Source: Enteropsectra breve (lineage: Eukaryota > Microsporidia). Taken from it: a stretch of DNA of 46,020 nt. The number at the start of each line of letters is the position of its first letter. Position 1 is the first letter of the stretch. Positions 1 to 46,020 of this stretch are shown one piece after another. The notes beneath the pieces were generated by a model. That model was not told the DNA's origin, searched no databases, and worked only from the letters and a program-made list of their open reading frames with translations. The translations under genes were made by a program, and so were the position numbers. The DNA lies in the NCBI GenBank assembly GCA_024243835.1, contig JALPMN010000632.1, positions 1-46,020 on the forward strand, written 5' to 3'.

Positions 1-33
1 CATTAAATAATACGTTAGAAACGAATGTTAACA
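1..33 (+). repeat. 3' end of the 5' LTR
   Basis: These 33 bases repeat exactly at 3639-3671. The match breaks at base 34, where the element interior starts with TGG. The final A of the LTR is also the first base of the ATG at 33, so the LTR/interior boundary falls inside that codon. The reading frame of the Gag-Pol gene is open through the whole stretch back to base 3. Confidence 0.9.
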
Positions 34-3000
34 TGGCGACAACTACAAAATCAATAATAAGCAGCACGTTTAGCGGCACAGAAAACGAAGACATATCCAC
101 ATGGATATTAGATGCGAAGTTTATTCTGCAACTGCATGAAATGGAAGGAATTCCGGCACTAAGGCAGATATGCAGCGCATTAAGAGACGAAGCATTTGCC
201 TACGCAAGAGAATCACTATCAGCAAATCCTTATCTTCAGCCGAATGACTTGCTAAAACTCCTGGAAACAAGATTTGCGAGCGGTCTCAAGATTAAAAAAG
301 TCGCTCAAAAGTTTCTTCAAGGCTCTATTCCTGAAACAATCGACGACTACTTCATGATGATGCGCGACGCATCCTATTTGAGTCAGCATAATTATCTGTC
401 AGTCGCAGCGATTGTTGACCAGATAATTATACGTTCACCTGCAGAATTAAGAACAACACTATGGCAAGTAGCAAGCGATCTCAATAACGTCTATGAATTA
501 TCGAAAGCAGTAGAAAAGATATTACCGTTAGCATACAGTCAAGAAGGGAGCATGGCTCATGAGCAAGTAAATGCAAATAAAATGGCATTTAACAGAAATA
601 ATAATATTAATAATAACTCAGAAAAGAAATGGTGCGCGCTACACGGTAAAACGTATCACGATACAGATAGCTGTATAACAATACAAACTTTGAGGAAAAG
701 GCAGAGCGAAAAAAAAGCTATGAAATCGCAATTCAAGAAAGAATTTATTAAAGACGATTCAAACTATTCATTTACCTCAAAGTGTTTTAATAGTGAATCT
801 AAGTGTAACAACCCATTCGTGACTAAAGCAATTGTACAAAAAAGAATTTTTGATTGCATCCTTGATACGGGCGCCGACACATCTTTCATTCCAAGACACT
901 GTCTCCTAAATAATATTAGCATTATCCCAACGAATACTCAAGCACTAGCAGCTAACGGATCCAAAATAAAAATCATAGGGAAAGTCAGAAACCTCTCAAT
1001 CACAGTAAATAACACGGATATACAATTAACCACAGCACTAATTACAGACGACTCATTAAGTACAATATTAATCGGGGCTGATGCGTTAACTAGACACAAT
1101 GAAATACTTACCAACATATTAGCTCAAGAATCAACTCCCTGCATTGCTAATTCGGTACAGTACCCCATCCAAAACATATTAACTAAATTCGCTCCTCTCT
1201 TCTCAGATAATATTTCTCAATCAACATTATGCACAGTAATAAAACACAATATTAAAACTACAGACGAGCAAATAATTAGACAATCAAACGGGAGATTGCC
1301 AGTTTTTTGGGAAGAAGAAATACAGAAAGAAGTATCTAAACTATTGAAAAATGGAATAATTCGATATTCAGATAGCGGTTGGGCGTCAAGAATCAATCCG
1401 GTTAAAAAGAAAGACGGAAGCCTAAGACTTTGTATCGATTACAGAGCACTTAATAAGGTCACGATAAAAGACGCATATCCGATACCACGCATAGATGAAA
1501 TCGTTACAAAGCTCAGGAATGCAACTATATTCACAGTTTTAGATGCCACATCTGGCTATCACCAGATTGAGCTTTCCGAGGAGGACAAGTGCAAAACGGC
1601 ATTCTCGTTTAAAGGCATGCATTATGAGTTTAACCGAATGCCGTTTGGGCTATCAAATGCCCCAGCTACATTCCAGAGGGCAATGAACATCATCTTCAAT
1701 AACAAATTCAGCGAATTTGTAGCACCGTACTTCGATGATATAATTATCTTTTCAGAAAACATGAAGCAACATCAAAACCATCTGGAACAAGTATTTCACC
1801 GACTAAAAACATCAGGAATATATCTAAACAACAAGAAATGCAAATTCTTCAAATCCGAAGTTAAAATTTTAGGAAACATCATTTCAAAAGGAGAGATAAG
1901 GCCTGATCCAGAAAAAATCACGGCCATCAAGAATTACCCTCTTCCAAAAGACATAAGCGAATTAAGATCTTTCCTGGGTATAATAAATTACTGTAGGGAA
2001 TATGTTACCAAATTCGCAGATCACACTGCGGACCTATATGCACTTTTAAAAAACGAGTCGAAGAAAAGTAAAAAGACCATCGAATGGAACGAAAACCTAC
2101 GAGAAAGATTTAACACAGTGAAGCAAATAATAACACAAACAACTAAGCTTTCCCAGCCAGACTTCAACAAAGTTTTTATATTAACGACCGATGCATCAGA
2201 CAAAGCAATCGGCGCCATACTGGCTCAGAAAGATCATCACGGAAAAGAAAGAGTAATTAGCACATTTAGTAAAATCTTAGATAGCACACAGAAAAATTAT
2301 GGTATCACCGATAGAGAATTACTTGCGGTCGTGAAATCGATTGAGCACTATAGACACTTTTTAATAGGAAAGGAATTTATTCTTAGAACCGATCACAAAT
2401 GCCTAATTTATATGAATGAATCAAAAGACCAAACATCACGCTTAATGCGCTGGTCAATGAAACTGGCAGAATACCAATTTATAGTTGAATATATTAAAGG
2501 AGAAGACAACGCCGCGGACGGGTTCAGCAGAGCCTATGCAATACAAATGGATAGAGATCCAAAAATAAAGAATATAACCAATAGCGGCATGATAAAAGAA
2601 ATACTCAAGGAATACCATCTAACATCTGGCCACGGCTCAGCAACAGCAATGAAGTATCTCATAAAAAAGAAATACTACTGGAAAAGCATGTTTTCTGATA
2701 TCGATAAATATACACAATCGTGCGAAATTTGCCAGCAAAGTGGAAAAGCCCGAATTAATACTGAGAATAGAATCATAGAATCAAAATTTCCTAACCAAAT
2801 TTGGGAGATAGATATAATCGGAAGACTTCCAGAAACGGGCAAACATAATAAATTCATTTTAGTGATAATTGATCACTACACAAAGTGGGCTGAAACATTC
2901 GCAATAAACGCTAAAACGAGCAAAATGGTTACCTCTAAATTAACTACTGCAATAAATAAGCACGGGACACCATTTAGAATTATTTCAGATCAAGGATGTG

Positions 3001-3575
3001 AATTTAACAGCAATGAAGTCTCTAGATTTGCTGAAACTCACAACATAAAATGGGAATTCGCATCGCCGGCTCATCACACGACTATTGGAGCAGTAGAGAG
3101 AGCAATACAAACCATTTTTAATAAAATTAGAAAGTTAAATGATTTTAAAGCGAAAAATTGGGATCAAAAGTTAGAACAAGCGACATTAGCATACAATATT
3201 TCATATCAAAGAGCAATTGGTACATCGCCATTTATCTTAAACCACTTAACAGAGCCAAACCTCGAAATAGATAAAAAGACAACGACCTCAGAATTTTCAT
3301 ATAACAAAACACAAATTCTAAATAAGCGGGATCTTCACTGGAAAAAGTATGCGTCAAACAATATTCCTAAGGGCAAGATCAAAATCGATGACCAATTGAG
3401 AATAGGCGACGAAGTTCTTATATATCGAGATGTTTTAGGCGATGAATTTAAAAATAGATGGTCAACAGGATATACGATTAAAGAAATCATAATACCAGAC
3501 GCCTTCATAGTCTCTAAAAATAACAAAAACTACAGAGTAAACAAGAAACACATAAAGTTACATGTCAAAATCTAG
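33..3575 (+). CDS. Gag-Pol polyprotein of a Ty3/gypsy retrotransposon
   Basis: A single 1180-residue frame with no frameshift between Gag and Pol. Gag has no classical CCHC knuckle but a CX2HX4HX4C cluster near residues 201-215. The aspartic protease has DTGAD at 278-282. Reverse transcriptase has YFDD at 566-569. RNase H has TTDAS with its Asp near 720. Integrase has an H862-X4-H867...C897-X2-C900 zinc site and the catalytic triad D927, D986, E1022 with DX35E spacing; a short basic module closes the protein. All catalytic residues are present, so the copy looks competent. The ATG at 33 is probably internal: the frame stays open to the window edge, and the identical 3' LTR shows an in-frame ATG 42 bases further upstream, preceded by AAATTT and CCC signals. 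The true start is therefore likely in the 5' LTR, outside the window. Confidence 0.93.
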   Translation: MATTTKSIISSTFSGTENEDISTWILDAKFILQLHEMEGIPALRQICSALRDEAFAYARESLSANPYLQPNDLLKLLETRFASGLKIKKVAQKFLQGSIPETIDDYFMMMRDASYLSQHNYLSVAAIVDQIIIRSPAELRTTLWQVASDLNNVYELSKAVEKILPLAYSQEGSMAHEQVNANKMAFNRNNNINNNSEKKWCALHGKTYHDTDSCITIQTLRKRQSEKKAMKSQFKKEFIKDDSNYSFTSKCFNSESKCNNPFVTKAIVQKRIFDCILDTGADTSFIPRHCLLNNISIIPTNTQALAANGSKIKIIGKVRNLSITVNNTDIQLTTALITDDSLSTILIGADALTRHNEILTNILAQESTPCIANSVQYPIQNILTKFAPLFSDNISQSTLCTVIKHNIKTTDEQIIRQSNGRLPVFWEEEIQKEVSKLLKNGIIRYSDSGWASRINPVKKKDGSLRLCIDYRALNKVTIKDAYPIPRIDEIVTKLRNATIFTVLDATSGYHQIELSEEDKCKTAFSFKGMHYEFNRMPFGLSNAPATFQRAMNIIFNNKFSEFVAPYFDDIIIFSENMKQHQNHLEQVFHRLKTSGIYLNNKKCKFFKSEVKILGNIISKGEIRPDPEKITAIKNYPLPKDISELRSFLGIINYCREYVTKFADHTADLYALLKNESKKSKKTIEWNENLRERFNTVKQIITQTTKLSQPDFNKVFILTTDASDKAIGAILAQKDHHGKERVISTFSKILDSTQKNYGITDRELLAVVKSIEHYRHFLIGKEFILRTDHKCLIYMNESKDQTSRLMRWSMKLAEYQFIVEYIKGEDNAADGFSRAYAIQMDRDPKIKNITNSGMIKEILKEYHLTSGHGSATAMKYLIKKKYYWKSMFSDIDKYTQSCEICQQSGKARINTENRIIESKFPNQIWEIDIIGRLPETGKHNKFILVIIDHYTKWAETFAINAKTSKMVTSKLTTAINKHGTPFRIISDQGCEFNSNEVSRFAETHNIKWEFASPAHHTTIGAVERAIQTIFNKIRKLNDFKAKNWDQKLEQATLAYNISYQRAIGTSPFILNHLTEPNLEIDKKTTTSEFSYNKTQILNKRDLHWKKYASNNIPKGKIKIDDQLRIGDEVLIYRDVLGDEFKNRWSTGYTIKEIIIPDAFIVSKNNKNYRVNKKHIKLHVKI
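34..46 (+). promoter_or_regulatory. Primer-binding site for reverse transcription
   Basis: TGGCGACAAC follows the LTR directly. TGG complements the CCA tail of a tRNA, and the next bases GCGAC would pair with a tRNA having G73 and a GUC acceptor end, as in tRNA-Asn of yeast. The tRNA identity is inference; the position and TGG are seen. The site overlaps coding sequence. Confidence 0.65.
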
Positions 3576-3576
3576 C

Positions 3577-3584
3577 GCGAGGGA
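3577..3584 (+). promoter_or_regulatory. Polypurine tract before the 3' LTR
   Basis: A short purine run with one C (gcgaggga) lies immediately 5' of the 3' LTR and one base after the Gag-Pol stop at 3573-3575. Its position fits the plus-strand primer; it is short and interrupted, so the exact extent is uncertain. Confidence 0.5.
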
Positions 3585-3671
3585 TGTCGTTATGATACAA
3601 CTTAAAAGTTTTTACAAATTTTTAGCCCATGAATTCTTCATTAAATAATACGTTAGAAACGAATGTTAACA
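3585..3671 (+). repeat. 3' LTR, about 87 bp
   Basis: It starts TGTCGTTATG and ends GTTAACA, the usual TG...CA form; the last 33 bases recur at 1-33. At about 87 bp it is extremely short for an LTR. It contains an AAATTT stretch at 3616-3621, a CCC at 3626-3628 and an ATG at 3629, the host gene start signature. The ATG lies exactly 14 codons upstream of, and in frame with, the ATG at the LTR end. The LTR thus carries promoter, transcription start region and translation start in one compact unit. Confidence 0.8.
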
Positions 3672-4016
3672 AATTTATTATACATATTGTACAGGTGTTC
3701 GAGTTAAATACTATGCGACCCTAAAATATTTAAATAATAACACTACCCTTTAAACTTACATCAACTTATATTATTTGGTCACATCCCAAGATAAATAAAT
3801 CGAACTATTCAATGCCGTTATATTTTTTTGTTGAATTCCATTTCGCTCAAAAGATTTAAGCAAACTGCTATGCTAACAAAGGATTTTACATTTTTAATGA
3901 AGAAATGAACTGTGTTATGCTTAAAAAGCACAGAAATCATAATGTTTATTCAATATTCAGCTATGAACAAGCTTATACAAGTCTTCCTATGTAATGCTAT
4001 ACAATCATAGTAGCAA
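3672..4016. other. AT-rich gap without a recognisable gene
   Basis: About 345 bp between the retrotransposon and the next gene. I see no reading frame with a start signal, no further LTR and no clear repeat. Confidence 0.5.
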
Positions 4017-4223
4017 CTAAGAAATGGAGTTTTTGAAGTACTTGTTACGAATATAATCTGCTATTTTCCTGTTTACCTGCTTGGTATAGTCTATCTCGTC
4101 TGTCAGTCCGGTGTTGCATGCCTGTATCTCTGCATACTCGTCTCCGACGCTCTGTGCAAACTCATCCAGCTCTGCCACAATTTTTGTCTCTCCAAGTTCC
4201 TGCACGTTTTCCCTCTGATCCAT
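4017..4223 (-). CDS. Small acidic, probably coiled-coil protein (68 aa)
   Basis: A short frame that starts at the ATG at 4223, preceded by AGCCC; this is the microsporidian start context, so I prefer it to the ATG at 4313, which would add 30 mostly hydrophobic residues. The product begins MDQRENVQELGE and is rich in Glu, Asp and Lys, with a spacing of aliphatic residues compatible with a helix or coiled coil and a basic C-terminus. It has no signal peptide or membrane segment in this form. Size and composition would fit a small structural subunit, for example of a kinetochore (Dad-like) or trafficking complex, but I recognise no motif and do not assign it. The gene is isolated, about 350 bp from the retrotransposon. 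Confidence 0.55.
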   Translation of the reverse strand: MDQRENVQELGETKIVAELDEFAQSVGDEYAEIQACNTGLTDEIDYTKQVNRKIADYIRNKYFKNSIS

Positions 4224-4602
4224 GGGCTTCTTTATAATTTGAATTCTTAAGACTAAAGCAATTTCTAATAAAAACAACTTATTCAAAAAGGCATTAATAT
4301 TTAAGAATGCCAAAGGGTTTTATAGGCTATCAAAGTTTGAAACATACAAACTATTCTATTTATAGCGATAAAAATAGCGTTTGTTTTATCCTGATCTAAG
4401 TAAATTCCTATCGCAATAAGTAGAATGATTCATAAAGCATTAAGATGAGTTTAGCTGCATCATGATATTTTAGATATTTCTATGTATAAAACTGGAGTTT
4501 TATCTTTTTATTGCAAACCTTAAATATACAGCTGATACAATTGCATTGAGACAGCTGAAAACAGTTTTGAATGCAATATAAAAGGAAATTGTATAGAGCA
4601 GC
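4224..4602. other. Intergenic region between divergent genes
   Basis: The leftward gene at 4223 and the rightward gene at 4603 diverge here. A TATA-like stretch (caatataaaa) at 4575-4584 lies about 20 bases before the rightward ATG. No RNA gene or repeat was seen. Confidence 0.45.
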
Positions 4603-5289
4603 ATGCACACAGCTCTTAGTAAAGCCATAGTTGGGATATTCATGATAGTGAGAGCAGAGACATGTACACCAACAAGCTACTCCCAGGGCACAGTCACCTC
4701 CGGTCGGGTTGCAGTAACAAACTACTACACCCCTACATCTACAATTATCTCCAAAGGCGCATGCGGCACAGGCAATGCTCTCAGTGGCCTTGCTGGATAC
4801 AACAGCAACTGCCTTTCAAATTCTACCGATGCCAGCTGTGCAGTGGCAGTGGCAGGGACAGGGACAGGCCTTCAGACGGGAACTGGCTGTTACGGCAGCA
4901 GTGCTGGGTGGTCCGGCAATAATTACGGTTGCGGAGATGCAAGTGCCCCTACAGCTGGAAACTGCAGTTCTGGGTATTCAGGCAGTGCGGGATATTCAGG
5001 GAATGGATGCAGCACAGCTGCTTATTATGGAGGAAATGCTTATACTGGAGGAGCTTCTACCGGTACGTGCCAGGGACAGGTGCAGGGAAACTATGGAAGT
5101 GCTGGCTGCGGCAGCTACACAAATAACCTGGGAACTGCGAATTGCTACGGGGCTAGCACAACTGGGACTTACGGCTGCGACGGTTTGTATGCCGGTACTG
5201 CCAGTTCGTGTGGAAATCTCGCTTCCTACGGTAGTGGCTCTTCATACGGCAGTGCTATGTGTAATGCAGCCCCTGTGTCATGTGCATAG
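4603..5289 (+). CDS. Secreted Gly/Ser/Ala/Cys-rich low-complexity protein
   Basis: The 228-residue product starts with a short hydrophobic segment (about residues 8-17) followed by AETC, which fits a cleaved signal peptide. The mature part is dominated by Gly, Ser, Ala, Tyr, Asn and Thr, with about 15 cysteines at fairly regular spacing and short imperfect repeats such as GYSGSAGYSGNGC. There are almost no Lys, Arg, Glu or Asp. This suggests an extracellular, disulfide-linked structural protein; in a microsporidian a spore wall or polar tube protein is the natural guess, but it shows no diagnostic motif of a named family. The base composition is clearly more GC-rich than the flanks. Other open frames over the same stretch follow from the repetitive, GC-rich sequence. 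A TATA-like element precedes the start. Confidence 0.75.
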   Translation: MHTALSKAIVGIFMIVRAETCTPTSYSQGTVTSGRVAVTNYYTPTSTIISKGACGTGNALSGLAGYNSNCLSNSTDASCAVAVAGTGTGLQTGTGCYGSSAGWSGNNYGCGDASAPTAGNCSSGYSGSAGYSGNGCSTAAYYGGNAYTGGASTGTCQGQVQGNYGSAGCGSYTNNLGTANCYGASTTGTYGCDGLYAGTASSCGNLASYGSGSSYGSAMCNAAPVSCA

Positions 5290-5460
5290 ATAATTAAAAA
5301 TTCTATTTATGCATTTTTTAAATAAATTTTTGTATTTATGCAAGTTTAAATGAAACTGTTGAATGCTTTATCTGTCCTTGAAAATTTTATTTGAATAAAG
5401 TGCGATTTTTATAACTGAAGTAATTTATACTTTCAAAGAAATTAAAATTCCTTTGAATTT

Positions 5461-6846
5461 TTAAACGGTTTGCTTCTGCTGTTCCCACTCCTTGGGCCTG
5501 CCCATCGTGTACATCGGAAAATCGTATGAAAGATACTCTGAATTAGTGGCGAGGATATTGAGGAACTCCTGGTTATCCCAGTCCTCAATATCGTAGTACT
5601 CTTTTCCATCAAAGAGGAAGAACTCAAATGTGGACAGGTTCTTAAATATCACTGTTAGATATCCATCATAGTGCTCTGTGGGCCTGAGAAGAATAGATTT
5701 TAATATCAAAACCTTATTTTTAGAATTCATAAGAATCTTCATGGGAGGATCGCTGACTGTTCCAATCTCTTCAGAGAACACGTATCTGAACACAACAGCA
5801 CTTCCAACATCAAAGGTATCAAGTGTAGAGGTGCATCCAGCACCACTCTTCTGGCACTGCATGCAGATGTCTGTCCCATCTGGATTTATGTCCGAATCCC
5901 TGGACTGCACGCTTCTCCAGAGATCACTGACAGGCGTTCCCTTGTTAAATGAAATAATCACTGGATGCGCTTCGTCTGCATCCACACGATGCTGCCTCAC
6001 AGTCGTGTTTCCGTTCGTCGTGCATCTAGAGGTCCAGTTGCAGCTCAGATCAAACTGTTCTTTTGCTATTTCATTTAGAGTTCGTGTTGCATTGAAAATG
6101 CCATCTGCAAGGCGCTCTACAAGGCAGAGATTGTCTTGATGGGTGCTTTCAAAGAAAACGAAATTGTACAGCAAAGTGAAATAATAACGCGCATCTTCTG
6201 ACATCTCGTTGAAGAGGCCTCTCTTCACCAGCTCTGTGAAGAGAGTTGAGAAGACTGCATCCTGGTCAGTATCTTCATATGCTGGATTACTAGGCTCTAG
6301 CATCACATCTATCTGTTCAAGGGATAAAAACATCTCTATGAGCTGGTGGAAGAACGCTACATTCTGCTTGCTGTAGTATGCACAATTCTCTTTCAAATAA
6401 GCACTGCTGTCTTCTTCTGTTTCTCTGCTTTTATTTAGCATTTGGAATGCTGATGCCAAAGAGCATTTTATTGCCCTGGGAATTACAACATAATCAGATG
6501 TTTGTCCAATTAGTGGGTAGAAAGTGTTAAGATTCTGCATATAATAGACAGTGTGGCCTGGATCTACGTATTGCTGTTCGTACGGATCAGTAGGTGCTTC
6601 TGTAAGCGGTACTTCAGGCACGGGGATACAGCATGGAGTATTTAGTGTTTTACTGTCAAACGAAATTCCGTTCGGCAATGAAGTAGCTGAATTTGAGCCA
6701 CTAGCGTTTAAATTTTCAGTGTTTAAACTACCAGTATTAGTTGGACTGTTGGATGTTGCTGCGCTATTCTTAGTCAGTATCATAAAGAGGCCAATTAGTG
6801 CTATTAGCACTCCAAGACATATTAATACGATATAAACTGCTTCCAT
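5461..6846 (-). CDS. Membrane-anchored USP-like protein, paralogue 1 (461 aa)
   Basis: First of three tandem paralogues on this strand. Residues about 4-25 form one hydrophobic segment (signal anchor), followed by a Ser/Asn/Thr-rich linker. A GHTVYYMQNL box at about 98-107 sits where a ubiquitin-specific protease has GNTCYxNS, so the catalytic Cys position is Val. Further on come AIKCSLASAFQMLNK, a conserved CNWTSRCTTNG segment, CMQC plus GAGC (possible zinc fingers) and a block with FRYVF, YDGYLTVIFKN and DGKEYYDIEDW that resembles the C-terminal USP fold but lacks the GHY histidine box. The USP relation is inference from motif order; paralogy with the two neighbours is direct. Start at 6846, preceded by CCC. 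Likely a catalytically inactive protein facing the secretory pathway or an outer surface. Confidence 0.85.
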   Translation of the reverse strand: MEAVYIVLICLGVLIALIGLFMILTKNSAATSNSPTNTGSLNTENLNASGSNSATSLPNGISFDSKTLNTPCCIPVPEVPLTEAPTDPYEQQYVDPGHTVYYMQNLNTFYPLIGQTSDYVVIPRAIKCSLASAFQMLNKSRETEEDSSAYLKENCAYYSKQNVAFFHQLIEMFLSLEQIDVMLEPSNPAYEDTDQDAVFSTLFTELVKRGLFNEMSEDARYYFTLLYNFVFFESTHQDNLCLVERLADGIFNATRTLNEIAKEQFDLSCNWTSRCTTNGNTTVRQHRVDADEAHPVIISFNKGTPVSDLWRSVQSRDSDINPDGTDICMQCQKSGAGCTSTLDTFDVGSAVVFRYVFSEEIGTVSDPPMKILMNSKNKVLILKSILLRPTEHYDGYLTVIFKNLSTFEFFLFDGKEYYDIEDWDNQEFLNILATNSEYLSYDFPMYTMGRPKEWEQQKQTV

Positions 6847-7126
6847 AGAAGGGCTTTGAAATTTTATTTAAAAGGAGATAATTTTGAAATTTTTGCCAAT
6901 AAAATGAACAGGAGAAAGATCAAATTTAATACAGCATTATAAAAAGCTGTCCTATTAAAGAAATTTTATACAAAGCTGTCCTGTAAAAAGCTATCACGTA
7001 ACCATGCAATGAAGAGCTGTACAGCAGGCATTAAAACTAAAAATTCAAACATCTTTCATAAAATGCTTTTATTCACTTTTTAATAGAGTGCAAGAGAATC
7101 TCGATGAAATTATTTTAGCGTTGAAT

Positions 7127-8533
7127 TCAATAAGTCGGGTAGTAATCTAATTCACGCCTTGGAAAATCATACACTAGAAATTCAGCTGTGGTGCAGAGAG
7201 CCTTGGAAATATCCCCTTTTGTCCAGTCCTGAATGTCATAGTAGTCTTTCCCGTCATAAATGATATATTCAAAGGTGGGCAGGTTCTTGAATATCACGAG
7301 AAGGTATCCATCATAATGCTCGGTGGGCCTGAGAAGAATCGATTTTAATACCAAAACCTTATTTTTAGAATTTAGAAGAAACTTTCTTGGAGGGTCACTA
7401 ATTTCTCCATTTTCCTCAGAAAATACGTATCTAAAAATAACTGCACCTTTCACATCAAAATTTCTAAGCACATTCGAACACCCAGCACCGCTTTCATGGC
7501 ACAGGATGCAAACGTTTGTTCCATCTGGATTCGTTTCATTATTCCCAGTTTGAGTGCATCTCCACAGATCATTAACAGGCGTTCCTTTGTTCATTGAAAA
7601 GAACAACGGAAATGCATTGGCTCTTTCAATCCTGCATTTCTCAATTGTCAATTCTCCGTTTCTCGTGCATTTTGATGTCCAATCGCAGCGAAGTACAAAA
7701 ATATTATTCCCCCAGCTATAATGCTCTTTCAAGTAGTCTTCAATGCTATTTGCAACATCCTGTACCATTTCCACGCTATTCTTAACTCTTGAGTCAATCC
7801 CGTGTTTATTCAGATGATTTTGCATGATGATGCTCAGGTCATCCTCTTCCGCTAGCTTTTCTTCCAGGGATGTTCCCTGAACGAAATAGTAGCGGGGCGG
7901 CATTCCCACCATAAAATCCATATAGTCTTCATATTCAGGTTCATCTTCATGGTCTTGCCTCACGTCTTCGATGGTTAAAAACATTTGCAAAATCATGTGT
8001 GAAAATCTTTCAAAGGGCGTTAATGAGCTTATTTCTCCCTGGGAATCTGCATGTATTTCAAAAGCGTTTTCTTGCTTTTTATTCAGCATGTTGTATGCCT
8101 CTTCTAAGCTGCACTTAATGGCTGAGGAGTACTCAATTGTCTCATTCACTTGGCGAAGCTTTGGCATCCACTCTTCGTAATTTCTAACATAGCAAGGCCT
8201 GTAGTTGGCCCCTACCAGCTGTATCAGGCCTTCCATATTTTTATTTATTAGATCTTCATCAGCAGACAAGGAGGAATTAATGTTACTAACATTGTTTCCT
8301 GATAACGAAGTATGGCACGTGACCAATTCATTATTTGCTTTTAGGTCTCTCTCTTCATGCTTTGTAGCATTGCTGCAGACTGCAGAATCGCGATTTTCAG
8401 GCTCACTGATTTTGGGTTTGTCAGTGGCTTTAGGTGAAATGATTCTTTTCTTAATGAGTCTTCTTATCACAAACACGCAAAATAACACAATCGGAATTAT
8501 TATTCCAGGTAAGGCGATTACTGCATGCTTCAC
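7127..8533 (-). CDS. Membrane-anchored USP-like protein, paralogue 2; start codon broken, possible pseudogene
   Basis: Same architecture as its neighbours: hydrophobic N-terminal anchor, AIKCSLEEAYNMLNKKQE, CDWTSKCTRNG, CILC plus GAGC, and the FRYVF...YDGYLLVIFKNLPTFEY...YYDIQDW end. The long frame is intact (468 codons) but begins without an ATG. The ATG at the expected place (8539 down to 8537) is followed at once by TAA, then GTG AAG CAT GCA. Paralogue 3 reads ATG GAA CTG AAG CAT GCA at the same place, so codon 2 has become a stop. The next in-frame ATG lies far inside and would remove the membrane anchor. The gene is either a very young pseudogene, uses the GTG at 8533, or carries a sequencing error. 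The GNTC-like box is also changed (YRPCYVRNY). Confidence 0.7.
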   Translation of the reverse strand: MKHAVIALPGIIIPIVLFCVFVIRRLIKKRIISPKATDKPKISEPENRDSAVCSNATKHEERDLKANNELVTCHTSLSGNNVSNINSSLSADEDLINKNMEGLIQLVGANYRPCYVRNYEEWMPKLRQVNETIEYSSAIKCSLEEAYNMLNKKQENAFEIHADSQGEISSLTPFERFSHMILQMFLTIEDVRQDHEDEPEYEDYMDFMVGMPPRYYFVQGTSLEEKLAEEDDLSIIMQNHLNKHGIDSRVKNSVEMVQDVANSIEDYLKEHYSWGNNIFVLRCDWTSKCTRNGELTIEKCRIERANAFPLFFSMNKGTPVNDLWRCTQTGNNETNPDGTNVCILCHESGAGCSNVLRNFDVKGAVIFRYVFSEENGEISDPPRKFLLNSKNKVLVLKSILLRPTEHYDGYLLVIFKNLPTFEYIIYDGKDYYDIQDWTKGDISKALCTTAEFLVYDFPRRELDYYPTY

Positions 8534-8670
8534 TTACATTTTAAGGAAATAAAAATTTTTAATTCATATTAAACCTTGGTACAACAAAGTAGAAGAAAAA
8601 CTGTGATTCTTTTCGTGTTTATAGAATGAAATTTAATAACTAAGACATGCTGCCTAAAACATTACATTGA

Positions 8671-8829
8671 AAAGAAACATATACGAAATCAGCGAAACAT
8701 ATTAGAAATCAGCGAAACATATTAGAAATCAGCGAAACATATTAGAAATCAGCGAAACATTTCTAAAATCAGAAAACATTTTAAAAATCAGCAAAGTTTT
8801 TCTAAAATCAGCGAAACATATTAAAACTT
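8671..8829. repeat. Tandem repeat, 20-bp unit, 8 copies
   Basis: Units with consensus agcgaaacatattagaaatc start at 8671, 8691, 8711, 8731, 8751, 8771 (19 bp), 8790 and 8810. The inner units 8691-8750 are identical and the outer ones diverged. The array lies downstream of paralogue 3 and upstream of the broken start of paralogue 2. It holds no coding frame. Rich in adenine on the + strand. Confidence 0.9.
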
Positions 8830-8853
8830 AGTTTATTAATACAAATAATTTTG

Positions 8854-10293
8854 TTAATAGCAGTCCAATTCACGTCGTGGAAAATCATACACAAGATACT
8901 CAGCAGAAGTGCAGAGAAGTTCAGAAATATTACCTATTCTCCAATCATCGTTGTCATAATAGTCTCTGCCGTCATATAAGATATATTCGAAGGTTGGGAG
9001 GTTTTTAAATATCACCAAAAGGTACCCATTGTAGTCTTCCGTTGGCCTGAGGAGCGCCGATTTTAATATCAAAACATTTTTTTCAGAATTTAGAATGAAC
9101 TTTGGTGGTGGGTCACTGACTGCGCCACTTCCCTCAGAAAATACGTATCTGAAAATGACTGCACTGCCAATATCAAAATGGCTGAGCACACTGGAACAGC
9201 CGTTTCCGCTCTTATTGCACTGCATGCAAATGCTTGTTCCATCTGGATTAATATCAGCATTCTTAATTTGTCTGCATCTCCACAGATCAGAGATAGGCGT
9301 TCCTTTGTTGAAGGAAATAACGAAGGGAAATGATTTGTCTGAATTTACAGTGTAATTCTTTACTGTCATATCACCGTGCTGTGTGCATTTCGATGTCCAG
9401 TTGCAGCTGAGTTTGAACAGAGTTGTTTCTGAAAAATTGTTATGAGGTGAATGATAAAAAAGAGTATTTGCAAGATCCAGCACTATGTCCTGGATATTTA
9501 TAGTTTCAACTGGATACCACATATATTTTTCAAGAAAATCTTCCATGATGTAATGCAACTCATCATGTTGTTTTAATTTAGCCTCCAAGGATGTTCCTTG
9601 AATGAAGTAGGCGCGAGGAGGAACTCCCCAGGCATCGTAGATATCAAGCTCCTCTTCAAATTCGTGTCTAACATTTTCAATTGTTATGATCATCTGCATC
9701 ACCATATGAGAAAACTCTTCAAACACTGTTAATGAGCCTGTCAGTTTTTGAAATTCTAAACCAGTTTCGTAGATTTCTTGCCTTTTATTCATCATTTTGA
9801 ATGCTTCTGTTAAGACACACTTCACGGCTGAGGGATATTCAATTGACTCATACACTACTCTCAGCTTCGGCATCCATTTCTTGTAGTTACTCAGGTAATA
9901 AGAGGTATAGCCGGTGTCAATCCATGGTAGCTCGTTCCTCATATTGCCATATAGCGCTTCGGGCTCTATAGACACAGATGAATTGATGTTTCCCGCGGAG
10001 TCCGCCGATAAAGATATGTGAAATGAAAGAGGATCTATTCTTAAAGCCTCACTAATCTCTACTTTATTGTTTGGTTCATCTATTTTTTTGAAATTGATAT
10101 CATCAACGGCCTTCGAATATAAAGCTTCCAAATTTTTAAGACTGTATGGTATTTTTTTATTATCGTAATTTTTTATAGGAGTTTCTATAGGAGTTTCAGC
10201 TTCCTTTGAGTATTTGTCTCTCACATACACACAAATCAAGATAAGCACAATTAGCAGTACAAACATGATCAGCACTGCATGCTTCAGTTCCAT
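8854..10293 (-). CDS. Membrane-anchored USP-like protein, paralogue 3 (479 aa)
   Basis: Third paralogue. A strong hydrophobic segment at about residues 5-23 is followed by a basic-acidic stalk. The box GYTSYYLSNY replaces GNTCYxNS, giving Ser where a USP has its nucleophilic Cys. Later come AVKCVLTEAFKMMNKRQE, CNWTSKCTQHG, CMQC plus GNGC, FRYVF, and NGYLLVIFKNLPTFEYILYDGRDYYDNDDW. It is closest to paralogue 2 at both ends (both end in RRELD). Start at 10293, preceded by CCCCC a few bases upstream. I infer a lineage-specific expanded family of surface or secretory pathway proteins built on an inactive USP-like fold; no enzyme activity is claimed. Confidence 0.87.
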   Translation of the reverse strand: MELKHAVLIMFVLLIVLILICVYVRDKYSKEAETPIETPIKNYDNKKIPYSLKNLEALYSKAVDDINFKKIDEPNNKVEISEALRIDPLSFHISLSADSAGNINSSVSIEPEALYGNMRNELPWIDTGYTSYYLSNYKKWMPKLRVVYESIEYPSAVKCVLTEAFKMMNKRQEIYETGLEFQKLTGSLTVFEEFSHMVMQMIITIENVRHEFEEELDIYDAWGVPPRAYFIQGTSLEAKLKQHDELHYIMEDFLEKYMWYPVETINIQDIVLDLANTLFYHSPHNNFSETTLFKLSCNWTSKCTQHGDMTVKNYTVNSDKSFPFVISFNKGTPISDLWRCRQIKNADINPDGTSICMQCNKSGNGCSSVLSHFDIGSAVIFRYVFSEGSGAVSDPPPKFILNSEKNVLILKSALLRPTEDYNGYLLVIFKNLPTFEYILYDGRDYYDNDDWRIGNISELLCTSAEYLVYDFPRRELDCY

Positions 10294-10988
10294 TAAGGGG
10301 GATAATAAAATAAATTTTACCAGGAGAAAATTTAAAACTCCTTTAATGGAGCTTTAAATACATTCGAATGTGTATATTAATATTGAATCAAAGACACTAA
10401 CGTAATTCAATCTATTTTAATGATGTTTTAGATATTAATAGAAAATTTAATGCATTTTCCATTTAATCCTCAGCATCACATACTGTTAACTTTCTTTTTT
10501 ACTGAGAATCAAGCGATTACGAATAAACGCCGGCTGATTGTAGCTCTAAAAGAAAAGAAATGTTGCAAAAGATTAATATGTTCAATGATATTCAAAGCTC
10601 AGGGATTCAGTTTTCTCCAATACTTACAGCGTAGGAATAAGCATTCTACTCATGCAAGATTTAATTTTAAACGTAAAATTTTCAAAATTTTTTAACCCAT
10701 GGGTAATCGAAGAGATAAGGCTCATGCCGATTCTCTTAATGCCTGTACAGGGTTGCAGATATAAAACACTCATACGTTTCTTGATGTATGAACACCTGAT
10801 CTGCATTATATTTATCATCAAACTGTTTTGTCTTTTAGCACATCTTTCAGCACGTCTTTAACACTATGATAGTGAAATCCAGAATATGTATTTTGGTCTT
10901 GAGATAGAATATTATTAACCAAAAAATACTGAATAAAATCAAGTCTCTAAAATCTAAGCTTTATTTACTTGTTCAGGCGCAGTGATTC
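10294..10988. other. Gap of about 700 bp with weak coding signals only
   Basis: Contains an 81-codon frame at 10450-10695 with an ATG just after AAATTT but no recognisable composition, and a 21-codon frame at 10699 with a strong start signature (listed separately). I see no RNA gene and no repeat. It may hold decayed genes. Confidence 0.4.
10699..10764 (+). CDS. Very short frame with a strong start signal (21 aa), doubtful
   Basis: The ATG at 10699 is preceded by a long AAATTTTTTAACCC context, as good a start signature as any real gene here. The frame MGNRRDKAHADSLNACTGLQ stops after 21 codons at 10762. It could be a genuine micropeptide, the remaining first codons of a decayed gene, or chance. 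No frame downstream continues it convincingly. Confidence 0.25.
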   Translation: MGNRRDKAHADSLNACTGLQI

Positions 10989-11429
10989 TCAATTCATTTT
11001 TCTTGACTTCTTCTCTCCATCGATATTAAAATCCGCCTTAGTTTTGGTTCTTTCGCTCAGTTTTTCAGCATTTCTCTTGTACTTCGTGCGTGGATTGCTG
11101 CTCTGCAGCTTTCTCTTGCTGTTGTTTTTATTGCGCATCATCTTCTCATCGATGGCCCTGTCCACCGGCATACGCTCTATTTTATTTTCCATGATTGCCA
11201 GTTTCCTCAGGAGTGCACTGACTCTCGACAGCTCTTCGGTTATGGGCGAGTCCTCACGCTCCTCTTCACTGAGATTCTTGTAGAGAATCATCATCAGCAC
11301 GTATCTCTGCAGCACTTTTACCTTCAACGAGTCGCATCTCTGCATGGCCTCTTCCAGCTGCTTGTTTGCCACATCGATGGATGTTTGTATGAGTGTCTCT
11401 TGGCTTTTCATATTTTCATCATGCTCCAT
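10989..11429 (-). CDS. Sas10/Utp3/C1D-family protein, Lcp5-like
   Basis: The 146-residue product is highly charged and helical. Residues about 60-105 (ITEELSRVSALLRKLAIMEN then KIERMP) resemble the Sas10/Utp3/C1D helical domain, whose hallmark is a segment linking two helices to a KMxPxD-like turn. The C-terminal NPRTKYKRNAEKL is close to the NPR-x-K(Y) motif at the end of Sas10 and Lcp5/neuroguidin. These proteins act in the small-subunit processome with U3 snoRNA. The protein is much shorter than yeast Lcp5 or Sas10, as expected for a microsporidian. No TM or signal peptide. Start at 11429 is the first ATG; further in-frame ATGs follow at codons 7 and 29. Family assignment is moderate, member assignment weak. 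Confidence 0.6.
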   Translation of the reverse strand: MEHDENMKSQETLIQTSIDVANKQLEEAMQRCDSLKVKVLQRYVLMMILYKNLSEEEREDSPITEELSRVSALLRKLAIMENKIERMPVDRAIDEKMMRNKNNSKRKLQSSNPRTKYKRNAEKLSERTKTKADFNIDGEKKSRKMN

Positions 11430-12118
11430 TCAGCGTCTCGCAATAAAAATTTGAAAAATACTAAAAAAATACTAAAATAAATTTTTCTTAGAAATTCTAT
11501 CGGTATAAACAATTGCGGTAAGTAAATGAAAAAACAAACTTTTATTATAACACCCTTACAAACTATTTAAGTGAAAAATATAATCCGAAGTCTTGTTTTC
11601 ATTTATGAGTATTAAGATTTTTTAAAGAATATATCTATACAAACCCACTTACTGCTTTATACTCCAGAGCTTCTTGAAAATCCTTTTCATTTTTTCAAAT
11701 AGAATGCACCCGCCATTTACTTCTTAAAAGCTTCTGTTTCTCCTTCTTGTTCTCTTCCTCACATTACTCCCAATATTACAAGTAGTGAATCTTTTATTAC
11801 TTCATTTAGCATTTTCACATGGGGGTCTCTCAAAAATAAGTTCTGCAGAATTCCCATCACACAAAACAAATTCCATTTAATTCCTTAGGTAATGGATTAA
11901 ATGATGCACCATTCTGTTCCACAATATTGAATACATCTTGATATCCAGAGAATTGCTTTATTGAAAATCCTGTTTCACAAATACTCTAATTTCATTTTTC
12001 ATTCACTACAAGTCTGTTAGATTATCAATAACTCTATACTCTATATTCTATAACTATACTCTATATTCGTTCTGTGTAAAATAAATCATCCACAAAAATA
12101 ATTTTGTTTCACTCCTCC
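11430..12118. other. AT-rich intergenic region between divergent genes
   Basis: About 690 bp between the leftward Lcp5-like gene and the rightward poly(A) polymerase gene. A small direct repeat of ctctatattc/actata occurs at about 12030-12070 before the poly(A) polymerase start. No gene was found. Confidence 0.5.
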
Positions 12119-13972
12119 ATGATGGATGAGCAGAAAATGAAGTACGGCGTTACCGGAGCAGTGACCTTCAAGGAGTCAGAAAAGACAGCACTGGATCTTT
12201 CAGAGGCACTTGCCAAGTATCTTGAGGACTCGGGATTCTTCGAGTCGGAGGAATCCGCACAGCTCAGAGAGCGGGTGCTCGGCCGTCTGGATTTCATGGC
12301 GAAAAAGTTTGTGAGGGAGCTGGGCACCGATGCATCACGGGACTACGGAGGGGTCATTTTCACCTTCGGGTCGTACCGCCTGGGGGTGCACGACCGTGGC
12401 GCAGATATCGATGCGCTCTGTGTTGTTCCACGGCACGTGTATCGCAAGGATTTTTTCAACACGTTCTTTTCAGAACTGGCAGCAGACAAAAATGTCACAG
12501 ATCTTTCGAAAATTGAGGATGCGTTTGTTCCGCTCATCAAAATGAAGTTCCATGGAATTCCCATCGATCTGACATTTGCGCGCCTCAGTCTCTCGGCCGT
12601 GAAGAGCAGTGTGAATCTGCTGAACAACACGCTTCTCAAGATGATGGACGAGAAGTGCATTGTTTCTCTGAACGGGTCGCGTGTCACCGACTCGATGCTC
12701 CAGCTGGTGCCGAACACGAGCACGTTCCACCAGGTGCTCCGGGCCATCAAGTTCTGGGCGAAGCGCAGATGCGTCTACGGGGCATCGTACGGATATTTCG
12801 GGGGAGTGGCCTTCTCCATCTCTGTGGCACGCGTCTGCCAGCTCTACCCGAACTACTCGCCGTACGACACGCTCTGCAAGTATTTTGAGTTCTATGCAGC
12901 CTGGAAGTGGCCCTCTCCGATATTCCTCTGTCCCATTCTGAATTTGAACTACAATTTTAAGGTTTGGGATCCAAAGACAAATCCATCAGACAAATACCAC
13001 AAGATGCCCATCATAACACCAGCATATCCATCGATGTGTTCAACACACAACGTGTCGCAGAGCACCATGGGCGTCATTGTGAGTGAGTTCGAGCGGGGGC
13101 ACATGCTTCTGAGTGACTGTAAGTCTATTTCTTTAATTCAGAATAATGATATACCTCATAATGATATTCATAATAAAATGAAAGTAGATGATATAGATAC
13201 CAAAAATAATACAATGAAAGTAGATAATATAGATATAAATAATAATATAAAAGATATTAATAATATAATGAAAGTAGATGATATAAAAGATATAAATAAT
13301 AATATAAAAGATATTAATAATATAATGAAAGTAGATGATATAAAAGATATAAATAATATTGAGGTAGATAAGAGTTTAACTCCAGCAATCAGCTGTTTTG
13401 ATAAATTGTTTGAAATCAATGATTTTTTTAAAAACTATAAAATATTTATTCAGATCAAGGCAGTGGCTGGATCTAAGAGCGAAATGCTGAGCTGGGGCGG
13501 ATACATCGAGAGCAAAGTGAGAATAATGGGAACGAAGCTGGAGATTCTGGAGAGCATCAGCATGGCGGTGCCGTATCCCAAGGCGTACAGGACCAGTGAG
13601 AATGTATCTAGCAATAATGATAATAATGATAATGAAAATATTAATAATAATGATAAAGCCATTGATAATAAAGCCATTAATGATAAAAAGGATAATAATA
13701 AAAAGGATAGTGATGAGGAGAATGAGAATAGAAAGATGTTCAGGACAAACGAGGAAGAGAGCTGCACATGCTATTCCTTCTTTTACATCGGGATTGAGCT
13801 GCAGAAGACAAGAGACGGAAGTAAAAAACTATTTATTGATGCTCCTGTTAAAGAATTCTTGGATTTTGTAAATGCATGGGAACATAAGACAAAGGATATG
13901 AAAGTGGAAATAAGTGCTGTGAAGAGAAAGGAGGTTCAGATGGTAATAAAGAGGTGTACTTCAGAGGAATAA
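12119..13972 (+). CDS. PAP1: Poly(A) polymerase
   Basis: The product (617 aa from the ATG at 12119; a second ATG follows at 12122) adds poly(A) tails to pre-mRNA in the nucleus. The nucleotidyltransferase core has FGSYRLGVH with G84-S85, the metal-binding aspartates D96 and D98 in GADIDAL, and the third D150 in IPIDLTFA. The central domain includes GGVAFSISVARVCQLYPN and AWKWPSPIFLCPI, and the motif MPIITPAYPSMCSTHNVS is typical of eukaryotic PAPs. The C-terminal RNA-binding domain is interrupted by two asparagine-rich low-complexity inserts, at about residues 340-420 (19-residue repeats) and 497-540. The core is GC-richer than these inserts. No CCC triplet directly at the start, but CTCC repeats precede the ATG. 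Confidence 0.93.
   Translation: MMDEQKMKYGVTGAVTFKESEKTALDLSEALAKYLEDSGFFESEESAQLRERVLGRLDFMAKKFVRELGTDASRDYGGVIFTFGSYRLGVHDRGADIDALCVVPRHVYRKDFFNTFFSELAADKNVTDLSKIEDAFVPLIKMKFHGIPIDLTFARLSLSAVKSSVNLLNNTLLKMMDEKCIVSLNGSRVTDSMLQLVPNTSTFHQVLRAIKFWAKRRCVYGASYGYFGGVAFSISVARVCQLYPNYSPYDTLCKYFEFYAAWKWPSPIFLCPILNLNYNFKVWDPKTNPSDKYHKMPIITPAYPSMCSTHNVSQSTMGVIVSEFERGHMLLSDCKSISLIQNNDIPHNDIHNKMKVDDIDTKNNTMKVDNIDINNNIKDINNIMKVDDIKDINNNIKDINNIMKVDDIKDINNIEVDKSLTPAISCFDKLFEINDFFKNYKIFIQIKAVAGSKSEMLSWGGYIESKVRIMGTKLEILESISMAVPYPKAYRTSENVSSNNDNNDNENINNNDKAIDNKAINDKKDNNKKDSDEENENRKMFRTNEEESCTCYSFFYIGIELQKTRDGSKKLFIDAPVKEFLDFVNAWEHKTKDMKVEISAVKRKEVQMVIKRCTSEE
13253..13372 (+). repeat. In-frame 57-bp tandem repeat inside poly(A) polymerase
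   Basis: A block containing atgaaagtagatgatataaa recurs with a period of 57 bp (starts at 13268 and 13325), with a shorter diverged copy upstream near 13174-13230. It encodes repeated MKVDDIKDINN units. The length is a multiple of three, so copy-number change keeps the frame. Confidence 0.85.
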
Positions 13973-14182
13973 ATTATTCATTACTTACTTGGCTTTTGGT
14001 ACTGCTTAGATATAAGACCGATAAAGTTATATTTTAGATAAAGGGGAATCTCCTTTATAAAATTTAGAATATCAAATAAGAAATTAATTATCACCCCTTT
14101 AAAAATTAAAATAGCTATGATTGGACAAATCTTAACCATGTCCCTTTAAATTAAATATAATTTTGAAAAGTTATACTGGCCT

Positions 14183-14740
14183 ATGGTATATATTTCCGGA
14201 TCCAGCATCATTATCTTTATGCTAAAGATAGTGCCAATTCTCACTGCAGGACCACTGCGTGACTGGGATGAATCATTTTCCTTGCCGAGAACTCCACATG
14301 AATCGTATGAACATGCTATGATACCAAGAGTCTTTGTTTTAAAGGATCAATGTCATACACCAAATATCGCAAAGAAGCATATTATTGTAACTAATGATCT
14401 TTTTTCTCTTTGCAAAATACAGCTTGAAAACTATGCAATTAGACTCAAAAACTATGACTTCCAAACGGTAATACCCTTAGGTAAGAACGGTTTGGACGAA
14501 GGCACTAAAATTATATTTCATACTATAGGATCAATACTTGATGTGCATTGTAATGTTAAGAGGACTAATGGTAGGCTATACCTGGAATGGGAAGATCACA
14601 AGCCAACTACTATTATCGGAAACTTAGAGGAGCTTCAAAGAGAAGGGTTTGAAGAAGTTAGAATAAATGGTATGTCAAGACACGGTACTTTTCTTTTAAC
14701 TGGTAGTAGCCCATTTGCGATGCACATACCTCAGGCTTAA
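14183..14740 (+). CDS. Secreted family A protein, type I, copy 1
   Basis: One of five related genes in tandem. The 185-residue product has a signal peptide (hydrophobic IIIFMLKIVPILTAG at about 9-23). The mature part opens with WDESFSLPRTPHESYEH, matching the family core S-F-S-x-x-R-x-P-H-E-S, then IPRVFVLKD and KKHIIVTND. It ends with the family signature GFEEVRINGMSRHGTFLL. No cysteine-rich pattern and no known domain. The 16477 gene is its direct duplicate. It is presumably secreted; the function is unknown. Confidence 0.85.
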   Translation: MVYISGSSIIIFMLKIVPILTAGPLRDWDESFSLPRTPHESYEHAMIPRVFVLKDQCHTPNIAKKHIIVTNDLFSLCKIQLENYAIRLKNYDFQTVIPLGKNGLDEGTKIIFHTIGSILDVHCNVKRTNGRLYLEWEDHKPTTIIGNLEELQREGFEEVRINGMSRHGTFLLTGSSPFAMHIPQA

Positions 14741-15184
14741 ACCCAAATGCGAAGCATGAAATGTATGTCTTGTTCATGCATTACAAAGTAGAACCCACTT
14801 TTTATGAAATTCTCCAAAAGCCTTCTGCCAATGCCGTTTTATTTAGTAGCTTTGAATAAAGGATTTGGATTAAAGTTAAGTAAATGGTCTAGTCACTTTC
14901 AATTATTATCCATCTTCTTTAATATTTAAAGTTTCTGTTTGGATAGTTCAGCAGTAACGTTTATTAATAATCTAAAACAAGATATTTTTACAGCATATAA
15001 ACAACATGTTTAATAGAATTCCACTTGCTGCAAGGCACTGCGTATAAGAGGCTTATTTCTAATGTGCCGCACTAATTTTTTAAATAAAAAAGCCTTGTGC
15101 AGCATCTCTTTACCGACCCTTAATAAATCCATTTTTTTATTCCAAAAATAAAATTTTTAATTGCAGCATTGACTTTAAAACTTG
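14741..15184. other. Duplicated intergenic stretch
   Basis: No gene of its own. Much of it is conserved with 17026-17457, including the ccttctgccaatgcc segment, a tttaatatttaaagtttctg segment and a gcgtataagaggcttatttc segment near 15041. The conservation could be simple recent duplication or shared promoter and terminator signals. Confidence 0.7.
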
Positions 15185-15706
15185 ATGTACTTTGTAAAAT
15201 CTTGGCTAATCTTGTTTGCACTTGAATTAGTGCCAGTCTTCACTACAAGTATTGAAATGATGCATACAGCAACATTCTCTGTGGCGAGATTTCCACATGA
15301 ATCATCTGAACATGCTGAGATTCCAAGAGCTTTTGTTCTGAAGGATAGAAAGCACTCAGCAGAAGACTTGAAACACATAATTACGGTCAGTGATGACATA
15401 AGGAACTGGCACCTTGTTGTTGAAGAAACAGGTTTTATACTTGTGTCCGTTGATTTTGAGACTGTATTCATACCAGCGAATACAAGGAGTGGCACAAGAA
15501 TTGCAATCATGACCATGCAATTAAGAGGAGCACGAGTTTTTAAGATCGAGAGGAATGCGGGTGAAATCCTTGTTGAGCAAGACTTGTCATCAGAAGTGTC
15601 TTTTGTTGGTCGAACCCCAGATGCACTTGAAAGACTCGGGTTCGAAGAAGTTAGGTTGAAAGCTAATTCCATCCGGGGTAATTTTCTTTTACACCACAGG
15701 TACTAA
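15185..15706 (+). CDS. Secreted family A protein, type II, copy 1
   Basis: A 173-residue product starting at the ATG at 15185; the codon before it is TTG, where the duplicate at 17458 has ATG. A signal peptide covers about the first 22 residues (WLILFALELVPVFTTS). The core ARFPHESSEHAEIPRAFVLKD is the family hallmark; DLKHIITVSDDIRNWHLVV and GTRIAIMTM follow, and the end is GFEEVRLKANSIRGNFLLHH. The mature part contains no cysteine. Function unknown; pairing with a type I gene in both duplicated blocks suggests the two types may work or vary together. Confidence 0.85.
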   Translation: MYFVKSWLILFALELVPVFTTSIEMMHTATFSVARFPHESSEHAEIPRAFVLKDRKHSAEDLKHIITVSDDIRNWHLVVEETGFILVSVDFETVFIPANTRSGTRIAIMTMQLRGARVFKIERNAGEILVEQDLSSEVSFVGRTPDALERLGFEEVRLKANSIRGNFLLHHRY

Positions 15707-16476
15707 GGAACGAGTAGCTCAGTCTTCGTGTTGGTGCCAGTTTAATTTACAATAATAAGTCTTATACTCATATACACAATAATAAGCCTTATACTCAAGT
15801 ACGAAGTACGCTCAATAAAAAATAGCATCTACTATTTCTATATTTAAACAATTCATTAAAGCCAGTTATTTAAGCAATAGAAATCTTTCAGATGAATTTT
15901 AAAAAGTAATGTGCTCATTTTATATGGTCTTTAATATTGGATATAATTAATTCTGTTGTCTTTGAAGAACTTAGGCTGTTATATCAATAGATTCTTACAT
16001 TTTATGTTGTAAAAAGAATAACATAACCTAAAAGGGTATTTAGTTATTTGTATCACTATTAATATTAATACAATATACTATAGGAAGTTAAAAACTACGT
16101 AAAATTTTATTAATAAAGGTTAGAGACAAGATGTCATGATGATTATTTTAAGAAAACTTAAACATTTATTTTACTTCTGTTGGAGCATTGCCCTCTGGTG
16201 CCAACGCATATAGGGCTTTTGCCCTTGTTTTTACACTAATAAAATCTCCTTTTAAAAATTTATTCAATTTTTTCATGCGTAAATTTTTATATTAGTAGAA
16301 CATGTCACGATCATTAATATAAATCAATGATTAAGCGTAAACTATCTTTTGCTAACAAATTCATCATTTTTAGTTATTCAATAGACTTTATAATTTCACA
16401 ATTTAAAAATTTCCGGTCCTATTTTCCTAAAGTCATACAAGTTTGATTGTAAAAATTTGAAAATTTTTAATGATCC
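15707..16476. other. Spacer between the duplicated blocks
   Basis: About 770 bp, AT-rich, with a short array of acacaataataagccttatactca-like repeats at about 15750-15800 and one possible very small gene on the other strand (16166-16276). No further family A gene or relic was seen. Confidence 0.45.
16166..16276 (-). CDS. Possible very small protein gene (36 aa)
   Basis: The frame starts at the ATG at 16276, preceded by a clear AAATTT stretch at the usual distance, and ends at TAA (16168-16166). The product is basic at the N-terminus (MKKLNKFLKG) and then reads VKTRAKALYALAPEGNAPTE. Codon choice is mixed and more GC-rich than the surroundings, which favours real coding sequence. Size and charge would fit a small ribosomal or nucleic-acid-binding protein, or the last exon or remnant of one. 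I cannot match it to a named family. Confidence 0.35.
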   Translation of the reverse strand: MKKLNKFLKGDFISVKTRAKALYALAPEGNAPTEVK

Positions 16477-17025
16477 ATGGTCAATATGTCAGGATCAAGC
16501 ATTCTAATTTTTATGCTAAAGATAGTGCCAATTCTCACGGCAGGCCCACTGCTTGACTGGGATACATCCTTTTCCTTGGCAAGATTTCCCCACGAATCCC
16601 CTAACTGTGATCAAATACCAAGAGTCTTTATTTTAAAGGATCAATGGCATACTCCAAACCTCGTAAAGAAGCACATTATTGTAAACAATAAGTATTTTCA
16701 CAGATGTGATGTTGAGCCTGAAAACTATGCAATTACACTCAAAAACGATGACTTTCAAACGATAATAGGCTTGTGTATGGACGAAGGCACTAGAATTATA
16801 TTCCATACTATAGGATCAAAAAAGGAAAACCACTTTATTGTTACGTGGGTTAATGGTAGAGTATATCTGAATTGGGATGATGACAAGACAAATACTATTG
16901 GTGAAAACTTAGAGGAGCTTCAAAGAGAAGGGTTTGAAGAAGTTAGAATGAAAGCTATGTCTAGAGAGGGTTTTATTCTTTTAACCTGTAGTGACCCAGG
17001 TGCTATACCTAAACCTCGGGCTTAA
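16477..17025 (+). CDS. Secreted family A protein, type I, copy 2
   Basis: A 182-residue duplicate of the 14183 gene. Signal peptide with ILIFMLKIVPILTAG, then WDTSFSLARFPHESPNCDQ, IPRVFILKDQWHTPNLVKKH, and at the end GFEEVRMKAMSREGFILL. It differs from copy 1 by scattered substitutions and small indels in the middle (around CMDEGTRIIFHTIGS), with the frame kept. That pattern suggests selection to keep both copies coding. Confidence 0.85.
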   Translation: MVNMSGSSILIFMLKIVPILTAGPLLDWDTSFSLARFPHESPNCDQIPRVFILKDQWHTPNLVKKHIIVNNKYFHRCDVEPENYAITLKNDDFQTIIGLCMDEGTRIIFHTIGSKKENHFIVTWVNGRVYLNWDDDKTNTIGENLEELQREGFEEVRMKAMSREGFILLTCSDPGAIPKPRA

Positions 17026-17457
17026 ACCCAGATGCTAAGCATGCAATGCATTCCCTATGCATTATAAATCGAATCCATTTTTTATGAAAATCTCCAAAAG
17101 CCTTCTGCCAATGCCATTTTATTATGTAGCTTTGAATAGATGATCAAGGTTAAAATTAAATAAATGGTTTCTTCACTTTCAATTATTATTCATCTTCTTT
17201 AATATTTAAAGTTTCTGTTTGGATAGTTCAGCAGTAGAGTTGACTTTGTAAAAAGTAAGATATTTTTACAGCGTATAAAAACTGTTTAATGGAACCCTCT
17301 TGCAACAAAGCATTGCGTATAAGAGGCTTATTTCTAATGAGCAGCACTAAATTTTTAAATAAAAAAGCCATATAAAGATTCTCTTTATCGAACCTTAATA
17401 AACCCATTTTTTAATTTTAGTAATAAATTTTTTAATTGCAGAATTGACTATAATAGC

Positions 17458-17982
17458 ATGATGTACCTTGTAGAGTCTTGGATAAACTTGTTTGCACTTA
17501 AATTAATGCCAGTCTTCACTGCAAGTATTGAAATGATGCATCCAGCAACATTCTCAGTGGCGAGGTTTCCACTCGAATCATCTGAACATGCTGAGATTCC
17601 AAGAGCTTTTATTCTTAAGGATAGATGGCACTCAGCAGAAGACCTGAATCATATTATTACAGTCAGTGATGACATAGGGAACTGGCGCCTGGTTGTTAAA
17701 GAAACAGGTTTTAAACTTGTGTCTGTTGATTTTGAGACTGAATTCATACCAGCGAATACAAGGAGTGGCACAAGAATTGCAGTCACTTCTATGATCTCAT
17801 GGGCAGAACGAGTTTTTAAGATCGAGAGAAATGCGGGTGAAATCTTTATTGAGCAAGACTTGTCATCAGAAATGTCTATTATTGGTAGAACCCCAGATGC
17901 ACTTATAAGACTCGGGTTCGAAGAAGTTAGGTTGAAAGCTAATTCCATCCGGGGTTATTTTCTTTTACACCACAGTGACTAA
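17458..17982 (+). CDS. Secreted family A protein, type II, copy 2
   Basis: A 174-residue duplicate of the 15185 gene, starting ATG ATG at 17458. Signal peptide WINLFALKLMPVFTAS, then ARFPLESSEHAEIPRAFILKD, NHIITVSDDIGNWRLVV, and the C-terminal GFEEVRLKANSIRGYFLLHH. The His of the usual PHES core is Leu here. The sequence is very close to copy 1, especially in the last third. Function unknown. Confidence 0.85.
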   Translation: MMYLVESWINLFALKLMPVFTASIEMMHPATFSVARFPLESSEHAEIPRAFILKDRWHSAEDLNHIITVSDDIGNWRLVVKETGFKLVSVDFETEFIPANTRSGTRIAVTSMISWAERVFKIERNAGEIFIEQDLSSEMSIIGRTPDALIRLGFEEVRLKANSIRGYFLLHHSD

Positions 17983-18447
17983 GGAACGAGTAGTTCAGTC
18001 TTCGTAGTGGTGCCAGTTTAAACTGCGAAAATAGTGCTTTAAACTCAAATACGAAGTACCTTCAATAAAATTTTAAAACAAATTGTCTTCATCTTTACAC
18101 AAGCTATTAGTTAAGGTCCGGTTTAAAGCACTGTCTTCATTTTCTTTGATACTTCTGTCTTGCAAGTACATCATCAGTTACGACAACAAAAGATGCTTAA
18201 GTTTCTAATAATACTATTAAATTACTCTTTATTACCATAGTATGTTTTAAGATAGTCACTCACCGCACCACGTATAATGATAAAATACGTAATTTTAAAG
18301 GTTACAACAATCAAGTTAAGGAAATAGCTATAGGCCGCATCAAAGTACAATTTTGAATAAATAAAACGCGGATTTACCCCACTAAACTATAGCCATATCA
18401 TATTTTATTTTCAAAATAAATTTAAATTTTCTCACATATCTTGTAAA
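17983..18447. other. Intergenic region, first part duplicated
   Basis: The first about 90 bases match the region after 15706; the rest is unique and AT-rich. No gene or RNA seen. Confidence 0.5.
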
Positions 18448-18972
18448 ATGCTTTGCCTTTCTAGATCTGGAGTTGCTTCGTTTGTGCTAATGATAGCAAC
18501 AATTCTCTCTGCAGGAAGAAAGAGAACACACGAACAGTCTTTTTCTATAGCGAGATTCCCACACGAATCCTCTGAGCACTATGAAGTCCCAAGAGCATTC
18601 GCCTTAAAAAATAGTGATCACCCAATAAATATTAAGCAGCACGTAATTGCAATATTTGATGACTTAAGCTGCTGGAGGCTTGCTGTTGGAGCGAAAGGAT
18701 TTAGGCTTGTTGGCATTGATTTTGAGACTGAACTTATATCTGTAGATATGAGCAATGGCAGGAGGATTATAATGGCGAGTATAGCAACAGGAGAAGAACG
18801 GATTTTTAGAATCGCGAGAAAAAGAGATGAAATCCTTTTAGTGAGGGATCTTCCAGATTTGATGTTTTATATTAGTGACACTCCTGAGCAGCTTGAAGAA
18901 GAAGGATACGAAGAAGTTAAGATGAAAGCCTGTTCTACCCGCGGCTTGCTGCTTTTAGGCCATAGTGGCTAG
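18448..18972 (+). CDS. Secreted family A protein, diverged single copy
   Basis: The 174-residue product is the most diverged of the five and lies outside the duplicated block. Signal peptide SGVASFVLMIATILSAG, then SFSIARFPHESSEHYEVPRAFALKN, IKQHVIAIFDDLSCWRLAVG, FETELISVDMSNGRRI, and the end GYEEVKMKACSTRGLLLLGH. It groups with type II by length and by SIARFPHESSEH. It is probably the oldest split in this local family. Start at 18448; no CCC immediately before it. Confidence 0.85.
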   Translation: MLCLSRSGVASFVLMIATILSAGRKRTHEQSFSIARFPHESSEHYEVPRAFALKNSDHPINIKQHVIAIFDDLSCWRLAVGAKGFRLVGIDFETELISVDMSNGRRIIMASIATGEERIFRIARKRDEILLVRDLPDLMFYISDTPEQLEEEGYEEVKMKACSTRGLLLLGHSG

Positions 18973-19739
18973 GATAATTAATACATTTATTTTTAGCGGT
19001 TATGAAAGGCTTAAAATATACCCATTATGTACTTTAATAAATTAAATCCTATAATCCTATAATCCTATTTGCATTGTACAATCATGTAGTATAATTTTAG
19101 AAGCTTTATTTAAACCCTGGTAGTTAGATTTATCTAAATTATAACTTTAATTTCTGATTGTACTATGCCATATGTACAGAGAGCCTCAGGAATATCGCAC
19201 ATTGCGATAGTATTTTCTGACTAGCCCTTGCATCCATTTATAGAAAACATTGCTCATTCAGCATTGTTTGCTCAAAAAGAGACTCAAATAGATTCCTTTA
19301 ACAATCTTAGTTTTAACAGTAAGCATTTATTATCCCTTTCTTATACGACTTCTGAATACTTGTTCAGCTTGAGCATCTTCTGTATGCTTGCTGACTTTAT
19401 TCCTTCTTGAATTTTTCTACAACTTATTTTAGTAATGCTTATCTGTTAAGCAGTGAATTTCTTGTGATATACATTTTATTTATTATTCCGCGAATATTTG
19501 GTACAGCCTTGTTACCACCATTTGTATGGAGTGAATACTTCAGATTCGCATTATTTCCAGGACTAACAACTTGTTCATTGGTTTGCAAATCAGCCCTTTT
19601 TATCTCTCCTTTGCATTTTTGGCGGGAAAAAAACAAAACAAAATTTTTAGAGCCATTTGCCTTGTAAAACAAAGACGAATATCGTGAGGAACTTTTCCCT
19701 CCTAAAATATCTATAAAATAAAAAAATATTTCACCCTCA
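18973..19739. other. Gap of about 770 bp without a convincing gene
   Basis: Frames here begin with non-ATG codons or lack a start signal. Tandem taatcctata repeats occur at about 19048-19066. The histone promoter lies at the right end. Confidence 0.45.
19731..19739 (+). promoter_or_regulatory. CCC-type start signal of the histone gene
   Basis: tcaccctca lies directly before the ATG at 19740, preceded by an A/T run with AAATATT. This is the host start signature and implies a 5' untranslated region of only a few bases. Confidence 0.6.
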
Positions 19740-20093
19740 ATGAGCGGCGGAAAAGGCGGAAAGAGAGATCCAAAGAAAGAGAAGAATGAGGACAAGTCAG
19801 CAACAACATTCAAACCAGCACACATCAAGAGAATCGTAAAGAAGCTGACCAAGATGAGAGTAAGCAGAGACACCCTCAAGGCATGTTCTGCAGCAGTCAC
19901 CTATATAATGCTTGAAATCCTCGATGGCGGAAAGAACAGCTGCCAGAACGAGGGAAAGAAGAAAATGTCTCCCAAACACATCAATGGTGCCATTGTTTCT
20001 GATGTTGAATTGACATCTCTTCTTAAGAACTATGTGATCCAGTCTGGAGGAAGCAGACAGTTCTCTCTCCCTGAGATTACACGTAAGAACTAA
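19740..20093 (+). CDS. Histone H2A
   Basis: The 117-residue basic protein has the H2A histone fold in order: VSRDTLKACSAAVTYIMLEIL (matches the AxVYLAAVLEYL helix), a short loop, KKKMSPKHINGAIVSDVELTSLL (matches the [20 protein letters not shown] helix) and VIQSGGSRQF (matches VTIAQGGVLPNI). The N-terminal tail is short and Lys/Gly-rich. Divergence from the canonical sequence is strong but typical for microsporidian core histones. It packs nuclear DNA as a dimer with H2B. The coding region is GC-richer than the flanks, as expected for a highly expressed gene. HIR1, a histone chaperone and histone gene regulator, is encoded about 4 kb downstream. Confidence 0.82.
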   Translation: MSGGKGGKRDPKKEKNEDKSATTFKPAHIKRIVKKLTKMRVSRDTLKACSAAVTYIMLEILDGGKNSCQNEGKKKMSPKHINGAIVSDVELTSLLKNYVIQSGGSRQFSLPEITRKN

Positions 20094-20727
20094 ATAAATG
20101 TTTATGCAAATTAAAAAATAATACTGCTTTGTTTTTATAAAAATTTGGTATTTTAGAGTTATGCGATAATCACATAGCATAGTTTGTTGAATTAATGCCC
20201 TTAGAACTTACAGTAGCTAAAGAGTATTTATTTGCTTCTTGTATGATCAATAAAACCATCTTTGTATAATTATGCAGATCTTCTTTCAAAAGACTAGTTT
20301 ATCTTATCTTATTCCTCTTATCAGACCACAATAAAAGCTAATTGATGAATATTCATGCATCGTAATCATTTAGGACAAGGCTATTCATATGTTGTATAAC
20401 TTTCTAGTTTTTAATACAAGCATTTCTCATAACACGATGAGAAAAATTTTCTATATAAAAATATGCAAGTATTCAAGAGATGCACAACGTTATAGTGAAA
20501 CCAAACGATACATGACTTTGAAATTCATATAGCTTCTTTTTATAATTTTTGAAAAAAATTTTATAATTTTAAAGATATCCATTCAAAATTAGCACGTGGT
20601 TGGTCATAAATAATCCTCATCATAAATCGTAACAAATAACTAAACTTTATATTTCAAATCATGTCTTGTCATAAAGAAAATATCAGTCGTTATCAACAGA
20701 CTTTTATTTTTTAAAAATTCAGCCCAT
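20094..20727. other. AT-rich intergenic region
   Basis: About 630 bp. No start-signal-associated frame, RNA or repeat could be recognised apart from the promoter of the next gene at the right end. Confidence 0.45.
20718..20727 (+). promoter_or_regulatory. CCC-type start signal
   Basis: ttcagcccat precedes the ATG at 20728; an AAAAATT run sits just upstream. This fixes the start of the 451-residue protein. Confidence 0.6.
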
Positions 20728-22083
20728 ATGAAGATACTCCTTTTTCTGAAAGCAATTTGCAGCTTGAAAGAGCAGAAAGAAGAGTGCTGTAGTCTGAACA
20801 TCCTGGAAACTAGTAACAGAGCAGTAGTGCATGCACAAAACTATATTCTTCGGCAGATGCCCGAGGAGACTTCGGTTAAAGTCGGCGTTGTTTTAGTAGC
20901 TAAAAGCGCAGAAAAGACAAAAAACATAATCTGTTCTAAATGCTTTGCAAATGTATGTATAGCAGATTGCTTTGCAAATATAGCCAAGGTAGCTCAAGGG
21001 ACTGCAGCTGATATGATAAAAATGTACATTGAAGTTGCAGAGGATGATGCAATTTTAAAAAAGTCTATGCAAAATCAGCAAGCAGAAGATAAAGTTGTGT
21101 TTACCGGTAATTTAAGTTTCAGCAAAGGAAAAATATCCGCTTTTGACTTTCTTACTGCTCCTACTGATATAACAGAAGAAGAGAAAAAGACTTTGAGCAA
21201 CTTAATTGTCAAAGGAGAAAATGCCTTTTTTGAATTTAAGGATATAAGCAATGAACAATTCCTGAAGGAATTCATCTATGCTGTTGATAAAATAAGAATT
21301 TCCAAAGCGCAAGAGAATAAAATCGACGATCCAGAGCCAGAAAAGCAACCGCAAGCTAAGAAGCCTGTAGCTACACTGAACAACGCAGAGAACCCACAGA
21401 GACGGGGAGGTCTTTTTGGACCCGATGCTGCTATTGAAGAACAGCTCAAAACAGTAGAGTTTCTTGAAAGGTGGATCAAAAATGAAAACGTAGGCCAGAC
21501 AGACAATACGAAACCTGAGAAAAGCAAAACTCCTTTAACAGCTGGATCTGTGATAAATAGAAATGAACAGTCAGGGCATAAATGGTCTTCTAATGGTGAA
21601 TTACTTGGATTTGCAAAAAAAGAAGGATCATTAGAAAATCATAGTGTGGGTGCCATCAAGCAGAATGTGACGAAAGGACAGAGCACATCGACAGATCAAA
21701 ATAAAACTAAAAAAGCAGGCCAAGAACAACAAATAGAGCTGCCTGTGGAAGTGCCTAAAGAGAATCCCACAGTGCCTAATGATTTAGCAAAAATGCAAGC
21801 TAATGGATCAAGTGGAAGAAAAGACAAAAGGGAACCTAAGTCTGACAGCAAATTACAGCCAAATGGATTGGTGGATGGCGAAAATCAATCGGTTTCTAAT
21901 AACAAAGCAGATAAAGGAACAAAGCAAAATAATGAAGAGACTCCAAAAGATGATATAAACGATAATCAGAATGGCAGCACATCCACCGAAAAGCATACTC
22001 TCAAAAATACTGTCATCTGTGTGCTTTTAGGTGCATCAGCAATTTTACTAGCAGTAATGCTTTATGCAATATTTAAGCATTAA
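20728..22083 (+). CDS. Tail-anchored protein with Cys motif, paired with the next gene (451 aa)
   Basis: The N-terminal third carries ECCSLNI at about 19-25 and IICSKCFANVCIADC at about 67-81 followed by ANIAKVA. The long middle is Lys/Glu/Gln/Asn-rich and probably disordered (about 195-425). The C-terminus has one strong hydrophobic segment (VICVLLGASAILLAVMLYAI) and ends FKH, so the protein is probably tail-anchored with its bulk on one side of a membrane. A weak hydrophobic start could be a signal peptide. The gene downstream shares CCxLNI and VCIAxC...I..VA, so the two are distant paralogues. No known domain is recognised; the function is unknown. Confidence 0.8.
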   Translation: MKILLFLKAICSLKEQKEECCSLNILETSNRAVVHAQNYILRQMPEETSVKVGVVLVAKSAEKTKNIICSKCFANVCIADCFANIAKVAQGTAADMIKMYIEVAEDDAILKKSMQNQQAEDKVVFTGNLSFSKGKISAFDFLTAPTDITEEEKKTLSNLIVKGENAFFEFKDISNEQFLKEFIYAVDKIRISKAQENKIDDPEPEKQPQAKKPVATLNNAENPQRRGGLFGPDAAIEEQLKTVEFLERWIKNENVGQTDNTKPEKSKTPLTAGSVINRNEQSGHKWSSNGELLGFAKKEGSLENHSVGAIKQNVTKGQSTSTDQNKTKKAGQEQQIELPVEVPKENPTVPNDLAKMQANGSSGRKDKREPKSDSKLQPNGLVDGENQSVSNNKADKGTKQNNEETPKDDINDNQNGSTSTEKHTLKNTVICVLLGASAILLAVMLYAIFKH

Positions 22084-22655
22084 ATTTTCAAAGAATGAAC
22101 TTTTTTTTACTATCATTGTTGAGGCTCAAGTTTAAGCTGGGTGTTTTAGATTAATGATTTTAAAGTTTGTTTACTACTAGAATTATGATGCTTACCTCTT
22201 TATGAAAAATAATTGCCTATTAAAATGCCATAGTATCAGCTTGTACAACAGACTGAGTAAATTCTATTTTTAATGAAGGAATTATAATTTTTCTCATCTT
22301 TCGATTTGAGAAAAACTTTTAGAATAAATCAAAGTGCAATTTAAATGGTTGACTAACCTGAAAGTATTTATTATGCTAGATGTAGATAAATAGAATCTAG
22401 TTTTATATCGTTTGTTGAGATAGCCATTAATTAAGTTAGAAATTAAAAATTTCAGGAATACTATTAATTTTCCTAATGAAAATTTTTTTACATTTTCATT
22501 TGTCAGCAAGGGATTTAATATGTAACAGGACTATAGAAATCGAGTTAGCCTACAGCTGTTAAAACAAATTATAAAGATAGTCTCCGTCCACTTGAAATAA
22601 CATAATCATCATTATTTGTAAGGTATAAAAATTTTAAAATTTCTTCCATCCCCTG
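22084..22655. other. AT-rich intergenic region
   Basis: About 570 bp. A 71-codon frame on the other strand has no ATG start and was not accepted. The right end has AAATTT and CCCC signals for the next gene. Confidence 0.45.
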
Positions 22656-23642
22656 ATGAGGCTGAAAGGATCATCATTCGTTTCATTTTATGCCTCAGGT
22701 CTTACATACTGGCTAACTGCAGTGAAATATATCTCTGGAAAGTGCTGTGAGCTAAATATCACAAAAAACAGCTTTATACGGTGCAGCGATGCTGTTACTA
22801 TAGAGACAGAGTTTATATTCCAGCAAAGACCTGACTTAATAATAAACGGAGAAAGATTCACTAAAGTCACTCGTGGGCAAAAAGGCATCGTGTGCTATGC
22901 AGACAAAAGCATAGAGGTCTGCATTGCCTGTGCCAAGGAGATATGGAATGTTGCACCATTGAGAAAGTATCTTAGCGGAGATGGTGCAGCTAAATACTGC
23001 TATGTGTCGTGCATTTATAGCAGCGAGTTGGATGAATTTTATGAAAATAGCACCAGAATGTCTCCAATGTACGCTGGATCTGATAGCTTCCCGTTAAAAG
23101 GCGTATTTTCCATCGAAAACAATCTGAATTATTCCGTCAGACTTGATTCAGTTTACAGTGACACAAGCGAATTCTCCAATAATTTCCAGTGCTTCACATT
23201 TAGAATCTCAGGTATCACAGTAAAGAAGCTGCGAAAAATAATACGCTTTAAATATAAGAAGACTGAAAAGAAGAGGCCTGTAGTTAGCAAGCGCCTGTGC
23301 GAGGTGTATGAACTGTTTCAAAAGTTCAAAGAAGTGGAGAAAAAGCACCGGCGTATCGTTGATAAGATAGTGAGCCGCGAGCCGTACGAAGAATACAAGA
23401 GCATCTTGCGGAGTAAGGCAATTAAGTTTATAGACAATGAAACTGAGAGCGACAATAAGAATGCTTGTCTGGATATCAATGATAATTATTCAGGCAGTGA
23501 TGAAAACTGTCTTTTGTATAACAACGGGAATGAAAACTACACGAGACTCTACACATTTGATGTTAAAGAGAGAAAAGTATCTAGCGAAAACAAAGGAGTT
23601 AGGGGGTATTTCGGCCACATAAAGCGGATATTTAAAAATTAA
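22656..23642 (+). CDS. Cys-motif protein, distant paralogue of the upstream gene (328 aa)
   Basis: The N-terminus contains a moderately hydrophobic stretch (VSFYASGLTYWLTAV) that may be a signal peptide, then CCELNITKNSFIRC and GIVCYADKSIEVCIACAKEIWNVA. The CCxLNI and VCIAxC...VA motifs occur in the same order and spacing as in the 20728 protein. Middle: FSIENNLNYSVRLDSVYSD. The C-terminal third is basic (KKLRKIIRFKYKKTEKKRP) and then acidic/Asn-rich, with no C-terminal membrane segment. The ATG follows AAATTT and CCCC closely. It forms a same-strand pair with its neighbour. Function unknown. Confidence 0.8.
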   Translation: MRLKGSSFVSFYASGLTYWLTAVKYISGKCCELNITKNSFIRCSDAVTIETEFIFQQRPDLIINGERFTKVTRGQKGIVCYADKSIEVCIACAKEIWNVAPLRKYLSGDGAAKYCYVSCIYSSELDEFYENSTRMSPMYAGSDSFPLKGVFSIENNLNYSVRLDSVYSDTSEFSNNFQCFTFRISGITVKKLRKIIRFKYKKTEKKRPVVSKRLCEVYELFQKFKEVEKKHRRIVDKIVSREPYEEYKSILRSKAIKFIDNETESDNKNACLDINDNYSGSDENCLLYNNGNENYTRLYTFDVKERKVSSENKGVRGYFGHIKRIFKN

Positions 23643-23674
23643 ATCCTGCTCATATAGAGTTTATTTAGTTTTTT

Positions 23675-24079
23675 CTATTTATAATTTCCGTTAGGAATAT
23701 TCTCCTTCTCCTCGTCACAGCCATAAAAGCTCACGTATTTTCCGTTGCTAGGCGGGCTTGAGAGCATCTTGCGTAGCGCTCTTTCCTCGGCCTCAAGTTC
23801 GTCCATCGGCTTATAGGTCCACCAGTTCAGTTTTCTGCTCGTTTCCATCTTTATCTTGACAAATTCAGGATTCTTGGAGAGCATCTGCCGTATGTTCCCC
23901 TTCCATGTCATCGAGTTCCATACCATAAAAAGCCCCGGATGCTTCCCCGTGATGTAGTTGAAGATCTGCTCGGCTGTTGCTCTTCTGTACGGATAGCTTT
24001 CGATTGCTTCCTTGATAATTGCGTAGTATGTGAAGTCTTTCTTTAGTTTGTTCTTTTTCATATTTATGCATGTGTGCAT
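23675..24079 (-). CDS. Forkhead-type winged-helix protein (about 128-134 aa)
   Basis: Almost the entire protein is one forkhead domain: DFTYYAIIKEAIESYP (helix 1, canonical SYATLIAMAI), ATAEQIFNYITGKHPGLF (helix 2), WKGNIRQMLSKNPEFVKIK (recognition helix 3, canonical GWKNSIRHNLSLNDCFVKV), and NWWTYK (canonical GYWTL). It ends with an acidic tail. Forkhead proteins bind DNA and regulate transcription in the nucleus. The first in-frame ATG is at 24079; another at 24061 (MKKNKLKK) keeps the whole domain and may be the true start, because an out-of-frame ATG at 24083 would otherwise precede. It diverges from the HIR1 gene, and its 3' end faces the 22656 gene with only 32 bp between. Confidence 0.8.
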   Translation of the reverse strand: MHTCINMKKNKLKKDFTYYAIIKEAIESYPYRRATAEQIFNYITGKHPGLFMVWNSMTWKGNIRQMLSKNPEFVKIKMETSRKLNWWTYKPMDELEAEERALRKMLSSPPSNGKYVSFYGCDEEKENIPNGNYK

Positions 24080-24358
24080 ACATATCAGTTATAAAATTAT
24101 ACTAAGCAGGTTTTACTTTTATATTAAATACTTTTATATCAAATACATTTATATAGATATTTACAACTATAGTAGATGGATATGCACTATATTCATCATA
24201 TATCATAACAGTGGGATGTGCCGTATTGTAATTCATAATAGTGATATAATAAATATTTTTTAAATTTTCTATTGAAAAAATCATCAAACAAAACACACAA
24301 GTGCATTTGCAACATAGAAAATCTCTGAATAAAAATTTGTTGTGTGCTGCCCATTCAG

Positions 24359-27019
24359 ATGATCATCTCCAAAACACCAATCGAACACATCATAAAGCAT
24401 CCAGAACCTATTTTCACAATAGACAGGAACAGCACCCACTTTGCAACCGGAGGGCTCAATGGCGAGCTGAAGATCTGGGACAGCAGCTACCGGCATATAC
24501 GAACGGTGAAGAAGCACGTGGGATCAGTGTCTTCTGCGCGCTTCTCGCGTGACGGACAGCTCCTGGCATCGGCCGGGGATGATGGCTTTGTTTATGTCTA
24601 CAGCACCAGTGACTATGAGGCGCCAATTCACACGATAAAGCACCCCATAGACGTAACAAATGTAGAGTGGGGAGGAAACTTCATTGTAACAGCAGATCTG
24701 GATGGAAATATTTTTATCAGCACATTCAACAGCACCCCTGAAAATAACATCAGCAGATTCTTCACCAACCGAACGGTTTCTTTTAATCTGCTTAAAAAAC
24801 TAAAAACTAAAAAATCAATTACAGGCCTGGCTGTTTCTCCAAACTCACAGCTCATCTGCATCTACACGGAGGGGGTGGTTAAAATGTACAAGAATTTTGA
24901 GTTTGTGAGCAAATTCAACACAGAGAAATGTGTGATTGTGGAGTCATTGAACTCGCGTCTCTCCTTCTCCCCGTGCTCTAAGTACGTGAGTGTTGGCCTG
25001 CAGTTCAACAGGAAAAACCCTACGGTTGATGTTTTTAACAGTTCTTTGGAGCGAGAGTTTTCTCTGTTTGGCCATGTGTCTCCGAGTGAAATTACGTCTT
25101 TTAATCCCAATAAATTCAAGGCAATTATAAACCAAAGTGTTAATAATAGTGCTAATAATATTGATAACAATACTAACATAAATGTAAAAAATAATATTGA
25201 TGATACTAAAAATAATGTCGATAATGGTGCTAATATAAATGTGAATAACAATAGCACTAATAGTGCTAACATAAATGTGAATAAAAATACTGATAATAGT
25301 GCTAATATAAATGTAAAAAATAATATTGATAATAGTACAAATGATTTCAAAAATGGTTCTAATGAGATTAATATTGTTATAAATGACAGCGAAAATAAAA
25401 AAAGCTGCAGTGATAAATATGCGGTGCTTGCGGTCGCATCACAGGACCTCTCTATAAGCTTTTGGTCTACAGCCAATCCAAAGCCTTTTCTTCTCATCAA
25501 GAACTTTACTGAAGCGCCTGTTCTCGATATGGTCTGGGACAACCTTACTTTGTACGCCTGTTCTTTTGACGGAGTAGTGAAGAAAATTGAATTCAGCAGT
25601 GAAGATCTGGGGAGAGTTGCGGATGCGGAGTCTGACGAGGAGGAGATGGGACTGCCATTCAGCAAGACAAATATGCAGCTGAGGGAAAGCAAAAAGGCAA
25701 GAACTGAGAGTTTCAAGGTGCAAAAGCGGAAGTTGCCTGAAATGGGGGATTTTAAGATTAACAACAAAAAGCTCTCTTTGATTCTGAATGAAGATATTAT
25801 AAATAACAAGTCAAGCATCCTCTTGAATTCAAAGGAGCTGAAGGAAATATCGCAGGAACTCAAAAGCACACCTGTCAAGGAGAAAGGCTTAAAGATAGCA
25901 ATAAAGGAAGCTGTAAGGAATACAGGTAAAAGTGCCATTCCAAATACAAAAACTGTTTCTGTGAGTGATTTACCGAAAGAATCTGATGAGAATTTCAATA
26001 AGATTGCTGTGAACGAAGAATCTAACAAGGTAGCTGTAAGCACTGAAATAATTAATAAACCTGTAATAAAGGATGAGGAATATAATAAAATCGCAGTAAA
26101 GGATGATGTTCTGAAACCAAAAAGAATTACACCGACGCTTGTGAATGGAAGCAACGCTCCTGTGAGTACAGCGAATATTGCAGAGAGCAGTGTTGTTCTT
26201 TTTAATACAAACATCCCGGACAAACTAAAAATTAATAAAAACAATATGGTAAATTATGCTTTTGGAGAAATAGCGGTAGAAGTGGGTGAGAGCAGCGTAA
26301 AAGCCAAAAGAAACAGCCGGGAAATTTATACGCTATCGGGCAACTTTAATATTATTTGCTGCAACAAGAAGTACCTGGTTACAATTGGCAAGCATATCCA
26401 GGTCTATGGACTCGAGAGCGGACTGCTGCTTCTCCCGTATATAACGATGAAGGTGGCATTTGCTGATTTGCTTGAGGACAGGCTGCTGGTTTTAGATACA
26501 ACGGGCGAGTTTAAAATACTTAATTTGGGAAATAGTTCTAATAGCAAAAGGCTTGGCTTCGGAAGTGTGGAATATGGAAAAATGCCGAAGACGAAAGGCC
26601 TTATGAAGATTCAGCTCAACAAAATGTACTATCTGGTGGCACAGTACGAAGAGAAGGAGTTTATTTACTACAATAAAGAGGCAAAAATGTGGTTTGCGCT
26701 GAATGCAGATTTCTGCTCTGTTTTGAGCGGTGATGGCGGAGATCGGGATGACACGCTCATGGAAATGGAGCTGGAGCTAATGAACTATGTGTTTGTTGGT
26801 GACACCGAAAATACTGAAAATGTGTGCAGAAGAATCGTGCGTTTTGTTGTAAATATGGAGAAGATCAATGATTTTATAGAGTACAAAATAGAAAGGATTT
26901 TTAGTGTTTTGGGTGCAGGTGAAACAGCCCTGGGGCTGCTGGAGGAACTGAACGAAAAGGAAGGGATGGCACGGCTGGTAGAGCGGCTGCACCACCAGCT
27001 GTTTACAAATGAGCAATAA
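24359..27019 (+). CDS. HIR1: HIR1/HIRA-like histone chaperone subunit
   Basis: The 886-residue product starts at the ATG at 24359, preceded by CTGCCCATTCAG; this gives the family-typical beginning in which blade 1 reads PIFTIDRNSTHFATGGLNG then ELKIWD. The N-terminal half is a WD40 propeller (residues about 10-430; SVSSARFSRDGQLLASAGDD, VTNVEWGGNFIVTADLDG, and further blades). An Asn-rich insert of about 90 residues splits a late blade (about 257-345). Residues about 640-790 (FNIICCNKKYLVTIGKHIQVY, LPYITMKVAFADLLEDRLLV) match the conserved Hira domain. HIR proteins deposit H3-H4 outside replication and repress histone genes. The B-domain basic stretch lies near 550. Long open frames on the other strand here are not genes. 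Confidence 0.85.
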   Translation: MIISKTPIEHIIKHPEPIFTIDRNSTHFATGGLNGELKIWDSSYRHIRTVKKHVGSVSSARFSRDGQLLASAGDDGFVYVYSTSDYEAPIHTIKHPIDVTNVEWGGNFIVTADLDGNIFISTFNSTPENNISRFFTNRTVSFNLLKKLKTKKSITGLAVSPNSQLICIYTEGVVKMYKNFEFVSKFNTEKCVIVESLNSRLSFSPCSKYVSVGLQFNRKNPTVDVFNSSLEREFSLFGHVSPSEITSFNPNKFKAIINQSVNNSANNIDNNTNINVKNNIDDTKNNVDNGANINVNNNSTNSANINVNKNTDNSANINVKNNIDNSTNDFKNGSNEINIVINDSENKKSCSDKYAVLAVASQDLSISFWSTANPKPFLLIKNFTEAPVLDMVWDNLTLYACSFDGVVKKIEFSSEDLGRVADAESDEEEMGLPFSKTNMQLRESKKARTESFKVQKRKLPEMGDFKINNKKLSLILNEDIINNKSSILLNSKELKEISQELKSTPVKEKGLKIAIKEAVRNTGKSAIPNTKTVSVSDLPKESDENFNKIAVNEESNKVAVSTEIINKPVIKDEEYNKIAVKDDVLKPKRITPTLVNGSNAPVSTANIAESSVVLFNTNIPDKLKINKNNMVNYAFGEIAVEVGESSVKAKRNSREIYTLSGNFNIICCNKKYLVTIGKHIQVYGLESGLLLLPYITMKVAFADLLEDRLLVLDTTGEFKILNLGNSSNSKRLGFGSVEYGKMPKTKGLMKIQLNKMYYLVAQYEEKEFIYYNKEAKMWFALNADFCSVLSGDGGDRDDTLMEMELELMNYVFVGDTENTENVCRRIVRFVVNMEKINDFIEYKIERIFSVLGAGETALGLLEELNEKEGMARLVERLHHQLFTNEQ
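25128..25405 (+). repeat. Asn-rich in-frame repeat inside HIR1
   Basis: Imperfect repeats of aatattgataatagtgctaa type encode runs such as NNSANINVKNNIDN. They resemble the insert in the poly(A) polymerase gene in base and amino acid composition but are different in unit. The frame is preserved. Confidence 0.85.
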
Positions 27020-27413
27020 ATATTTATATGAGATAGGCTGTTTCTAATGTTTATTACAATAAATAGATACTCTAAAGCAATTAAGAAAATTGAGTGTTTT
27101 AGTTGTTGAATTAAACGTTAGCCATATAAAATATGGGTTTAAAACAATTGAAATCCACATTTGTAAACGTTTGGAACAATTAAAAGTATTTTTCATCTGA
27201 AACCCCTTTAGTAAAAAGTAAGGAAAAATAATGCATACTGTATTTGTGTTCGTAGATTTCAATAGCCACTTGCGGTGCCTTATAATGAAAAATTGCTAGA
27301 TACAAGAACAACAAACTTTTGAAACGATCTTTAAAAATAGTCTTATAGCATGATTTTTAATGTACTATACAAATATAAAAAGAAATTAAAACAAGATTCA
27401 ACAGTTTTACTTG
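27020..27413. other. Intergenic region between convergent genes
   Basis: About 390 bp, AT-rich, between HIR1 and a leftward secreted family B gene. No gene or RNA recognised. Confidence 0.45.
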
Positions 27414-27656
27414 CTAGTTAGCAGCTTTCCTCACTCCTTCTGCCTCTCTTTTACTCTTTAAATCTTCTTTGAGTTTAGATAGTGCTGCAATCTCCTGCAG
27501 TCCTGTCATTCTGATTTCGTTTGGATCTGTACCTTCGCATCCATAAAGTGAATTTTCATTTGATGCCTCCATTACTGAAGAGCATGAGGCTTTATCATTT
27601 GAGCATTGTGCCTTGTGAAGTATACAGAGTGACATATAATTCCCCTTGAAGATCAT
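27414..27656 (-). CDS. Secreted family B protein, member 1 (80 aa)
   Basis: Shortest of four related genes on this strand. It starts MIFKGNYMSLCILHKAQCSN: a signal peptide ending at AQC followed by SN, as in the other members. Then CSSVMEASNENSLYGCEG matches the family pattern CSS-x-M-x-x-x-NEN-x-x-x-G-C. The rest is a short Glu/Lys-rich helix (LSKLKEDLKSKREAEG) ending in AN. The start at 27656 is supported by the family alignment. Probably a secreted effector-type protein; no known domain. Confidence 0.75.
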   Translation of the reverse strand: MIFKGNYMSLCILHKAQCSNDKASCSSVMEASNENSLYGCEGTDPNEIRMTGLQEIAALSKLKEDLKSKREAEGVRKAAN

Positions 27657-28017
27657 ATGGTTGATAAATTAAGTTTTTTCTTGATGCATCACCTTTGAGT
27701 AAAGAAGAGATGTTGCGTTTTCATTTACAAACTGACTATCAATGTTATAATTATGCATAGTTTTGTATGATTTATATCTTCATTTTTACAGATCTTTTTA
27801 TTATAGTAGTAAATTGGCCGCACTATATTGCTTCATATGCCACTTATTAGCGAGATTAAGATCTTTTACATCCTAATGCTACACCTTTCGACATTTTATC
27901 ATAAAGAAATCCTGTGCAAATAGTTATTTTCAAAAGTGTTACAGCCTTTTTTACACCTAAGTTGTTCAATAATTTAAGCTAGCATCAAAGAGATAGTTTG
28001 AGATTTCTGTGTCTATT
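27657..28017. other. Intergenic region within the secreted family B cluster
   Basis: About 360 bp, AT-rich. No frame with the family start M-x-F-K-G was found here. Confidence 0.5.
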
Positions 28018-28335
28018 CTAAAACTTCTCATCCCCCATTTTCGTATTTTTCATTTTCTCATTTAATTTTGCCACTTCTATTAGATTAACTATTTCTCTGT
28101 CTGATCTTTCTATTTCCCCTACTAATTTTTGAAGCTTCTCACCAGTTTCTGTTGCTCTTTCAATTTTTCGTTTTTTTTCTATCTCAGACTCGGCAGAAAT
28201 CTGTCTTTTCCGTCCACAACGAAGGTTTTCATTTGTAGTCTCCACTCTTAAAGGGCCTTGGTCCTGCACACATTCATTTGAGCAATGTGCCTGAAGCAGA
28301 AAACTAAGTATGTGGATAATTCCTTTGAAAATCAT
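28018..28335 (-). CDS. Secreted family B protein, member 2 (105 aa)
   Basis: Begins MIFKGIIHILSFLLQAHCSN with a clear signal peptide, then a short Cys-containing stretch and TTNENLRCGRKRQ, the counterpart of the family NEN...C block. The remaining about 60 residues are charged (IEKKRKIERATETGEKLQK) with heptad-like hydrophobic spacing, probably a coiled coil. An AAATTT-like run lies directly upstream of the ATG at 28335. The mature parts of the four members hardly align outside the first about 45 residues. Confidence 0.78.
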   Translation of the reverse strand: MIFKGIIHILSFLLQAHCSNECVQDQGPLRVETTNENLRCGRKRQISAESEIEKKRKIERATETGEKLQKLVGEIERSDREIVNLIEVAKLNEKMKNTKMGDEKF

Positions 28336-28678
28336 GCGGCTAAAAATTGGTTTTTACTTGAATCTCAGCCATCAAATGAATACTCAGTTTAAAGGGGCTG
28401 ATTTTATTTTGTTAACTAATGCAGTGTCTTTACATTATTCGAGACATTAGTTTAATTTCAACTAAAACTGCCGAAATTTAAAATCTTTTTTTATGAATAA
28501 TAAAACAACTTTATTGCACACCTAAATAATTTAATTTTCAATTGCTATAGCAGAATACGTTTTTTTACAATCCAATATTAGAGTTATATCTCTATTCTTA
28601 AAATATTATTAAGGATATCATACAACCCGAATACTAGTTTTAAAAAGAATACATAAGTTTAATAAATAGGTCTTTATT
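28336..28678. other. Intergenic region
   Basis: About 340 bp between a secreted family B gene and the Noc1 gene, both on the same strand. No feature recognised. Confidence 0.5.
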
Positions 28679-30295
28679 TTACTGTTCTTCTGATGCCTTC
28701 TTTGTCTTGCTCTCCATCATAATCTTGTCATACGGATCAAATACATCAAGCTTTTTCCCGTGCATCATTCGTAATGAAAAGTCTCTTACCAGCGGATGGT
28801 AATGGCGGTTGAGAATGAAGAGCCCATAAAGGCCTGATGGATCTATAGAACGGATATTGGCGATGATAAGCAGCGAAATAACGTACTGCACTGAAAAGTA
28901 AAATGAGTTATTCAGCACCTTAGTGATGATATCGCTGCTGTTCTTCATTTCATACAGAATATTAAGGAACTGTGATTCATACGGTGTGTTCACTAAGATA
29001 TGGCATTTTACTATTTTCAGAATGTATGCTGGCAGATATGGATCATTCACCCGGTGCAGCAGCGTCAGACAGGAAACAGCAGACTTGGCTGATTTCAAAT
29101 AGTTTCTAATCATTTCAATCTGGTCGATATGCACAGAATCGCATCCAACAACACTGGCTGATAGCCCATTAACAATCGTGTTCATCATAATATCCTTCTG
29201 CTCCTCGGGATATGAGGCCACTGATAGTGATGTCAGTGCTAAATTAAAAAAGTTTACCAGAAGTTGTCTGTTCACTGGCTCAAGATCACTCACAAACTTC
29301 AGCATCGCATTCTGTGCCCTGAAATTATCATTTTTGTAGTAAAAATCCTCTATATTCTTTATTATGTCTTCTTCGTACAGCCTAAATATGCCTTTAACTG
29401 TATTTTGTACTTTCTCTAGAACATCCCCCTTCTCTATGAATCTTTCAACAAGGATTGAAATTAATTCCTCAGGGAATACTTCAGCCCTTATTAAGACAGC
29501 CACTACATCTAGAACCTTTTCTTTTATGTACTGGTTCTTAAGCCCTACCTCCATGGTCTTTACTATCTTTGTTTGTATGTAATAATCCTCAGGTATTTGT
29601 TCCTTCACCAGGTCTCGCAGTGCCTTTATCACATCATAAAGAACATCATTGCGCTTGTTGTCTGCAAAGTGAATGAGCTGTTTGTAGTTCTCTGATGACG
29701 GATTCCTGGCACAGAAGAGCGTAAGGCATGTCAGCTTGTCATTCGAAGTACCGTGCAGGATAAGCTCTCGCTCGTCATTCTTTGCATCCACCAAGTTATA
29801 GGTGAATTTAGAGCTTCTGTCGTATTTTAATGGCTTTTTATCGAGCATATCCTCTTTGCTGAACGTCTTATCTGCTTCTTTTTTATATTTTTTATCTACT
29901 TCTTTTTTATCTTGTTTATGATTTATATCTTTATTATTCTTTGCACTGGTATTTTTATTAATGTGTGATGATTTTTTGTCTGTCTTTTTGCCATTATCAA
30001 ATTTTTTATTAGTGCATTCTACTTTCTTAGATGATTCTTCTTTATTGACACTTGATTTTGTATTGTGCTTATTATCACCGGTTTTAGTAGCTTTTGAAGA
30101 TGAAGGCTTTTTAGCTGATGAGCTTCCGTCATTATTCTTAATCTTTTTATTTTCTGCTTTTGGCTCAGAAGGCGCGTTCTTCTTTGCAATATACTCTTCA
30201 TAACTCTTCCTTCCATAGTCATTGGCTGAGAATTTGCTCTCCTTCTTCTCTTCTTTCTTTTTTTCAAGTTTGATAAATCTGTTATTCTGCTGCAT
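28679..30295 (-). CDS. Ribosome biogenesis protein Noc1/Mak21 (CBF/CEBPZ family)
   Basis: The 538-residue protein has a Lys/Ser/Asn-rich, disordered N-terminus (about 1-165), then a helical-repeat domain with DKLTCLTLFCARNPSSENYK and RNDVLYDVIKALRDLVKEQI, resembling the CEBPZ start block (repair of short repeats before the CBF domain). The C-terminal CBF signature is GLYGLFILNRHYHPLVRDFS followed by LRMMHGKKLDVFDPYDK, close to the family HP-x-V-x-x-F motif. Noc1 with Noc2 takes part in early 60S subunit maturation in the nucleolus. At 538 aa it is about half of the yeast protein. The ATG at 30295 follows AAATTTGACC. It is the one housekeeping gene inside the secreted family B cluster. Confidence 0.75.
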   Translation of the reverse strand: MQQNNRFIKLEKKKEEKKESKFSANDYGRKSYEEYIAKKNAPSEPKAENKKIKNNDGSSSAKKPSSSKATKTGDNKHNTKSSVNKEESSKKVECTNKKFDNGKKTDKKSSHINKNTSAKNNKDINHKQDKKEVDKKYKKEADKTFSKEDMLDKKPLKYDRSSKFTYNLVDAKNDERELILHGTSNDKLTCLTLFCARNPSSENYKQLIHFADNKRNDVLYDVIKALRDLVKEQIPEDYYIQTKIVKTMEVGLKNQYIKEKVLDVVAVLIRAEVFPEELISILVERFIEKGDVLEKVQNTVKGIFRLYEEDIIKNIEDFYYKNDNFRAQNAMLKFVSDLEPVNRQLLVNFFNLALTSLSVASYPEEQKDIMMNTIVNGLSASVVGCDSVHIDQIEMIRNYLKSAKSAVSCLTLLHRVNDPYLPAYILKIVKCHILVNTPYESQFLNILYEMKNSSDIITKVLNNSFYFSVQYVISLLIIANIRSIDPSGLYGLFILNRHYHPLVRDFSLRMMHGKKLDVFDPYDKIMMESKTKKASEEQ

Positions 30296-30467
30296 ATGGT
30301 CAAATTTTTATGAAAATAAAAATGCTAAAATTTTTATCGAAAATGCGGCAAAATACATGACGGAAATTTAACTTATCAGGAATACATAAAAAAACTTAAA
30401 ACTAGCATTAAATCTTTAAGAATGTCATTTTGCAGTGCATTGCTTTAGAAATACTAAAAAAGAATTA

Positions 30468-30846
30468 CCGGTTTTCCTTGAAAATAAGACCAGTGGTCCT
30501 ATTTTCGAGTGGTCTTATTTTCGAAACTAAAATTTTAAATTTTGAGTTTTGTAATGATTAGAAGTTTATTAGGATTTAAAATAAATAAAACTGCTTAGAA
30601 ATTTAAAAGTAAAATAAAAAATGTACCAAAAATGCTAAAAACAATTTTATTCTTATAAAGTAGGTGGTAATTTTTGTATCAATAGTTTTATCAGCTCGCA
30701 GAAAACTTAAATTGAACTTGACTTCAATTTTTTCGGTTTCTGTTTTCTCGAAAATAAGACCGGTCTTATTTTTGATTTTTAAAACTTTTTAAAAAAAAGA
30801 CACTTCCTTGATAAAAAGACCAGGTCTTATTTTCAAGGAAAACCGG
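30468..30846. mobile_element. Non-autonomous inverted-repeat element (MITE-like), about 379 bp
   Basis: The ends are perfect inverted repeats (30464-30491 against 30823-30850, 28 bp including flanks), starting CCGGTTTTCCTTG inside a TA on each side (30466-30467 and 30847-30848), so a TA target duplication is likely. Extra copies of the core aaaataagacc and its complement lie subterminally at about 30492-30527 and 30754-30774. There is no intact gene. On the - strand, a frame from about 30770 to 30603 without ATG contains a TKITTYF segment similar to the tail of pogo-type transposases. Confidence 0.82.
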
Positions 30847-30994
30847 TAATGAAAAAAAAAATTATTTAAATATTGTAGCCGAGGTTTTGAAAGGCCATAT
30901 AAGCATTTCTGTATGTCTTGTTCTTCATAATATTCATAAGTGTTTTTTATTGTCATTTTTCAAACAGTCTTTTACAAACGCTTCTTCTTGATAT

Positions 30995-31315
30995 TCATAA
31001 GATTTTCTTCAACGCATTTCTTTCAGCAATTAGTTGCCCTAGTTCTTCATGATCAATTTCCACGCCTCTTATATTTTGCAGTATGTTTATTGCTATATTA
31101 AGTTTATATATCCTTCCCCTTATAATTTCTAGTGCTTTATCATCCATACTACCTTTTGTGTTTGAAGCAATGATTTGTCCATTGCCACAGCCAGCGGAAC
31201 AAGGATTTTCATTCAAAGTATCCATTTTAGAAGAGCAAGGACTTTGATTTGGTTCATTTGAACATTGTGCTTTCTGAATTAAGCTGAGTGTAGCGATAAG
31301 CCCCTTGAAAAACAT
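30995..31315 (-). CDS. Secreted family B protein, member 3 (106 aa)
   Basis: Starts MFFKGLIATLSLIQKAQCSN, then CSSKMDTLNENPCSAGCGNG, the best match to the family core. The C-terminal about 60 residues form a probable helix (GRIYKLNIAINILQNIRG, EELGQLIAERNALKKIL). The ATG at 31315 is preceded by ACCCTA and an AAATTT run, the host start signature. Closest to member 4 in its signal peptide (FKGLxAxLSLI). Confidence 0.8.
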   Translation of the reverse strand: MFFKGLIATLSLIQKAQCSNEPNQSPCSSKMDTLNENPCSAGCGNGQIIASNTKGSMDDKALEIIRGRIYKLNIAINILQNIRGVEIDHEELGQLIAERNALKKIL

Positions 31316-31378
31316 TAGGGTAATATTAAAAATTTTTTACCCCTTCTGCCTTAATGTTACTAGAAAAATGAAAAACTA

Positions 31379-31480
31379 CAGTAAAGTTTGCTTAAGAAAA
31401 ATAAGTGGGGACCAACATTTACGTTCTACTAAAATGAAAAAGGTCTCCTTAAACGAGTAATCTTTAAGCGGACTATACTG
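31379..31480. mobile_element. Mini inverted-repeat element with TA duplication, 102 bp
   Basis: Left end CAGTAAAGTTTGCTTAAG and right end (reverse complement) CAGTATAGTCCGCTTAAA match at 14 of 18 positions, with further similarity inward to a shared ggggacc/ggagacc block. TA flanks both sides (31377-31378 and 31481-31482). CAGT ends and a TA target duplication are typical of pogo/Tigger-type Tc1-mariner elements. No coding sequence. Confidence 0.7.
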
Positions 31481-31589
31481 TAGTGTTACATCTTTAAAGG
31501 TGCTATCTTGCAGAATATCACTTTTAAAATACAATGTAAATGAATTTTGTGAACTTTTTATTTAAAAAGAAATTGTAAATACTATAGGC

Positions 31590-32042
31590 TTAGTATCTGG
31601 GAGGTAGAGAATCTCTATTTTTATTATCTTCCTCTTGAAAATATTGTCTCAGTAAATTTTTAGTGTTTTTATCGCATTCATCAAGAGCTTTATTGATTAT
31701 CTTTTCTCTTTCATAATCCCTTTTCCTAATATCTTCCAAGCACATAGTGTTAACCATATCGTAAGGTTGTTTTGAATGTATTTCTTGTCTATTGGCCCTC
31801 CCTTCCTTCTCTTGATTTGAATAGCCAATATTGTTCCTAGAGATTGAATTTTGTTTTTCCGAATCTGCAAACATTCTTTGATTATCGCTTAATTTTGGAT
31901 TTTGTTCATTTCTATAGCCTTCTGAAAAAGGAATTTCCTTTGAAGCACCCATATTTGAAGAGCGAGGACATTCATCTGAACCGGGTCTACAATGTGCTTT
32001 GTCGATTAAGCTGAGTGCAGCGACGAGCCCTTTGAAATACAT
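31590..32042 (-). CDS. Secreted family B protein, member 4 (150 aa)
   Basis: Longest member. Starts MYFKGLVAALSLIDKAHCRP, then CPRSSNMGASKEIPFSEGYRN, in which the family CSS-x-M and NEN-x-x-x-x-G-C positions are recognisable though both block cysteines are changed. The mature protein is Asn/Lys/Glu/Asp-rich with a likely helix near DIRKRDYEREKIINKALDEC and ends PPRY. No known domain. The mature region is unrelated in sequence to those of the other three, so the family shares a signal-peptide module joined to fast-changing tails. Confidence 0.78.
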   Translation of the reverse strand: MYFKGLVAALSLIDKAHCRPGSDECPRSSNMGASKEIPFSEGYRNEQNPKLSDNQRMFADSEKQNSISRNNIGYSNQEKEGRANRQEIHSKQPYDMVNTMCLEDIRKRDYEREKIINKALDECDKNTKNLLRQYFQEEDNKNRDSLPPRY

Positions 32043-32377
32043 AACGGCAGATTTATAGAATTTTATTTAAATCTTTATCTACCAATAAAAACTCAATATT
32101 AAGGGGTTGGACAATGTTTCATTGGCTAATTCCACCCCTTTAATATATTAATGAATGGAATTTTGGGTCTGTAAATCTATATCCAATAACTGGATGCAAT
32201 ATTGTATCCATAAATATTAAAAAGGAAGTGTAGCGGCATTAAGGGGCTGCTTTAAAAAGTAGACATAGCAACTGAATACCTCTCTATTGACAAGAGTGAT
32301 GTTCATTTTCAATACTAGAAAATAAGCGATCCTTTCAACGTTGATATCCTTTGCAAATTTTTGCATTTTGCTACAAA
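32043..32377. other. Intergenic region between divergent genes
   Basis: About 335 bp. It includes a short inverted similarity around ttaaggggttgg and cacccctttaat (32100-32142). No gene recognised. Confidence 0.45.
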
Positions 32378-33934
32378 ATGAATTTGTCGAATATTTTCAA
32401 TGGATTTAAAATCCCCTTAATGGTGCTGATGAGAGTATTTGAAGTACTGTTACTGCCGATAACTCTCATTGACAAACTCGTCAACAAGCTTATACCAATG
32501 GAGAGGGTGAAGTCTATAAAAAAGCTTATACATCCAGACTTATCCACTAAGCTGTGCATAGTATTCGCTGTGATAATCGCTATAATACTGGCGATATTTG
32601 TCTCCCAAATGGTATGCTACTTAATCTGGCCAGAGTTCTACGGCCGCGGATTACCAAAGGAAGATAATTCACCAACACGCTATGCCATCATATGGACCAA
32701 AATGCTTATACCACAAATCATATCTCCTTTGATTATTTTAGCCCTTCTCTGGATCTACTCCTTCAAGGACAGCACAGCAGAGGGCTTTTATAGTACGAAA
32801 GAAGCTGTGCGAAGTTATTCCTCTATGCTTGTCTTTTTCGATTTTTGGATTATATTTGGGCATTTCCTACATTTTGTGGGATATTTTATTAAAACCAGAG
32901 AGAAGAACTATGGAGAACTCGCTATGCTGGAAATTGGACTTGTTTTCTTATTCGTTTGCTTATACGCAGAATACACAAAGGTTCAGATGCTTATGCTCTG
33001 CATAGCATTCAAAACACTATATAACTTTAATACGTATATGAAGAAATACGTATTCTACGCATTTGAAGAATCATATCCATTGCTAATAGAGAGTGACAAA
33101 CTGAAGATCAGGATATATCTAGCTAGGGGCACCAGAAGGTTAAATAAGATTGTTGAAAAGAGTATTGTTTCTAAAGACGATACTGCAACAGCTATAAATA
33201 ATGATTCTACAGAGGTTATTAATATTGATGAAAATAAAGCGGATGCTAAAGATAATTTAGACAGCACTGATTCTTTAGATACATTAATAGAAAACACGAG
33301 AAATGCTGATATAGAAGCAAAGAAAGAAATGCTTTTGGACGAAATCGAAAATGTTGCAGCCAAAAAGGGATTCAAAATAGACCGTATACTAGTAGACTGC
33401 AGCTCATCAAGGAAATACAGAGATGGTGTTTGCGGTGAGAATGGGCTCTGGATTTTTCTTTCAGAGGACCTGATAAAGGAATATATAGATGAGCCGAGGG
33501 TAATAGGCGCTGTTTTGCTTTCCCAAATGCAGCACATAAAAAATGCAGATGATTCGGAGAGGTGCCTAGCAAAACTGATCTATTCGACAATATCGCTGCT
33601 TGCCGTGATATATTTCTACGGCGCTCTTGAAAAAATTCTGTGCCCGGAGAGTATTGTTCTTTATTTGTGTCTCATCAGCTCTATAATAGAGCATGCAAGC
33701 ACATTTGAGCGAAACTACAGCCGCTGTGCCAGAGAGCTGGCTGCTGATGAAGGAGTTTTCGGAACAGGATATGAAGAAGATTTAATCAAGTTCCTAGAGG
33801 ACAGAAGAAAAACGAGCGATAAAGCTATTTACACCTACACATGCCATTTCTTAAACTGGCTAGTCATCCGCAATCCACCCACTATCAGCCGAATAGAACG
33901 AATCAAAAATCATTTGGCCAGTTCCTATCCGTAG
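32378..33934 (+). CDS. Ste24/M48-like membrane protein with destroyed HExxH motif
   Basis: A 518-residue product from the ATG at 32378 (upstream in-frame codons are non-ATG). It has several hydrophobic segments (about 54-78, 100-125, 150-165, 180-205, 405-440) as in the CAAX protease Ste24. The C-terminal part keeps the family layout: EPRVIGAVLLSQMQHIKN where Ste24 has AVLxHExGHWK, then CARELAADEGVF (E453, D457; the E-x3-D zinc and support site) and NPPTISRIERIKNH (canonical HPP-x-x-x-R). The HExxH is replaced by SQMQH, so the first zinc His and the catalytic Glu are missing. The protein is therefore probably not an active zinc protease of the usual kind. An Asp/Asn-rich loop lies at about 265-310. 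ER or nuclear membrane location is expected from the family. Confidence 0.78.
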   Translation: MNLSNIFNGFKIPLMVLMRVFEVLLLPITLIDKLVNKLIPMERVKSIKKLIHPDLSTKLCIVFAVIIAIILAIFVSQMVCYLIWPEFYGRGLPKEDNSPTRYAIIWTKMLIPQIISPLIILALLWIYSFKDSTAEGFYSTKEAVRSYSSMLVFFDFWIIFGHFLHFVGYFIKTREKNYGELAMLEIGLVFLFVCLYAEYTKVQMLMLCIAFKTLYNFNTYMKKYVFYAFEESYPLLIESDKLKIRIYLARGTRRLNKIVEKSIVSKDDTATAINNDSTEVINIDENKADAKDNLDSTDSLDTLIENTRNADIEAKKEMLLDEIENVAAKKGFKIDRILVDCSSSRKYRDGVCGENGLWIFLSEDLIKEYIDEPRVIGAVLLSQMQHIKNADDSERCLAKLIYSTISLLAVIYFYGALEKILCPESIVLYLCLISSIIEHASTFERNYSRCARELAADEGVFGTGYEEDLIKFLEDRRKTSDKAIYTYTCHFLNWLVIRNPPTISRIERIKNHLASSYP

Positions 33935-34138
33935 TGCTAATGTTCCATTATATTAAAAATTCATCATGCGCTTATAACACACATCTTTAATTCACTATAT
34001 AAAACAAAACTTTAATCCATTTATAAAACAATATTCTAGAGTTTATAATATTCTAGAGTCTATAATAGTCTATAATATTCTTAGATATTATTTTATTAAT
34101 GAGTTCCATTGATATTTTATAACATCCCTATTTATATA
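33935..34138. repeat. Short AT-rich repeats left of the transposon
   Basis: Imperfect repeats of attctagagtttataat / tctataatagtctataatat type at about 34030-34090. No coding frame. Their relation to the neighbouring transposon is unclear. Confidence 0.45.
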
Positions 34139-34235
34139 CAGTAAAAACCGGTTATAGTGAACTTCCTCGGGACCGCAACATTTTGTTCACTATAACCGGA
34201 AGTTCACTATAACCGGTGTAAAAATTACGAACATT

Positions 34236-34520
34236 TTAGAAAAAATTTAATTTATGAATAAAATATTCAGTTATTTCTCTTTGACGTACTTTTCTTTCAT
34301 AATAAATCTTATCAAGTTTTCCTGCAATAATGGAGATGGAATTCAGAATATCATCATCTTTGAATTTTCCGAATAAAAATGCTTTTAACACCTCTAATGC
34401 TTTAATAGCACTTGTAGCATCAACCGCATTCTCACCGTTATCATTTTCTTTATCATCAGAGCTTGATACAACACAACTTTCTTCATTTAAAAATTCATCT
34501 GTTTGAACTAAATGAAGCAT
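34236..34520 (-). pseudogene. C-terminal remnant of pogo-type transposase (94 codons)
   Basis: The frame is open from an ATG at 34520 that directly follows a TAA. It contains an acidic stretch, then AIKALEVLKAFLFGK and KLDKIYYERKVRQREITEYF. The last part fits Q-x-x-I-x-x-Y-F, the PCNA-interacting box reported for pogo transposase C-termini. Position inside the inverted-repeat element supports this reading. Expression from this ATG is not excluded, but there is no start signature. Confidence 0.65.
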
Positions 34521-34680
34521 TTAATTTTTCTAATTTACTCTTTTTTATGGCTGAGATGGCAGCTGAGGAGAGATTATAGTGTTTAACATGCTCAACTTGC
34601 TTAGTTCCACTTTCAAATGCCTTAATAATATTTATTTTCGTTTTAACATTAAAAGAATTTCATTTTTGACTGTTATTCAT
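34495..34680 (-). pseudogene. N-terminal HTH remnant of pogo/CENP-B-type transposase
   Basis: From an ATG at 34680 the frame meets TGA at codon 7 and then stays open to TGA at 34497-34495. The open part contains IIKAFESGTKQVEHVKHYNL and SAAISAIKKSK, the CENP-B/Psq-type helix-turn-helix pattern (IIxxxExG...VxxxYxLSxxxISxIxK). It overlaps the C-terminal piece by 26 bp in another frame, so one stop and one frame break separate this from an intact gene, in addition to the missing middle. Confidence 0.65.
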
Positions 34681-34958
34681 GTTAGACTATTTTACAAATT
34701 CTTTTTAAAAAGTTCACTATAACCGGAAACCGGTTATAGTGAACTTTCCCCTTAATAAAATAAAATTTAACTAAAATGGGACCGAAAAAAGTTCACTATA
34801 TCCGGAGTTCACTATATCCGGAGTTCACTATAACCGGAGTTCACTATAACCGGTTTTTACTGTAATTCGTTTTGTATTTCTCACTGCTCATTATTCCAAA
34901 ATTTTAAAAAATTTTTATTTGTTAGCAAATTTTTAGTGTCTTAAACTCTAATAGTTTT

Positions 34959-34964
34959 GGGCCC
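34959..34964 (+). promoter_or_regulatory. GGGCCC start signal of the helicase gene
   Basis: gggccc lies directly before the ATG at 34965, with an AAATTT run about 30 bases upstream. It decides the start and implies an extremely short leader. Confidence 0.6.
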
Positions 34965-36482
34965 ATGTCTGGAGAATATAAAAGTCCATTTGATTTAAAT
35001 AAAAAGTATGGCGGCACCTCCAAAAGAGATGCGAAGCCCTATGCCACCGCAGATAAAATAGAGGAGCAAACCGCTAGCAGCACTCCAAAAAATAAAATAA
35101 ATCCGTCTGAAAAAATAACAATTGAAGATGAAAAAATAAAAGTCACAACAAACAGCCCATTTCCGCCCATAAATGATCTGAAAGAACTTAAATGCGCACG
35201 AGCACTGGGATTCAGCAAGCCAACGATTGTGCAGAAATACTCGATTCCAATTATTAAAAATGAGCAGGACATTCTTGTGCGCGCACCGACAGGAATGGGA
35301 AAGACCCTGTGCTTTCTGCTTCCAGCGATAGAAAATATCAAGTACAGCCAGACGGGTGTGCAGATATGTGTTGTTTCACCTGTAAGGGAGCTGTGCGACC
35401 AAATAAAAACCCAGGCAGAACTTGTGTGTGGCACAAAGCAGCTGTATGTAGAGGCAGTTTATGGCTCTATGAGCTCGCGCTTCCGCCCAGGAAAGACACC
35501 TGATGTTCTGATTGCAGCCCCTGGCCGCCTGAAGGATCTCCTGAACAGCGAGCGCATTTCTCTTTCCAAGTGCAAGTATTTCATACTCGATGAGGCTGAC
35601 AAGCTTCTTGACATGGGTTTTGAGCGTGATGTGCTTGAGATAAAAAGCTATGTAAATAAAAATGCAGTAGTGTGCCTTTTTTCAGCCACTTATTCTCCAA
35701 AACTAACTAACGTAATAAATCAGGTTCTTCCAGCGGACAGGATGGTAGTAGAAATTCAGAATGAGACACTTCCGTCGATAAAGCAGGAATTTATAGAGGC
35801 AGCCGACAAGAAGGAACAGCTTTTGCAGGTTCTTTCCAAAATGAGCTTTTCAGTGGCCTGGGGAGGAAAGAGCGAAAAAGTAATTGTTTTTACAGAGACA
35901 AAGAACATGAGCTCAAGAATCAGTGCATTTCTGAAGGATCACAAGTTTTCAGCGAGTGCGATCAACGGTGATCTTGATCAAATTCAGAGAAATGCAACAC
36001 TCGCCAGTTTCAGGTCCGGAGATCTTAATATTTTGGTTGCCACTTCAGTTGCTGCGCGTGGAATTGATGTCAAGGACGTAGGTCTTGTGATAAACTATGA
36101 TTTTCCGAGGGATATCAAGGAGTACATTCATAGAATCGGAAGAACAGGGAGAGAGGGGAAGGAGGGCAAGGCCCTGAGTTTTATCGATGGGGATCTGTCG
36201 TATGAGCTCAAGAAGGATCTGGAGGCGCTGCTTAAGGAGCTGGGTCTTGAGGTTCCGTCGTATCTGTTCGATCGAAAGAGGAGAAGCTCACGGGATGGGC
36301 GCAAAGGCAGGAGCGATGATTTTTCCAGGAAGGAAAAAGAAAATAATAGTATTAATCAAAATAACGGTAGTCAAAATGATGTGGAGAGATCGCTTAGTTC
36401 GCTCAGTATAAAAACAGAACTAACAGAAAATAGAAATTTAGCTGAAGAAAATCAAGATGATGATATTTTTACGGATTGGTAG
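34965..36482 (+). CDS. DEAD-box ATP-dependent RNA helicase (Ded1/Dbp2-like)
   Basis: The 505-residue protein has the complete motif set: Q motif GFSKPTIVQ (82-90), motif I APTGMGKT (107-114), Ia PVRELCDQ, GG-type APGRLKDLL, motif II DEAD (209-212), motif III SAT (240-242), motif IV VIVFTETK, motif V ARGIDV, and motif VI HRIGRTGREG (389-398). The N-terminus is a short disordered tail starting SGEYKSPFDLNKKYGG. The C-terminal tail is basic and then Asn/Ser/Asp-rich. These features make it an ATP-driven RNA unwinding protein; motif spacing is closest to the Ded1/DDX3-Dbp2 group (translation initiation or ribosome assembly), but the exact orthologue is not certain. Confidence 0.9.
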   Translation: MSGEYKSPFDLNKKYGGTSKRDAKPYATADKIEEQTASSTPKNKINPSEKITIEDEKIKVTTNSPFPPINDLKELKCARALGFSKPTIVQKYSIPIIKNEQDILVRAPTGMGKTLCFLLPAIENIKYSQTGVQICVVSPVRELCDQIKTQAELVCGTKQLYVEAVYGSMSSRFRPGKTPDVLIAAPGRLKDLLNSERISLSKCKYFILDEADKLLDMGFERDVLEIKSYVNKNAVVCLFSATYSPKLTNVINQVLPADRMVVEIQNETLPSIKQEFIEAADKKEQLLQVLSKMSFSVAWGGKSEKVIVFTETKNMSSRISAFLKDHKFSASAINGDLDQIQRNATLASFRSGDLNILVATSVAARGIDVKDVGLVINYDFPRDIKEYIHRIGRTGREGKEGKALSFIDGDLSYELKKDLEALLKELGLEVPSYLFDRKRRSSRDGRKGRSDDFSRKEKENNSINQNNGSQNDVERSLSSLSIKTELTENRNLAEENQDDDIFTDW

Positions 36483-36657
36483 AAATAGTAAAATTAACTA
36501 AATATTAAAAGTAGCTATTTAGAATTTTATATAACATTATTTTAATATAGAAAATAAAGTGTATGATTTAGAAGAATAGAGTGTATTATTTAGAAGAATG
36601 AATGTCTATTATCATATGTATTATTATTATAAAAGCGTTTTTTATAACCCTCTTTTA

Positions 36658-37539
36658 ATGGCAGATAGCTCTCTATGGACTGAGAAATACCGCCCACAGA
36701 AAAGCAAAGATCTGAACTGCCCTGAGCACATAAGAAGATTCTTGGAGGATGCACTAGCCAACGGCTTCCCGCATCTGCTACTCTACGGCCCTCCCGGCAC
36801 TGGAAAGACATCCTTCGCACAGCTGCTGTCCCCAACCCTTACGCTCAACGCATCGGATGAGCGTGGCATAGATGTAATTCGCAACAAAATCAAGAAAAGA
36901 GCCAACACAGTTTCAAAGCAGGTGATTGTTCTTGATGAGTGTGAGAATCTCACACGTGATGCACAGACCTGTCTGAGAAGAGTCCTTGAAGACTTTCCAA
37001 ATACAAGATTTGTATTCTGCACAAATTACTACAACCGAATCATAGGCCCGCTGAAAAGCAGGCTGCTTAAGTTTAAATTTACGCTGCAGCAGCACGGTGC
37101 CCTGGAGAAGATCGGCGAGAGTGAGGGCCTTGCCTATCCCTCTGAATTCTACAGCTACATCTTCAAGAGATGCAACGGGGACATGAGGCGGTCCATCAAT
37201 GTGATGCAGGGACTGGCTCCGTTGAATCCGCCCTTCAGTATTTCAGGAGACAATTTTATCATCGATGATTTCATAGGAATGATACCTGATAAAATAATAA
37301 GAGAGTTTATGGAGATAAGGCGGGTAAATCTTAAGGAATTCTGCAAAATGTTCTTAGATGCAAGTTACAGCTGTCTGCAGCTCATACAGCAGCTGAGCGA
37401 GAGTCTGTGGGGAAGCAGCAAGCAGATGGCGCAGTTCTCGCTGGTATTGTCTGAGCTGGAGGGAAAGTGTATAAATGGATGCTCTGATGAATTTGTTCTG
37501 TACAACGTGTGCTTTGGAAAGATAGAAATCTACAGCTGA
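36658..37539 (+). CDS. Replication factor C small subunit (Rfc2/RFC4-like)
   Basis: A clamp-loader AAA+ protein of 293 residues from the ATG at 36658, which is preceded by AACCCTCTTTTA; the upstream ATG at 36598 would add a Tyr-rich N-terminus not found in the family. Motifs: WTEKYRPQ at the start, Walker A GPPGTGKT (44-51), LNASDERGIDVIRNKIK, Walker B VLDECENL (the usual DEAD is DECE), sensor 1 CTNYYNRI, and the arginine-finger region SRLLKFKF (family SRCxxFxF, with Leu for Cys). RFC loads PCNA at primer ends in DNA replication. NASDERG with IRNKIK fits Rfc2/RFC4 best. The C-terminal collar is shorter than usual. Confidence 0.88.
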   Translation: MADSSLWTEKYRPQKSKDLNCPEHIRRFLEDALANGFPHLLLYGPPGTGKTSFAQLLSPTLTLNASDERGIDVIRNKIKKRANTVSKQVIVLDECENLTRDAQTCLRRVLEDFPNTRFVFCTNYYNRIIGPLKSRLLKFKFTLQQHGALEKIGESEGLAYPSEFYSYIFKRCNGDMRRSINVMQGLAPLNPPFSISGDNFIIDDFIGMIPDKIIREFMEIRRVNLKEFCKMFLDASYSCLQLIQQLSESLWGSSKQMAQFSLVLSELEGKCINGCSDEFVLYNVCFGKIEIYS

Positions 37540-37827
37540 GTGTACAAAGATGAGTAAATTATATTATAATAGGCATCTTAATAACATTCTTTATCATATT
37601 ATAACTTTCAGGCTATAATAGTCCCTTTTATATTTTAATAAGTTCTTTCATATTATAACTTTAATATTATAATAGTCTCTTTCAGATTGCTGTTCCCTTA
37701 AATGATTCAACATAATGCAGGTTCGAATAATATTCTTTTTGTTGAAAAATTGGTTCCTTAAACATCAGCTGTCTTTTGATTTTAAAAATTAAAATTGCTG
37801 TACCAAATGAAATGTTTTTAGAAAAAA
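37540..37827. other. Intergenic region with imperfect tataata/ctttca repeats
   Basis: About 290 bp with repeats of type tttcatattataacttt and tataatagtc(c/t)ctttt at about 37600-37685. No gene seen. Confidence 0.5.
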
Positions 37828-37898
37828 TGGAGAATCCAGGAATCGAACCCGGATCTCATGATTGCGGATCATGCTCTTTACCATTAAGATAATTCCCC
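37828..37898 (-). tRNA. tRNA-Ala (anticodon CGC)
   Basis: All four stems form: acceptor GGGGAAT with ATTCTCC, including a G3-U70 pair, the identity mark of alanine tRNAs; D stem TCTT/AAGA with loop AATGGTA; anticodon stem CATGA/TCATG; T stem CCGGG/CCTGG with loop TTCGATT. A73 is present. The B box GGTTCGATTCC matches the RNA polymerase III consensus exactly. The anticodon loop is TCCGCAA, giving CGC at 34-36 and C instead of the near-universal U at position 33. There is no intron and no encoded CCA. Confidence 0.88.
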
Positions 37899-38104
37899 AT
37901 AAAATTTATGGAAAATAAATATTTTATCCAATTAAACTGTATTAAATATTTCGGAGAACGGAAATGCAAAATGCCTGTAGTCCAATGCGATAACAATTCA
38001 AAATAACACTTTTATTTATTTTCTAAAAATTATTCTACATTAAACTTCTTGAATGAAAAATAAATATTTTTTTAAAGCTCTTTAAAGGTAGAATTGCCGT
38101 TTAT
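37899..38104. other. Intergenic region 5' of the tRNA
   Basis: AT-rich, without recognised signal. The run of T on the tRNA's 3' side (complement of gaaaaaa at 37821-37827) can serve as RNA polymerase III terminator. Confidence 0.5.
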
Positions 38105-39733
38105 TTACTTCTTTGACTTCTTTTTAGTGCTCATAAGCAGCTTATTCTTCTTGTTCTGCTTTCTTGCACCCCTCTTCTTCTGCTTGGCTTCATACCGCTC
38201 CTTCTTTATCTCTCTTTTGCGCTCTTCCTTATTTTTGGTTCTTATTTTCTCCCTCTCCTCCTTGGTGCTACTTCTCTTCACAAAGCTTGTTGGCTTGTCA
38301 ATTGCCTCATTTTTAATTAGCGCCTTGAGCAGTGCTTTATAAGCGAAGCATATTGATTTGCTTCTGTTGCCTTTGTATGGCTCAATAAGCTCTAAAATAG
38401 CCTTTTTAAGCCCGCCCTTAAGGCTGTTTTCTTCTTTGCTTTCACTCTCGCTGCCGTCCTTTGAGTTTATCTCCTCGACTGCTTCCATCTCAACCGATAT
38501 TTCTTCTTCTTCCAGAGATTCCATTTCAATTAATGATTCCATTTCTTCATATCCTGAATCTACTTCTTCCAAAGATTCTACTTCATTTAATGATTCCATT
38601 TCATCCACTGCTTCACTCTGCTCTGATCCTTCTATTTCCTCCATGTCTATGCTGCTCAGCTCCTCCAGGTTCTCAAAATCTATTGCCTTCACTTTCTCAA
38701 TACCCGCTACTTTGTAGTATATTTCTCTCATTAGATTCATTCCATAGCACACAACATCATCCTCCTTGTTTCTGCTCAAAAACTCATCTGAAATAGTTTT
38801 GGAAACAGAAACAGCCTCGTCAGGAGAGACACTCGCAACCAGGCAGTCCAAAAGCTCACGCAAATCAGGCTTGTCCAAATCTATCATCTTAAGCACCATC
38901 TTGGTGATGGACTTCTTAATTCCGAAATGATTCTTAAACAGCACGTAGATCTTCAGCTTCATGATCTTCTCGTCCCGGTCAAAAAGAGTTTCGTTTATTT
39001 CTTTGTAGATGCGCTTTCCGTATTCTGCCCCATTCTCAATCCTGGAAATATCAAATGAAACATCAGTTCTATTCAGAAAATAAAGCATGCAGATTTTAGA
39101 GATTTTCTCACTGCTGAACAGGCTCTCACAGATAAGTCTTTCAAGTTCTTTTGTATCTACGTTGCTTGGATATTCAGTTTTAGACTCAGAGATTTTATCC
39201 GTTACTTCCTGATTATCGTTATTTTCTTTATCATCTTCATCAGTGGCATTACTCTGTATTTTTACTTTTGGAAGACGCGAGAACAGCACTAGAAGAAAAT
39301 AGTAGCAGAAACAGCGCTGCTTCTCTGTTCCCTTGCCGTACCACTCCACCAGAATATCGTAGCAGGAGAAGTCAAGAAACTCAGTGACTCCCTTGTGGTA
39401 GAACTTCAGATCTGAGCCGTAGAGAAGTATGTTTTTAATAAGCACGCGAGAATCAATAAGGCGCTTCTGGCGCACCAAAATGAGCCCTCCAAGAATGGAC
39501 TTGCGTATTTTTGAGTCTTTGATGGCCGAAAGAGCGCCCACCAGGGCCCCTATGGATCTTTCTGGCTCTACGTAGCAGTAGCGCACGATGAAGGCTATGA
39601 GCGGCTTCATCTGCTTTACTGGCGGATTTGGAAGCTTAATCAGCGCCTCTAGAGCATCCAGCTCTTCTAAGTATTCAGGGAGCCATGTTAGCTTGTCTTG
39701 TTTTATTTTCTGTCCTAATGTGATTAAGTCCAT
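38105..39733 (-). CDS. Sda1-like 60S ribosome export/maturation protein
   Basis: The 542-residue product starts at the ATG at 39733 (MDLITLGQ); codons upstream are non-ATG. The N-terminal region contains DSKIRKSILGGLILVRQKRL then IDSRVLIKNILLYGSDLKFY, matching the Sda1 block with LRxxxVxALILLRNKxLI. Further on VVCYGMNLMREIYYK corresponds to the Sda1 GINxIREIC motif. A highly acidic region with imperfect repeats (SLNEVESLEEVDSGYEEMES) and a Lys-rich C-terminus (KQNKKNKLLMSTKKKSKK) also fit Sda1. Sda1 is needed for pre-60S maturation and export in the nucleus. It is shorter than the yeast protein (767 aa). Confidence 0.75.
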   Translation of the reverse strand: MDLITLGQKIKQDKLTWLPEYLEELDALEALIKLPNPPVKQMKPLIAFIVRYCYVEPERSIGALVGALSAIKDSKIRKSILGGLILVRQKRLIDSRVLIKNILLYGSDLKFYHKGVTEFLDFSCYDILVEWYGKGTEKQRCFCYYFLLVLFSRLPKVKIQSNATDEDDKENNDNQEVTDKISESKTEYPSNVDTKELERLICESLFSSEKISKICMLYFLNRTDVSFDISRIENGAEYGKRIYKEINETLFDRDEKIMKLKIYVLFKNHFGIKKSITKMVLKMIDLDKPDLRELLDCLVASVSPDEAVSVSKTISDEFLSRNKEDDVVCYGMNLMREIYYKVAGIEKVKAIDFENLEELSSIDMEEIEGSEQSEAVDEMESLNEVESLEEVDSGYEEMESLIEMESLEEEEISVEMEAVEEINSKDGSESESKEENSLKGGLKKAILELIEPYKGNRSKSICFAYKALLKALIKNEAIDKPTSFVKRSSTKEEREKIRTKNKEERKREIKKERYEAKQKKRGARKQNKKNKLLMSTKKKSKK

Positions 39734-40174
39734 TTTCACGACCAAAAATAAAAATTTTTTAAACCGAATATTTTTTATTCCATTTAATAAAATTTAGATT
39801 ACTTAACGTTTTGACTTGTTAAAGTGAGTGCATCGAGAAAGAATATCTAAAGCAGTCAATTAACACTAATTACAAAGGACTTACTGTATTATATTTTCGC
39901 ATCTTGAAAAAATATAAAAATATGTGGTTCGCGAAGATTAAACAATGCGTATAAAATACATAGCAAATACTTTATCATTTGCGTCTAATATTATTACTCT
40001 AGCATTTGGACTTTAAAAAAATCCAAATTAAATAATAAGTGTGGCATTGCCTGCTCTAATAAATAAGTTCTATTCCTGCTATATAAAATAGCTTCAGAAT
40101 TCCCACATACCGTAAAGCAATGCCTGTGCGTATTGCATTTTTTGAAAAAATATTTAAAAATTTTTACCGATAAA
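39734..40174. other. Intergenic region between divergent genes
   Basis: About 440 bp. AAATTT-like runs lie at both ends (39753-39760 for Sda1, 40156-40163 for the Rrn3-like gene), placing both promoters here. No RNA gene seen. Confidence 0.5.
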
Positions 40175-41074
40175 ATGACTAAAATATCGCTAAAGAGAAA
40201 AATGGAGATTCTGAAAGCACTCGATGTAGTACCATTCGACAACTTGAAGATACCCGAATATCTGAAGTATGCTGCTGCGGAGGACATGGCAAAGCCGGTA
40301 ATTAAAAATATTCTGGCCAAGCTTGTGCAGATAGACACGCACGTGTCTGCATCCTACGACTGCATGGACGAGGAGGAGTGGGAAGCCATCTTTGCTGAAT
40401 ACGATTCTCCCCCCTTTAGCGGTTCAGAGGAAGATTCTGAAAATACCCAGCTCAAGCAGGACATCGATCTTGTTGAGGGCTGCATGGGCCCGATAGCCGA
40501 GATGCTGTGCAAAATGGGCACTGACTCTCTTTTTGCAATCATTGAGCCCCTTTTCCGCAACAAAACGCGGAATATTCAGTTTATTTTATTTTTGCTCTGC
40601 TGTGAGCGCCCGAAGCTTGTTTTGGGATGGCTGCTGTGCCGGCTTAAAAAAGAGCCGAGGATCTACAGTCCGTGGTTTTGTTCTCTTCTCTCGCGCGCGA
40701 AGATCGACGAAGCGCTTAAAGCCAAGTGTATCGCGGCCTATGTGCAATTTATTGGGGGCATCAAGCCTTCAGCAAGTGCCGAGTATCTTGTTCTGGCACA
40801 GAACTTAATATACGTGCTGTGCTTCAATCCCTCGGCAATGGAAAATAATGAGGCAGTTAAGAAAATAATCAGCGGATTTTTTGAAAACCAGATTGTAAAC
40901 CACATGAACCAGAGTGTTCTTCTGAAGTTCTGCGAAATGTTCAACTACGAGCTGAATACCAAGAACATCAAAGAGAACAAGAGCAGCTGTCTAAGTTTCT
41001 TTCCCTTTGACAAGCCTGTTATCCCGGCTGTCTGGGACATGGTTAGTGAAAAGTATATTGTCTTTGAAAACTAG
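40175..41074 (+). CDS. Rrn3/TIF-IA-like RNA polymerase I initiation factor
   Basis: A 299-residue helical protein from the ATG at 40175, preceded by AAAATTTTTACCGATAAA. Family-like features are an acidic stretch (residues about 60-90, DEEEWEAIFAEYDSPPFSGS), HEAT-like helices with AKCIAAYVQFIGGIKPSASA (Rrn3 has AxxYLASFLARA here), a YVLCFNPS segment (Rrn3 YxxCFRW), and CLSFFPFDKPVIP near the end, matching the hallmark FFPFDP. Rrn3 bridges RNA polymerase I to the rDNA promoter factors. It is about half the usual length (yeast 627 aa). The assignment rests mainly on FFPFD and the helix order. Confidence 0.62.
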   Translation: MTKISLKRKMEILKALDVVPFDNLKIPEYLKYAAAEDMAKPVIKNILAKLVQIDTHVSASYDCMDEEEWEAIFAEYDSPPFSGSEEDSENTQLKQDIDLVEGCMGPIAEMLCKMGTDSLFAIIEPLFRNKTRNIQFILFLLCCERPKLVLGWLLCRLKKEPRIYSPWFCSLLSRAKIDEALKAKCIAAYVQFIGGIKPSASAEYLVLAQNLIYVLCFNPSAMENNEAVKKIISGFFENQIVNHMNQSVLLKFCEMFNYELNTKNIKENKSSCLSFFPFDKPVIPAVWDMVSEKYIVFEN

Positions 41075-41122
41075 TCAAATATAAATGCAATATGATAGAA
41101 ATTAGTCTCTTCAATTAATAAA

Positions 41123-41193
41123 ATTGTTTAAAATGACATTGCTTAAAGTGGAATTGCTTAAAGCGGAATTGTTTAAAGTGGAATTGCTTAAAT
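41123..41193. repeat. 15-bp tandem repeat, about 4.7 copies
   Basis: Units of attgcttaaagtgga start at 41123 (diverged), 41138, 41153, 41168 and 41183 (partial). They lie just after the Rrn3-like stop. The taaagcgga core is reminiscent of the right end of the 102-bp element at 31379-31480, so an origin from transposon ends is possible. Confidence 0.85.
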
Positions 41194-41680
41194 AGGCATA
41201 TTTACAATACCTTTTTGTTTATAGTCTAACCTGTGCATTTTTAAACAGCTAAATAGTATCTTAACCATATCTTTATAGAAGTAAATAATATTCACATGTA
41301 TTTTACTAGATATTTGATCGTATCAAACTTCAATTTCCATTTATTGCTTGTTTTCAGTGATTTACGAAAATTATATAGCAAGAGCACAGACAATTTTGCT
41401 ATTAGAACCTTCCTCACAATGCTACAGTGATTTGTTTTTATCTTGTATTACCAGTATTCTACGATCATTTTTCGTGTCTTTCTTCTCCTTCTTCCTAATT
41501 TTCATTTTTGTATAAAATTTTTATTTAATTCGAAAATCATAGAAAAATCAATCAAGCAGCTGCACTCTCCCACAAATAATCATTTAGTCCATATGTCTGT
41601 CTCATATCTTATTATTTATTTTATTTACCTGTTTACTAACAAATAGCCAATTTTCCATCGATTAAAAATTTTACCCCTAA
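41194..41680. other. AT-rich intergenic region
   Basis: About 490 bp without a convincing gene. A 67-codon frame at 41443-41646 is AT-rich and hydrophobic without a start signal. AAATTTT and CCCC directly before the ATG at 41681 form the next promoter. Confidence 0.45.
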
Positions 41681-43126
41681 ATGAGCGACTCAGAGCCTTA
41701 CATGTCGCCAACGAGCAACAACAGCTGCAGCATGGGCCTCAAGGAACGCATCCAGTATTTTGAGGCCCTGAAGGAAGAGCAAAAACTTGATGCGCCTGAC
41801 AGTGGCGCCAAAAGCCCTGACACAGGCGAATATTCTGATTTCAAATATAGTTTAAATGAGGCAAAGACCGTCTCTTCTTCGCCAAACCAGAAAAGTGCCC
41901 AAAAAAATGGAATTTCTACATTCGACAACTCTAGTCTGGAGAATATTAAAAACTCACTTTTTAAGAGAGTTACAGGCCTGAATGACAGCTCTGAAGAGGA
42001 GGATGCTGAGCCTGAGGATATTGAAGATGTGATATCCACCGAAGTGGATTCCCTGAGCTGTTTTGATTTGGCTGATTTTGAGAGCAGAATCAGCAAAATG
42101 AAAGTAACCGCCACAAATGACGACTCAGAAAGCATCAATATCAACACTCTCCAGAAACACGTGTATGAAGAGCTGCAAAGTAATTTGGATATCAATGAGG
42201 CAGGTTTTACTATCGATGAAAATAGTATTGTAACCAGTGACTGCCTGAGGAATGAAGATGTGATAAAAATAAGCTTTGTAAAAGAGGAAGAGGATGTGAA
42301 AAGTATAATTGCAAAATACAACCAGGAAATAAACATGAAAGTCAAGAAGGAGCCGCTGCCATCGAGCAAAGATCTCATAAATGACTTTAGCATCCACAAA
42401 AACAGGCCTGCGATGCTGAACTGTTCGACGCTGGATGAGAAACTGGCAAATACAAAACACATTTTAAACAGAAAAAATGTTTATACAAACAGCGATGGAA
42501 GGATCATACCAGTTTTCAGCAAATCGCATCTCTGCAGCGAGCCCTGTGTGTGGAGAGCACCCGGTGCGGTCATAGCCACCAGGCCCAGCATCTCTCTTTA
42601 TTCTTCGGTTGTTTCTGAAAAAGGAATTGAATTTTATTTCAAAGTTGAATGTGGCGCCAAAACAGAGTGGTACCTGAAAAAGAGCTGTGCCACGATAAAC
42701 AGCAAAGAGCTCAGTACCGCTGTCTATGGCTTGCTCAGTCTCTCAAGAACAATGAAAAGCGAGCTAAGTGCAACAAATGTCAATCTGTTTACAGCCGACT
42801 GCAGAACAGACGAGGCGGTAAAATCAGCCATGGCAAATACCCTGCGAGAGTTTAGTGACAAGGCACTGGATGCCTTTGTTCACACGGGCATCACAACCGC
42901 TGTCTACAAAAGAACCAGCTACGCGTTTTTCTCAGGTTTTATCGTTCTTCTCAAGTTCATAGGAAATGTGCTGAGTGTGCTCCAGGACGGGCGTGTAATC
43001 CAAATAATAGAGATAAAGAGTGCACAGCGCCGCGGAAGACTGGGAATATCCGTTGATAGCGATATATTTGTCTTTAGCTGTGAAAGGGAGCGTGATGAGT
43101 GGATGAAGGTTCTCCAGGCACAATAA
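41681..43126 (+). CDS. Protein with C-terminal PH-like domain, possibly anillin/Bud4-related (481 aa)
   Basis: The start at 41681 follows AAAAATTTTACCCCTAA. The N-terminal half is acidic and Ser/Asp-rich, probably disordered, with an early SMGLKERIQYFEAL helix that recalls the LKERxxxFE element near the start of anillin-type proteins. Residues about 285-405 include CSEPCVWRAPGAVIATRP and a beta-rich part. The last about 80 residues (FFSGFIVLLKFIGNVLSVLQ, then ISVDSDIFVFSCERERDEWM and KVLQAQ) have the order of a PH domain, closing with the typical helix around an invariant Trp. This may be a membrane- or septin-linked cell division protein; that is inference from layout only. Confidence 0.7.
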   Translation: MSDSEPYMSPTSNNSCSMGLKERIQYFEALKEEQKLDAPDSGAKSPDTGEYSDFKYSLNEAKTVSSSPNQKSAQKNGISTFDNSSLENIKNSLFKRVTGLNDSSEEEDAEPEDIEDVISTEVDSLSCFDLADFESRISKMKVTATNDDSESININTLQKHVYEELQSNLDINEAGFTIDENSIVTSDCLRNEDVIKISFVKEEEDVKSIIAKYNQEINMKVKKEPLPSSKDLINDFSIHKNRPAMLNCSTLDEKLANTKHILNRKNVYTNSDGRIIPVFSKSHLCSEPCVWRAPGAVIATRPSISLYSSVVSEKGIEFYFKVECGAKTEWYLKKSCATINSKELSTAVYGLLSLSRTMKSELSATNVNLFTADCRTDEAVKSAMANTLREFSDKALDAFVHTGITTAVYKRTSYAFFSGFIVLLKFIGNVLSVLQDGRVIQIIEIKSAQRRGRLGISVDSDIFVFSCERERDEWMKVLQAQ

Positions 43127-43379
43127 AATATACTGTTGCTTTGTTTGCTTTACTTTTTAATATAACTTTAATTTATTCACTGTAATAATCTTATATTCAC
43201 TGTAAAATTAATTTATTCACCGTTATAATTTATATGCGTGAATAACGGTACTTTCATAAATATGCATTAGCTTCATTTCATAAACATGCATTAAACTTTC
43301 CATTCTTTTTCATTTTAAACAAGAGTACTCTTATTTTTATTCCTTAGATTTATTTTATTTGCTCAAAGATACTCCCTGT

Positions 43380-43787
43380 ATGATGGAAATATTCCTCAGC
43401 TCCTGCAAAAAGGGATACGGAGTAAAAGAACTCATGTCTGAGGAGTCACGAGAGTTCTGGTGCACAGAGGACAATCTTCCACACTCCATAAAAATAGACT
43501 TTCCTGTCCTCACCTACGTCTACTCTGTAAATCTGTTTCTGGACTACAACACCGATGACTCCTACACACCCCGTGTAATTCATGTGCATTTCAACGGCCA
43601 GAAGAAAACAGTGCGCTTCAACGAGCCTTCTGGATGGCGGGAGATTCTGATTGAGAGCAATGTGTATGAGTTTTATCTGATTGTTGCAGAGAATCATTCG
43701 GAGGGAAAAGACACGCGGATCCGCCGGATGCAAATAAAAAGCGGGCCCTCCGAGCCGATGTACTACGAAGAAGCCAGTTCGCCGTAA
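43380..43787 (+). CDS. APC10: APC10/Doc1 subunit of the anaphase-promoting complex
   Basis: The 135-residue protein is essentially one DOC domain. Matches in order: LSSCKKGYGVKELMSEESRE then FWCTEDNLPHSIKIDF (family SSxKxGxGVxxLRDdnxxtYWQSDGxxPHxI), VNLFLDYNTDDSYTPRVI (family lYxDYkxDESYTPxxI), SGWREILI, and NHSEGKDTRIRRMQIK (family NHqNGRDTHIRqIki). The ATG at 43380 (or 43383) follows ACTCCCTGT; in-frame codons upstream are non-ATG. APC10 helps the anaphase-promoting complex hold substrates with D-boxes for ubiquitination in mitosis. It lacks the C-terminal IR tail usual for APC10. Confidence 0.9.
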   Translation: MMEIFLSSCKKGYGVKELMSEESREFWCTEDNLPHSIKIDFPVLTYVYSVNLFLDYNTDDSYTPRVIHVHFNGQKKTVRFNEPSGWREILIESNVYEFYLIVAENHSEGKDTRIRRMQIKSGPSEPMYYEEASSP

Positions 43788-43847
43788 AAATACTATGATA
43801 AAGAAAATAATAACAAAGATAAAAGAAGCAGTATAACTAATTTATCT

Positions 43848-44000
43848 AAAATGTATTGAATATTTATTTAAAATGTATCTAGACTGTATCTAGACTGTAT
43901 CTAGACTGTATTTAAATGTATTGAATATTTATTTAGACTGTATTTAAAATGTATTTAAAATGTATTGAATATTTATTTAAAATGTATTTAAAATGTATTG
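43848..44000. repeat. 11-bp tandem repeat array, about 14 units
   Basis: Units such as aaaatgtattt, agactgtatct and aatatttattt follow each other with an 11-bp period, and a higher-order unit (aaaatgtattg + aatatttattt + ...) recurs three times. The array sits between the convergent APC10 gene and the gene at 44070-44519. One unit is 10 bp. An 11-bp period is close to one DNA helix turn. Confidence 0.88.
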
Positions 44001-44069
44001 TTTAATAAAATCAATATTTAAAGACTTAGCTGATCGATATGAGGCTCTCTATAACAAAACTTTTAAAAA

Positions 44070-44519
44070 TTATTTTTTTCCACGATTCTTCTTGGCCAGT
44101 ATCTTTTGCTTCACAAATGACATCACACTCCCATCAACATCACTGTCATATTCCCCAATGCTGATATCCCTGTCTCCCACTTTTATTGATATTTTGTGCT
44201 TTATATCCTGGCTCCTGCTGATTATCTTCGGTGCATCCCCGCTGTAAGGCCTTGAAAATGCCTCCATCAGGGATATCACAGGCACTGCACCCAGTCCTGT
44301 CCCCTGCAGAAAATCAAGATGCATTTTCCTGTATTTCCTGAGATAGTCCTGTTTCAGCAGATTTATTCTGTATTTCAAGATTGTTTTTTGTTTTCTTATT
44401 TCTTTCCCATCAAACACCTTTTGTGTTTCATTGTTATTTATATTATCGTTTGTATCTGCACTGCTGTTATTATAGCTGTTTATTGCGCTATCCCGGCCTT
44501 TGTCTTGTCCCTCTTTCAT
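44070..44519 (-). CDS. Small basic protein of unknown function (149 aa)
   Basis: The ATG at 44519 follows TCCCATAAAAA, a good start signature. The N-terminal about 35 residues are Asn/Ser/Asp-rich. Then comes a basic helical region (EIRKQKTILKYRINLLKQDY, LRKYRKMHLDFLQG), a short hydrophobic part (LGAVPVISLMEAFSRPYSGD), an acidic DSDVDGS and a Lys/Arg-rich end (KQKILAKKNRGKK) like a nuclear or nucleolar signal. No TM or signal peptide. I recognise no family; a nucleolar or chromatin role is a guess from charge only. Confidence 0.7.
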   Translation of the reverse strand: MKEGQDKGRDSAINSYNNSSADTNDNINNNETQKVFDGKEIRKQKTILKYRINLLKQDYLRKYRKMHLDFLQGTGLGAVPVISLMEAFSRPYSGDAPKIISRSQDIKHKISIKVGDRDISIGEYDSDVDGSVMSFVKQKILAKKNRGKK

Positions 44520-44715
44520 TTTTTATGGGATAAAAATTATATTTTTTCAGCTCTATCAGACAACAATATTATTACAGACACTATTGTAGCTAGTATTATG
44601 TTTAAATCTCTAGCAGCAGCACTATAGCTGACATTCTCACTATTGAAAAATGCTAAAGAATAATTTTCAAATATATCCTTATAAATAAATTTATAATTTA
44701 AAATTTAACTTATAT

Positions 44716-45810
44716 TTAATCTATATTTAACTGCCACACCCGAAGCATCCCATTGTTCCCCACACAGTAGAGCCCATGCTCATTCACCGCCATATCAACC
44801 ACATTGTCCCTTCCCATTATCCGCATGCACTTGTCACTCTCAACATTCAGAATGTTCAGTGACTTGTCCTGGCAGGAAACAACAACAAACTCCCGCCACT
44901 TCTTAATGGCAAGAATCTGCGCCGGAAAACTGAAGGAATTTATGTTCTGCAGACCGGTGGAGACCTGTGCGTATTTCATGCGGCAGGACTCGCCGCCGAA
45001 ATAAATATGGTCCTCAGCATAGTCGAGTGCCAGAATTCGCCCACAGTCGGTCATAAAGACACTCGCATTCGGATCGACAGAGCCCGGTCTGCCCTCGGGG
45101 ACTCTCTTCTTCCCACTCAGAATAACAAGCTTGTTCTCTGTATGCCCAAAAATCATTCCTCTTCTAACGATAAAATAGCGCATTGGCTCCTGATAGTCAA
45201 CAACAGAAACACACTCATTTTCCTTAAAAATATAAATCTTGTATTCGCGTGTTGCTGCGTAGATAAGGCCCTCAGAACAGCAAATGTGATACACGTTGTT
45301 CAGAGGAACACTCCACGCCTTTTTTCCATCCGCATATTTCAAAAGGCAGTTGCGCGAGAAAACAATCAGCGCCTCATCTATAAAATCAAAAATACAGCGC
45401 TGCGTCTCAGAAAGATCGTCTTTCATGGCATACGGATCAAAGAGACGGAAATAGTCCTCTACAACGTAGAACTGGCCCTGATTGAGAACCACTACCTTCT
45501 TGTTAAGCGAAAAGGCTATTTGGCCCTGCGCCGAGACTCGCACGTTCGTTATCGGACAGGGAAAACGGAGACGCTTCTGGACCGAAAGATCTACCAGAAA
45601 GTCCCCCTCCATGCTCCAGTCAGAGCCTCTTTTAAGTGCATTAGCCGCAGGAGGCTGCGGGGGACGCGGGGCAGGATGCGTCATACGCACCTTCGTAAGC
45701 TCCTCTGTGAGCTGCTTAATTCTTCTCTCCAGCTTTAAAATTTTTTCATTCTGCGCTGCATAGACTTCTGTTAAGTGGCGGGCCAATTCTCGGAACTCGT
45801 CTGGATGCAT
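44716..45810 (-). CDS. Tup1/Groucho-like WD40 protein (364 aa)
   Basis: Start chosen at the ATG at 45810, preceded by GCCCCA and an AAATTT run; an upstream in-frame extension would add a Phe-rich non-conserved N-terminus. Residues about 1-45 form a coiled coil (LTEVYAAQNEKILKLERRIK, QLTEELTKVR), as in the Tup1 oligomerisation region, followed by a Pro-rich linker. The rest is a beta-propeller, opening with FLVDLSVQKRLRFPCPITNV then RVSAQGQIAFSLNKKVVVLN, equivalent to the first Tup1 blade, and closing with NGMLRVWQLN. Several blades are degenerate. A Tup1-type corepressor is the best guess; another coiled-coil WD40 protein is possible. Confidence 0.7.
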   Translation of the reverse strand: MHPDEFRELARHLTEVYAAQNEKILKLERRIKQLTEELTKVRMTHPAPRPPQPPAANALKRGSDWSMEGDFLVDLSVQKRLRFPCPITNVRVSAQGQIAFSLNKKVVVLNQGQFYVVEDYFRLFDPYAMKDDLSETQRCIFDFIDEALIVFSRNCLLKYADGKKAWSVPLNNVYHICCSEGLIYAATREYKIYIFKENECVSVVDYQEPMRYFIVRRGMIFGHTENKLVILSGKKRVPEGRPGSVDPNASVFMTDCGRILALDYAEDHIYFGGESCRMKYAQVSTGLQNINSFSFPAQILAIKKWREFVVVSCQDKSLNILNVESDKCMRIMGRDNVVDMAVNEHGLYCVGNNGMLRVWQLNID

Positions 45811-45909
45811 TGGGGCAAAAAATTTAAAGAAAAATAAAAATATCTTTTCTGATTGTAAATTAAAGAAATAATTAAATTGCAGCAACAGTGTCTTTGGATC
45901 TGGGTTGTC

Positions 45910-45930
45910 ATCTGCCCCCCGGGGGCAGAT
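45910..45930. promoter_or_regulatory. GC-rich palindrome between divergent genes
   Basis: atctgccccc and gggggcagat are exact inverted repeats separated by one C. It stands out in an AT-rich intergenic region between the start of the Tup1-like gene (45810, leftward) and the next gene (45960, rightward), about 100 and 30 bp from the two ATGs. It could be a binding site for a dimeric transcription factor or form a hairpin. Confidence 0.6.
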
Positions 45931-45944
45931 ATAACCCCAGCTTT

Positions 45945-45957
45945 TAAAAATTTACCC
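45945..45957 (+). promoter_or_regulatory. AAATTT plus CCC start signal
   Basis: taaaaatttaccc ends two bases before the ATG at 45960. It is the most complete example in the window of the AAATTT + CCC signature. Confidence 0.65.
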
Positions 45958-45959
45958 TT

Positions 45960-46020
45960 ATGGATATAAAATTGGAAGACATAATTCTCCTGAAAAGGGA
46001 ATCACAAATAGATATCATCA
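45960..46020 (+). CDS. Start of an unidentified gene, cut by the window end
   Basis: The first 20 codons (MDIKLEDIILLKRESQ...) follow an ideal start signal and have no stop before the window ends. Too little is present to identify the product. It shares its upstream region, including the GC palindrome, with the divergent Tup1-like gene. Confidence 0.6.
   Translation, partial: MDIKLEDIILLKRESQIDII

Follow-up and report, generated by a model that had tools for sequence, protein, structure and literature searches.

Most LTR retrotransposons have their start codon downstream of the LTR and a primer-binding site that is non-coding. The element at the left end of the stretch of DNA analysed here (the window, 46,020 nucleotides of contig JALPMN010000632.1 from Enteropsectra breve, a nematode-infecting microsporidian) raises the question of whether a repeat can itself supply the Gag start codon. 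A preliminary description had proposed that it does, and that the same repeat serves as promoter. Our analysis indicates that Gag-Pol of this element is very probably translated from an ATG in its 87-bp LTR, so that both the 3' half of the LTR and the putative primer site are predicted to be coding.

All features of the element lie on the forward strand. The window opens within the element: positions 1–33 are the last 33 bp of a cut 5' LTR (LTR positions 55–87, identical to 3639–3671), the first 54 bp of which lie outside the window. One further identical copy was found, C33, which also has the direct repeat of the LTR and is cut at the same base. The Gag-Pol reading frame (3–3575, the stop codon ending at 3575) is open from base 3 through all visible LTR bases and counts 1180 codons from an ATG at the LTR edge (33–35), where the terminal CA of the LTR joins the initial TGG of the primer site. 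The primer-binding site TGGCGACAAC (34–43), complementary to the 3' end of host tRNA-Ser(AGA), is read as Gag codons. Behind the frame lie a presumed polypurine tract, the purine-rich GCGAGGGA (3577–3584), which has purine-rich counterparts at the equivalent position in other elements, and the 87-bp 3' LTR (3585–3671). This LTR contains an AAATTT box (3616–3621), a CCC (3626–3628) directly 5' of an ATG (3629–3631), which is the predicted Gag start when the repeat is the 5' LTR, and an ATTAAA (3640–3645), a possible poly(A) signal. The LTR ATG precedes the edge ATG by 42 nt (14 codons), in frame and with no stop between them; the leader read from it is MNSSLNNTLETNVN, followed by MATTTK. The sequence features on which the preliminary description was built, namely the LTR with its AAATTT, CCC and ATG, the in-frame spacing to the edge ATG, the open frame at the window start and the in-frame primer site, were thus all recovered.

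The Gag-Pol protein matches reverse transcriptase, RNase H and integrase, and its weak protease matches do not exceed the cut-off. One polyprotein carries, in this order, reverse transcriptase, RNase H and integrase in the window element, in five others and in two further ones; judged by this domain order, the elements are of the Ty3/gypsy type. In Ty1/copia elements, including Ty1 itself, integrase precedes reverse transcriptase, an order not shared by the elements checked, in which integrase follows RNase H. Exact 5-bp target-site duplications flank five of the nine elements with both LTRs (C116, C144, C143, C60 and C105), and C88 would give a sixth if its LTR edge were moved by one base; none was seen for C129 and C101, and C136 lies at a contig end.

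Since the window contains only part of its 5' LTR, we used the other elements of the genome to ask where Gag begins, leaving out of the survey many broken copies with no usable 5' end. An open, in-frame LTR ATG opens the Gag frame in all 13 LTR families tested, compared with 4 of 26 cases in the two other frames, and no LTR of the 13 families has an in-frame stop between this ATG and the LTR edge. The same layout was found in loci identified later (C40, C135, C99/C100 and C150b). Two copies depart from it: C74, a degenerate LTR fragment, lacks an in-frame LTR ATG, and the solo LTR C95 has GTG in its place. At C27, the LTR edge of which is provisional, an upstream ATG is in frame and CCC lies 22 nt away. 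LTR lengths range from about 48 to 192 bp across families. The reading frame also reaches the other repeat in five of the nine elements with both LTRs, where Pol ends inside the 3' LTR; three of these (C136, C116 and C144) have a single unbroken frame from LTR to LTR.

Primer sites lie in the coding frame by sequence, except that C150 has no recognised primer site. In the window, 10 nt beginning with the TGG at 34 match the 3' end of a host tRNA-Ser(AGA), and the next best tRNA matches over 6 nt. Across elements, primer sites match host tRNA-Ser(AGA), tRNA-Ser(TGA) or tRNA-Lys over 9–19 nt in nine of ten cases, and that of C143 had no match among the host tRNAs found. A genome search with a tRNA-Ser primer-site pattern returned 24 places, compared with 15 for a reversed control. 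Seven of the 24 are known elements (C33, C91, C101, C116, C129, C132 and C136); C99, C100, C135 and C150b were added and agree with the layout, and C74 disagrees. At the other 12 places (C4, C45, C60, C93, C109, C110, C113, C126, C131, C137, C143 and C145), no LTR was recognised by eye. One of these, C109, has a CCCATG upstream and in frame.

In its arrangement of AAATTT, CCC and ATG, the LTR resembles the start of a host gene. CCC lies 0–4 nt upstream of the LTR ATG in 11 of 13 families, C116 and C64 having no full CCC, and 15 of 24 host frames share this spacing. CCC within 0–4 nt of an ATG was found in 10 of 11 LTR families against a shuffle mean of 1.1, and AATAAA or ATTAAA in all 11 against a shuffle mean of 4.1. 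Of the 24 host frames, 16 have AAATTT no more than 60 nt from the start; among the LTRs, only 5 of 11 families have it upstream of the LTR ATG. Gene starts in Encephalitozoon cuniculi and other microsporidia are similar, with a CCC-like triplet adjoining the start, AAATTT further up, AAUAAA or AUUAAA signals and reported 5' UTRs of less than 7 nt (PMC2803860). In that report the signals belong to host genes, whereas in E. breve they lie inside an LTR, where transcript ends are predicted. We infer promoter use of the LTR from the host genes here, with their common CCC-ATG spacing, and from the RACE published for another microsporidian, which favours this part of the preliminary description.

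Could such an ATG arise by chance, given that short A/T-rich repeats often contain one in frame? For a single LTR the shuffle probability is 0.03–0.33, which leaves room for chance family by family, and the product over the 13 families (about 10^-9.8) overstates the odds because the families are related and not independent. Against this stand the contrast between 13/13 families and 4/26 in the other frames, and the comparison of C129 with C99/C100, where 35 of 36 positions are identical upstream of the ATG, while the leader has 26 of 39 identical and is shorter by exactly one codon; we consider chance highly improbable. The leader is too short, and its sequence too variable, for a claim of selection on its amino acids. 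It is also conceivable, if unlikely, that Gag begins at the ATG on the border of LTR and primer site, and that the LTR ATG is skipped or gives a minor form. An in-frame edge ATG is indeed present in the window, C136, C116, C129, C101, C143 and C91, and two protein records (P0002 and P0003) take it as their start. However, an LTR ending in CA that meets a primer site starting with TGG creates this ATG automatically, and we reject it as a signal in itself; in the window, moreover, the host-like CCC precedes the LTR ATG and not the edge ATG. More can be learned from elements in which the two starts differ in consequence. C60 has no edge ATG, and a start at its next in-frame ATG, codon 106, would leave out conserved Gag: codons 8–106 are 68% identical to those of C105 (dN 0.21, dS saturated), and the frame upstream of its LTR ATG closes after three codons. 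C105 likewise has no edge ATG and has conserved Gag upstream of its next ATG. In C150b the edge ATG lies in another frame, which stops after 8 codons, whereas the frame of the LTR ATG runs for 165 codons. In C60 and C150b the LTR ATG would therefore be the only workable AUG, which, together with the 13 families, favours a Gag-Pol start inside the 5' LTR.

Why the start should lie there is less certain. The preliminary description saw an adaptation to extreme microsporidian gene compaction; this stands in a narrower form, as short host 5' UTRs, we infer, explain the layout better than compaction in general, and Ty1, which shares the layout, tells against the broader version. The copying cycle of an LTR element requires transcription to begin within the LTR; with host 5' UTRs expected to span only a few nucleotides, the first AUG would then also fall inside the repeat. 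Translation from that AUG would demand an uninterrupted frame through the LTR end and the primer site, as is seen in all 13 families. The 3' end of the RNA would lie in the 3' LTR, downstream of the AATAAA or ATTAAA carried there, and its terminal repeat would then be only about 19–120 nt. A bolder reading, to which we give a probability of roughly 0.6, is that the microsporidian gene-start rule (CCC, and an AUG only a few nucleotides from the first base of the RNA) forced coding sequence to extend across these retrotransposons from one repeat to the other. An LTR of about 48–192 bp would then combine the roles of promoter, poly(A) region, start codon and Gag N-terminus, and in one group also that of Pol C-terminus. 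Each cycle would copy the Gag codons of the primer site anew from a host tRNA, so that a change of primer would also change Gag; C129 and C99/C100 differ in this way, between tRNA-Ser TGA and AGA.

The main competitor of this host-rule explanation is an old trait like that of Ty1, inherited or reached for the elements' own reasons and unrelated to short host 5' UTRs, which we regard as possible but distinctly less probable. Ty1 of Saccharomyces cerevisiae has a 334-bp LTR, an RNA that starts at LTR position 241, a 53-nt 5' UTR and a primer site at RNA positions 95–104 (PMC5454406); these numbers put its AUG about 41 nt upstream of the end of the LTR. Its primer site is reported to lie within GAG (PMC4974528). 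Ty1 therefore starts Gag within its 5' LTR and has its primer site in the reading frame, the layout predicted for E. breve, in a host with longer 5' UTRs (PMC5454406, PMC4974528). In contrast to E. breve elements, with their gypsy order, LTRs of about 48–192 bp, tRNA-Ser or tRNA-Lys primers, mostly single frame and host-like CCC-ATG, it uses initiator tRNA-Met and has separate GAG and POL frames. Two further points weigh against an old trait: the domain order of the present elements is that of gypsy, while the primer site of yeast Ty3 is reported to lie outside GAG (PMC4974528), and the CCC-ATG spacing copies that of the host's own genes.

The LTR elements reportedly described from Nosema bombycis in 2006 may have LTRs of this kind. 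A literature search for phrases placing a start codon in the 5' LTR returned no paper, a weak negative because spellings with a prime sign may escape it. Microsporidian Ty3/gypsy elements from Anncaliia and Nosema resemble those of E. breve in being gypsy-type with a single Gag-Pol frame (PMC4202319), and a single polyprotein is also stated in PMC13174016; the main text of PMC4202319 has no occurrence of "start codon" or "primer binding", and an LTR start codon goes unmentioned there. Searches of viral contigs with the window protein and alignment A1 gave no relative, and a search of genome contigs with A1 gave seven loci at 30–40% identity, in records titled bacterial. Since no relative DNA was established in other collections, conservation outside E. 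breve is a matter of protein records alone; a second protein search added P0121–P0123, and a third returned only its own query.

The architecture of an entire set of retrotransposons, whose repeats can be as short as about 48 bp, appears to be imposed by a host gene-expression rule. In a compact genome, an intact 3' or solo LTR of this kind would amount to a ready-made gene start, with promoter-like signals, an ATG and 6–40 codons, and the N-terminus of Gag is probably lacking from annotations that begin at the LTR edge. The smallest workable LTR also becomes a directly testable question. In this respect, the plant elements FRetro64, a candidate autonomous element with LTRs of 76 and 90 bp, and FRetro129, with 85 bp, are alike in having very short LTRs, but are copia-type or non-coding, and the available text of their report does not mention an LTR start codon (PMC3281118). 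Five E. breve families, at 48, 60, 65, 68 and 70 bp, have LTRs shorter than either.

The element at the left of the window (C132; C numbers name contigs of this genome and the LTR elements that they carry) carries at bases 1-33 a copy of the final 33 bp of the 87-bp repeat that occupies 3585-3671, and a single open frame (3-3575) lies between the two repeat parts. This frame encodes reverse transcriptase, followed by RNase H and integrase as in Ty3/gypsy elements, the protease matches of its protein fall slightly below curated cut-offs, and the Pol stop lies 9 nt ahead of the 3' LTR. As proposed in the preliminary description, the window sequence contains within the 3' LTR an AAATTT (3616), a CCC (3626-3628) and an ATG (3629, the LTR ATG), the last being 42 nt, or 14 codons, upstream of and in frame with an ATG at the junction of LTR and primer site (the edge ATG), with no stop between them. 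The host genes of the window include a poly(A) polymerase (12119-13972), a DEAD-box helicase (34965-36482) and a tRNA (37828-37898), and 6 of the 10 host frames scanned lack a Pfam match. Enteropsectra breve belongs to the nematode-infecting microsporidian genera sequenced in PMC10393165, and the translated proteins of two further elements from this genome match the E. breve records P0121 and P0123 exactly.

The first 54 bp of the window 5' LTR lie outside the window, and a genome search with the first 47 bp of this LTR, allowing up to 2 mismatches, hit nothing but the two 3' LTRs. Just one further identical copy was found, C33; it starts at the same base as C132 and has a different right flank, and the assembly probably broke inside the repeat at this 5' LTR. 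Contigs start or end in or beside elements at base 1 of C132 and C33 and at the ends of C99, C100 and C135, and the 5' LTRs of these elements are hidden because the assembly breaks fall there. Since the window 5' LTR is incomplete, the LTR ATG was examined in the remaining elements of the genome (3.96 Mb, 155 contigs), the single source of all element DNA considered here. This assembly may itself be incomplete or cut: the E. breve protein record P0013 reaches a best identity of only 46% in it, and the record P0121 comes from a 23,877-base contig, its twin here lying on one of 10,852.

Nine elements with both LTRs were found: C136 (LTR of 110 bp), C116 (119 bp), C129 (80 bp), C101 (84 bp), C144 (178 bp), C143 (60 bp), C88 (48 bp, or 49 if an ATGAA duplication sets the edge), C60 (70 bp) and C105 (68 bp), where the edges of C129 and C88 may be off by one or a few bases. 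The LTR pair is identical in seven, the exceptions being C101 (2 bases different) and C144 (1 base). In all nine, the first in-frame Gag ATG lies inside the 5' LTR, 19-102 nt from its end; the frames of C129, C101 and C143 are broken farther downstream. A second copy or repeat served to define four more families: C91/C130 (113 bp), C64/C22 (65 bp, the C64 edge possibly being off by one or a few bases), C150 (192 bp with an approximate edge, its Gag interrupted by a stop) and C132/C33.

Every one of these 13 families has an LTR ATG from which the Gag frame stays open up to the LTR edge, and the two other frames have such an ATG in 4 of 26 cases. Dinucleotide shuffles of each LTR separately gave probabilities of 0.03-0.33, with a product of about 10^-9.8 that overstates the odds because the families share ancestry. 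Elements found afterwards, and therefore outside the 13-family test, agree: C40 (LTR ATG at 14 codons), C135 and C99/C100 (13 codons each, found via the primer site) and C150b, whose LTR edge was placed from its primer site. In C27 an ATG lies upstream in frame, with a CCC 22 nt away and a putative LTR edge. Compared across genomic copies, the LTR ATG and its open frame are thus present in all 13 families and in C40, C135, C99/C100 and C150b. Against this, the degenerate fragment C74 lacks an in-frame LTR ATG, and the solo LTR C95 keeps an open frame but has GTG in place of the ATG.

Elements of the tRNA-Ser group gain an edge ATG whatever its use, because CA or TA at the LTR end joins TGG. 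Three sequence findings favour the LTR ATG over the edge ATG as the Gag start. C60 lacks an edge ATG, and after the LTR ATG no in-frame ATG appears before codon 106. Codons 8-106 share 68% identity with C105 at a dN of 0.21 (dS beyond estimation), so this stretch is constrained and its translation must begin upstream; ahead of the LTR ATG the frame is open for only three codons (open from LTR position 43; ATG at 52). The edge-ATG frame of C150b ends after 8 codons, whereas the LTR-ATG frame runs for 165. Between C129 and C99/C100, 35 of 36 aligned positions upstream of the ATG are identical, with one gap, against 26 of 39 in the leader between the two ATGs, whose length changes from 14 to 13 by one whole codon. 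Seven other protein records were checked, as proteins alone, for MA(S/T) near the start: 9-22 residues precede it in five (Nosema granulosis P0005, Vairimorpha necatrix P0008, E. breve P0013, P0012 and the mis-binned P0122), and P0002 and P0003 start at it. P0004, P0006, P0007 and P0009 begin elsewhere. The Gag-Pol relatives P0006 and P0122 are filed in Clostridium sp. and Aeromonas sp. metagenome bins, where they are probably microsporidian contamination.

The LTR starts resemble those of host genes. In a set of 24 host frames with a minimum length of 250 codons (27 before overlap removal), a CCC ends 0-6 nt upstream of the first ATG in 15 and none occurs in the control stretch from -30 to -16; 16 have an AAATTT no farther than 60 nt from the start. 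In 10 of 11 LTR families, C116 being the miss, a CCC lies 0-4 nt from an ATG (shuffle mean 1.1, maximum 4 in 2000), and adding C64 (no) and C150 (yes, 2 nt) gives 11 of 13. Upstream of the LTR ATG, AAATTT occurs in 5 of the 11 families, and all 11 contain AATAAA or ATTAAA (shuffle mean 4.1, maximum 9 in 2000). PMC2803860 describes, for Encephalitozoon cuniculi, 5' UTRs shorter than 7 nt by RACE, CCC-like triplets immediately upstream of the start with AAATTT-like boxes farther up, and AAUAAA close to roughly half of the examined stop codons, with AUUAAA in 25% of observed cases; it adds that signals of this last type are not general across microsporidia.

Primer sites were compared with 60 tRNAs (52 distinct) from at least 61 matches in the genome. 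Those of C132, C136, C116, C101 and C144 match tRNA-Ser(AGA) over 9-11 nt, that of C129 matches tRNA-Ser(TGA) over 10 nt, and C88, C60 and C105 match tRNA-Lys over 10, 19 and 10 nt, respectively. The C143 site (locus L046), TGGTGGAGAG, following the 5' LTR at 1940, has no match longer than 5 nt among the 52 distinct tRNAs. The site starts 1 nt after the LTR end in C88 and 2 nt after in C144, and lies within the reading frame in varying phase (L-A-P-D in C60, G-T-R-S in C88). C129 (L043) is nearly identical to C99 and C100 (L139, L140) in the LTR ahead of the ATG, but their primer sites fit different types of tRNA-Ser, TGGCGTCAAC or TGGCGACAAC; a primer change thus accompanies a change of Gag residue, Ser or Thr.

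Coding sequence also enters the other LTR. In five of the nine elements (C136, C116, C129, C101 and C144, with C129 and C101 counted downstream of a break), the Pol frame crosses the purine tract and stops 10-44 nt into the 3' LTR, and one frame spans LTR to LTR in C136, C116 and C144. In the C144 LTR, bases 1-44 belong to Pol and 77-178 to Gag, leaving 32 of 178 without a coding role.

The layout, open frames and tRNA matches can be read directly from the DNA; the cause that we propose for them is conditional. If, as in host genes, element transcripts begin close to the CCC, the AUG would be only a few nucleotides downstream. Because LTR elements need their RNA to begin within the LTR, such an AUG would have to be inside it too, and the LTR end and primer site would consequently have to be translated. 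R would then span the interval between the CCC and the poly(A) site, with a length that could fall to about 20 nt in C88, C60 and C105. We infer that a transcript start near CCC with the AUG close by is a stricter cause than general compaction. The principle itself is shared with Ty1, for which PMC5454406 gives an LTR of 334 bp, R from DNA position 241, a 5' UTR of 53 nt, a primer site at RNA 95-104 and silent primer-site changes that preserve GAG; these numbers, summed here, place the Ty1 AUG inside the LTR. PMC4974528 places the Ty1 primer site in the GAG frame, and the Ty3 parts at the RNA ends. The E. breve layout is therefore a variant of something known. As judged from sequence, what is new is its presence in gypsy-type elements and in many families of one genome, a CCC-ATG start like that of host genes, LTRs as short as about 48 bp, compared with 76-90 bp for the short LTRs reported in PMC3281118, and coding that continues into the 3' LTR.

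The surroundings of some elements add minor observations. C63 (L122, 6600-6900) matches C64 (L047) at 96% up to the C64 LTR start and then continues without an LTR, and a tRNA lies at an equal offset in both contigs; these look like two alleles, one without the insertion, which would therefore be young. Frames of 411-418 codons flank several elements (L043 at 3-1349 and, reversed, 5805-7172; the flanks of L048 and L049) and may represent one gene family.
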